Assembly (NCBI GenBank): GCA_030694905.1
Contig: JAUYTY010000030.1
Location: forward strand, 1 to 39,616
Direction: 5' to 3'
DNA from: Eubacteriales bacterium
GTDB lineage: Bacteria > Bacillota > Clostridia > Tissierellales > Dethiosulfatibacteraceae
Length of the DNA stretch: 39,616 nt
A model generated the notes under the pieces. The model did not search any database, had not been told where the DNA came from, and was given only the letters and a program-made list of their open reading frames with translations. Both the position numbers and the translations under genes were made by a program. Shown piece by piece: positions 1-39,616 of this stretch (positions are counted from its first letter, which is position 1; each line of letters starts with the position of its first letter).

Positions 1-60
1 GAGCTAAGGGATTTGAGCGAAGAAGAGATTGAATCAGTAATAGAATACTTAAAAGGATAA
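1..60 (+). CDS. 3' end of an unidentified gene (partial)
   Basis: The first 60 bases read in frame 1 as ELRDLSEEEIESVIEYLKG followed by TAA. This is an acidic amphipathic C-terminal helix, and the gene starts before the window. Nineteen residues are too few to assign a family. It is followed at once by a good hairpin terminator, which supports a real gene end. Confidence 0.6.
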   Translation, partial: ELRDLSEEEIESVIEYLKG

Positions 61-91
61 AACCTGCATCAGCAGGTTTCATTTTATTTTT
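61..91 (+). terminator. Rho-independent terminator, probably bidirectional
   Basis: AACCTGC-atca-GCAGGTT forms a 7-bp stem with a 4-base loop, followed by a T-rich tract (TTTCATTTTATTTTT). It begins directly after the TAA of the upstream partial gene. The opposite strand also has a T-rich tail (TTTTATCCTTTT), so it may also serve the convergent dehydrogenase gene that ends at 111. Confidence 0.8.
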
Positions 92-110
92 GAGGCTTTG
101 CAGGTATTTG

Positions 111-1055
111 TCAGTATCCTTTTTTGAAGGAGTAGATATTATCCAACGTATTTCCCTTTACAAACTTGTTCAAGTTGTTTTTCACTATCGTATAGGCTTT
201 GGCCATGTAATCCACATGAGGTCCGCATACGTGGGGTGTTATAATGATATTATCCATGCTCCAAAGCGGATCATTTTCAGGTAGTGGCTCTGTTTCGAAC
301 ACATCAGAGATGCATAGCCTGAATCGCTTTTCCTTGAGTGCCTGTGCCAAATGTTCCTGGTTTACTGTTTTTCCTCTCCCCATATTGATGAAAACGGCTT
401 CCTTGTCCATCAGATTAAAGAATTTCTGATCTATAATCTTTTCAGTCTCTTGTGTATGGGGAAGAAGCAATATTATATAATCACAGTTCTGGGCGATAAA
501 ATCCATACCGCTCATGTCAAAAACCTTTTTAACACCTTCTATCTCGACTGGCGTGTGCTTTATTCCGTATACTTCCATTCCAAGGATGTTTGCCACTTTG
601 GCAATTCCTTGACCAATTGAGCCGAGACCGATTATACCAAGCTTTTTCCCGTGAATCTCGTTTTGGGGAATATGACTGTCCCAGTGTGTTCTCTGCTGAT
701 TGAGTATCATGGTATCGACTCTTCTTGCAGCTACTATCATCATGCTGATTGCGTATTCGGTCATGTGTATTTTGTGTATACCTCTGCCGGTTGTCAGTGT
801 GATATTTCGCTGTTCGATGTATTCCAAGGGATAAGCATCCACTCCAGCGGTTAAAGACTGTATCCATTTCAACTGTTTTCCCGCCTCAATCTGTTCTTGT
901 CTTAAAGCCATTGAAACAACGCCATCAGCGTCTGAGATTTCCTTTAATACCTGATCTTTAGTCTCAGTAAATACAATGTCAATGTCTGGAAAATCATTCT
1001 TGAGTTTCAACAGATCTTTATTGGCAAAGGGGAATGTTGTTACTACTATTTTCAT
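111..1055 (-). CDS. D-2-hydroxyacid dehydrogenase, NAD-binding
   Basis: A 314-aa member of the D-isomer-specific 2-hydroxyacid dehydrogenase family, which interconverts 2-keto acids and D-2-hydroxy acids with NAD(P)H. The Rossmann fingerprint GLGSIGQGIAKV lies mid-protein, followed by the family signature region containing INMGRGKTVN and the catalytic-His segment near ITPHVCGPH. Length fits the 310-330 aa of stand-alone members without an ACT domain. The frame is open from an ATG at 1070, but GGGAGG (inside that extension) is correctly spaced only for the ATG at 1055, so I use 1055. The substrate cannot be read from sequence; glyoxylate/hydroxypyruvate-type or phosphoglycerate-like dehydrogenase are both possible. 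The ACT-containing serine-pathway paralogue is at 37025-38191. Confidence 0.88.
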   Translation of the reverse strand: MKIVVTTFPFANKDLLKLKNDFPDIDIVFTETKDQVLKEISDADGVVSMALRQEQIEAGKQLKWIQSLTAGVDAYPLEYIEQRNITLTTGRGIHKIHMTEYAISMMIVAARRVDTMILNQQRTHWDSHIPQNEIHGKKLGIIGLGSIGQGIAKVANILGMEVYGIKHTPVEIEGVKKVFDMSGMDFIAQNCDYIILLLPHTQETEKIIDQKFFNLMDKEAVFINMGRGKTVNQEHLAQALKEKRFRLCISDVFETEPLPENDPLWSMDNIIITPHVCGPHVDYMAKAYTIVKNNLNKFVKGNTLDNIYSFKKGY

Positions 1056-1091
1056 TTTAGCGCCTCCCATTGTTAATTAAATATTCTAGAT

Positions 1092-1124
1092 ATTAAAAAT
1101 CACTCCAAAAAAATGAAGTGATTT
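1092..1124 (-). terminator. Rho-independent terminator after the L25 gene
   Basis: Read on the minus strand, AAATCACTTC and GGAGTGATTT form a 10-bp stem (one G-T pair) around a T-rich loop, followed by TTTTTAAT. It begins 10 bases after the L25 stop codon and so should end that transcript before the dehydrogenase gene. Confidence 0.75.
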
Positions 1125-1133
1125 ATAAATCGT

Positions 1134-1754
1134 TTACTCTTCGTCCTTTTCGCTACCAATCAAAACCGGTTCAGCTTCTTCGCCTTCTTCTTCCTCATCA
1201 ACATCCTCTGCTTCTACTCTGGATTGTGATAGTGAAACGATGACGGCTTCATCCTCTTCAAGCACAGTAATCCCTTCAGCGAATTTAATATCTGAAATAT
1301 GAATGGCATGTCCGATCTTCAGACCTTCAACATCAATTTCGATGTTTCTTGGAATGATATTGGCTGCACACTCGATTTCAATTTCGTCCAACTGTCTGAC
1401 TAATGCACTATCGGCAGGCAACAGGTCAACATTTAACAGATGAATCGGTACTGAAACCTGTACCTTCTGGTCCTTGCTGATCTGATACAAGTCGAGATGC
1501 GTAACGGTTCCCTGAATAGGGTCCTTTTGAACTTCCTTGATCATAGCGTCCATTTCTTTTCCATTCAAACTAAGTTCAAGTATCGCGTTTTCTCCATGGT
1601 ATCGTATTACTTTATCGATGTCTTTTCTTGCTACTGATATGTTTTCTGGGGTTTTCCCTTTTCCATATATTACACCAGGTACAAAATCTTCTTTTCTAAG
1701 TCTTCTTGAAACCCTTGTACCTGTTATATCTCTTGGAATACAACTTATTTTCAT
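1134..1754 (-). CDS. rplY: 50S ribosomal protein L25 / general stress protein Ctc
   Basis: A 206-aa long-form bL25 (CTC) protein, which binds 5S rRNA in the large ribosomal subunit. The N-terminal 5S-binding domain (about residues 1-90) carries the typical GVIYGKG and DAMIKEVQKDPI segments. The C-terminal TL5-type beta domain (about 95-180) includes ADSALVRQLDEIEIEC. The very acidic tail (EDVDEEEEGEEAEP) is typical of long Ctc proteins. The SD AGGGAGGT directly abuts the upstream ATG at 1760, so the next ATG at 1754 with about 7-base spacing is preferred. It is monocistronic between its own promoter (1793-1821) and terminator. Confidence 0.93.
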   Translation of the reverse strand: MKISCIPRDITGTRVSRRLRKEDFVPGVIYGKGKTPENISVARKDIDKVIRYHGENAILELSLNGKEMDAMIKEVQKDPIQGTVTHLDLYQISKDQKVQVSVPIHLLNVDLLPADSALVRQLDEIEIECAANIIPRNIEIDVEGLKIGHAIHISDIKFAEGITVLEEDEAVIVSLSQSRVEAEDVDEEEEGEEAEPVLIGSEKDEE

Positions 1755-1792
1755 ATACATACCTCCCTATTTTTAGACGCAACATCTGAAAT

Positions 1793-1821
1793 ATTATATC
1801 ACATTTTTATCTAAGATTCAA
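1793..1821 (-). promoter_or_regulatory. Sigma-A-type promoter for the L25 gene
   Basis: On the minus strand TTGAAT, a 17-base spacer and TATAAT, with an extended TG motif (TGATATAAT). It lies about 40 bases before the L25 start codon. Confidence 0.75.
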
Positions 1822-1852
1822 ACAATTAGCTTAATGATATGCTTTTGTCGGA

Positions 1853-2245
1853 TCAATGAAAGGAAATATTCCACTTCATATCGGCTACATGACTGATGGT
1901 CTGATAGACGGAACAGTATTTTGCAGCCATTTCTCCTGCCTTCACTATGCCTTTCTGGGACGCTGCTCCGAGTATTTTGATGTCCAGATTGACCCATTTC
2001 AGAGTAGTGGGTATTTCTTCTCTCTTTTCACCTGTCACAATGATGTCAACCTTATCAAAGCTTAACTTTTTTTTGTTGACCACATCCAAAAAAGTTGAAT
2101 AGTAGCAGGATGCCAAAGCACCCAATAGCATATCATAAGGCGCTAGCGATCCTTTTTCAGTACCTATGTCTATCGTATGATTGTCAGTAATCAGTTGTCC
2201 TTTGAACTCTTGTTGAAAGCTCAGTTCCACCCTTTGTATTGTCAT
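1853..2245 (-). CDS. OsmC/Ohr family protein
   Basis: A 130-aa OsmC-family protein. Members are small dimeric thiol proteins, many of which reduce organic hydroperoxides. The two conserved cysteines are present: Cys47 in GALASCYYSTFLDVV and Cys111 in AAKYCSVYQTIS. The longest frame starts at 2272 and would overlap the upstream gene, but GAGGGGTGG precedes the ATG at 2245, so this start is chosen. It lies 16 bases after the stop of the DUF362 ferredoxin gene and is probably co-transcribed with it. Whether it is an Ohr, OsmC or YhfA-type member cannot be settled here; the short length favours the YhfA/general OsmC subgroup. Confidence 0.85.
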   Translation of the reverse strand: MTIQRVELSFQQEFKGQLITDNHTIDIGTEKGSLAPYDMLLGALASCYYSTFLDVVNKKKLSFDKVDIIVTGEKREEIPTTLKWVNLDIKILGAASQKGIVKAGEMAAKYCSVYQTISHVADMKWNISFH

Positions 2246-2261
2246 ATGCCACCCCTCTGTG

Positions 2262-3281
2262 TTAGTTTTCAATCAGCTCATATCGGGTTGTGCCCAATCC
2301 GATTTTCTCTGCATGGGCCAGGCTTTTTCTACCTTTTTCGAACAACATCTGGCCTGACTTCTTTTGCAGCATATCGAGGCATGCACAATCTAGAGCGACC
2401 GGATCCTTGCTGGCCATCACGCCGATATTGTCCGCAATCAGATCCATGTGCTGACCCATGCAGTCACAGTCAGCAGTAATGTTTTGCAGGAATGATATAT
2501 AGATGATATCCTTATTTCTAGACGCTCCATAAGCATATTCCGCCAGCTTTTCCAAAAAATTGGATCCTCCCCAATCATTTCTAATTGCCGCTTCAGGGCA
2601 TACCGCTATACATCCGGCACACCCGACACATTTATCGCTGTCGATCACAGCCACCTCATCTATATGGATAGCGTCAAAATCACACTTTTCCACACACAAA
2701 CCGCAAGCGATGCATTTTTTTGCATTTACAATAGGGGATATGCCTGAATGCTGTGCAAATTTCCCACCTCTAGCAGCGAATCCCATAGCTAGTTGCTTCA
2801 ACGCACCACCAAATCCTGCAGCGTTATGGCCTTTAAAATGACTCATGACGATGTATTGGTTATAGTCTTGGTAAGCCTTGCCAATTTTGCATTTGGAGAT
2901 AAAGTCCTTGTTGATTTCTATTTCATTATAGTCAGTCCCGATTTCTCCATCTGCGAAGATGATGGGAATCTGATTGAAACCGTGCTCAAGGGCAAGCTTG
3001 AGGTGTATGTCGGCTGTTGTTCTGGCACCTCTGTAAAGCACATTGGTTTCAATATATGTAGGCGATATATTTTTCGACTTCAAATATTCAATTACAGCAT
3101 CATAGCATTCCGGCGGCATATAGGTATTATTGCCCTTTTCTCCAAAATGGACTTTGATCGGAAGCTTTTTAGCGAACTGGTGATCAGTTTCGACCTCAAT
3201 AGTCTTCAACAGTGCAAGGGCGGATTTGCCCAATTCATAATAAGAAGCATTCTTTTGCTCAATAAAGTATACTTTGCTCAT
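2262..3281 (-). CDS. DUF362 protein with two 4Fe-4S ferredoxin motifs
   Basis: A 339-aa protein with a DUF362 region (about residues 1-180 and 240-320) and a dicluster ferredoxin insert. The cysteines are at 190, 193, 196, 200 (CIACGLCVEKC) and 218, 221, 224, 228 (CVGCAGCIAVC), giving two complete CxxCxxCxxxC binding sets. This is the usual layout of the cytosolic DUF362-ferredoxin proteins common in anaerobic Firmicutes. The function is unproven; an electron-transfer or Fe-S-maintenance role is generally supposed. The SD AAGGAGAG precedes the ATG. The upstream region holds a 14-bp perfect palindrome, listed separately. Confidence 0.88.
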   Translation of the reverse strand: MSKVYFIEQKNASYYELGKSALALLKTIEVETDHQFAKKLPIKVHFGEKGNNTYMPPECYDAVIEYLKSKNISPTYIETNVLYRGARTTADIHLKLALEHGFNQIPIIFADGEIGTDYNEIEINKDFISKCKIGKAYQDYNQYIVMSHFKGHNAAGFGGALKQLAMGFAARGGKFAQHSGISPIVNAKKCIACGLCVEKCDFDAIHIDEVAVIDSDKCVGCAGCIAVCPEAAIRNDWGGSNFLEKLAEYAYGASRNKDIIYISFLQNITADCDCMGQHMDLIADNIGVMASKDPVALDCACLDMLQKKSGQMLFEKGRKSLAHAEKIGLGTTRYELIEN

Positions 3282-3301
3282 TTATTCACTCTCCTTAGAT
3301 G

Positions 3302-3315
3302 TTATAGTACTATAA
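3302..3315. promoter_or_regulatory. Perfect 14-bp palindrome before the DUF362 gene
   Basis: TTATAGTACTATAA is a perfect inverted repeat 20 bases upstream of the start codon, overlapping TATAGT and TATAAC hexamers that could act as -10 elements. It could be an operator. No clear -35 was found on this strand. Confidence 0.4.
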
Positions 3316-3355
3316 TAAATCAAATGGGCCATCAATTGCAAGGGTCAAGGATTAA

Positions 3356-3386
3356 TTGTTAAAATTGAAGAGATATATGCTATAAT
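3356..3386 (+). promoter_or_regulatory. Promoter with extended -10 for the small membrane protein and recX
   Basis: TATGCTATAAT gives a perfect -10 with the TGn extension. The best -35 is TTGTTA at 19 bases, which is weak. A similar ATATGCTATAAT occurs before the double-GNAT gene (21234-21242). Confidence 0.55.
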
Positions 3387-3415
3387 TGTCATATCAAAAC
3401 CAGGAGGAATAATTT

Positions 3416-3625
3416 ATGAATAAGCTTCAGACACTTAAAACTGTAAACACTGTTTTAGCCATTGCCTTTTTAACATTGGGATTGACAGCCATGCTCCATA
3501 ATTATATACCCTACAGCATTTATAGAAGAATACATCCTTTGGCTGGTTATGTATTTTCTGCGTTGGTTGTGACACATGTCATCCTGAATTATGGTTGGAT
3601 CAAGAAAAATATATTGAAAAAATGA
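3416..3625 (+). CDS. Small two-helix membrane protein, DUF4405-like
   Basis: A 69-aa protein with two hydrophobic helices (about residues 11-30 and 43-61) separated by YSIYRRIHPLAGYVF. His residues in the loop and in the second helix (ALVVTHVILN) resemble the haem- or quinone-associated membrane proteins grouped as DUF4405, though that match is by eye only. The SD CAGGAGGAA is strong. Its TGA overlaps the recX start (ATGA), so the two are translationally coupled. No function is claimed. Confidence 0.65.
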   Translation: MNKLQTLKTVNTVLAIAFLTLGLTAMLHNYIPYSIYRRIHPLAGYVFSALVVTHVILNYGWIKKNILKK

Positions 3626-4086
3626 CAGAAAAGGAAAAAGCGAAAGCCGTCAATTATGGACTGAAATTATTGACAGCAAGACAGAAAACTGAAAAGGAAA
3701 TGGCTGACAAGCTTAAAGAAAAAAACTATACAGATGATATAATTCATTATGCTCTGAACTATTTTAAAAGCTGTGGGTATTTGGACGACAAGAAATATGT
3801 TGAATTTTACCTGAGAGAAAAAATCAATATTAACCGATATGGAACGATGAAATTGAGGAATATGCTTTATCAGAAAGGTATCCCTTCGGAGCTTATAGAA
3901 GAAGGGCTTGAAGGGATAGACGAAGATATGATGATTGAAAATGCAGTTTACCTGGCAAACAAGAAAATCAACAGCCTTAAGGATCAGGAATCCATGGCTG
4001 TCAGGCAAAAGGTTCATAGGCATTTGGCGAGCAAAGGCTATAGCTATTCAACGATTGCCAAGGCCTTGAATTTGGTGATGGTTTAG
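3622..4086 (+). CDS. recX: Regulatory protein RecX
   Basis: A 154-aa RecX-family protein; RecX binds RecA filaments and modulates recombination and SOS activity in the cytoplasm. The three-helix repeats show as YGLKLLTARQKTEKEMADKL near the N-terminus, then CGYLDDKKYVEFYLREK, then KVHRHLASKGYSYSTIAKAL near the C-terminus. Length matches the family. The frame is open from 3595, but the ATG at 3622 overlaps the previous stop as ATGA and gives the expected N-terminus. There is no recA nearby. The stop lies one base from the stop of the convergent yihY gene, with no terminator visible between them. Confidence 0.9.
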   Translation: MTEKEKAKAVNYGLKLLTARQKTEKEMADKLKEKNYTDDIIHYALNYFKSCGYLDDKKYVEFYLREKININRYGTMKLRNMLYQKGIPSELIEEGLEGIDEDMMIENAVYLANKKINSLKDQESMAVRQKVHRHLASKGYSYSTIAKALNLVMV

Positions 4087-4087
4087 G

Positions 4088-4927
4088 TCATTTGAAAATA
4101 TTCTGATTAAATGGATACTCTCTGTTTCTAAATGAAATAATGGTGGAGTTGATTTCAGCACCGAGCATCAACACAATACTCATGAAATACAACCACATCA
4201 TCAGGGTGATGATGGACGCCAACCCTCCATAAACCGCTGAGTAATTGGTGAACGTTTTAACAAAAAAACCAAAGCTTCTTGATAAAGCAAACCATCCGAA
4301 GATGGAAAACAAGGCACCGAATAGGGTGTCTTTGTATTTTAAATTACCTGAAGGCAGAACCTTGTGCATTGATAATATGAAAAAAACAAAAACAACTATG
4401 TTCAGCAGCAAACGGACAAAATAGAACAAATCAACAAAAATAGGTGATACAGGAATAAAATTATCAACAAAATTAAAAAATCCCATACCGATAGAGGGCA
4501 ATGCAAGCGTGACAATGATTGAAATAACGAGCATAAGTGTGTAGAAGACAGCTATGAGTTTTAGCTTGATAAAATTACGTGTTTCTTGATAGCCATAAGC
4601 GATATTGAATGCTATCATCAGTGAGTTAACGCCCCTTGAAGAGGACCATAGAGCAGCCAGACCTGACAAGGATATGAGGCTCAAGCTGTCATTCAATAAA
4701 TAATTATTGACCATGCTGACAAAAGCAGATCTTGATTCAGGGGGTAGATTATGTATAAATCCGTCTATATCTAAATTCAACCGCGAAGTCAAAGAAAGAA
4801 GAAACATGGTAAATGGGAAAATCGAAAGAAACAGATAGAAAGCCATCTGTGCGCTGAAGGCTGTGATGTGATGGTTGCTGAATCTATTTGATATTTCTCT
4901 GAGTTGCGATGTGTTAATCTCTTTCAT
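4088..4927 (-). CDS. YihY/BrkB family inner-membrane protein
   Basis: A 279-aa polytopic membrane protein of the YihY/UPF0761 (formerly 'virulence factor BrkB') family. About six transmembrane helices are visible. The family pattern near the first helix (HITAFSAQMAFYLFLSIFPF) is present, as is SGLAALWSSSRGVNSLMIAF. Its transport or other role is not established. The SD GGAGC precedes the ATG. It starts 23 bases downstream of the topB stop and is probably in the same transcript. Confidence 0.87.
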   Translation of the reverse strand: MKEINTSQLREISNRFSNHHITAFSAQMAFYLFLSIFPFTMFLLSLTSRLNLDIDGFIHNLPPESRSAFVSMVNNYLLNDSLSLISLSGLAALWSSSRGVNSLMIAFNIAYGYQETRNFIKLKLIAVFYTLMLVISIIVTLALPSIGMGFFNFVDNFIPVSPIFVDLFYFVRLLLNIVVFVFFILSMHKVLPSGNLKYKDTLFGALFSIFGWFALSRSFGFFVKTFTNYSAVYGGLASIITLMMWLYFMSIVLMLGAEINSTIISFRNREYPFNQNIFK

Positions 4928-4950
4928 AGTTGCTCCATCTTCTATTGATC

Positions 4951-7134
4951 TTATTTCTTGATTTTGTCATCCAGCTTTAATTTTGCCAAAGCTGCAAAAG
5001 GGTTATCATCTTCTATGGCTTCTTTTTCAATCTTTTGAAGGCTTTGCTGATAATCCTGAAGGTCCTTCTTGCCACCTTTGGTGTTCATCTCTTTTTTTCT
5101 TTTTTCAAAAGCTGATAGCTTTTCTCTAAAGCTGCAATTTTTGCATATGAAGGTTTTGTCATCGTCATTTCCAATCAATTCAAGCTTTTTATGGCAGTTT
5201 GGGCATCTGGCATTGGTAGTTCTGGATAGCTGGATACGGTGGCCGCATTCTCTGTCTTGGCAGACCAGATTCTTCCCGAATTTGTTTTTGACTTCCAGCA
5301 TGATTTTACCACAATCCGGGCATTTGGTGGTTGAAAGATTATCATGTCTGAACTTCTCTTCGCTGCCTTTGATTTCCTTGATGATTTTTTCGGTATAAGC
5401 CTTCATTTCTTTGATAAAGCTATCTTTCTTGAGCTTTCCCTCGGCAATCTGATTGAGTTTGTTTTCCCATTCAGCCGTGAGCAACGGTGATTTCAATTCT
5501 TCAGGGACAAGATTGAGAAGCTGTTTTCCCTTGCCTGTCACTAATATGTTGTTGCCTCTCAATTCCAAAAGCTGGGTATTGAACAGCTTATCGATGATTT
5601 CCGCTCTTGTGGCCACAGTTCCCAAACCTCCGGTTTTACCCAGAATTTCCTTAAGCTTCTTTTCACCTGCGGGCATATAATTCACAGGGTTTTCCATTGC
5701 GCTCAACAGCGTTCCCTCGTTAAAATAGGCGGGGGGTTTTGTGTCTCCTGAGGTTTTGACAATCCGGCTGATGTTAAGGATACTGTTTGTTTTAATATCT
5801 GGCAGAATCGTATCTGACAGTTCGTTCTTGTCTGTTTGTTTCCAGCCCATATTGATGATGCGGACTCCTTTTGTTGTGAAGATTTCTCCGTTTATTGATA
5901 TGGTTATGGTTTTTTCCTCATATTCAAAGGGAGGCATCAGCACAGACAGAAATCTCTTGACCACAAGCTCGTAGATATTTCTCTCATCGAACTCCAGAGA
6001 GCTGATATAAGGCGATTCTTCAGTTGGAATGATAGCATGATGGTCAGATACCTTTGAGTTGTCTACAAACCGCTTAGAGGCCTTTACAGGGCCTTTCAGC
6101 AAACCGAAAGCAATCGACTTGTAGGGGTCGATGCCGATAGCGCCCAGGCGTTCAGGAATTGTCGGCACAATGTCATCTGTCAGATACCTGGAGTCAGTCC
6201 TAGGATAGGTCAATGCCTTGTGCTTCTCATATAAGGCCTGCATGATTGAAAGGGTCTTTTTTGCTGAATAGTTGAAGATTTTAAAAGCATCCCTCTGCAA
6301 CTCAGTGAGGTCATATAACGGCGGAGAGTAGGTCAGCCTATTTTTTGACGCCACAGAAACCACTGTCGCACCGTGGCCTCTAACCTTTGCAAGTATCTGA
6401 TCGATATAATCCAGTTCAAAAGTCTTATTTCCTTTGGTTTTCTGATCCTGCCAGACAAAAGATATACCTGACGCGTCAGCTTGCAAGCCATAATATTTCC
6501 TTGGAATGAAGCTTTTGATCTCATCCTCTCTCTGCTGTATGATGGAGACTGTTGGCGTCTGGACTCTGCCACAGCTTAATTGGGCATTGTATTTTGTCGT
6601 TAGGGCTCTGGTGGCATTGATCCCAACTATCCAATCACTCTCAGCCCTAGCTACAGCTGCCGCATACAGATTCTCATATTCTTTTCCCGGTCGCAGTCGA
6701 TTGAAGCCGTCCTTTAAGGCTTTTGAAGTAACAGACGAGACCCATAGACGCCTGACATCTTTTCTGATATTTGACTTTTCGAGAATCCATCTGGCTACAA
6801 GCTCGCCTTCCCGGCCAGCATCGGTAGCGATGATGATTTCATTCACATCATTTCTGGCCATCAGGCTTGTGACGGTTTTATATTGATTGGAGGACTGCTT
6901 GATGACCATCAGCTTCATGACTGATGGAATAATAGGCAAATCATCCAGATCCCAACTGGCATATTGTTTATTATAGGCATCAGGATCAGCAAGTGTGACA
7001 AGGTGACCAAAGGCCCAAGTGACGATATAATTGCTTCCTTCCATATAGCCGTTTCTTTTTTCCTTACAGCCCAATACCTTGGCTATCTCGTTACCAACTG
7101 ACGGTTTTTCCGCCAATACAAGCTTTTTACTCAT
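4951..7134 (-). CDS. topB: DNA topoisomerase III (type IA)
   Basis: A 727-aa TopB, which relaxes and decatenates DNA through a 5'-phosphotyrosine intermediate. The N-terminal Toprim domain carries LVLAEKPSVG and the metal-binding IIATDAGREGEL. The active-site tyrosine is Tyr310 in ALTYPRTDSRYL. The C-terminus has two zinc-ribbon-like units (CPDC...CQDREC and CPNC...CKNC) and a basic/acidic tail. The frame is open from an ATG at 7146, but GAGGA is spaced six bases from the ATG at 7134, which also gives the canonical MSKKLVLAEKPS start. It is the first gene of a probable topB-yihY operon, with its own promoter at 7185-7213. Confidence 0.95.
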   Translation of the reverse strand: MSKKLVLAEKPSVGNEIAKVLGCKEKRNGYMEGSNYIVTWAFGHLVTLADPDAYNKQYASWDLDDLPIIPSVMKLMVIKQSSNQYKTVTSLMARNDVNEIIIATDAGREGELVARWILEKSNIRKDVRRLWVSSVTSKALKDGFNRLRPGKEYENLYAAAVARAESDWIVGINATRALTTKYNAQLSCGRVQTPTVSIIQQREDEIKSFIPRKYYGLQADASGISFVWQDQKTKGNKTFELDYIDQILAKVRGHGATVVSVASKNRLTYSPPLYDLTELQRDAFKIFNYSAKKTLSIMQALYEKHKALTYPRTDSRYLTDDIVPTIPERLGAIGIDPYKSIAFGLLKGPVKASKRFVDNSKVSDHHAIIPTEESPYISSLEFDERNIYELVVKRFLSVLMPPFEYEEKTITISINGEIFTTKGVRIINMGWKQTDKNELSDTILPDIKTNSILNISRIVKTSGDTKPPAYFNEGTLLSAMENPVNYMPAGEKKLKEILGKTGGLGTVATRAEIIDKLFNTQLLELRGNNILVTGKGKQLLNLVPEELKSPLLTAEWENKLNQIAEGKLKKDSFIKEMKAYTEKIIKEIKGSEEKFRHDNLSTTKCPDCGKIMLEVKNKFGKNLVCQDRECGHRIQLSRTTNARCPNCHKKLELIGNDDDKTFICKNCSFREKLSAFEKRKKEMNTKGGKKDLQDYQQSLQKIEKEAIEDDNPFAALAKLKLDDKIKK

Positions 7135-7178
7135 TTGCTTCCTCATTTCAAGATATATTGTCGATGATCTGAATAGTA

Positions 7179-7213
7179 GCTATAATTATATAGCAATTTT
7201 GAATAGAATTCAA
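7179..7213 (-). promoter_or_regulatory. topB promoter embedded in two inverted repeats
   Basis: On the minus strand TTGAAT (7208-7213), a 17-base spacer and TATAAT (7185-7190). The -35 lies in TTGAATAGAATTCAA (7199-7213) and the -10 in GCTATAATTATATAGC (7179-7194), both palindromic, so regulator binding at either site would block the promoter. Confidence 0.65.
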
Positions 7214-7284
7214 ATGACTTAAACGAGCAAGACTTAACAACACAAGAGAACTAAGGAAGACTTTTATTAAATCAGAAAAACGTG

Positions 7285-7290
7285 TATAAT
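7285..7290 (+). promoter_or_regulatory. Probable -10 element for the threonine aldolase operon
   Basis: A perfect TATAAT lies 54 bases before the ATG at 7345. No good -35 is visible. The hexamer falls inside the 5' extension of the open frame (which begins at a GTG at 7282), an argument against that upstream start. Confidence 0.45.
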
Positions 7291-7344
7291 ATAACTGTTA
7301 TTGCAACAGATATTTCAAAAATAAGTGATAGGCAGGTAGAAGAC

Positions 7345-8397
7345 ATGAGCAATTTCAAATTCAGCTTTTTATACGATTACAGCGAGGGTGCACATGATAA
7401 AATTCTGGAGGCGTTGTCAACAACAAACCTAGTTCAGCAAAATGGATATGGTGAAGACCATTATTGCGATGAAGCCAGATTATTGATCAAGAAAGCCATA
7501 AACAATGATCAAGTGGATGTTCATTTTGTCTCTGGGGGAACCCAGGCCAATTACATCGTGATTTCGTCCGCATTGAAGCCATATGAATCAGTGATCTCAG
7601 CCTCGACAGGCCATATACATGTTCATGAGACTGGTGCTGTGGAAGCCAAAGGGCATAAAATCAACGCTATTGATTCAATTGATGGTAAAATAATGCCAGA
7701 ACAGATAGAAAAGGTTCTCGTTTTCCATACCGATGAGCACATGGTTAGACCCAAAATGGTCTATATTTCAAATTCAACCGAAATCGGGACGGTTTACACA
7801 AAGGCTGAGTTGAAGAAACTGCATCTTTTCTGTAGGGAAAATGGATTGTATCTATTCATGGACGGCGCTCGCCTGGGATCTGCTTTGATGTCCCCTGAAA
7901 GCGATTTGAAAATTACAGATCTGCCGGAACTGACAGACGCTTTTTATATTGGTGGGACCAAGAATGGCGCTTTGATAGGTGAGGCCATAGTATTGTGCAA
8001 CGATGATCTTAAGGACAGGTTCAGGTATTACATCAAGCAAAACGGTGCACTGCTTGCAAAAGGAAGATTGTTGGGACTCCAGTTCAAAACGCTTTTCAGC
8101 GACAATCTGTTCTTTGACAATGCAAAGCATGCCAATGACATGGCATTTAAGATAGCGGAAGCGGTTAAGAGCCTTGGATATGATTTTTTGGGGAAACCAT
8201 CATCCAACCAGATTTTCCCCATACTGCCAAATTCTGTTATTGATGAGCTCAACAAGCTCTATCAGTTCTACACATGGAGCAGGGTTGACGATGCCAGATC
8301 ATCGGTCAGGATAGTCACATCATGGGCTACTCCCGAGTCTGCTGTCGACTGTTTTATAGCTGATTTAACCAGAATTAGAGAGCAGGAGGGAGCCTAA
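7345..8397 (+). CDS. Low-specificity threonine aldolase / beta-eliminating lyase
   Basis: A 350-aa PLP-dependent fold-type I enzyme of the threonine aldolase family, cleaving beta-hydroxy amino acids such as threonine or allo-threonine to glycine and an aldehyde. The likely PLP lysine is Lys206 in YIGGTKNGALIGEA, with Asp173 in FMDGARLGSAL pairing with the pyridine nitrogen. The N-terminal NQ/YGED region (NGYGEDHYCDEA) is typical. The frame extends upstream to a GTG at 7282, but that extension contains a TATAAT and lacks homologous sequence. Its stop is directly followed by the ATG of the flavodoxin-like gene. Confidence 0.88.
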   Translation: MSNFKFSFLYDYSEGAHDKILEALSTTNLVQQNGYGEDHYCDEARLLIKKAINNDQVDVHFVSGGTQANYIVISSALKPYESVISASTGHIHVHETGAVEAKGHKINAIDSIDGKIMPEQIEKVLVFHTDEHMVRPKMVYISNSTEIGTVYTKAELKKLHLFCRENGLYLFMDGARLGSALMSPESDLKITDLPELTDAFYIGGTKNGALIGEAIVLCNDDLKDRFRYYIKQNGALLAKGRLLGLQFKTLFSDNLFFDNAKHANDMAFKIAEAVKSLGYDFLGKPSSNQIFPILPNSVIDELNKLYQFYTWSRVDDARSSVRIVTSWATPESAVDCFIADLTRIREQEGA

Positions 8398-8922
8398 ATG
8401 AAAGCCGCGGTTATTTATAAATCCAAATCGGGATACACTAAAAATTATGCCCAATGGATATCTGAGACCCTGGGAGCGGAGTTATTACAAGGAACAGAAG
8501 TGAAGATTGAAAACCTAAATGAATACAACACGCTGATTTTTGGAGGAGGGCTTTACGCATCCGGCATCAATGGCATAAAAGCAATAAAGAAATCCATCAA
8601 TCGTTATCCAACAAAAAATATAATTGTGTTTGTGACTGGGGCCTCACCGGGAAGGGAAGAAGAGATTGATTCGGTGTTCAAGCGTAATTTCACAGAACAA
8701 GAGCAAGGAGCAATCAAATTTTTCTATTATAGGGGCGGGTTTGACTATAGCAAGTGTTCAGCAATAGATAAGGTACTGATGAAAATGTTGGAAGTTATAT
8801 TGAAAAACAAGAAAGAGCTTTCACCCGACGAGAGAGGAATGCTTAATGCATACAAGACGCCTATGGATTTTACGAAAAAGGAAAATACCAACGAACTGAT
8901 TGACTATGTTATGAGCCTTTAA
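8398..8922 (+). CDS. Flavodoxin-domain protein
   Basis: A 174-aa flavodoxin-like protein. The N-terminal FMN phosphate loop is visible as YKSKSGYTKNYAQWI, and the second conserved stretch as TLIFGGGLYASGINGIK. It resembles the flavodoxin/menaquinone-dependent protoporphyrinogen oxidase (HemG-like) superfamily, but no haem genes are nearby, so a general FMN electron carrier or quinone reductase is as likely. It begins on the base after the threonine aldolase TAA, with an SD (GGAGGGAG) inside that gene, so it is coupled to it. Confidence 0.8.
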   Translation: MKAAVIYKSKSGYTKNYAQWISETLGAELLQGTEVKIENLNEYNTLIFGGGLYASGINGIKAIKKSINRYPTKNIIVFVTGASPGREEEIDSVFKRNFTEQEQGAIKFFYYRGGFDYSKCSAIDKVLMKMLEVILKNKKELSPDERGMLNAYKTPMDFTKKENTNELIDYVMSL

Positions 8923-8947
8923 AAATCAATAACCAAAGAGGTATGCT

Positions 8948-9880
8948 ATGAAATATTGTATCGGTGTAGATGGCGGAGGAACCAAAACCTTGACCTACCT
9001 AGGAGATATGGCCGGGAATATTTTGGATAACCATGTGTTCGGACCGTCAAATTATTACTCTTCAGGCTTGGAAAATACCAAGGATGTTTTTGGTCGTATT
9101 GTCAATTATTACTGCCGGAAGCACCAATTTGACTACAATGATTTGGTTTTCATCTCCTTGGGATTGGCAGGTGTGGACAGGGAAATGGATAAGCAAGTCA
9201 TCCGGAATATTTTTTTGGAATTGAATATAGCCTGTGACATTATGGTCTATAATGATGCCAGAACCGCTTTGGTCGGCGCACTTGGAAAAGACGAGGGCAT
9301 TATCGTTGTTTCTGGAACTGGATCCATAGCAACAGGCATACGCGACAACCAGCTTGTTAGGGCTGGCGGTTGGGGACATATTCTGGCAGATGAAGGTAGT
9401 GGCTATGACATAGGCATGAAGACACTTATAACAATTATGAAATCCTATGATGGTAGACTTTCATCCACGCTTATGACCGAGAAAGCTATTGAGTTTTTGG
9501 AGCTTGAAGGCGTTGAGGACATTATTGGATTTATTCATGATCCAAATACAGACAAGAAAAGGATTGCGGAGGTGTCAATTGTGGCTGTGCAGGCGGCCAA
9601 GGAGAACGACGCACTGGCATTGGCCATACTGGATCAATCTGTTGAGGCCTTGTTGCAATTGGCAAATGCTGTAATACGAAAGCTGTATTCAGCGGATGAG
9701 TCTGCCGAATTGACCTATATTGGGGGAATCATAACCAATGTAGACTATATAAGAGACAGTTTCATATCAGAAATCGAAAAAAAACATCCAAATCTCACAA
9801 TAAAAAAACCAGCTCAAGACGGAGCGGTTGGAGCTCTTTATCTTGGCTGGAACAAGTATGGTGTTTTATATCAACTTTAA
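8948..9880 (+). CDS. BadF/BadG/BcrA/BcrD ATPase family protein, N-acetylglucosamine-kinase-like
   Basis: A 310-aa ASKHA-fold sugar kinase-like ATPase. The phosphate-1 motif is VDGGGTKTLTYL at the N-terminus, the phosphate-2/adenosine region is VVSGTGSIATG, and AGGWGHILADEGSGYDIG matches the N-acetylglucosamine kinase branch. It probably phosphorylates an amino sugar in cytoplasmic salvage, although no transporter or amino-sugar gene is adjacent, so the substrate is inferred. It is third in the plus-strand operon starting at 7345. Its last codons and TAA (9878-9880) lie inside the left part of repeat copy A. Confidence 0.85.
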   Translation: MKYCIGVDGGGTKTLTYLGDMAGNILDNHVFGPSNYYSSGLENTKDVFGRIVNYYCRKHQFDYNDLVFISLGLAGVDREMDKQVIRNIFLELNIACDIMVYNDARTALVGALGKDEGIIVVSGTGSIATGIRDNQLVRAGGWGHILADEGSGYDIGMKTLITIMKSYDGRLSSTLMTEKAIEFLELEGVEDIIGFIHDPNTDKKRIAEVSIVAVQAAKENDALALAILDQSVEALLQLANAVIRKLYSADESAELTYIGGIITNVDYIRDSFISEIEKKHPNLTIKKPAQDGAVGALYLGWNKYGVLYQL

Positions 9881-9958
9881 AAACCGTTATCCAGGGACTT
9901 CACAGTGCTTATCTCGCACTGATAGAAGTGGGAGTATTAGCACTGTTAGTCATCAGAT
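9873..9958 (+). repeat. Structured repeat copy A (right part, 86 bp)
   Basis: This matches the family consensus from AACCTTAGAAACCG to CATCGGAT with small changes, and keeps the large right-end hairpin (arms CAGTGCT and AGCACTG enclosing CTCGCAC/GTGGGAG). The left-end hairpin is missing because nagK-like coding sequence occupies that side. The stop codons of both convergent flanking genes (9878-9880 and 9953-9955) fall within it. There is no T-run, so it is not a standard intrinsic terminator. Confidence 0.85.
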
Positions 9959-11812
9959 CAACAGTCTTGATAAGACTAGCATGATCATTATGACAGTCAG
10001 CAGTATGGAATAGATCATCACGTCACCAAGTACCATGTTGTTCTCAAATCTCTGAACACAGTAATTGGGGAATTTCTCACAGAAGTCTTCTACAGGTTTG
10101 TAGAAGATTTTTTCTGCATTTAACCAGTTAGGAAGATGCATCTGAAATAGATGATACTTTTGTCCAAGGAGAAAAATGACGGCACCCAGACCATATACAA
10201 CCACCGCATTGATCAGATCACCTGAGTTCCAGAAATTCATATTGACGATGTATTGATTGATAAAGCTTGGGTCATAGGTGAATGTTGCCAGTCCGGGTAT
10301 GATGAAGGTATCCAGGAAGGCAGAAGGTCTCAATCCGATAAATACAATCAGGACTGCCAGGATGCCCATAGCGATAGACATTTTTGGAAGATCTCCGTCA
10401 ACTGATTCAAACCGCTTTGGACATTTACCCATGAAGATAAATTTATAGAACTTGATGAAAGAACATACCGTTCCGGCACTCACAAGCGTAAAAAGCATCT
10501 CCGCATATCTGAATGATGGATGTCCATATTCATAGGCCTCGACAATAGCATGATGGAGGATTGACTTGCTTGCAAATCCATTGAATCCCGGCATCCCGGT
10601 GATTCCAAAAACCGCTATCAGTGCCAGGAGCGCAGTTACTGGCATTTTTCGCCACAAACCTCCCAACTGATACATATCAAGCTCTTTGGTTCTCACATAG
10701 ACAGCCCCGGCGACCATAAATAGCAGCGCTTTGAAAAGACCATGATTGACCATGTGATAAATGCTGCCAGAAAATCCCATAGCGCCTTTGAAGCCGAGAT
10801 AGGCGGCAACGCCTATTCCCATGATGATATAGCCCATCTGGCTGACACTGTGGTAAGCCAGCATCAGTTTCATATTGCCTTGCAGCAACGCCATAAAAAC
10901 ACCGACGGCCATGGTCAGTATTCCAAGCCAGATGACTACAACGCCAATATTTTTTGAAGTCAGCCATATGACACTGTCAGCGGTGACTGTGGATGAACTT
11001 GTTGAAAGAACAGTTGCAACTACCCTCAATATACCGTAAGCCCCTACCTTCATCAAAATACCTGATGACAATGCATTGACAGAAAATGGCGCACCTAAAT
11101 AGGATTTTGGAACCCAGAAATGGAAAGGCACCATACCTGCTTTGACGCCAAAACCGAAAATAAAGAAACCAACTATGATATACTTGACATTGTTCAATAG
11201 GCTCAGCTTATCAGCCAGATTGATCCATAGATAGCTTTGTGTGTAGGCAGAGAGCATCAAAATACCACTGAGGATGCTCAATCCTCCTATGATGCCCATG
11301 TAGATGTAGGTATTACCTGCCGCCATCACCTCAGGCGATCTCTCGTGAATCATCAACGCGTAGGTGGTGAAGGTCATAATCTCAAAGAACAGGAAAAAAC
11401 TCAGGAGATCACCTGCCATGAGGGTCCCTAAAGTTGAGACATATGAGATGACAAAGAAAAAGAAAAAGCTCCTTTCACGTCCGATATTTTTAACATCCAC
11501 CGAGCTGTATATGCTGACAATCAGATAGATGATTCCTGCGAAAATCATTAAAATGTAATTCAGATAATCGATCTTAAATATGATTCCGTTGCCGAAAACG
11601 CTGGGTATTTCGTACAGGATAGTTCCCTTTTGAACTTCTTCATAAGCCAGAAGCATAAAAACAGTGGTCACAATGAGCATGACCTTGACGGAAACTCTTC
11701 TGATGAGCCGCCTGTTGCCTTTTAAAAGGGGGATTAGGATTGCTTCAATTAAACCAAAAATGATGATGATAGCGGGAAGCCAAAGCTGCACAATGATTCT
11801 CGTTAAACCCAT
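9953..11812 (-). CDS. NuoL/MrpD-type proton-conducting antiporter subunit (third copy)
   Basis: A 619-aa polytopic membrane protein of the proton_antipo_M (NuoL/M/N, MrpA/D) family. The key ion-path residues are visible: Glu144 in FLFFEIMTFTTY and Lys224 in FGFGVKAGMVPFHFWVP. The long stretch GITGMPGFNGFASKS is nearly identical to that of the 675-aa neighbour, so the two arose by tandem duplication. It differs at VPKSYLGAPFSVNA, where the other two pumps have a His-containing LP(D/K)AH segment. The C-terminal tail ends in a further membrane helix. It is last in the antiporter operon, and its TGA lies in repeat copy A. SD AAGGAG. Confidence 0.9.
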   Translation of the reverse strand: MGLTRIIVQLWLPAIIIIFGLIEAILIPLLKGNRRLIRRVSVKVMLIVTTVFMLLAYEEVQKGTILYEIPSVFGNGIIFKIDYLNYILMIFAGIIYLIVSIYSSVDVKNIGRERSFFFFFVISYVSTLGTLMAGDLLSFFLFFEIMTFTTYALMIHERSPEVMAAGNTYIYMGIIGGLSILSGILMLSAYTQSYLWINLADKLSLLNNVKYIIVGFFIFGFGVKAGMVPFHFWVPKSYLGAPFSVNALSSGILMKVGAYGILRVVATVLSTSSSTVTADSVIWLTSKNIGVVVIWLGILTMAVGVFMALLQGNMKLMLAYHSVSQMGYIIMGIGVAAYLGFKGAMGFSGSIYHMVNHGLFKALLFMVAGAVYVRTKELDMYQLGGLWRKMPVTALLALIAVFGITGMPGFNGFASKSILHHAIVEAYEYGHPSFRYAEMLFTLVSAGTVCSFIKFYKFIFMGKCPKRFESVDGDLPKMSIAMGILAVLIVFIGLRPSAFLDTFIIPGLATFTYDPSFINQYIVNMNFWNSGDLINAVVVYGLGAVIFLLGQKYHLFQMHLPNWLNAEKIFYKPVEDFCEKFPNYCVQRFENNMVLGDVMIYSILLTVIMIMLVLSRLLI

Positions 11813-11839
11813 ACATTTTCTCCTTGAATATTATTTTGA

Positions 11840-13867
11840 TTATGCGAATCTAAGCAGAACAAATAGAACACCGGTCAGTATGAATGAATAGATAACCACG
11901 TCGCTGTTGATTATGGCCACCTCATAACGATTGGTGAAACCCTTTGAAGCGGATACGACTCCTCGATACATCGGTCTATAGATGGATCTTTCGATGTCAA
12001 GCCATTCGTACATATGGATATGAAATAGATTCAACTTCATTCCGAAAGCAAATACAAGGGCTCCAAGGGCATAAACCCATACCATTCCTATCAGCTCAAG
12101 GTAGTTGAAAAAATTGATGTTGACCAGGTATTTATCGATAAAAGCCGCTTCGTAGGTAAATGTTCTGGCAGATGGTATGATGAATTTTTCCATTAGGAAG
12201 TTTGGAGCGTGGCCAATGGCAAGAATCAAAATAGCCAGGCCACCCATGGCCAGATCCATCATGCCCTTCTCACCCTCTATGTTCTTATATTTTTCCGGAC
12301 ATTTACCCAGAAAAACAAGGCCAAACAATTTGATGAACGAACAGACCGTTCCAGCGCTGACAGCCGTAAAGACAATCTCAGCATATCTGAAAGAAGGATG
12401 GCCATATTCATAAGCTTCAATTATTGCATGGTGCAAAAGGGATTTGCTGGCAAAGCCGTTAAAACCAGGCATACCCGTTATTCCAAGTGCTGCAATCAGA
12501 CACACCATAGCTGTGAATGGCAGCTTGCGCCATAATCCGCCAAGCTTATACATGTCAAGCTCATGGGTTCTAAGATAAACAAGACCGACAACCATAAACA
12601 AAAGAGATTTGAATAAAGCGTGATTAACAATATGATAGACGCTACCGGCAAATCCCATGCCACCCTTGTAGCCGAGATAGGATGCCACACCGACACCCAT
12701 GATGATATAGCCCATCTGACTGATGCTGTGATAGGCCAGCATTTTTTTCATATTGCTTTGCTGCAAGGCTAAAAAGACCCCGACAGCCATCGTCGCCAGT
12801 CCCATCCAGATAATCATAAACCCAAGATTTTTGGATACAATCCACAACGGATCAGTGAATCCGGTGATTTCAGACAGATTGGGCATAAAGATAGAAAGAG
12901 ACAATCTCAGAATCCCATAAGCGCCGACTTTAATCAGGATACCTGACAACAACGCGCTGGCAGGTGTAGGCGCAACAGGATGGGCTTTTGGCAACCAGAT
13001 ATGAAGGGGCAACATGCCAGCCTTAATGCCAAACCCAACGACAAACAGAGCTGTCATGACATATTTTATCCATCCAAGGCTTTGCAATTCAGCTGCAAGG
13101 GGAACAAAATCCAACGTGCCCGTATAGGCATAAAGAAGGATCATAGCCAAAAGAATGCACAATCCACCAGCCACACCCATAAAGATATAGCTGTTGCCGG
13201 CCAGCATGGACTCCCTTGATTGGTTGTGGGCTACAAGCATATAAGAGCTGAACGTCATGATCTCAAAAAACAAAAACATGGTGAACAGATCACCAGCCAT
13301 CACAGTACCCAAAATGCCCCCAAATGTGATGGACATCCACAGATAAAAACGGTTTCGGTGATGCTCTATTCCCATATAGTCATGGGCATATATTGTGACA
13401 AAGAACCATAGGACTCCTGAAGTGACAGACATTATGTAGCTGAGCATGTCAACCTTGAAACTCAGTCCATAACCCATGACACCGGGAATTGTATAAGCCA
13501 GGTCTCCCTGGACGACATGAGGATACATCAGCAAAATAAGAAGAAAAGTCACAAAGGTAGAATTGACAACCATTGTATCTCTAAGGTTTTCAGACCGTTT
13601 CCCCATAAATGCCTCAATGGGACCGCCAAGCAATGGCAAGAATACAACCAATAGCGGCAGTGGTTTGAAATCAGCCAGAAGAGTTATAAATTTCCCGATA
13701 ATACTCCTCGGGCCATCAAACACTTCGGGAAGAAATCCAAAACCGATAGACGATGCTAGAATCAGCACCGCCAGCATTACAATATAAATGACAAAGACAA
13801 TGACACAATTTACACAGAAGAAATCCGGGAAAAGCTTTTTCGGGGCTAAAATATTTTTGGTTTTCAT
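11840..13867 (-). CDS. NuoL/MrpD-type proton-conducting antiporter subunit (second copy)
   Basis: A 675-aa homologue of the gene downstream, with an N-terminal extension of about 65 residues containing an additional membrane helix. Glu202 (FLFFEIMTFSSY) and Lys282 (VGFGIKAGMLPLHIWLPKAH) are the expected pump residues. It presumably contributes another proton channel to the Mrp complex or replaces the NuoL-like N-terminal part of MrpA, which is otherwise missing from this operon. SD TAGGAG. It starts 59 bases after the mrpD stop, and that gap holds the miniature repeat copy F. Assignment to MrpA rather than MrpD type needs a tree. Confidence 0.9.
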   Translation of the reverse strand: MKTKNILAPKKLFPDFFCVNCVIVFVIYIVMLAVLILASSIGFGFLPEVFDGPRSIIGKFITLLADFKPLPLLVVFLPLLGGPIEAFMGKRSENLRDTMVVNSTFVTFLLILLMYPHVVQGDLAYTIPGVMGYGLSFKVDMLSYIMSVTSGVLWFFVTIYAHDYMGIEHHRNRFYLWMSITFGGILGTVMAGDLFTMFLFFEIMTFSSYMLVAHNQSRESMLAGNSYIFMGVAGGLCILLAMILLYAYTGTLDFVPLAAELQSLGWIKYVMTALFVVGFGIKAGMLPLHIWLPKAHPVAPTPASALLSGILIKVGAYGILRLSLSIFMPNLSEITGFTDPLWIVSKNLGFMIIWMGLATMAVGVFLALQQSNMKKMLAYHSISQMGYIIMGVGVASYLGYKGGMGFAGSVYHIVNHALFKSLLFMVVGLVYLRTHELDMYKLGGLWRKLPFTAMVCLIAALGITGMPGFNGFASKSLLHHAIIEAYEYGHPSFRYAEIVFTAVSAGTVCSFIKLFGLVFLGKCPEKYKNIEGEKGMMDLAMGGLAILILAIGHAPNFLMEKFIIPSARTFTYEAAFIDKYLVNINFFNYLELIGMVWVYALGALVFAFGMKLNLFHIHMYEWLDIERSIYRPMYRGVVSASKGFTNRYEVAIINSDVVIYSFILTGVLFVLLRFA

Positions 13868-13901
13868 TAAAAACTCCTAGAACAATATGTTTACTGTTGT
13901 A

Positions 13902-13935
13902 ATCAAAAGGGTTCTTGCACTGTTAGTCATAGGAT
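13902..13935 (+). repeat. Structured repeat copy F, 34-bp fused ends
   Basis: ATCAAAAGGGTTCTTG matches the left end of the family at 15 of 17 positions (counting the next base), and is joined directly to CACTGTTAGTCATAGGAT, which matches the right end at all but one position. Everything between, including both hairpins, is absent. Short homology around TCTT/TCTTA near the joint suggests a deletion. The mrpD stop codon (13927-13929) lies within its right end. Confidence 0.8.
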
Positions 13936-15414
13936 GAATGTTGGAACTGCTTTCTCTATTATATTCATGATAATATTGGGGAACAGGCCGGTCAAAAGAC
14001 AGGCTATGGACAGTATAACCATTGGAATCATCATGGATTTAGGTAAATTATCGATTACCATGACATTCTCTCTTTCCTTGCTGTCCCTGAGAAAAGCCGA
14101 TATGATGATCGGCAGATAATAAATCGAATTCAGAAAACTGCTGATCAATATGACCAATAGAAACACAGGCTTACCCGCATCCAGGACAGCGAGGCTCAGA
14201 TACCACTTGCTCATGAACCCGTTTAATCCCGGAACACCAATCATGCCAAGTGCAGCCAGAGAAAAAACACCCATGGAGACAGGCATCAGGTAGCCGATTC
14301 CATCCAAGTTTCGTATATCACGTTTACCGGTCTGATAAATGACAGCACCTGCGCTCAGAAACAATGAAGATTTCATGAGGGCGTGGGAAATAACATGAAA
14401 CAGCCCTGCTGAAAATCCCAGCTCGGTAGCCAGTCCAATCCCAAGAAAAATATAACCGATTTGAGCAACACTGGAATATGCCAATAGTCTTTTAATATCC
14501 TTTTGTCCTATAGCGAAAACAGAACCCATGATCATGCTGGTTGCCGCAAAGTATGTGAGATAGTCAGGCACTAGAATGGCTTTCACAATATCCTGCCCGA
14601 TAACCCTAAATAGTATCTTGCCCATAGCAAACACATAGACCTTTACCACCAGACCGGACAAGAGAGCGCTGGATGGTGTCGGTGCGTTGGAATGAGCATC
14701 TGGAAGCCATATATGAAGTGGAAAAATAGCTGCCTTGATTCCCAGACCGGTCAATATAAAACCTAGGCTAATTAAAATATTTCTCGGGTATAGCTGCCAG
14801 ACTGATGAGATGGTTTCACGAACAGCCAGCATGTTCAGGTGGCCTGTGACCATATACAGCAAAGCGATACCCATCAATATGGACACTGAACCGATGGCAC
14901 CTAGCATCAGATACTTGAAGCTGGCCAGAAGGTTCTCCTTTTTTCTTTTGATGGATATGATACCACATGAGGTCAGTGATAATATTTCCATGAAAACATA
15001 CATATTGAACAGATCGTTGGTAAAAATCATGCCAATCATCGAGAAAAGCAACAGAAAAATCAGTGAGTAATACGAGAATAATTGTTCTTTCTGAATTTCA
15101 TGCTCGATGTCCCGCAACGAATAGATGATAATCAAGGTAGCGACAAACAATACAACCAGCGTCATCAATGCGGAAAAATCATCCACCAAGAACTGAATAC
15201 CGATTGTAGAATCCCAGCTGCCAAAGGTATAGTAGAATGCCTGAGTCCTATAAACATCCATGAATAGAATGAAGGACAATAACAATGCCAGTCCTAAGGC
15301 TATAGACATCTCAATTCTGAATAGGCCGTCATACCTGCCTTTTTTGAGGGGTATGATAATGGCAGTGATCAAAAGTATCAACAAAATATAGACGGGAAAG
15401 TGTGTGCTATTCAT
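13927..15414 (-). CDS. mrpD: Na+/H+ antiporter subunit D
   Basis: A 495-aa polytopic subunit of the Mrp/Mnh cation/proton antiporter. Ion-path residues Glu143 (MYVFMEILSLTSCG) and Lys227 (TGLGIKAAIFPLHIWLPDAH) are conserved, as is the SNAPTPSSALLSGLVVKV stretch. Length matches MrpD. The frame is open from a GTG at 15423, but AAGGAAGG is properly spaced from the ATG at 15414, which overlaps the mrpC stop (ATGAATAG). It works in the cytoplasmic membrane with subunits encoded upstream. Its last codons run into the miniature repeat F. Confidence 0.94.
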   Translation of the reverse strand: MNSTHFPVYILLILLITAIIIPLKKGRYDGLFRIEMSIALGLALLLSFILFMDVYRTQAFYYTFGSWDSTIGIQFLVDDFSALMTLVVLFVATLIIIYSLRDIEHEIQKEQLFSYYSLIFLLLFSMIGMIFTNDLFNMYVFMEILSLTSCGIISIKRKKENLLASFKYLMLGAIGSVSILMGIALLYMVTGHLNMLAVRETISSVWQLYPRNILISLGFILTGLGIKAAIFPLHIWLPDAHSNAPTPSSALLSGLVVKVYVFAMGKILFRVIGQDIVKAILVPDYLTYFAATSMIMGSVFAIGQKDIKRLLAYSSVAQIGYIFLGIGLATELGFSAGLFHVISHALMKSSLFLSAGAVIYQTGKRDIRNLDGIGYLMPVSMGVFSLAALGMIGVPGLNGFMSKWYLSLAVLDAGKPVFLLVILISSFLNSIYYLPIIISAFLRDSKERENVMVIDNLPKSMMIPMVILSIACLLTGLFPNIIMNIIEKAVPTFIL

Positions 15415-15787
15415 TGCTTTCACCTTCCTTAGGTCGCAATATGTCGTTTAGGTCGATAGAACCGTATGCCTCATGAATTCTTATGATCAGGCTCAGCGCG
15501 TAAGCGGTGATACTGACAGCAACAACGATTCCTGTCAGTATCATAGCTGAAGGCAACGGATTCACATAGACAATATCGCCCAAAGCCATATCGATGATTG
15601 GCGCCTGAGCACCTTTGATATAGCCGATTGATACAAAAAAAAGGAATATAGATGTCTCCATAATGTTGACACCTATAATTCTTTTCAACAGATTCGAATG
15701 AGTTAAAACCGTATATAAACCGATGACGAAGAGAATGAACGCCCCGATGTAGTTGATATTGTCTATGAATACATCAATACCGCCCAT
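15407..15787 (-). CDS. mrpC: Na+/H+ antiporter subunit C (NuoK-like)
   Basis: A 126-aa three-helix protein of the MrpC/NuoK family. The glutamate in GVNIMETSIFLFFVSIGY corresponds to the conserved membrane Glu of NuoK, and DPLP-like motifs appear as VNPLPSAMILTGIVV. The frame opens at a TTG at 15793, but AGGAGG is seven bases before the ATG at 15787, so that start is used. It follows the mrpB stop by two bases and overlaps the mrpD start. Confidence 0.94.
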   Translation of the reverse strand: MGGIDVFIDNINYIGAFILFVIGLYTVLTHSNLLKRIIGVNIMETSIFLFFVSIGYIKGAQAPIIDMALGDIVYVNPLPSAMILTGIVVAVSITAYALSLIIRIHEAYGSIDLNDILRPKEGESNE

Positions 15788-15789
15788 AA

Positions 15790-16212
15790 TCAATCCTCCT
15801 GTATTGTGGCGTGGAACAGAGTGATCATAGTGCTGGCAACTTTAAGACCTATTCCGATAGTAGCAAGTGGAATAAGACCTGCGCTGATGATATCACCTAA
15901 TCCACCCATGTAAAAGCCAGCTGACTGATTATCTAGAAATCTGCCGCCAAATATTATACCTACCAGTCCAAGCAGGATAAACCAAAAGATACCGCCGGAT
16001 TCCACTTTTGATGTAAGGCTGTGGGGAGCGAGTTTATGCCCTTCATCCAGTCCAAATGCTAGGGTATATAGAATCAGGCTGGCGCCTATGATAGCACCGC
16101 CTGCAAAACCCCCTCCAGGGGAGATATGCCCGTGCAATATGATATAAATGCCATATAGCTGAATAAATGGCGTTACAATTTTCGTTATGTTTTTTACAAT
16201 AAGATCATCCAT
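15790..16212 (-). CDS. mrpB: Na+/H+ antiporter subunit B
   Basis: A 140-aa MnhB-domain protein with four membrane helices. The family motif HGHISPGGGFAGGAI is present near residue 30. The frame continues upstream to 16278, but the ATG at 16212 overlaps the upstream stop (ATGGATGA) and has GGAG before it, and the extra residues do not resemble MrpB. It is equivalent to MbhF in archaeal membrane-bound hydrogenases. Confidence 0.94.
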   Translation of the reverse strand: MDDLIVKNITKIVTPFIQLYGIYIILHGHISPGGGFAGGAIIGASLILYTLAFGLDEGHKLAPHSLTSKVESGGIFWFILLGLVGIIFGGRFLDNQSAGFYMGGLGDIISAGLIPLATIGIGLKVASTMITLFHATIQED

Positions 16213-16513
16213 GGTTTTCAGGCTCCTTCTGATCTTTTTTGTCGAATTTCCCGCTAAGTACAGATACCACAGCAACAATAGCGGTAAAGAGCACAGTCGT
16301 TTCGCCTAAGGTATCAAACGCCCTGTAATCGGTAATGATAGAAGCGATTATGTTTGCCGCATTTGTGTCAGGTACGGCATTCTCAATATAGTAGATTGAA
16401 ACCTCATTGTAAGAAGGGTTTTCGACACCACCCAATGAAGGCATTTCGGAAATGCTGCCCAGAAGAATTATGAGTAGGCCAGCCAATACAAATACTACGA
16501 AGGATTTTTTCAT
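16205..16513 (-). CDS. MrpA C-terminal piece, MbhE-like
   Basis: A 102-aa protein with two membrane helices (about 5-21 and 76-93). The segment DYRAFDTLGETTVLFTAIVA is the hallmark of the C-terminal end of MrpA/MrpB fusions and of MbhE. In classical Mrp operons this piece is the C-terminus of the large MrpA; here it is a free gene, as in Mbh-type clusters. It overlaps its neighbours on both sides (ATGA upstream, ATGGATGA downstream), so expression is coupled. The long periplasmic loop is rich in Asn, Ser and Glu. Confidence 0.88.
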   Translation of the reverse strand: MKKSFVVFVLAGLLIILLGSISEMPSLGGVENPSYNEVSIYYIENAVPDTNAANIIASIITDYRAFDTLGETTVLFTAIVAVVSVLSGKFDKKDQKEPENHG

Positions 16514-16749
16514 TTCTCCATTCTCCTCGTTCTGCTTATGACGCCTATGAATAAAATGGTTGTTACGCCTGCCCCTATAGCCGCTTCTGTCATGGCAATA
16601 TCAGGCGCTCTTAAAAGCAGCCATAAAACAGCCATAACCAGACTGTATGAGGCAAATATGATGACAGCGCCTACAAGATCCTTGGTTTTTTCAACAGCAA
16701 GGGCACACACAATAAGAAACAAGACCAAAATGACATTCAAATATCTCAT
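16510..16749 (-). CDS. MrpA C-terminal piece, DUF4040/MbhD-like
   Basis: A 79-aa DUF4040 protein with three hydrophobic helices. LRAPDIAMTEAAIGAGVTT is the diagnostic MbhD/MrpA motif carrying a conserved membrane glutamate (TEAA), which forms part of the ion path between MrpA and the small subunits. It overlaps mrpG by four bases (ATGA) and the MbhE-like gene by four bases. Together with that gene it replaces the C-terminal third of a full-length MrpA. Confidence 0.9.
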   Translation of the reverse strand: MRYLNVILVLFLIVCALAVEKTKDLVGAVIIFASYSLVMAVLWLLLRAPDIAMTEAAIGAGVTTILFIGVISRTRRMEK

Positions 16750-17048
16750 TGGTCGACTCCCTCAATTGTCTTTTTTTGATTATAGGCCGCCTTAGCCATA
16801 ATATGGGCTGCTGTAGGAGTGGTTATCCATACAAACAGCAGTATAATCAACAGCTTGATGCTGATTACATCAAAACCGCGATAGATGACCAGAGCCAGTA
16901 AAGCCAGCCCGGCTCCCAATGTATCGCTTTTGGTAGTGGCATGCATTCTGCAAAATGCATCAGGCATTCGTATAAGTCCTATGGTTCCAACCAGAAAGAA
17001 AAAACTGCTTGCAGCCAGGAGAATCAGTATAATTCCAATTTTTATCAT
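16746..17048 (-). CDS. mrpG: Na+/H+ antiporter subunit G
   Basis: A 100-aa MnhG/PhaG-family protein with three membrane helices. The motif GLIRMPDAFCRMHATTKSDT is characteristic, followed by TPTAAHIMAKAA. The open frame begins with a GTG at 17057 that lies within the SD region; AAGGGGTGG is better spaced for the ATG at 17048, so that start is used. It lies 12 bases after the mrpF stop and shares ATGA with the next gene. Confidence 0.93.
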   Translation of the reverse strand: MIKIGIILILLAASSFFFLVGTIGLIRMPDAFCRMHATTKSDTLGAGLALLALVIYRGFDVISIKLLIILLFVWITTPTAAHIMAKAAYNQKKTIEGVDQ

Positions 17049-17060
17049 CGGTGCCACCCC

Positions 17061-17327
17061 TTAAAAAAGCTTGCCCTTCTCAATATATTTTGATACGCAA
17101 ATTGTAGTGATAAAGCCCATCATGGCATAAATCAATGCCACATCCATAAACGCATCCTGTTGCGTTATGATGGAAATCAGCGCTATCATAACTGTGACCT
17201 TGGTGGATATAATGTTGATTGAAACAACCCTGTCCGCCGCCATAGGCCCTATAAAAGCCCGATAAAGGCAGAAAAAGAACAATATTCCCAGGAAAACTGA
17301 CATGATAATCAAAGCATTGAGGATCAT
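17061..17327 (-). CDS. mrpF: Na+/H+ antiporter subunit F
   Basis: An 88-aa MnhF/PhaF protein with three membrane helices. The conserved segment FIGPMAADRVVSINI is present, with the Asp important for ion transport, followed by DVALIYAMMGFITTICVSKY. The start ATG overlaps the mrpE stop by four bases. It is probably essential for assembly of the small-subunit part of the complex. Confidence 0.93.
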   Translation of the reverse strand: MILNALIIMSVFLGILFFFCLYRAFIGPMAADRVVSINIISTKVTVMIALISIITQQDAFMDVALIYAMMGFITTICVSKYIEKGKLF

Positions 17328-17833
17328 TGCCTGCCTCCTTCGATTGACAAGATGTGCTTCTCGATGATGCTGTTTTTCAAATCCTCAGCAGCACCGTCTG
17401 TCAAAGCGTGAACAATATACTCTCCATCAACAATATCAACCGTCAACGTACCAGGTGTGAGGGTGATTGAATTGCCATAAAGAACCTTGTAAAAATCCTT
17501 CTGAGGTTTGACGGGAACCCTGACAAATTGTGGCGAAATCGGCATAGTGGGGCTCAGAACAATTTTAGCCACATCGATATTGGACTTGACTATCTCTAGC
17601 AGAAGACGAAGAATATAAGTGATGACATTCTTCACATTTCCAACGCTGAAGAATGACAACTCTCCCTCGTCAGTGATATAGCTTTTCGAAAAATAAGTCA
17701 CCATAAAGGATGCCAATAAACCGATGGATATCGATTCAACGCTTATGCGAGGCGATAAAACTAGCCAAAAGCCGAATAGAAAACCGAAAAGCAATATATG
17801 ATTTCTATTTAAAGATTTCTTTCTTTTATTCAT
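17324..17833 (-). CDS. mrpE: Na+/H+ antiporter subunit E
   Basis: A 169-aa MnhE-family protein: two N-terminal membrane helices (about residues 12-45) and a cytoplasmic domain with the family motif LTPGTLTVDIVDGEYIVHAL. It is the first gene of the antiporter operon. The open frame reaches a TTG at 17851 inside repeat copy B, but AAAGGA is six bases before the ATG at 17833, so I use 17833. The SD thus abuts the end of the repeat at 17847. The promoter is about 200 bases upstream, beyond the repeat. Confidence 0.92.
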   Translation of the reverse strand: MNKRKKSLNRNHILLFGFLFGFWLVLSPRISVESISIGLLASFMVTYFSKSYITDEGELSFFSVGNVKNVITYILRLLLEIVKSNIDVAKIVLSPTMPISPQFVRVPVKPQKDFYKVLYGNSITLTPGTLTVDIVDGEYIVHALTDGAAEDLKNSIIEKHILSIEGGRQ

Positions 17834-17846
17834 CGTTATTCCTTTC

Positions 17847-17977
17847 ATCAACAGGGTTCTTGGTTTCAGGTGGCGTTTCTAACGCCATCTGAACCTTAGA
17901 AACCGTTATCCAGGGACTCTACAGTGCTTATCTCCCACTTATAGAAGTGGGAGTCTTAGCACTGTTAGTCATCGGAT
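17847..17977 (+). repeat. Structured repeat copy B, full 131 bp
   Basis: A full copy from ATCAACAGGG to CATCGGAT. The left hairpin is at 17865-17893 (CAG-g-TGGCG paired with CGCCA-t-CTG). The right hairpin is at 17921-17965 (ACAGTGCT/AGCACTGT outer arms, CTCCCACTT/AAGTGGGAG inner arms). It lies wholly within the 5' leader of the mrp operon but in the opposite orientation, ending next to the mrpE SD. The ends are not inverted repeats of each other. Confidence 0.92.
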
Positions 17978-18037
17978 ATAATAATGCCTCCCTTATTTAT
18001 CAAGTCTGATAATAACCAAGGAAGGTATAATATACAT

Positions 18038-18066
18038 ATTATTAACTGTATTCATTGATTTGTCAA
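18038..18066 (-). promoter_or_regulatory. Promoter of the mrp antiporter operon
   Basis: On the minus strand TTGACA (18061-18066), a 17-base spacer and AATAAT (18038-18043), 11 of 12 consensus bases. Transcription would start near 18031, giving a leader of about 200 nt that includes repeat B in antisense. Confidence 0.7.
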
Positions 18067-18115
18067 ATGGTTATTATTATAAAGTGTTTTATTTTTTTAA
18101 TATTTCAAGTTCTTA

Positions 18116-19567
18116 TCAAGATTGGCTTACATAAACGGATATTGAACCACCATTAACTTTAAATGAACCATTTCCATCCTCATCAATCACAACCTGGTCT
18201 GCAACATTCCCCATTTTATCTATCCAAATTTCTCCTTGATGCATTCGACCAACATACATTGTCTTTATGCCTGGGTCACCATTAGACATTATAACGGCAC
18301 AACCATTGGGGCGTTCATTATTTCCCAACCTGACCCAGCCAACTACGTTGTTGTGGTCAAAATAATCTGTCTGTTTGCCATAGGCATTGTTTTGCCTGAG
18401 ATAGAGAAGCTTATCGATGTCATCCCTGATAGGGAGCATAGAGTTTTCCCTCGTCAGTCCATAATAATCGCCATAGAAAATGCAGGGAAAACCATCAGTG
18501 CGCAGCAAAATCAATCCGTAAGCCAAAGGTGAAAACCACTTGTCCACTCTGGATTCCAAAGACTGGTCCATTTGAGAATCATGGTTATTCACGAAGGTAA
18601 CTGATATGGCGGGATGGTGATTAACGATTGTATCATCAAATATAGTTCTCATGTCGTAATTTTTTCCATCAAGAGAAGCCCGATAGAAATTATAGTGCAG
18701 AACAACATCAAACATATCCATTTGATAGTCAATCGCCTTCAAATAATCGTCTATAATGGATTTGCTGGATGCCCAATATTCTCCCACAGCATATAGGTCA
18801 TTTCCAAACTCATTATGAATGTGGTTCAGGATCTTTTTCATAAATTGACTGTTGATGTGTTTGACAGCGTCAAATCTTAAGCCGTCAATTCCTGTTTCCT
18901 TAACAAACCAACTGATCCAATCCAGTGTTTCCTTCTGGACGTCAGGATGCATATAGTCCACGTTGGCAAACATCAGGTAGTCGTAGTTTCCAAATTCCAA
19001 AGAAACATCCTCGGACCAATTCTTGTTTTCTCCAAGGATCTTGAAAATAGCCTTCTTACCTGATTTATTGTCAAAATCAGCACCATTGAAATGCTCCCAT
19101 CTCCATTTGAAGCCCGAGTATCTGTTGTTTCTGCCATTAAAATCGAACCGGACCCATCCCTCTATTTCATAGGGTTCGGAGACCTGGGTTTTCCTGTCAT
19201 TCGGATCAACCTCGACAGCCATGAACTTATCGGTTCCATCGGCACCCGCTTTGTGATTTAAAACAACATCGGCATATACATTCAAGCCTTTATCCTGAAG
19301 GGTGTTGATCGCTCTGTGCAATTCCTCTTTTGTGCCATATTTTGTCCTGACAGAGCCCTTTTGATCAAACTCTCCCAAATCATAAACATCATACACACCA
19401 TATCCGGTGTCATTTGTACCGGTAGCTTTATAGCAAGGAGGAATCCAAACGGATGTGACACCGATCTCTTTCAGATGATCTGCATCATCCTTTAATCTAT
19501 TCCAAAGTGTGCCGTTATCCTCCAGGTACCATTCGAAATATTGAAACATAACACCATTGACGGACAT
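18116..19567 (-). CDS. Cytoplasmic alpha-amylase, GH13
   Basis: A 483-aa GH13 alpha-amylase resembling the AmyS/AmyA (GH13_5) group, hydrolysing internal alpha-1,4 bonds of starch, glycogen or maltodextrins. The (beta/alpha)8 signature regions are DVVLNHKAG, GLRFDAVKH, AVGEYW and FVNNHD, giving the triad Asp233, Glu263, Asp330. A C-terminal beta domain follows. No signal peptide is present (the protein starts MSVNGVMFQYFEWY), so it acts in the cytoplasm, probably on stored glycogen or imported dextrins. The SD AAAGGGAGTG precedes the ATG. No sugar transport genes are adjacent. Confidence 0.93.
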   Translation of the reverse strand: MSVNGVMFQYFEWYLEDNGTLWNRLKDDADHLKEIGVTSVWIPPCYKATGTNDTGYGVYDVYDLGEFDQKGSVRTKYGTKEELHRAINTLQDKGLNVYADVVLNHKAGADGTDKFMAVEVDPNDRKTQVSEPYEIEGWVRFDFNGRNNRYSGFKWRWEHFNGADFDNKSGKKAIFKILGENKNWSEDVSLEFGNYDYLMFANVDYMHPDVQKETLDWISWFVKETGIDGLRFDAVKHINSQFMKKILNHIHNEFGNDLYAVGEYWASSKSIIDDYLKAIDYQMDMFDVVLHYNFYRASLDGKNYDMRTIFDDTIVNHHPAISVTFVNNHDSQMDQSLESRVDKWFSPLAYGLILLRTDGFPCIFYGDYYGLTRENSMLPIRDDIDKLLYLRQNNAYGKQTDYFDHNNVVGWVRLGNNERPNGCAVIMSNGDPGIKTMYVGRMHQGEIWIDKMGNVADQVVIDEDGNGSFKVNGGSISVYVSQS

Positions 19568-19623
19568 TCAATCACTCCCTTTAACCGTACCCTTTGCAAG
19601 TCTCTAAACGACTCTTACCATAC

Positions 19624-19632
19624 ATTATATCA
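19624..19632 (-). promoter_or_regulatory. Extended -10 promoter for the amylase gene
   Basis: TGATATAAT on the minus strand is a perfect -10 with TGn extension, 56 bases before the start codon. No good -35 is present. About 45 bases around and after it resemble the region before the small ORF at 22492-22611. Confidence 0.55.
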
Positions 19633-19670
19633 TCTAATTGCATGGTTGTTGTTATTAATGAGTAAAAAGT

Positions 19671-20534
19671 TTACTTGATCCAAGCCTTAGGATAATCTAG
19701 TCTTATTGGCAGCATTGTACTAGCGTCTCCCTTTGCAGCGTTAACTTGAGATTGTGTAATGAATAGGCTTTCTGTAAGATTTGCCCCTCTGATATCTGTA
19801 TCTCGCAAATCAGCTCCAATAAGGTTTGTGCCTTTCAAATCGCTTTGTCTAAGATCTGCTGCAATAAGAAATGCGCCTCTTAAATCCACTCCCACTAGAT
19901 TGAATTTTCTTAAATCGACACCAATTAAATCTAATCTTCCTGCAATTGTTTTTTTACGATTAAAACTCTTTTTTTGGTCTTTAGGAAACTTGGTTTGGAT
20001 AAGTTCACTGGTTTTTTGGAGAAGAGAGTTGACTTTGGCTCTATGAGAAGCTGTTCCCAGCTCTATAAGATGACTAGCGCTTAGACATGTAAGGCCTTCT
20101 GTTTCAATTAATAAGCTCTCTAAATCATCATGTGAAACACTATCCGTCACTTTCAAAATTGCTTCTGACAGATACCATAGCATTTCATGGAGTTGTCTCA
20201 TAATGGAAAACACCTCAAACATTTGTGATGCCGATTCTGGAAATTTACGCCAGTCTTGTCCATTATAGGTGATTTGAGCAACCTTTTGCCCCGCGCCAAA
20301 ACAGTCATAAACAGTGCATCCTTTCAGACCTTTGTCTATAAGACTATCATGAATAACACAACTAAAATCATGCTGTAAATACATACAAGGTTTACCAGCC
20401 TCTTTATTAGTTGGAAAGCCATCTGAAGTTGTAAAATATAAAGCGACACAGCAAAATCCAAAACATTTTTTGCAATCATTTTTTAGATTTTCAAATGATT
20501 TCATATCATATTGATTTCTGTTTTCATTTGTCAT
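19671..20534 (-). CDS. Pentapeptide-repeat protein with N-terminal Cys cluster
   Basis: A 287-aa protein. The N-terminal 80 residues hold eight cysteines in a pattern starting CKKCFGFCC and ending CTVYDCFGAG, which suggests bound metal. A helical middle (about 95-185) follows, then about ten pentapeptide repeats (A/N-D/N-L-x-x, e.g. VDLRGAFLIAADLRQSDLKG, roughly residues 205-255). The tail FITQSQVNAAKGDASTMLP is a recurring end for this kind of Firmicute pentapeptide protein. The function is unknown. The ATG at 20540 abuts the SD AGGTGA, so the ATG at 20534 is used. It may share a transcript with the GNAT gene upstream. Confidence 0.8.
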   Translation of the reverse strand: MTNENRNQYDMKSFENLKNDCKKCFGFCCVALYFTTSDGFPTNKEAGKPCMYLQHDFSCVIHDSLIDKGLKGCTVYDCFGAGQKVAQITYNGQDWRKFPESASQMFEVFSIMRQLHEMLWYLSEAILKVTDSVSHDDLESLLIETEGLTCLSASHLIELGTASHRAKVNSLLQKTSELIQTKFPKDQKKSFNRKKTIAGRLDLIGVDLRKFNLVGVDLRGAFLIAADLRQSDLKGTNLIGADLRDTDIRGANLTESLFITQSQVNAAKGDASTMLPIRLDYPKAWIK

Positions 20535-20598
20535 ACTCATTCACCTATTATCATTAAGTCCTTACAATGTTTTATACTACTTACCACTACATAAGACT

Positions 20599-21099
20599 CT
20601 ATAGTATCATTTCAAAATACGGTTCATCTTGATTGGTGCCCTCGCACCATTTCATCCCAACGTAGTTAAACCCTAATTTTTTCAGAACTTTTTGGGAAGA
20701 ATTGTTTTCAGGGTCTATAGATGCCCCTATTTTTTTGATTTTCAAATGCTTTTTCGCATAATCAATACAGGCTTTTGCCGCCTCTGTCGCATATCCTTTG
20801 CCCCAGTATTCTTTAGCAAAGTGATACATTAGTTCAGTATCATAGCCATTATTAGGTGGATTAAAGCCACAAACACCTATTACCTCTTCACTTTCTTTCA
20901 ATATTGTCAGATAAGGGGAGAACCCCTTGTCTTTTTGCATGTTCATATAATACTGCAAGGCTCTAAGCTCACGTTCTCTAGTGCCTGGACCACCACAATA
21001 CCTCATAACCTCAATGTCGCCCCAGAAACTCATCACCGAGTCTAAATCAGCCAATTCCAAGGTTCTTAATATCAGTCTTTCAGTTTCAAGTATCACCAC
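20599..21099 (-). CDS. GNAT-family N-acetyltransferase (RimJ/RimL type)
   Basis: A 166-aa Acetyltransf_3-type protein. It begins with the usual VILETERLILRTLELADL, and the acetyl-CoA-binding motif is YWGKGYATEAAKACIDYAKK; the C-terminal NNSSQKVLKKLGFNYVG is also typical. The substrate could be an amino-terminal residue, small amine or drug and is not predictable. It starts with GTG at 21099, seven bases after GGAGG; a second GTG follows directly. A promoter lies at 21154-21183. Confidence 0.87.
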   Translation of the reverse strand: MVILETERLILRTLELADLDSVMSFWGDIEVMRYCGGPGTRERELRALQYYMNMQKDKGFSPYLTILKESEEVIGVCGFNPPNNGYDTELMYHFAKEYWGKGYATEAAKACIDYAKKHLKIKKIGASIDPENNSSQKVLKKLGFNYVGMKWCEGTNQDEPYFEMIL

Positions 21100-21153
21100 T
21101 GTTAATCCTCCTCAAAATTAAACATTGCTTATATCATCTTAAACCCTGGCTTA

Positions 21154-21183
21154 ATCATAAGCAACACCAAATGTGACAGTCAA
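21154..21183 (-). promoter_or_regulatory. Promoter for the RimJ/RimL-type GNAT gene
   Basis: On the minus strand TTGACT (21178-21183), an 18-base spacer and TATGAT (21154-21159). Another possible -10 (TATAAG) lies nearer the gene without a matching -35. Confidence 0.5.
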
Positions 21184-21233
21184 TAGCATTAGCAAAAAAA
21201 TATGCATCACCAGTCAAACAGTTCAACAGAATA

Positions 21234-21242
21234 TGCTATAAT
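21234..21242 (+). promoter_or_regulatory. Extended -10 promoter for the double-GNAT gene
   Basis: TGCTATAAT is a perfect extended -10 located 30 bases before the coding start. The -35 position holds no good match. Confidence 0.55.
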
Positions 21243-21272
21243 GGAAAATATCAAAAAAGTGAGGATATGACT

Positions 21273-22454
21273 ATGGAATATGATATTATTCATCTACCAA
21301 AAGAGACATGGAAAGGAACCATAATCCCAATAGGGTACACAACTGATCAGTACTATGATGTTATAGTAAGTAAAACAGACAATAAATTTACGATTGAGAT
21401 AGAAAAGAAAGACTTTGCGGAGCCATTAATGCGCACACCAGAGGAAAATAACTTCTCTGATAAACTGTATAAAGATCATTGGGACAATGCCTATGCCTGG
21501 GGAGTCTTAGTGAGTGGTGAATTAGTGGCTGCAATTGAAACGGATCCAGAACTATGGTCTAATCGCCTTAGAATCTCAGCGCTTTGGGAAGCAGAAAAAT
21601 ATCAAAAGCAAGGAATAGGCCATGCACTAATTGAGATGGCTAAGGAGCAGGCAAGGAGAGAACGTCGCCGGGCAGTTATTCTGGAGACACAATCCTGCAA
21701 TATCAATGCAATAGATTTTTATCAACATGAAGGCTTCAGCTTCATTGGATTGGATACTTGCTGCTACAAGAATAATGATGTGGATAGAAAAGAAGTCAGG
21801 TTAGAATTTGGATGGTTTCCAGAAGAAAAGAAAAGATTAAGGCGTGATGAAATAGAAATCAGAATGGAAACAAATGATGATTGGTACAATGTGGAGTTAA
21901 TGACGCAGCATGCATTTTGGAATAAGCACCATCTTGGCTGTGACGAACATTACCTGGTGCATAAATTGCGTCAGCATAAGGACTATCTGTCAGAGATAAG
22001 CAGAATAGCAGTAAAGGATGGCGAGGTGATAGGCTGTATCATGTACTCGATTGCAAGTGTTGTTGATGGCGAATTTGCACATGAAATCATAACCTTTGGA
22101 CCTCTCAGTGTAGACCCTAAATGGCAGGGATGCGGCGTTGGCGAGCTGTTGCTGAGGGAAACGATGATACTGGCTGCGGATAAAGGCTATAAGGGGATTG
22201 TCATTTTTGGAGAGCCAGATTATTATCCTAGATTGGGATTCAAAACATGCGATCACTTCAATATTACAACTGCTGATGGCAAAAACTTTGACGCATTTAT
22301 GGGAATCGAACTGTCAGAAGATAGCATGAAAGGCATAAAAGGAAAATTCCACGAATCTGAGGTCTTTAAAAATCTTCCAAAGGAACAGGTGGAAGAATAT
22401 AATAAAAAATTTCCAACTCTAAAGAAATTGAGATTTCCGGGGCAATGGGATTGA
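21273..22454 (+). CDS. Fusion of two GNAT acetyltransferase domains
   Basis: A 393-aa protein with two complete GNAT domains. The N-terminal domain (about 1-180) has the CoA loop QKQGIGHALIEMAKEQ at 111 onward and ends CNINAIDFYQHEGFSFIG, resembling streptothricin/SatA-like acetyltransferases. The C-terminal domain (about 195-340) has PKWQGCGVGELLLRETM at 282 onward and YYPRLGFKTCDHFNI, resembling YhbS-like proteins, with a further 50-residue tail. The ATG at 21267 is only a few bases from the SD GTGAGGA, so the ATG at 21273 is preferred. Substrates are unknown; an antibiotic- or peptide-modifying role is only a possibility. Confidence 0.82.
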   Translation: MEYDIIHLPKETWKGTIIPIGYTTDQYYDVIVSKTDNKFTIEIEKKDFAEPLMRTPEENNFSDKLYKDHWDNAYAWGVLVSGELVAAIETDPELWSNRLRISALWEAEKYQKQGIGHALIEMAKEQARRERRRAVILETQSCNINAIDFYQHEGFSFIGLDTCCYKNNDVDRKEVRLEFGWFPEEKKRLRRDEIEIRMETNDDWYNVELMTQHAFWNKHHLGCDEHYLVHKLRQHKDYLSEISRIAVKDGEVIGCIMYSIASVVDGEFAHEIITFGPLSVDPKWQGCGVGELLLRETMILAADKGYKGIVIFGEPDYYPRLGFKTCDHFNITTADGKNFDAFMGIELSEDSMKGIKGKFHESEVFKNLPKEQVEEYNKKFPTLKKLRFPGQWD

Positions 22455-22491
22455 TGTGCTAAACTCTCTGCAAATACCACAAAAAAGTTTT

Positions 22492-22611
22492 TTATATAAG
22501 ACATCTATATGATAATATATCAATTTGTCTTCTATAAAAGACTTTAATACTTGTCCATCCATTTAAAGTAAGTAGATTTCTAAGATTTATCTTTCGCCTA
22601 TCAATCAACAT
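22492..22611 (-). CDS. Possible 39-aa small protein
   Basis: ATG at 22611 is preceded by GGAGGTTTGTA, a near-ideal SD, and by an extended -10 TGATACAAT (22642-22650). The frame runs 39 codons to TAA, starting MLIDRRKINLRNLL and ending QIDILSYRCLI. It is basic, with several Arg residues, and resembles no family I recognise. It could be a small protein or the 5' remnant of a decayed gene. The leader resembles that of the amylase gene. Confidence 0.35.
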   Translation of the reverse strand: MLIDRRKINLRNLLTLNGWTSIKVFYRRQIDILSYRCLI

Positions 22612-22641
22612 TACAAACCTCCAAGCGATTCTTATCCTTAC

Positions 22642-22650
22642 ATTGTATCA
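22642..22650 (-). promoter_or_regulatory. Possible extended -10 before the 39-aa ORF
   Basis: TGATACAAT on the minus strand, five of six -10 bases plus TGn, 31 bases before the putative ATG and directly next to the right end of repeat C. Confidence 0.35.
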
Positions 22651-22654
22651 TTTA

Positions 22655-22785
22655 ATCCGATGACTAACAGTGCTAAGACTCCCACTTCTATAAGTGGGAG
22701 ATAAGCACTGTAGAGTCCCTGGATAACGGTATCTAAGGTTCAGATGGCGTATGAAACGCCAACTGAATCCAAGAACCCTGTTGAT
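22655..22785 (-). repeat. Structured repeat copy C, full 131 bp
   Basis: A full copy in reverse orientation, exactly 131 bp, starting (minus strand) ATCAACAGGG and ending CATCGGAT. Left hairpin arms CAG-t-TGGCGT and ACGCCA-t-CTG; right hairpin arms ACAGTGCT...AGCACTGT with perfect inner CTCCCACTT/AAGTGGGAG. It differs from copy B at only a few positions. Confidence 0.92.
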
Positions 22786-22916
22786 AATTAGCCCTGTCTT
22801 TTGTTTTTAACAATTGAAGGGGTTTTAATTTGTCACGATACACACCACAAAAGAACAAGGAATCGGATGATTGTTATCTCCAAATTTTTGACCCATCGCA
22901 AAATTAGAAAGTAATA

Positions 22917-22945
22917 TTGACGTACCTAAAAAAGTACGTTATACT
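22917..22945 (+). promoter_or_regulatory. yefM-yoeB promoter with operator-like palindrome in the spacer
   Basis: TTGACG (22917-22922), a 17-base spacer and TATACT (22940-22945), with an alternative TATAAT five bases on. The inverted repeat ACGTAC-N8-GTACGT (22920-22925 and 22934-22939) fills the spacer between the -35 and -10. GTAC-centred repeats are typical binding sites of YefM-type antitoxins, so autoregulation is likely. Confidence 0.75.
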
Positions 22946-22975
22946 ATAATTAACAATAAATAGGAGGGATTTTAT

Positions 22976-23239
22976 ATGGCTGAAACCACTTTAAATCCAA
23001 GTAGTGCAAGAAAAAAATTCTATCAACTTTTAAAGGATGTTAATAGAGATCATAAAGAAATTCAAATAATTAGTGAGGTCACTGGAAATAATGCAGTATT
23101 AATTAGTTTAGAAGATTGGCAATCAATCAAAGAGACCTTATTGCTTCAACAAACAGGTGTATTGGATCAAGTCAGAAAACGTGAAAAAGATGATAGTGGC
23201 TTTACAAATATTGATGAAATCGATTGGGATAAACTTTGA
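22976..23239 (+). CDS. yefM: Type II antitoxin, Phd/YefM family
   Basis: An 87-aa antitoxin. The N-terminal DNA-binding part (about 1-55) matches Phd/YefM (NPSSARKKFYQLLKDVN, then NNAVLISLEDWQSIKETL). The C-terminal acidic tail (DDSGFTNIDEIDWDKL) is the flexible toxin-binding region; DEIDWDKL-like endings are usual for YefM. Strong SD AGGAGGGA. Its TGA shares a base with the toxin ATG. It should neutralise the toxin and repress the operon. Confidence 0.93.
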   Translation: MAETTLNPSSARKKFYQLLKDVNRDHKEIQIISEVTGNNAVLISLEDWQSIKETLLLQQTGVLDQVRKREKDDSGFTNIDEIDWDKL

Positions 23240-23505
23240 TGAGTTCCTATGAAGTATTCATTAAAAACTCTGCTAAAAAAGATTTGGAAAAAATAAAACA
23301 ATCTCATTTAAAAGAAAATTTTTATGAGATTGTTAAGGCATTAAAGGAAAATCCATTTGCACCGACGCAATCTTTCGAAAAACTTGAGCCTAAATCAGCT
23401 GGATTATACTCAAGAAGGATTAATCAACAGCACCGTGTCGTTTATAAAGTAGATGAAGTTGCTCGACGAGTCGAAATTTATTCAGCTTGGACACATTATG
23501 AATAA
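23239..23505 (+). CDS. yoeB: Type II toxin, Txe/YoeB family mRNA interferase
   Basis: An 88-aa RelE-fold ribosome-dependent endoribonuclease. Family features are KKDLEKIKQSHLKENF near the N-terminus, GLYSRRINQQHRVVYKV with the catalytic Arg, and the C-terminal SAWTHYE with the conserved His and Tyr of YoeB. All catalytic positions seem intact, so the toxin should be active. The ATG at 23239 overlaps the antitoxin TGA (TGATG); a TTG three bases earlier is not needed. The adjacent gene (rlmH) is convergent. Confidence 0.92.
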   Translation: MSSYEVFIKNSAKKDLEKIKQSHLKENFYEIVKALKENPFAPTQSFEKLEPKSAGLYSRRINQQHRVVYKVDEVARRVEIYSAWTHYE

Positions 23506-23553
23506 ATCATAATATCAATTTGCCATAAGAGTAAATAAGTAAAGCACAAATAA

Positions 23554-24033
23554 TCACTTATGATAAGGCTCACCCTTCATTATCCTAAAAGCTCTGTAAC
23601 TCTGCTCTAGCAATATAACCTTAAACAGCTGATGAGGGAATGTCATCTTTGAAAATGACAGTTTCATGTCAGCTTTTTTGATGATCTCATCTGACAGCCC
23701 CAGTGATCCACCTATGACAAATGACAGGTGACTGGTGCCGTAAACGCCCAGGGTTTCGATTTTTTCGGCCAGCTCTTCACTTGAGAGCTGTTTACCCTTT
23801 ATATCCAAAACAATCAAATAGGATGAAGGATCCAGCTTGGAGAGGATTCTTTCACCCTCTTTTTGTTTGATGATGTCTTCTTCCTTTGCGCTAAGATTTT
23901 CGGGTGCTTTTTCATCAGCTATCTCAATCTGTTCAAGACTGCAGTAGGCAGACAGGCGTTTGGTGTATTCTGCGATGGCCTTTCGGAAATAGTCTTCTTT
24001 GATTTTTCCAACAGATAGTATGGTTATTTTCAT
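23554..24033 (-). CDS. rlmH: 23S rRNA (pseudouridine1915-N3)-methyltransferase RlmH
   Basis: A 159-aa SPOUT methyltransferase that methylates pseudouridine 1915 in helix 69 of 23S rRNA using SAM. It starts MKITILSVGKIKEDYF. The SAM-binding trefoil knot contains SHLSFVIGGSLGLSDEI and the C-terminus has LSFSKMTFPHQLFKVILLEQ, both diagnostic. Length equals that of staphylococcal RlmH. A TTG four codons earlier lies in the SD GGAGA, so the ATG at 24033 is used. It starts one base after the photolyase stop. In many Firmicutes rlmH is near the origin; here it is in a repair/lipid-kinase cluster. Confidence 0.95.
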   Translation of the reverse strand: MKITILSVGKIKEDYFRKAIAEYTKRLSAYCSLEQIEIADEKAPENLSAKEEDIIKQKEGERILSKLDPSSYLIVLDIKGKQLSSEELAEKIETLGVYGTSHLSFVIGGSLGLSDEIIKKADMKLSFSKMTFPHQLFKVILLEQSYRAFRIMKGEPYHK

Positions 24034-24034
24034 G

Positions 24035-25420
24035 TTATTCTCCAATCATCGAATTGATTTTTTTCACATAGGCATCGATGTCAAATTTCCTTTTTAGGCC
24101 ATTTTCATTCATGTATCTGAGCTTTCCGAATACTGGCCGTTCGATCCAGGCCCGGTCATGCTTGCCGAAGCACCAGGCGACACCGGTGAAGCTGTTGGCA
24201 TCCCTGCCATCCAGAAAGTATTTGTTGTTGAGTGAGATGGCAATCTCATAAGCGGTCTCGCAATCCGGAGTCCACTCGATAATTTTCTTGCACCAGTACA
24301 TCCGCATATAGGTATGCATGAAACCGGTATGGACCATTTCTTTCATGGCTGCGTTCCAGTAGGGGTCATGAGTAGCGCAGCTTTCGAATTCCTCGGTGGA
24401 ATAGAGATAGTCCCGCTGGTCCTCGTTGTGCAGCTCCATTGTGTCGTAAGCCCATTGGTAGGTCATTCCTTTGAAGCTGTCATAGTTGGGATTGAAATAA
24501 ATGAAGTTAAATGACAGTTCACGTCGAACCACCAGCTCTTCTATGAAGGAATCAACGGATTCTTCCAATTCAGGGTTGGAACGGAGAGCGTCTATAGTCC
24601 TGACTACAATCTCCACGGGAGAGATATGGCCAAAATGCAAGTAGGGGCTTAGATAGGAACAGTAATCAAGCTCCGGGTGATTTCTGAGGGTATAGAAGGG
24701 GATTCGGTCATTCAGGAATTCCGAAAAAACCCTCTGTGCCTGCGTCTCACCACCCTTGAATCGTTCAGAGGGCTTGATGCTTGTATCGATATCAAGTGAT
24801 TCCAGAGATAACATGGGATCGGTTATCTCTTCAAAAGGCAGATCAAAGGTCAGCTCCAAGCTGTTAATTTGTGGTACTGCATCATCAGGCTCTATGGCAT
24901 ACTCTCTGATTTTTGACATGATCTTCGTTCTGATGGTTCTAGCAGCGTATTCTTCTTTGTTGGAGGCTGTTTCTATAGGAATGACAAGATCACTCTCAAC
25001 CTCATCGATGTTGATATCCAGATTTCGAGCTTTATCGATGACCTTTTGTCGCCATTCTCTCTGTGTTCTGGTGTAGCCCTTGTCCATAATCAGATAGGCG
25101 GCATTTTTCATCAATTCCATACAGCCTGTTTCCGGTGAGGTCTTGCATATGACAAACCTGATCTGTAAGTCTCTGAATTTATTCTGCAGATCCTGGAGAC
25201 CTGCCATCATGAAATGATAGTGCCTCAGGTTGGCTTCTGGGTAGTAATCTGTGACACCAAAATAAACCACCAAAGGAAGCTGGTGGTCGTTGGATAGGTT
25301 GATGGCATGGGTGAGGGCGTGATTATAGGATATTCTTTGTGACTGCTGCATCCAATAGAGGATATAGTCGCCTTTTATGCTAACGGATGATTTTAAGTTT
25401 TGTATCCTGTTATTCATCAT
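24035..25420 (-). CDS. phr: Class II CPD photolyase
   Basis: A 461-aa deoxyribodipyrimidine photolyase that repairs cyclobutane pyrimidine dimers with light and FADH2. The N-terminal antenna Rossmann domain begins GDYILYWMQQSQRISYNHAL, characteristic of class II enzymes. The C-terminal FAD domain carries ANSFTGVAWCFGKHDRAW followed by ERPVFGKLRYM, also class II specific. Length fits the class. It sits between a lipid kinase gene (10 bases upstream) and rlmH, in a minus-strand cluster likely transcribed from 26759. SD AAGGA. Confidence 0.93.
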   Translation of the reverse strand: MMNNRIQNLKSSVSIKGDYILYWMQQSQRISYNHALTHAINLSNDHQLPLVVYFGVTDYYPEANLRHYHFMMAGLQDLQNKFRDLQIRFVICKTSPETGCMELMKNAAYLIMDKGYTRTQREWRQKVIDKARNLDINIDEVESDLVIPIETASNKEEYAARTIRTKIMSKIREYAIEPDDAVPQINSLELTFDLPFEEITDPMLSLESLDIDTSIKPSERFKGGETQAQRVFSEFLNDRIPFYTLRNHPELDYCSYLSPYLHFGHISPVEIVVRTIDALRSNPELEESVDSFIEELVVRRELSFNFIYFNPNYDSFKGMTYQWAYDTMELHNEDQRDYLYSTEEFESCATHDPYWNAAMKEMVHTGFMHTYMRMYWCKKIIEWTPDCETAYEIAISLNNKYFLDGRDANSFTGVAWCFGKHDRAWIERPVFGKLRYMNENGLKRKFDIDAYVKKINSMIGE

Positions 25421-25430
25421 AATATGATCC

Positions 25431-26321
25431 TTATGGAACTAAAAGTTCGATGGCTGCGTGTGTAATGGTTATGTCGACAGGTGTCTTAAATCCATATTCA
25501 CCATCGATATCCATGATGATCTCTTTATCCGCGTCTATTGATATCTGACTGCTTTTAAAGTAATGGACACTCGGATGGTTGACGTGATCCCCGCTGGCAA
25601 AACCGCTGAATATCTCGAGTAATGCAAAAGGAGGCGCCTTTTCGATGATGACTACATCAAACAAGCCATCGTCATATTTGGCGTCAGGAGAAAGTTTCTT
25701 CATGCCTCCTATGCTGGGCGTGTTGCTGACCATAAACACCAAAGCCTCCAGGTCAAAGCTCTCGGTTTCTGTTTTGACATAGAGATGGTGGGATTGATAT
25801 ATTTGCGTTGGAATTTCAATCGCCGCCTGAAAATAATAGGCATATTTCCCAAATATGGACTTGGTTTCGCTTGGGATTTCATGGGCAATATTGGTGAAGG
25901 CTCCACCGGATATCACATTGATGAAATAGCGGTCATTTGCTTTGCCCACATCAACCAGCTTGGTTTTCTTTGCCTTCAGCATTTTAGTGAATTCAGCCAC
26001 CGTTGTTGGAATACCCATATAGGTTCCAAAGTCGTTGACAGTGCCGGAAGGTAGAATAGAAAGCTTTGTTTTGCATGGCGAATGCATGATGCCGTTGACT
26101 ACCTCATTGATGGTTCCGTCTCCTCCGCAAGCGATGATCAGATCATATCCCTCGGAACAGGCTGATTTGGCTGCTTCTTCCGCATCTCCCTTTTTTTTCG
26201 TTGATATAAAAGTGATGCTGACATCCACATCTGTAAGGATTTCCTTGGCAATTTGAAATATTTTCTGCTGGACAGTCTCTTTCCCCGATGAAGGATTATA
26301 GATGACCAAGAATCTTTCCAT
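25431..26321 (-). CDS. Diacylglycerol kinase-family lipid kinase
   Basis: A 296-aa DAGK_cat/YegS-type lipid kinase. The nucleotide-binding GGDGT (residues 66-70, in IIACGGDGTINEVVNG) and the second glycine-rich motif (LSILPSGTVNDFGTYM) are present, and the C-terminal beta domain ends DIDGEYGFKTPVDITI. It probably phosphorylates diacylglycerol or a related lipid at the inner membrane face. Whether it is DgkB itself or a YegS/BmrU-type paralogue is not decidable by eye. It ends 10 bases before phr. Confidence 0.9.
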   Translation of the reverse strand: MERFLVIYNPSSGKETVQQKIFQIAKEILTDVDVSITFISTKKKGDAEEAAKSACSEGYDLIIACGGDGTINEVVNGIMHSPCKTKLSILPSGTVNDFGTYMGIPTTVAEFTKMLKAKKTKLVDVGKANDRYFINVISGGAFTNIAHEIPSETKSIFGKYAYYFQAAIEIPTQIYQSHHLYVKTETESFDLEALVFMVSNTPSIGGMKKLSPDAKYDDGLFDVVIIEKAPPFALLEIFSGFASGDHVNHPSVHYFKSSQISIDADKEIIMDIDGEYGFKTPVDITITHAAIELLVP

Positions 26322-26345
26322 AAAAATTGTATCCCCCGTTATGTT

Positions 26346-26693
26346 TTATTTTAGACTTTTGTTGAAGACTTTGTAAAGAAACCAGTTTGATATGGCTATT
26401 ATAATACCGGCCTGTATCGATGACATGAAGGTTGCGGTGTGTAGCCCTGTAAACAAAGCGGTAATCTCTACTGTTATGCCATTGATGACCAAGAGAAACA
26501 GGCCAAGTGTCAATAGCGTCAAAGGAAACGAAATAATGACCAATATTGGCTTGACGATTGCATTGACTACGGCAAATATAACCGCAGCGAAAAACAACGC
26601 GCTAATCGACGGGTATGATATGCCTGCAATGAGATAGGCCGCCACCCAGATTGCAATCATATTCAATAGAATCCTAACAAATAATTTTTTCAT
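26346..26693 (-). CDS. Phage-holin-family (4-TMS, PF04020-type) membrane protein
   Basis: A 115-aa protein with four hydrophobic helices. The pattern VVNAIVKPILVIISFPLTLL is diagnostic for the chromosomal 'phage holin family' (YvlD-like) proteins. Despite the name, these are usually cellular membrane proteins, sometimes tied to envelope stress. There is no phage context here. Strong SD GGGAGGAA. First gene of the minus-strand cluster, 24 bases before the lipid kinase. Confidence 0.85.
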   Translation of the reverse strand: MKKLFVRILLNMIAIWVAAYLIAGISYPSISALFFAAVIFAVVNAIVKPILVIISFPLTLLTLGLFLLVINGITVEITALFTGLHTATFMSSIQAGIIIAISNWFLYKVFNKSLK

Positions 26694-26758
26694 GATTTAT
26701 TCCTCCCTATGGGAATGATATTTATGTTAATATTATTGTTGCTGATATTGTTAGTCAT

Positions 26759-26767
26759 ATTATATCA
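26759..26767 (-). promoter_or_regulatory. Extended -10 promoter for the holin-like/dgk/phr/rlmH cluster
   Basis: TGATATAAT on the minus strand, a perfect extended -10, 66 bases before the first start codon. The -35 position is AT-rich without a clear match. Confidence 0.5.
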
Positions 26768-26809
26768 TATAAATACGGATTTTATCTAAAAATTAGATGG
26801 GTTACTTGA

Positions 26810-26838
26810 TTGATTGATAAAAAGGAAAAGTATATAAT
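26810..26838 (+). promoter_or_regulatory. Promoter of the PatB-like gene
   Basis: TTGATT (26810-26815), a 17-base spacer and TATAAT (26833-26838). It lies divergent from, and about 45 bases away from, the promoter of the minus-strand cluster. Confidence 0.7.
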
Positions 26839-26906
26839 GAAAACAGTGTAATTGCGAAATGACAAAATGTCTGTATTCAAAGAAAGCAAAAAAGGGGTTA
26901 TAGAAG

Positions 26907-28082
26907 ATGAAATATGATTTTGACACATTTGTTGACAGAGAAAACACAAATTCAATTAAATGGAACTATGCCAAGGAATATGTGGGCTTTGAGGATGTGT
27001 TGCCCATGTGGGTGGCCGATATGGATTTTGAGACGGCACCGGAAATCAAGCAAGCCATCATTGACAGGGCACAGCATGGAATCTACGGCTACACCAAGCG
27101 TTCTGAGGGCTATTACCAATCAATCATAGACTGGAGCCAGAAACGATTCAACTGGAAAATAGAAAAAGCATGGATAACACATAGCTCAGGGGTGGTGAAT
27201 GCACTGTTCACATCTTTACGCGCTCTGACCGGCCAAAATGATGGCGTTATGATACAGCCACCTGTCTACCATCCCTTCTATCACGCCATCAAGACCTGTG
27301 GATGCAGAGTGGTTTTAAATCCGTTGAAAATAGTTAATGACAGGTACGAAGTTGATATAGAAGACTTCGAAAAAAAGTTGATAGAAGAAAAAGTCAAAAT
27401 ATTTGTCCTGTGCAATCCCCATAATCCGACAGGCCGAGTTTTCACACTAGACGAACTGACTGCAATGGGTAAGCTGTGCGTTAAGCATGGTGTGGTTGTC
27501 ATATCAGATGAGATCCATGGGGATCTTGTTTACAAGGGACATAGGCACATACCCTTTGCTTCAATATCAGAGGATTTTGCCAACAATTCCATTACCTGCA
27601 CAGCACCTAGCAAAACATTCAATCTGGCTGGCTTATATACATCAAATATCATCATACCAAATGAGACCTTAATGAAAAAGTACCAGGATTCATGTGAAAG
27701 GGCCGATATCAATTCATTCAATATTTTTGGCGCCATTGCCTGCGAGGCCGGCTATCGATATGGCGAGGAATGGCTTGACCAGCTGATGGATTACATGGAT
27801 GGCAACAGGAATTTCGTGCTGGACTTCATCAGAGAAAGACTGCCCCAATTAAAGGCCTATGAGCCTGAAGGAACCTATTTGCTATGGGTTGACTGCAATG
27901 GTTTGGAAAAGACCAAGGAAGAACTGGAGCGATTCATGCTTGAAAAAGCGAGATTGTGGATCAATCAGGGTTATATATTCGGCAGTGGAGGAGAAGGCTT
28001 TGTCAGAATCAATCTGGCGTGCCAGAGGTCAACAGTGGTTGAGGCGATGGCACGTCTTGAATCTGCGATTAAGAATCTCTAA
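26907..28082 (+). CDS. PatB/MalY-type C-S lyase (cystathionine beta-lyase) aminotransferase
   Basis: A 391-aa fold-type I PLP enzyme of the MalY/PatB family. These cleave C-S bonds of cystathionine or cysteine conjugates, giving a thiol, pyruvate and ammonia. It begins with the family pattern FDTFVDRENTNSIKWN and MWVADMDF. PLP contacts are Asn170 (CNPHNPTGRVF), Asp201 (SDEIHGDL) and the Schiff-base Lys236 (APSKTFNLAGL). Length matches. SD AAAGGGG. It is monocistronic, followed by the T-box leader of the next operon. A role in methionine synthesis or sulfur recycling is possible. Confidence 0.92.
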   Translation: MKYDFDTFVDRENTNSIKWNYAKEYVGFEDVLPMWVADMDFETAPEIKQAIIDRAQHGIYGYTKRSEGYYQSIIDWSQKRFNWKIEKAWITHSSGVVNALFTSLRALTGQNDGVMIQPPVYHPFYHAIKTCGCRVVLNPLKIVNDRYEVDIEDFEKKLIEEKVKIFVLCNPHNPTGRVFTLDELTAMGKLCVKHGVVVISDEIHGDLVYKGHRHIPFASISEDFANNSITCTAPSKTFNLAGLYTSNIIIPNETLMKKYQDSCERADINSFNIFGAIACEAGYRYGEEWLDQLMDYMDGNRNFVLDFIRERLPQLKAYEPEGTYLLWVDCNGLEKTKEELERFMLEKARLWINQGYIFGSGGEGFVRINLACQRSTVVEAMARLESAIKNL

Positions 28083-28115
28083 ATAATCTGTAAACAACAC
28101 TTTATCAAAAAGTTA

Positions 28116-28144
28116 TTGACAGGCATCGATTAATATCCTATAAT
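28116..28144 (+). promoter_or_regulatory. Consensus promoter of the aspS-gatCAB operon
   Basis: TTGACA (28116-28121), exactly 17 bases and TATAAT (28139-28144): a perfect sigma-A consensus match. Transcription would start near 28151, just before the T-box leader. Confidence 0.9.
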
Positions 28145-28150
28145 CATTAA

Positions 28151-28435
28151 AAATATGCAAAATCAAAAACAATGACAGGAAGAGTACATAAGCTGTGATG
28201 TCAAAGCGAGCCGGTGGTGGTGAAAGTCCGGTACAGAGCGTTTATCGAAGAACATCCTCGAGTTTCCAACCGAAATCTTTTGAGAGTAGATTTGGACGTG
28301 GGCTGCACGTTAGAGCGGATAGGTATCGATATATTCTGTACTGATTAAAGTGAGCTAAACGCTAATTAAGGTGGCACCGCGAATATAACCTTCGTCCTTA
28401 AATATATAATATATATTTGAGTATGAAGGTTTTTT
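28151..28435 (+). promoter_or_regulatory. T-box riboswitch leader, probably Asn (with overlapping Glu codon)
   Basis: Stem I has the loop-E strand AGTA (28183-28186) and the distal-loop motif GAGCCGGTGGTGGTGAAAG. The 3' strand of the specifier loop reads GAA-GAAC-A: loop-E GAA at 28247-28249, then GAA (28250-28252) overlapping AAC (28251-28253), followed by the usual A. The T-box sequence AAGGTGGCACCGCG is at 28368-28381; its UGGC bulge would pair with GCCA of a tRNA having discriminator G, as in tRNA-Asn or tRNA-Asp. Uncharged tRNA would stabilise the antiterminator and allow expression of aspS-gatCAB. The terminator alternative is listed separately. Confidence 0.92.
28387..28435 (+). terminator. 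Regulated terminator of the aspS-gatCAB T-box
   Basis: AACCTTC (28387-28393) pairs with GAAGGTT (28425-28431), with an inner A/T-rich palindromic stem, followed by six to seven Ts. The 5' arm is shared with the antiterminator. Confidence 0.88.
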
Positions 28436-28481
28436 AATTGCAGAATAATAACGGAATGAATATATAAATGCGGAGGAAGAA

Positions 28482-29774
28482 ATGGAAAGAGTACTGGTTA
28501 GAGATTTAATGGAGTTGCAAGAGAAAGAGATAAGGCTTTTTGGATGGATACACAATATCAAGACTTTTAAGGAATTTTCCTTTGTTTATCTAAGGGACAG
28601 ATCGGGAATTGTGCAGATGATTGTTGATGATGAAAAAATCCTGTCATCTCTCAAACTGGAGTCTTCAGTCAAGGCAAGCGGAAGAGTGCAGATGAATGAA
28701 AAGGCGCCTGGTGGTGTGGAGATCATTGTCAGTGATCTTGAAGTTGTTGGAGAGGCTAAGTATGATTTGTTGCCCTTTACAATCAATGGCATTGATATAA
28801 ACGCGTCCCTGGATAAGCAATTGGATTACAGAACCATCTCCTTAAGAAGAATGGACAGGCGAGCGGTGTTTAAAGTTCAGCAGGAAATTGTGCAGGCCTA
28901 CAGGGATTTTTTGACTAAAGAAGGTTTCACCGAGATACATACACCAAAGATAATCGGAATGGAAACCGAAGGCGGCGCGGACATTTTCATGCTGGATTAT
29001 TTTGGCACCCGGGCCTTTTTGGCCCAGAGTCCACAGTTCTACAAACAGATGATGGTGGGGGCAGGGTTTGAAAGGGTGTTTGAAATAGGAGCGGCTTATA
29101 GAGCCGAGCCCCACAGCACATGGCGGCATCTGAACGAATATATGAGTCTGGATCTTGAAATGGGCTTCATAGAGAGTGAAGAGGAAATCATGGACCTGGA
29201 AGAAAGATTGATCAAATATATGATCAGCCATCTGAAGACAGCCTGCGTTGAGGAATTGAAAATCATGAAGGCGGCGCTTCCGACAATCGGAACAATTCCT
29301 AGAATAACCCTGTCTGATGCACAAGGAATTCTATTGGAGAAATTCGGCAAGAAGTCGCCTGTTGGCAACATCGATGCTGAAGGAGAAAAGATTTTTGCCC
29401 AATATGTCAAAGACGAGTATGATTCAGATTTTGTTTTTCTGACCAAATATCCCGCCTCTAAAAGACCGCTTTACACGATGCCGGATGACACGCTTGAAGG
29501 CATGACAAAATCATTTGACTTGATATTCAAGGGCTTGGAAATCACAACAGGCGGCCAGAGGATACATGATTATGACATGCTTGTGAAAAGCATTCTAAAA
29601 TCCGGTGGGAAGACTGAGGATTTCGATTTCTATCTTGAATCATTTAAATATGGCGTTCCACCTCATGGGGGATTGGCAATAGGACTGGAAAGAATCACCA
29701 TGATGTTTCTTGGTTTGGACAACATCAGAAAAGCCACACTGCTTCCAAGAGATATCAATAGGGTTAAGCCGTAA
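28482..29774 (+). CDS. aspS: Aspartyl-tRNA synthetase, archaeal-type, probably non-discriminating
   Basis: A 430-aa class II synthetase. Its length and sequence fit the archaeal/eukaryal-type AspRS lacking the large bacterial insertion, which in bacteria with GatCAB usually charges both tRNA-Asp and tRNA-Asn with Asp. The N-terminal OB-fold (about 1-100) begins VRDLMELQEKEIRLFGWIHN. Motif 2 is FEIGAAYRAEPHSTWRHLNE and motif 3 is GLAIGLERITMMFLGLDN. It is followed at once by gatC, gatA and gatB, which convert Asp-tRNA-Asn to Asn-tRNA-Asn; this supports relaxed specificity, though that is inference. SD GGAGGAAG. Controlled by the T-box upstream. Confidence 0.93.
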   Translation: MERVLVRDLMELQEKEIRLFGWIHNIKTFKEFSFVYLRDRSGIVQMIVDDEKILSSLKLESSVKASGRVQMNEKAPGGVEIIVSDLEVVGEAKYDLLPFTINGIDINASLDKQLDYRTISLRRMDRRAVFKVQQEIVQAYRDFLTKEGFTEIHTPKIIGMETEGGADIFMLDYFGTRAFLAQSPQFYKQMMVGAGFERVFEIGAAYRAEPHSTWRHLNEYMSLDLEMGFIESEEEIMDLEERLIKYMISHLKTACVEELKIMKAALPTIGTIPRITLSDAQGILLEKFGKKSPVGNIDAEGEKIFAQYVKDEYDSDFVFLTKYPASKRPLYTMPDDTLEGMTKSFDLIFKGLEITTGGQRIHDYDMLVKSILKSGGKTEDFDFYLESFKYGVPPHGGLAIGLERITMMFLGLDNIRKATLLPRDINRVKP

Positions 29775-29804
29775 CATTGAAGACTGTGATGATGGAGGTT
29801 AAAA

Positions 29805-30089
29805 ATGACTGTTACTAAAAAAGAAGTTGCCTATATTGCCGGATTGGCTAATCTTAGGTTTGATGATGCGTCAATTGAGAAAATAGCGGATGAGTTTTCA
29901 AAAATACTCAATCACTTTGATAACATAAGCAAGGAAGATCTGAGCGGAATCGAAATGTATTCCTTTGCGGACGAACCGCTAAGGCTTAGACCGGACAAGG
30001 CGGTGCCATTCGAAGAAGCTGGAGCGCTGTATGATAACACCAAATCCATGCAGGATACAGCAATCAAAATACCAAAAGTTGTGGATTAG
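29805..30089 (+). CDS. gatC: Asp-tRNA(Asn)/Glu-tRNA(Gln) amidotransferase subunit C
   Basis: A 94-aa GatC, the small stabilising belt of the GatCAB complex. VAYIAGLANLRFDDASIEKI and FSKILNHFDNISKEDLSGIE are the usual features, and the C-terminal half wraps around GatA. SD GGAGGT. It lies 30 bases after aspS and 11 bases before gatA. Confidence 0.95.
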   Translation: MTVTKKEVAYIAGLANLRFDDASIEKIADEFSKILNHFDNISKEDLSGIEMYSFADEPLRLRPDKAVPFEEAGALYDNTKSMQDTAIKIPKVVD

Positions 30090-30100
30090 GAGGTGTCGGG

Positions 30101-31573
30101 ATGGATATTGCGGGTTTGAGCATAAAAGATATAAAGAGTGGCCTTGAAGCAAAGGTATTCTCTGATGAAGAGCTAGTCGGTTCTTATCTGGAAAGGATAA
30201 AGAAATACGACCACAAGATTAAGGCATTTTTAACGGTTTGCGAGGATGAAGCCATCTCTTTGGCTCGTGCTGTAGACCGAAAAATAGCACAGGGTGGTAC
30301 CCTAGGACCAATGGAGGGCGTGCCTATAGGATTGAAAGATAATATCTGCACAAAGGGCATCAGGACAACCTGTGGCTCAAAGATGCTCACGGACTTCATA
30401 CCCCCATATGACAGCACTGTAGCGAAAAAACTGAAAGAACAGGGTGCGATTATAATGGGGAAAATGAACATGGATGAGTTTGCCATGGGGTCATCCAATG
30501 AGAATTCAGCCTTTTATCCAACAAGAAATCCATGGGACACGGGGAGAGTTCCAGGCGGATCTTCAGGGGGATCAGCCGCCGCAGCTTCCGCAGGATTTAC
30601 GGCAGTTACTTTTGGCTCTGATACAGGTGGGTCTATCAGAATGCCCGCATCCTTCTGTGGTTTGGTAGGAGTGAAACCAACCTATGGAACAGTCTCAAGG
30701 TATGGGTTGGTCGCGTTTGGTTCATCGCTGGATCAAATTGGACCATTAGGCCGTAGTGTGGAGGATGCAGCTTATGCGTTTGAAGCCATACAGGGCTTTG
30801 ATCCCAAGGATTCAACCTCATTGCAGCAAGGGTACAAGACTGACTACGACAGGTTGATGAAACAGGGAATACGGGGCATGAAAATCGGCATTCCCAAAGA
30901 GTTTTTCGGTGAGGGTGTGGACAGGGAAATCAGGAATAGTGTTCTTGCCTCAGCATTAATACTGGAGAAAGCAGGCGCTCACGTAGAGGAGTTCAGCCTC
31001 CCAATCACAGAAACCGGTTTGTCGGCCTACTATATCATCTCATCTGCGGAAGCAAGCTCAAACCTTGGTAGATATGATGGGGTGAGATATGGCTATCGAA
31101 CGGATTCATTCAAGAACTATGAGGAACTGGTTTTGAAATCCAGAACTGAGGGCTTTGGAGATGAAGTCAAGAGACGTATCATGCTTGGGACTTATGTTCT
31201 GTCATCAGGCTATTACGACGCTTACTACAAAAAAGCCATGCTGTTCAGGCAAAAGGTCAAGGCTCTATATAAAAGCGCGTTTGAAAAATATGACACAATC
31301 ATCTCACCAACGGTGCCTGTGTTGCCTTTTAAACTGGGAGAAAAAACATCTGATCCTCTCCAGATGTATCTGGCAGATACGCTTACGGTCAATGTCAACA
31401 TAGCTGGTATACCTGCCATCTCGATGCCGTCTGGATTCAGCAGCACCGGATTGCCGATAGGGGTGCAGTTTATGGGTGACCATATGTCCGAAGATAAGCT
31501 GTTCAGATTTGCTTATGTTTTGGAAAAGGAATTAAAACTGGATACGATGCCGGATCTTGAGGGGGTGCAATAA
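30101..31573 (+). CDS. gatA: Asp-tRNA(Asn)/Glu-tRNA(Gln) amidotransferase subunit A
   Basis: A 490-aa amidase-signature subunit releasing ammonia from glutamine for transamidation on GatB. The Ser-cis-Ser-Lys triad is visible: Lys79 in GVPIGLKDNICT, Ser154 in PGGSSGGSAAAAS and Ser178 in GSDTGGSIRMPAS, at the same numbering as staphylococcal GatA. The C-terminal GIPAISMPSGF and LPIGVQFMG segments are typical. SD AGGAGGTG. Its TAA shares a base with the gatB ATG (TAATG), so the two are translationally coupled. Confidence 0.97.
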   Translation: MDIAGLSIKDIKSGLEAKVFSDEELVGSYLERIKKYDHKIKAFLTVCEDEAISLARAVDRKIAQGGTLGPMEGVPIGLKDNICTKGIRTTCGSKMLTDFIPPYDSTVAKKLKEQGAIIMGKMNMDEFAMGSSNENSAFYPTRNPWDTGRVPGGSSGGSAAAASAGFTAVTFGSDTGGSIRMPASFCGLVGVKPTYGTVSRYGLVAFGSSLDQIGPLGRSVEDAAYAFEAIQGFDPKDSTSLQQGYKTDYDRLMKQGIRGMKIGIPKEFFGEGVDREIRNSVLASALILEKAGAHVEEFSLPITETGLSAYYIISSAEASSNLGRYDGVRYGYRTDSFKNYEELVLKSRTEGFGDEVKRRIMLGTYVLSSGYYDAYYKKAMLFRQKVKALYKSAFEKYDTIISPTVPVLPFKLGEKTSDPLQMYLADTLTVNVNIAGIPAISMPSGFSSTGLPIGVQFMGDHMSEDKLFRFAYVLEKELKLDTMPDLEGVQ

Positions 31574-32997
31574 TGTCAGCTTATGAAACAGTTATCGGAC
31601 TTGAAATCCATGTGGAGCTTGCTACAGAATCAAAGATATTTTGCTCTTGCCCCACAACCTTTGGCGCAGAGCCAAACAAGAACACCTGCCCTATCTGCAT
31701 CGGACTACCGGGAGTCATGCCTGTTTTGAACGAAGCGGTTGTAAATCTTGCTGTCAAAGCGGGTATTGCGCTGAACTGCGATATCAATCTGATCAATAAG
31801 ATGGACAGGAAGAACTATTTTTACCCTGATTTGCCTAAAGCCTACCAAATATCGCAATTCGATCTGCCTATTTGTGTCGGCGGACATGTGGATGTAGAGG
31901 TTGAAGGGAAAAAGACCAGCATTGGACTAACCAGAATTCACATTGAAGAGGATGCCGGGAAACTGATCCATCTGGAGGAAGAGGAAACAACTCTGATTGA
32001 TTACAATAGGGGAGGAGTTCCCCTTATAGAGATCGTCACAGACCCTGATATCAGATCAGCGGAAGAGGCTGTTGAATTCCTGAAGACATTGAGAGCCGTT
32101 CTGGTTTATTCCGGGATATCTGATTGTCGTATGGAGCAGGGATCAATGAGATGCGATGTCAACATCTCTGTCAGGGAATTTGGGTCTGATATACTCAATA
32201 CAAAAGTCGAGATTAAAAACATGAACTCCATGAAGGAAGTCCATAAAGCCATTAAGAAGGAAGAAGCTAGGCAAATACAGCTTTACAGCTATGGAGAGGG
32301 GCATAAGGTCATTCAGGAGACCAGAAGATGGGATGCCGCTAAAGGAAGGACGATCACAATGAGGACCAAGGAGGACGCACAGGATTATCGTTATTTTCCT
32401 GAGCCGGACCTTCCGCCTGTTATTATTGCAAATGAAAAGGTGATAGATATAGAGAAATCACTTCCCGAATTGCCAACAGCCAAAAAAGAAAGAATGATGG
32501 AGAAATATGGCCTTTCACTCAATGAAATCGGAATACTGATTGAAGAAAAATCCGTTGCGGATTTTTATGAAGCGGTTGTCAACCTTTCTGGTGAACCGAA
32601 AGAGGCGGCAAACTGGATTATAACCGAGCTGCTGAGAGTACTGAAAACAGAAGTGGATATCCCCATTGCACCCGGGCAGCTGTCAGATCTGATAATGGAA
32701 GTCAAGAAAGGAACCATAAGCAGGACTGCAGCTAAAGACGTTTTCGAGGAGCTCGTTCTATCAGATAAGTCTGTGGAGCAAGTCATAATAGAAAAAGGAT
32801 TGAAGCAGATAAGCTCAACGGATGAGCTGGAAGGTATAGTCGATGCCGTCTTGAAGGATAATCCTCAAGCTATAGAGGACTACAAGTCAGGAAAGAGCCA
32901 GTCATTTGGATTCTTGATGGGACAGTGCATGAAGGCCTCAAAAGGAAAAGGCAATCCAGGGATTGTCAAATCATTGCTCGAGAAGGCTTTAGGGTAA
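31573..32997 (+). CDS. gatB: Asp-tRNA(Asn)/Glu-tRNA(Gln) amidotransferase subunit B
   Basis: A 474-aa GatB, the kinase/transamidase subunit that phosphorylates tRNA-bound Asp or Glu and receives ammonia from GatA. It starts YETVIGLEIHVELATESKIF; the zinc site is CSCPTTF...CPICIGLPG, followed by KNYFYPDLPKAYQISQFD. The C-terminal YqeY-like tRNA-binding region ends FLMGQCMKASKGKGNPG. It is complete. The last 9 bases overlap the 3' end of the convergent M23 peptidase gene, and no terminator was seen between them. Confidence 0.97.
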   Translation: MSAYETVIGLEIHVELATESKIFCSCPTTFGAEPNKNTCPICIGLPGVMPVLNEAVVNLAVKAGIALNCDINLINKMDRKNYFYPDLPKAYQISQFDLPICVGGHVDVEVEGKKTSIGLTRIHIEEDAGKLIHLEEEETTLIDYNRGGVPLIEIVTDPDIRSAEEAVEFLKTLRAVLVYSGISDCRMEQGSMRCDVNISVREFGSDILNTKVEIKNMNSMKEVHKAIKKEEARQIQLYSYGEGHKVIQETRRWDAAKGRTITMRTKEDAQDYRYFPEPDLPPVIIANEKVIDIEKSLPELPTAKKERMMEKYGLSLNEIGILIEEKSVADFYEAVVNLSGEPKEAANWIITELLRVLKTEVDIPIAPGQLSDLIMEVKKGTISRTAAKDVFEELVLSDKSVEQVIIEKGLKQISSTDELEGIVDAVLKDNPQAIEDYKSGKSQSFGFLMGQCMKASKGKGNPGIVKSLLEKALG

Positions 32998-34290
32998 CAA
33001 GTCATACTCGAGAACCTGCCAGGTGTTGACGTATGTATTGTATATGCTGATTGACCAATGAAGATGAGGTCCTGTGGAAAAGCCGGTGGATCCCATGGTT
33101 CCGACGAAATCGCCCTTGCTGACGAAATCGCCTTCTTGTGAAGAAAGCGTGTCCAAATGATAGTAGCTGGTGAACACACCCAAACCATGGTCAATGATGA
33201 TTGTATTGCCGGTCAGTATCAGATATTCAGACAAGACAACATTACCGCTGTTGCAGGCAAAAATTTCCGTGCCGGTTGGCGCGGCAAGATCCAAGCCTGA
33301 ATGACGGCTGGAGGTGATTCGGTCATTGACATATCTTATTTCACCATAGTCTGTTGTCAGCACATGATCATCCTTTACGGGCAGTATGAACTCACCGTCC
33401 CATAGTTTTTTCATAGTTGATACAGTCCTGGCGGCCTGTGCCCTTTCACGAAACTCCTTATAGGCTGCGTCGCTATTGGTTGTTTCATATACCTCTTCGC
33501 TGATATACAGATACTGTGTGACGAAATTTTTATCATTTATATTCACGGTGTGGGATAGATTCGCAATGATCTGTTCCACATCGTTTTTTATTTCAATATT
33601 GACAACATAATCCCCCGCCTTGGCCCAAATATCGACGGGAATGAAATACACGAGAGAATCACCCATAGGGGCACTTGAAATCGAGCCATGGGACAAATCT
33701 GTCGTCAGCTCGGTGCGATAACCGTCTTTTATGTTTGAAACTGTGAGCACAAGAATATTGCCTGGAAAATTGTCAACGGTTTTGATTTGAAGCTCGGGAT
33801 GAAGGGTGACATCTAAATCAACCCTGTATTGAAGTGATCCATAGTAGTCCTTGCCGTCAAGCTTTTCCCAAGTGACATCGATCACAACCGGGTAGGCTCC
33901 ATTTTTATCAATGGAAGCCAACAAATCCGATATGGATTCGTAGACGACAGCGTCATTATCCTTCAGCCGAATGGTCATATGATTAGGTTCGATGTCTGAT
34001 TTAAGCAAAGTATTGGCGGTTTCATCTATTTTTAGACTTTTAATGGTTGTGTCAGATTTTGACAGAACCGAATACAGGCCTAATGGATTTTTGTAATAAA
34101 AATCACCTGAAGGTGACAAGACGACAATCTCTCCTTCAGTCTCTATGGTGAGATCCAGCCTTTCCTCATAGGGCGACTTGAAGAAATAGTTGGGATTCAG
34201 GCTGATTTCATTATTGACATTATTAGCGGTCGCAATTGTTATAAGTATGATTAAGAACAATGCAGCTATAAATATCATGATTTTTCTCAT
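32989..34290 (-). CDS. M23-family metallopeptidase (LytM domain), membrane-anchored or secreted
   Basis: A 433-aa protein. An N-terminal hydrophobic segment (IMIFIAALFLIILITIATA, about residues 4-22) is a signal anchor or signal peptide. The extracellular middle (about 40-300) is beta-rich and not recognised. The C-terminal LytM/M23 domain (about 305-425) has the zinc ligands in SRHSGLDLAAPTG (HxxxD) and GPHLHWSISIY (HxH), so it should be active on peptidoglycan cross-bridges. The closing part resembles sporulation- or cell-division-associated peptidases. It overlaps gatB by 9 bases tail-to-tail. Its promoter was not identified. Confidence 0.9.
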   Translation of the reverse strand: MRKIMIFIAALFLIILITIATANNVNNEISLNPNYFFKSPYEERLDLTIETEGEIVVLSPSGDFYYKNPLGLYSVLSKSDTTIKSLKIDETANTLLKSDIEPNHMTIRLKDNDAVVYESISDLLASIDKNGAYPVVIDVTWEKLDGKDYYGSLQYRVDLDVTLHPELQIKTVDNFPGNILVLTVSNIKDGYRTELTTDLSHGSISSAPMGDSLVYFIPVDIWAKAGDYVVNIEIKNDVEQIIANLSHTVNINDKNFVTQYLYISEEVYETTNSDAAYKEFRERAQAARTVSTMKKLWDGEFILPVKDDHVLTTDYGEIRYVNDRITSSRHSGLDLAAPTGTEIFACNSGNVVLSEYLILTGNTIIIDHGLGVFTSYYHLDTLSSQEGDFVSKGDFVGTMGSTGFSTGPHLHWSISIYNTYVNTWQVLEYDLLP

Positions 34291-34379
34291 ATCGTCATTC
34301 CTCTCATAATTGTCTTACCGACGGGGTATTCTTTAGTACTCCCTGTTGATGGCGATTATTTACCACTTAAGTCAAAAAA

Positions 34380-34405
34380 TAAGACAGGGACCATCGCGAT
34401 CCCCT
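34380..34405 (-). terminator. Weak possible terminator after the SLH lipoprotein gene
   Basis: On the minus strand a short GC-containing hairpin (AGGGGA... TCCCT around TCGCGAT) is followed by TGTCTTATTTTTTG. The stem is poor, so this is only a candidate. Confidence 0.3.
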
Positions 34406-34413
34406 TGATAAAC

Positions 34414-35490
34414 TTAGTTATTTTTCACCCACTGGACCAGTGTATCGGTCTCGGGTACGGATGGCAAGGTGGTGGCTTCTCCTGATTTGAATAATTTCAG
34501 GCTTGGGAATGATGTTATATTATATTTGGTAAGTAGGTCACCGGCTGCATCCTTCTCTATTTGTCCGACTTTTGCAACATCAGCCAGTGCTATGGCTGCA
34601 TTTTTAAATGGTTGAAGCATCTTATCGCTCAAGTCGCTGCCATTCTGATAGAAAAGAACCAGGGCTCTTTCCTCTCCCAATATTTCTGTGTCGAAAGCAC
34701 TGGCTGAAAGCTCATACGGACCGTTGTCCCGCTGGGTTTGATACTTGTAAGTCTTAGCCAATCCAAGCCGCTCAACCATTGCCTGGTCAACTTTTCCTTC
34801 AGAAACAAGGTCCTCGACCAATGATCGAGCGCTGTTCAGTTTTGTTGTGCTTAAAGCATTGTATGTGATTAGAACCAGATGGTATCGGGACAGATAATTA
34901 TCAGAAAATTTGACGTTTTCTGTGAGACCCTTTAAATTACCTAAACGGATCGCATTTTCATAGGCATAGGTTGTTTCGTAACCAAGAGCTCTTAAATAAA
35001 AAGTCAATAAGTGCTGCAGAACGACAGGATCTTTGGCACCAAAAATATTATCCTGTGGTACGGTTCCTATGGCTATGCCATTAAGATAAGCCCTCCCGAC
35101 AAAAGGCTTGGCCCATTCGCTTACATCTGTAAAAGGACATTCCTCGGGCAATGAAGGCTCCCACCCCAAAGCGGAAACAATCATCTTCATAGCTTCCTCT
35201 CGGTTCATAGCACCCTCAAGGTTTGGCTCGTAACCGGTAGGTGAAACACCATCGAACAATCCCAATTGATACAGGATATCTCCTTGCTGATAAGCCCTGT
35301 CCAGCACATCATTCAAATCTTCAGTTCCATTGCCGCTGCTTGTTTCACTCTCAGGCTCGGTTGTGGGTTGTTCTCCTGTAGTCTGACCTGGGTCTGAACT
35401 GGGATTTGCAGTTGTGGAAGGTTGGTTGCCGGAACAGGCTACAGATATCATCAAAGCAATAACCATGATTGTTAAAAATAGTCTTTTCAT
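34414..35490 (-). CDS. Lipoprotein with S-layer-homology domain and Cys-less thioredoxin-like domain
   Basis: A 358-aa exported protein. The signal peptide MKRLFLTIMVIALMISVAC has a lipobox-like end at Cys19, followed by a Ser/Thr/Glu-rich linker (about 20-55). Residues about 60-140 form an SLH-like unit (MNREEAMKMIVSALGW, FTDVSEWAKPFVGRAYLNGI), with a second weaker one to about 220. The last 100 residues look like a thioredoxin fold: ERALVLFYQNGSDLSDKML then YNITSFPSLKLFKSGE with the cis-Pro loop. The position of the redox CxxC holds no cysteine, so it cannot act as an oxidoreductase. Probable role: envelope adaptor. SD GGAGGAA. Confidence 0.75.
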   Translation of the reverse strand: MKRLFLTIMVIALMISVACSGNQPSTTANPSSDPGQTTGEQPTTEPESETSSGNGTEDLNDVLDRAYQQGDILYQLGLFDGVSPTGYEPNLEGAMNREEAMKMIVSALGWEPSLPEECPFTDVSEWAKPFVGRAYLNGIAIGTVPQDNIFGAKDPVVLQHLLTFYLRALGYETTYAYENAIRLGNLKGLTENVKFSDNYLSRYHLVLITYNALSTTKLNSARSLVEDLVSEGKVDQAMVERLGLAKTYKYQTQRDNGPYELSASAFDTEILGEERALVLFYQNGSDLSDKMLQPFKNAAIALADVAKVGQIEKDAAGDLLTKYNITSFPSLKLFKSGEATTLPSVPETDTLVQWVKNN

Positions 35491-35537
35491 ATATTCCTCC
35501 GTTTGGTAAGCGGTTAAGCAGGGTGTTGATATTTATA

Positions 35538-35566
35538 TTATATGCATGGTCTACCATATATGCAAT
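35538..35566 (-). promoter_or_regulatory. Promoter of the SLH lipoprotein gene with palindromic spacer
   Basis: On the minus strand TTGCAT (35561-35566), a 17-base spacer and TATAAT (35538-35543). The spacer contains ATGGTnnACCAT (35547-35558), an operator-like inverted repeat. The -35 begins 6 bases after the stop of the DUF1836 gene. Confidence 0.65.
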
Positions 35567-35571
35567 AAAGA

Positions 35572-36093
35572 TTATTTATATCCCTTTATTTTCAACAAAG
35601 CCAATCTCTTCTTGATATCTGACTCCAAGATGAGTCTCAGGGTACCCTGCGAACCATCGTAATTCGTCAAGGGATTCTCAATAGCTTCTGAAGTTGCAGT
35701 GTCAGCCAATTTCAAACTGATACTATGACATATTTCTTCGTAAAGAGATGAATACATCCTGTAGATACCTTCGGTAGAAGTCAAATCAACCTTTAGTGAT
35801 TCCATCAGTTCTTTTATTTGATTGATGGATAGAATGTTTTTCAACTGGAAGAGCATCATCAGCTGCATGATTTGTTTTTTTTTGTATTTTTTTTTGATCG
35901 GTTTGTCAATCAGCTTATTCTTGACATAATTGTTGATCATCGTTTTCGTCAGTGTTTTTTCATCATGATCTATCTTCAGGTCACTGAGCTGGCTTTCAAG
36001 ATAACTGGTCACTTGGTCCATATATAATTCAATGTCCGGAATGGCTTCTTCTTTAACAAATTTATAGCTTAATATAGGGTTGTATATTGTCAT
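35572..36093 (-). CDS. DUF1836-family protein
   Basis: A 173-aa protein of the DUF1836 type, common in Clostridia and bacilli and of unknown function. The helical N-terminal part includes IPDIELYMDQVTSYLESQL, then TKTMINNYVKNKLIDKPIKK and KKKQIMQLMMLFQLKNILS, which has the look of a MerR-like helix-turn-helix. A C-terminal helix ends KKRLALLKIKGYK. The open frame extends to 36303, but this extension runs through repeat copy E and across the divergent hemolysin III promoter; GTGAGGT precedes the ATG at 36093, so that start is used. It could regulate the divergent gene. Confidence 0.8.
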   Translation of the reverse strand: MTIYNPILSYKFVKEEAIPDIELYMDQVTSYLESQLSDLKIDHDEKTLTKTMINNYVKNKLIDKPIKKKYKKKQIMQLMMLFQLKNILSINQIKELMESLKVDLTSTEGIYRMYSSLYEEICHSISLKLADTATSEAIENPLTNYDGSQGTLRLILESDIKKRLALLKIKGYK

Positions 36094-36116
36094 TTGATAC
36101 CTCACGTTTATATTTT

Positions 36117-36162
36117 GTCCAATGGCGTTTGAAACGCCACTTGAACCTAAAATACTGTTGAT
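36117..36162 (-). repeat. Structured repeat copy E, left end only
   Basis: On the minus strand it reads ATCAACAG then a diverged stretch and the left hairpin, GTTCAA-g-TGGCGT paired with ACGCCA-TTGGAC. The right half is missing. Relative to copies B-D, an A-T pair replaces a G-C pair in the stem, with compensatory change on both arms. It begins six bases after the -10 of the DUF1836 promoter. Confidence 0.75.
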
Positions 36163-36168
36163 GGTATA

Positions 36169-36197
36169 ATTATATAACAGGAAAATCCATATGTAAA
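36169..36197 (-). promoter_or_regulatory. Promoter of the DUF1836 gene
   Basis: On the minus strand TTTACA (36192-36197), a 17-base spacer and TATAAT (36169-36174), 11 of 12 consensus bases. The transcript would start at the edge of repeat copy E. Confidence 0.75.
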
Positions 36198-36213
36198 CAT
36201 ATAACACTAAGTA

Positions 36214-36242
36214 TTGACTTATATACATCGAGATGATATCAT
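36214..36242 (+). promoter_or_regulatory. Promoter of the hemolysin III-family gene
   Basis: TTGACT (36214-36219), a 17-base spacer and TATCAT (36237-36242), 10 of 12 consensus bases. Its -35 is 16 bases from the -35 of the divergent DUF1836 promoter, so the two are back to back. Confidence 0.7.
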
Positions 36243-36291
36243 AAACAATATGATAACATATAGTTATTAAAACTATATAAAGAGGTCGATT

Positions 36292-36945
36292 ATGAAAGTT
36301 CAATCAATCAAACCCCGTGAACCTATCAATGCCTTGACACACTTAGCCGGTGCCATTATTTTTGGGACGGGTTTTATTTTTTTGTTAATCAATGCCATTC
36401 ACACAGGGGAATTGAGATACATCCTTTCATCCATCATATACGGAGTAGGCTCAATAGGTTTGTACACCGCATCAACTGTCTATCACTGGGCGGATGGATC
36501 AGAAAAGACATTGACCAATTTGAAGAAGGTTGACCATAGCATGATCTATGTTTTTATTGCAGCTACCTATACACCTATCTGCATGGTGACGCTTGCCGGT
36601 AGATTTGGCTACACATTGCTGGGAATTGTATGGACAATGGCTATTGTCGGTATTGTCATCAAGTTCATATGGATCAATTTGCCGAGATGGCTCTATACTA
36701 GTTTTTATCTGATACTGGGTTGGGTTGCGGTTGTTGCTGTTTATCCCCTTTCAAAAGCATTGGATATCACAGGCTTGTATTTGCTGATTATTGGGGGATT
36801 GCTTTATACATCTGGTGCGGTTATTTACGCCCTTAAACCGAAACGATTGACCGTCTGGAAGTTTGGTTTTCATGAGATTTTTCATCTCTTCATATTGGCT
36901 GGAAGCATGATGCATTATATTATGATTTATGGTTATGTCATTTAG
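36292..36945 (+). CDS. Hemolysin III / TrhA family membrane protein
   Basis: A 217-aa seven-helix membrane protein of the HlyIII/PAQR superfamily. The family residues are visible: LTHLAGAIIFG (His in helix 1), TVYHWADG, KKVDHSMIYVFIAATYTP and the C-terminal GFHEIFHLFILAGSMMHY with the putative metal-binding histidines. In other bacteria such proteins affect membrane energetics or lipid homeostasis; haemolytic activity should not be assumed. SD AAAGAGGT. A strong terminator follows. Confidence 0.9.
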   Translation: MKVQSIKPREPINALTHLAGAIIFGTGFIFLLINAIHTGELRYILSSIIYGVGSIGLYTASTVYHWADGSEKTLTNLKKVDHSMIYVFIAATYTPICMVTLAGRFGYTLLGIVWTMAIVGIVIKFIWINLPRWLYTSFYLILGWVAVVAVYPLSKALDITGLYLLIIGGLLYTSGAVIYALKPKRLTVWKFGFHEIFHLFILAGSMMHYIMIYGYVI

Positions 36946-36962
36946 TGATTACATTTAAAATG

Positions 36963-37007
36963 AAGCAGACAGTCCGGCATGATGTTGCCGGTACTGTCTG
37001 CTTTTTT
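36963..37007 (+). terminator. Strong bidirectional terminator
   Basis: AAGCAGACAGT-c-CGGCA and TGCCG-g-TACTGTCTGCTT form a stem of about 16 bp with a small loop, followed by TTTTTT on the plus strand and TTCATTTTA on the minus strand. It separates hemolysin III from the convergent serA. Confidence 0.9.
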
Positions 37008-37024
37008 CATTGCTTATATGCTAG

Positions 37025-38191
37025 TTAATAGACCTGTCTTACGCTTATTATGCCGTCGATTTTTTTCAGCTCTTCTATCTTCTTGCCATTTCCTTTATCG
37101 GGTTCGACATCGATTATATTGCATGCATAGTCGCCCTTGCTTTTGTTTACCATAGAGATGATATTGATGTTGTATTTACCAAACACCGCAGACAACGAGC
37201 TGATCATGTTCGGCACATTTTTGTTGAGAATGACAATTCTATTGGTATCAGCAACACGGTCCAAATGACAATCGGGAAAATTCACTGAATTTGTGATATT
37301 GCCATTCTCAAGGAAATCTATTAATTGCTCTGCGACCATTCTTGCACAGTTCTCTTCTGATTCCGGGGTTGATGCTCCGAGATGAGGGATGCAGATGACA
37401 CCCTCCTGATTGACAAGGTCATCAGTTGGGAAATCCGTCACAAAACAGCTTATTCGTCCTGTAGAAATTGCTTTTATAATAGCGTTGTCATCAACCAATC
37501 CGCCTCTGGACATGTTGATCAATTTTGACCCTTTTTTCATTTTAGAAATTTTATCCGCATCCATAAAACCTTTTGTCTCATCCATTAAAGGTATATGTAA
37601 AGTCACATAGTCAGCCTCTGAAAGCAGTGCGTTAAGTGAAGTGGAATAAGACACATCCCAAGACAAGCCAATCGCTTTCTGGACTGATATATAGGGGTCA
37701 TAGCCTATTACTTTCATACCAAGCTTGATACCCATGTTTGCCACCAGGACACCAATCGCACCCAAGCCTACCACACCAAGGGTTTTTCCCTCTATTTCAG
37801 GACCCTCGAACTGACTCTTGCCTTTCTCCACCAGTTTTTCAACGTCCTTTTCAATTGTGTTGACCCATCTTATTCCATCATAGACTTTTCTTGAGCTCAA
37901 CAATAAGGCCAGGAGTGTCAGTTCCTTTACGCCATTGGCATTGGCACCTGGAGCGTTAAACACGACAATACCCTTCTCTGAGCATCGATCAACAGGGACA
38001 TTATTGACTCCTGCACCTGCCCTTGCGATAGCGACAATTGATTCAGGAAGCTCCGTTTTATTCATATCATAGCTTCTAAGCAATACGCCATCAGCATCAG
38101 TGAGATCATCGGGAGTCAAAACAAACTTATTCGGATTGAACAATCTCAGACCCTTATCCGAAATCTTGTTGAAGGTTGTGATTTTATACAT
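37025..38191 (-). CDS. serA: Phosphoglycerate dehydrogenase
   Basis: A 388-aa D-3-phosphoglycerate dehydrogenase, first step of serine synthesis. The Rossmann motif is GKTLGVVGLGAIGVLVANMG; the substrate region has ARAGAGVNNVPVD and NAPGANANGVKELTL; the catalytic segment has PHLGASTPESEENC. A C-terminal ACT domain (about 318-388, NRIVILNKNVPNMISSLSAV) could bind serine for feedback control. The intermediate length matches the short ACT-containing type found in Clostridia. SD GAGGTG. No serC or serB is in the window. No convincing promoter was found. Confidence 0.93.
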   Translation of the reverse strand: MYKITTFNKISDKGLRLFNPNKFVLTPDDLTDADGVLLRSYDMNKTELPESIVAIARAGAGVNNVPVDRCSEKGIVVFNAPGANANGVKELTLLALLLSSRKVYDGIRWVNTIEKDVEKLVEKGKSQFEGPEIEGKTLGVVGLGAIGVLVANMGIKLGMKVIGYDPYISVQKAIGLSWDVSYSTSLNALLSEADYVTLHIPLMDETKGFMDADKISKMKKGSKLINMSRGGLVDDNAIIKAISTGRISCFVTDFPTDDLVNQEGVICIPHLGASTPESEENCARMVAEQLIDFLENGNITNSVNFPDCHLDRVADTNRIVILNKNVPNMISSLSAVFGKYNINIISMVNKSKGDYACNIIDVEPDKGNGKKIEELKKIDGIISVRQVY

Positions 38192-38272
38192 AATACACCT
38201 CTATTCATATTTACAAATTATTTAGAAACAATATTAACAAATATCGGCAGATACTGCAAGTGCTAAAATTAC

Positions 38273-38286
38273 TGGAAACGTTGCCA
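38273..38286 (+). promoter_or_regulatory. Possible catabolite-responsive element (cre-like)
   Basis: TGGAAACGTTGCCA agrees with the Bacillus cre consensus TGNAARCGYWWWCA at 12 of 14 positions. It lies 10 bases before the -35 of the traX promoter and about 80 bases before serA. A similar TGGAAACGATTTCC occurs at about 39286-39299. Sequence match only. Confidence 0.3.
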
Positions 38287-38296
38287 TTTGTTTTCT

Positions 38297-38325
38297 TTGC
38301 AATTATTTCCCTAATAAACTATAAT
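38297..38325 (+). promoter_or_regulatory. Promoter upstream of repeat D and the traX-like gene
   Basis: TTGCAA (38297-38302), a 17-base spacer and TATAAT (38320-38325). The transcript would begin near 38332 and run through the entire repeat copy D into the TraX-family gene, a leader of about 245 nt. Confidence 0.7.
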
Positions 38326-38342
38326 AAGTGGAGAAATTTCTA

Positions 38343-38543
38343 ATCAACAGGGTTCTTGGATTCAGTTGGCGTTTCATACGCTATCTGAACCTTAGAAACC
38401 GTTATCCAGGGACTCTACAGTGCTTATCTCTCACTTATAGAAGTGGGAGTCTTAGCACTGCTAGTCATCGGATAGAAGTGGGAGTCTTAGCACTGTTAGT
38501 CATCGGATAGAAGTGGGAGTCTTAGCACTGTTAGTCATCGGAT
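38343..38543 (+). repeat. Structured repeat copy D, 131 bp plus two extra right-end units
   Basis: A full 131-bp copy (38343-38473) is followed by two more copies of its last 35 bases (38474-38508 and 38509-38543), so the unit from AGAAGTGGGAG to CATCGGAT appears three times in tandem. Left hairpin 38363-38391 with a G-T pair; right hairpin with an inner CTCTCACTT/AAGTGGGAG. The additional units lack the 5' arm of the hairpin. The whole lies in the leader of the TraX-family gene, in sense orientation. Confidence 0.92.
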
Positions 38544-38577
38544 TAATGTCGTAATTGAGAAAAATGGAGAAGTGAAT

Positions 38578-39258
38578 ATGAATAGTGAAAAAAGCGTTTT
38601 GACCAGAAGAAGTGATTATTTGAAAATTATTGCAATGGTTACCATGGCAATAGATCATATAGCTTTTTACTTTTTACCCTATAGTTCCACCAGCTATATT
38701 GTCATGAGGATAATCGGTAGACTGGCGTTCCCCATTTTCGCATATTATATTGCCATGGGATATAAAAACACGTCGGATTTGAACCGCTACATTTTAAGAA
38801 TGGGAATATTTGCATTGATAACCCAGATTCCTTTCTACTTTTTTGTTCACAAGGTCTTTTATTTGAACGTTATGTTTACATTTACATTGGCCTTGATTAT
38901 GCTGAAACTGTTTGACAAGAAAAACTATCTTTGGTTTGCACTGATATTTTTGGCGGATTTCTTAAGAATGGATTATGGTGCGTATGGCTTGATTATCGTC
39001 TTGATCTTTCACGTATTCTCAGAAGAAAAGATCAAGATGTATGTATATCTGCTGCTTTTGACGTTAGTGTATAATTCCTTGGATGTGTTGCAGTATGGCG
39101 CTTTCAATATCAGAATGTATACACAGGTGCTGTGTATCATGGCATTGCCGCTGATATATATTGATTTTCCAGCCCTAAGAATCAACAAGTATATTTCTTA
39201 CTTGTTTTATCCTGTTCACATCGGCATAATAGTCCTGGTTGGCAATCTCTTAAAATAA
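38578..39258 (+). CDS. TraX-family membrane protein
   Basis: A 226-aa polytopic membrane protein with about seven helices. The TraX pattern is clear in DYLKIIAMVTMAIDHIAFYF, IGRLAFPIFAYYIAMGY and SYLFYPVHIGIIVLVGNLL. Plasmid TraX acetylates pilin, but chromosomal Firmicute members are acyltransferase-like proteins of unknown substrate; there are no conjugation genes here. The frame is open from a GTG at 38572, but that lies too close to GGAGAA; the ATG at 38578 is used. Confidence 0.87.
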   Translation: MNSEKSVLTRRSDYLKIIAMVTMAIDHIAFYFLPYSSTSYIVMRIIGRLAFPIFAYYIAMGYKNTSDLNRYILRMGIFALITQIPFYFFVHKVFYLNVMFTFTLALIMLKLFDKKNYLWFALIFLADFLRMDYGAYGLIIVLIFHVFSEEKIKMYVYLLLLTLVYNSLDVLQYGAFNIRMYTQVLCIMALPLIYIDFPALRINKYISYLFYPVHIGIIVLVGNLLK

Positions 39259-39337
39259 GAAGGGTCTGCTAAGTCCATTAATTTGGAAACGATTTCCTAT
39301 AATAATCAGATAAATCACATAAAAATACAAAAAAATG

Positions 39338-39366
39338 TTGACATAAAATAACAGATATACTATAAT
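39338..39366 (+). promoter_or_regulatory. Consensus promoter of the second T-box leader
   Basis: TTGACA (39338-39343), exactly 17 bases and TATAAT (39361-39366), another perfect consensus match. Confidence 0.9.
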
Positions 39367-39372
39367 CTCAAT

Positions 39373-39608
39373 TAAGCAAATATTAAATCTGTTGATTGAG
39401 ACAAGTATGTTGATGGAAGCTCAAGCGAGCCGGCGGTGGTGTGAGTCCGGCAGTGAAAATCGATTGAATAGAACTCATGAAGAGGTTCCAGGAAATTGCA
39501 GTATTGGAACCCGGTTAAAAACCGTTATAATGAAAGAGATGAAGCAATTGCTTTAATTAGAGTGGTAACGTGGATGATGTCCGCCTCTTGACTGGAGGCG
39601 GATTTTTT
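39373..39608 (+). promoter_or_regulatory. T-box riboswitch leader, probably Leu (gene beyond window)
   Basis: Stem I shows AGTA (39403-39406), the distal-loop GAGCCGGCGGTGGTGTGAG and the 3' specifier strand GAA-CTC-A (39471-39477), so the codon is probably CUC for leucine. The T-box sequence AGAGTGGTAACGTGG is at 39559-39573; its UGGU bulge would pair with ACCA, discriminator A, as in tRNA-Leu. The AACGTGG part departs from the usual ACCGCG. The regulated gene, probably leuS or a leucine synthesis or transport gene, lies past the window end. Confidence 0.85.
39580..39608 (+). terminator. Regulated terminator of the second T-box
   Basis: TCCGCCTC (39580-39587) pairs with GAGGCGGA (39595-39602), 8 bp with a 7-base loop, followed by TTTTTT. 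Confidence 0.9.
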
Positions 39609-39616
39609 AATACCAT

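Follow-up and report, generated by a model that had tools for sequence, protein, structure and literature searches.

The aspS2-gatCAB operon and its leader

The window (the whole stretch of 39,616 nucleotides that was analysed) belongs to a metagenome-assembled genome (MAG) of 221 contigs and encodes aspS2, gatC, gatA and gatB downstream of a T-box leader (Table 1). The aspS2 product, named aspartate--tRNA(Asn) ligase, exceeds the cut-offs of both NF003483 and TIGR00458; its nearest record comes from the MAG Clostridiales bacterium 38_11 (97%), followed by versions from a Tissierellales MAG (79%) and then from Dethiosulfatibacter (77-78%). The combination of a non-discriminating AspRS with gatC, gatA and gatB identifies this as an operon for tRNA-dependent Asn transamidation, and the family to which AspRS2 belongs suggests that it charges tRNA-Asn. 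The original prediction of an Asn specifier in front of a transamidation operon is thus upheld.

The same genome also encodes AspRS1 (L016), AsnRS (L019), a single GluRS (L021) and AsnA (L164). GlnRS is recovered as two pieces at contig ends (C196 and C218), the middle of glnS falling in an assembly gap; both pieces are 90% identical to the intact GlnRS of a sister genome, and the neighboring genes occur in the same order. Since GlnRS is present, transamidation of Glu-tRNA-Gln is not required in this genome, and the need of GatCAB for Glu-tRNA-Gln, which had been offered as the rationale for a Glu codon in the leader, fails as an explanation.

Table 1. Coordinates of the leader, the operon and a second T-box within the window
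Feature	Position	Strand	Basis
Promoter: TTGACA (28116-28121), 17-nt spacer, TATAAT (28139-28144)	28116-28144	+	direct match to sigma-70 consensus
T-box leader, RF00230, full length	28163-28402	+	cmscan 116.8 bits, E 2.2e-25
Specifier loop, 5' side: AGGA 28177-28180, loop-E AGUA 28183-28186	28177-28186	+	sequence and Rfam alignment
Loop-E (S-turn) GAA	28247-28249	+	Rfam alignment
Overlapping GAA (Glu) triplet, -1 register; first base G at 28250	28250-28252	+	sequence
AAC (Asn) specifier in the canonical register; the next base is the purine A28254	28251-28253	+	Rfam model position
Antiterminator hairpin	28366-28401	+	fold of 28335-28402
Intrinsic terminator: hairpin 28387-28431 and U run	28387-28435	+	fold of 28335-28435
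aspS2, archaeal-type non-discriminating aspartyl-tRNA synthetase	28482-29774	+	NF003483 550.8 bits, TIGR00458 414.5 bits
gatC	29805-30089	+	TIGR00135 54.1 bits (cut-off 47.1)
gatA	30101-31573	+	TIGR00132 595 bits
gatB, sole gatB of the assembly	31573-32997	+	TIGR00133 582 bits; single genome match
T-box at window end, specifier AGA (Arg), UGGU bulge	39383-39591		120.9 bits

The position of the promoter places the expected transcription start near 28151. The leader spans positions 1-219 of the RF00230 model, whose gathering score is 93. Its AGGA element pairs with UCCU at 28255-28258, closing the specifier loop, and the 3' side of this loop (28247-28258) reads GAA GAACA UCCU, such that the GAA and AAC triplets share two bases. 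The antiterminator displays a 7-nt bulge, UGGCACC (28372-28378), in which UGGC (28372-28375) is the partner of the tRNA 3' end. Folding of 28335-28435 yields the terminator at -25.2 kcal/mol (z -3.25); it overlaps the antiterminator, and folding predicts both, as a mutually exclusive pair. Stem I folded in isolation did not give the T-box fold, an expected outcome for loop-E and T-loop motifs, which are unscored by energy models. The leader is a canonical transcriptional T-box, beyond what chance would produce, and the anticipated overlap of GAA and AAC is indeed present at 28250-28253. By itself this overlap is not improbable, as a G is expected at the base preceding a specifier about one quarter of the time; its conservation across relatives (see below), judged from the aligned leaders, goes beyond chance.

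Specifier register and acceptor-end pairing

The genome carries 15 T-boxes, whose specifiers were assigned from the downstream gene and the codon, with gene names read by eye from the protein sequences. Other than the aspS2 leader and the AGA T-box at the window end, they precede ilvA, ileS and an ilv operon (all AUC), serS (UCC), trpB (UGG), metG (AUG), proS (CCU), valS (GUA), a cysteine gene (UGC), leuA (CUC), pheS (UUC), thrS (ACU) and tyrS (UAC). Two of the Ile (AUC) T-boxes, those before ilvA and the ilv operon, are arranged divergently and back-to-back (contig C129 of G000, 32715-33290; L001 and L006), while the gene controlled by the AGA T-box falls past the contig end.

In 12 of the 15 a single base separates the loop-E GAA, or its aligned variant, from the specifier, and in three (serS, trpB and proS) the two abut directly. 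Since the spacing within one genome can be zero or one nucleotide, the distance from loop E cannot settle which register is read. Accordingly, the two rulers of the original prediction, one measured from loop E and favoring GAA and the other measured from the downstream side and favoring AAC, are in little real conflict. The pairing of UCCU with AGGA makes AAC-A the end of the specifier loop, and AAC is hence in the canonical register, termed +0 in TBDB (PMC7778990). The base 3' of the specifier is a purine in all 15 T-boxes, and in those with a long Stem I this purine is functionally critical (PMC7583486); the GAA register of the aspS2 leader would instead be trailed by a C. The 3' stem and the purine therefore both point to AAC.

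The acceptor end provides a second line of evidence. Antitermination requires pairing of the tRNA acceptor end with the UGGN sequence (PMC4695836), and in each of the 14 other T-boxes of this genome N pairs with the cognate discriminator (drawn from this genome or its relatives), 13 of these pairs being Watson-Crick and that of serS a U-G wobble; they comprise UGGU with A, UGGA with U (Cys and Thr) and UGGC with G (Trp). The tRNA-Asn and tRNA-Glu genes are absent from the assembly, and their discriminators were taken from related genomes, that of the sister species among them. In the latter (G005) the discriminator is G73 in tRNA-Asn(GUU), tRNA-Asp(GUC) and tRNA-Gln(UUG), and A73 in tRNA-Glu(UUC). 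Every tRNA-Asn seen among the relatives ends in GCCA, and a pattern search recovered the tRNA-Glu 3' halves of 13 genomes with AAC leaders, G005 included, all of which end in ACCA. The proposed fit of UGGC to a discriminator G consequently holds for tRNA-Asn, and both the AAC specifier and the bulge suit an aspartate--tRNA(Asn) ligase; for tRNA-Glu it does not hold, because A73 would leave a C-A mismatch, the sole one among the T-boxes of this genome.

These contacts bear on a two-codon reading of the leader, in which uncharged tRNA-Asn (through AAC) or tRNA-Glu (through GAA) would each cause antitermination by way of a one-base shift, balancing the supply of Asn with that of Glu/Gln. This appears unlikely here. 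We infer that such a mechanism would call for a bulge that pairs with both tRNAs, whereas UGGC pairs with one, and the GAA register has a C where the purine should stand. In its favor, docking on Stem I is independent of the discriminator, and the published dual specificity was reported as binding of both tRNAs; moreover, N is U in many leaders of this kind, and a U could pair with A73 and G73 alike.

Conservation of the GAAC overlap in aspS2 leaders

Comparison of 80 aspS2 loci (L039-L118), in which some leaders were read by eye, recovered 49 AAC specifiers, 30 GAC specifiers and one locus without a T-box (L094). In 47 of the 49 AAC loci aspS2 is visibly followed by gat genes; the contig of L042 ends early, and L110 is an exception that combines an AAC specifier with an aspS2 lacking nearby gat genes. 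None of the 30 GAC loci has gat genes behind aspS2. Hence, the specifier of the aspS2 leader indicates linkage, AAC occurring with gatCAB and GAC where aspS2 stands apart from it, L110 excepted. Twelve aspS2 loci (L052, L057, L060, L062, L064, L065, L067, L069, L097, L103, L111 and L116) additionally show partial tandem T-boxes, in which a single Stem I precedes a pair of antiterminator/terminator units spaced by roughly 80-160 nt; no second Stem I was seen between the units at these 12 loci. Partial tandem T-boxes are already known, and their mode of action has been termed unknown (PMC7583486).

The base before AAC is G in 43 of the 49 AAC leaders. The six exceptions are L051 and L082 with A, L063 with C, and L071, L073 and L077 with U, the last four having a one-base insertion. 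These four belong to Intestinibacter and its relatives, and the insertion in the specifier loop removes the Glu codon and retains AAC; one strain reads GAA-A-CAAC-G, in which a Gln codon (CAA) overlaps the Asn codon, and the others read GAA-A-UAAC. In 29 GAC leaders (omitting L086, where loop E directly abuts GAC) the corresponding base is A in 16, G in five, C in four and U in four. Mapped on the AspRS2 protein tree, this position shows four changes among the AAC leaders and 10 among the GAC leaders; within the former, neither AAC nor the loop-E GAA changes at all, and unconstrained columns change 10-24 times. Four changes against 10-24 in free columns imply some constraint on the G before AAC. 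The proposed check on the conservation of GAAC therefore has a positive outcome, though it yields no absolute rule: the overlap is kept in relatives, if variably, and GAAC is conserved to a lesser degree than AAC itself, six relatives having lost the G and none AAC. The latter asymmetry again disfavors a two-codon function.

Asn leaders of genes unrelated to Glu offer a control, albeit a small one (n=15). The bases before AAC are A, A, U, G, A, G, G and G in asnA leaders, G in asnB, G in asnS, and G, A, G, G and A in hisS-aspS leaders, giving G in nine of 15. The hisS-aspS operons themselves (L264-L268) have AAC (Asn) T-boxes with an odd Stem I, hisS being the first gene despite the Asn specifier. 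A loosely defined IUPAC pattern of the Asn T-box, run over 398 genomes, returned mostly chance matches, and just the T-box-like ones were pursued. G is more frequent in gatCAB-type leaders than in GAC leaders (42/48 vs 5/29; Fisher 7e-10, ignoring kinship), and so it is in the other Asn leaders (9/15 vs 5/29; Fisher p 0.007, ignoring kinship); purines predominate before the specifier in both the other-Asn and the GAC sets. G is thus usual in Asn leaders generally, and more strongly so in gatCAB leaders (42/48 vs 9/15, p 0.03, again ignoring kinship).

The excess in gatCAB-type leaders over both other sets is what a two-codon function would predict. The enrichment in Asn leaders at large accords with a different account, to which we would assign a little under even odds and which refines the preferred reading given below, namely that G is kept for the fidelity or structure of Asn leaders without any sensing of Glu. 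An A at this position would create a Lys codon (AAA) overlapping AAC, and A is the prevalent base in GAC leaders. Against this account, two gatCAB leaders do have A, as do five of the 15 Asn leaders in the control set, and the stronger preference for G in gatCAB-linked leaders, in comparison with a small set, is left over.

The distribution of GlnRS gives a mixed picture. Besides the split copy of this genome, a search of 46 genomes (one of them counted twice) gave 34 with a GlnRS above the cut-off, which counts against a two-codon function, while all 11 genomes without GlnRS retain G before AAC, as two-codon sensing would have it. All six losses of G lie in GlnRS-bearing genomes, yet this association is not significant (p 0.31), nor is that between N of UGGN and the absence of GlnRS (p 0.49).

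Relation to known T-boxes and proposed mechanism

A two-codon T-box of an aspS-gatCAB operon has been described in Clostridium acetobutylicum (Saad et al. 2012, 2013, via PMC4052509, PMC4206432 and PMC7778990), and both tRNAs reportedly bind its leader in vitro and in vivo (Saad et al. 2013, via PMC4052509). According to the descriptions through which it is known here, it shares with the present leader the operon type, the overlap of Glu and Asn codons and transcriptional control; the likeness proposed at the outset is therefore confirmed, and the arrangement is of an already published type to which the present leader adds a further family. This precedent (PMC4052509) counts in favor of a two-codon reading. 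However, in contrast to the C. acetobutylicum case, GlnRS and AsnRS are both present here, and A73 of tRNA-Glu in the relatives opposes UGGC, making the Glu arm doubtful in the present leader. The leader of Clostridium guangxiense (L066) shares GAAGAACA and UGGC with the present one, and its tRNA-Glu likewise has A73. Asn T-boxes of asnA, asnB and asnS in other Firmicutes (L154, L155, L159, L161, L163, L175, L178, L258, L262 and L263) share the AAC specifier and a similar Stem I and antiterminator; they differ in having A, U or G before AAC and in that the gene product yields Asn or Asn-tRNA directly. The Asp T-boxes of unlinked aspS2 (e.g. L090, L097 and L109) precede a homologous gene at the same leader position, but have a GAC specifier, a free preceding base and no gatCAB behind.

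Reported binding of tRNA-Glu to Stem I, on the published descriptions, and the A73 mismatch could be united if tRNA-Glu bound Stem I via GAA, could not cause antitermination and so damped the response to Asn. This is improbable, given that GAA is not followed by the purine that stabilizes the duplex. Equally improbable is that the conserved GAA acts as a decoy register, by which the switch might report uncharged tRNA-Asn relative to the tRNA-Glu pool even with GlnRS present.

The leader is a transcriptional T-box that most likely senses uncharged tRNA-Asn and is probably not a productive sensor of Glu. The GUU anticodon of tRNA-Asn would pair with the AAC specifier; when the tRNA lacks asparagine its GCCA end would pair with UGGC, the antiterminator would win, and the operon would be transcribed. 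AspRS2 would then form Asp-tRNA-Asn, which GatCAB would amidate to Asn-tRNA-Asn. As AsnRS, GlnRS and AsnA are also found in the genome, the operon most likely constitutes a backup, an indirect route to Asn-tRNA that would be switched on when asparagine shortage blocks direct charging. The acceptor-end and stacking contacts disfavor a productive use of tRNA-Glu, and the frequent occurrence of G in Asn T-boxes of Glu-unrelated genes speaks likewise against the working Glu half of the original prediction. The overlapping GAA is conserved in the sequences compared, but in this organism it probably does not make the leader a working sensor of Glu.

The leader carries the published two-codon arrangement into another family. 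The specifier of aspS2 leaders tells whether the gene is linked to gatCAB, and the discriminator of tRNA-Glu and the presence of GlnRS offer two simple checks that are relevant to the question of whether a Glu arm of this kind is functional in general.
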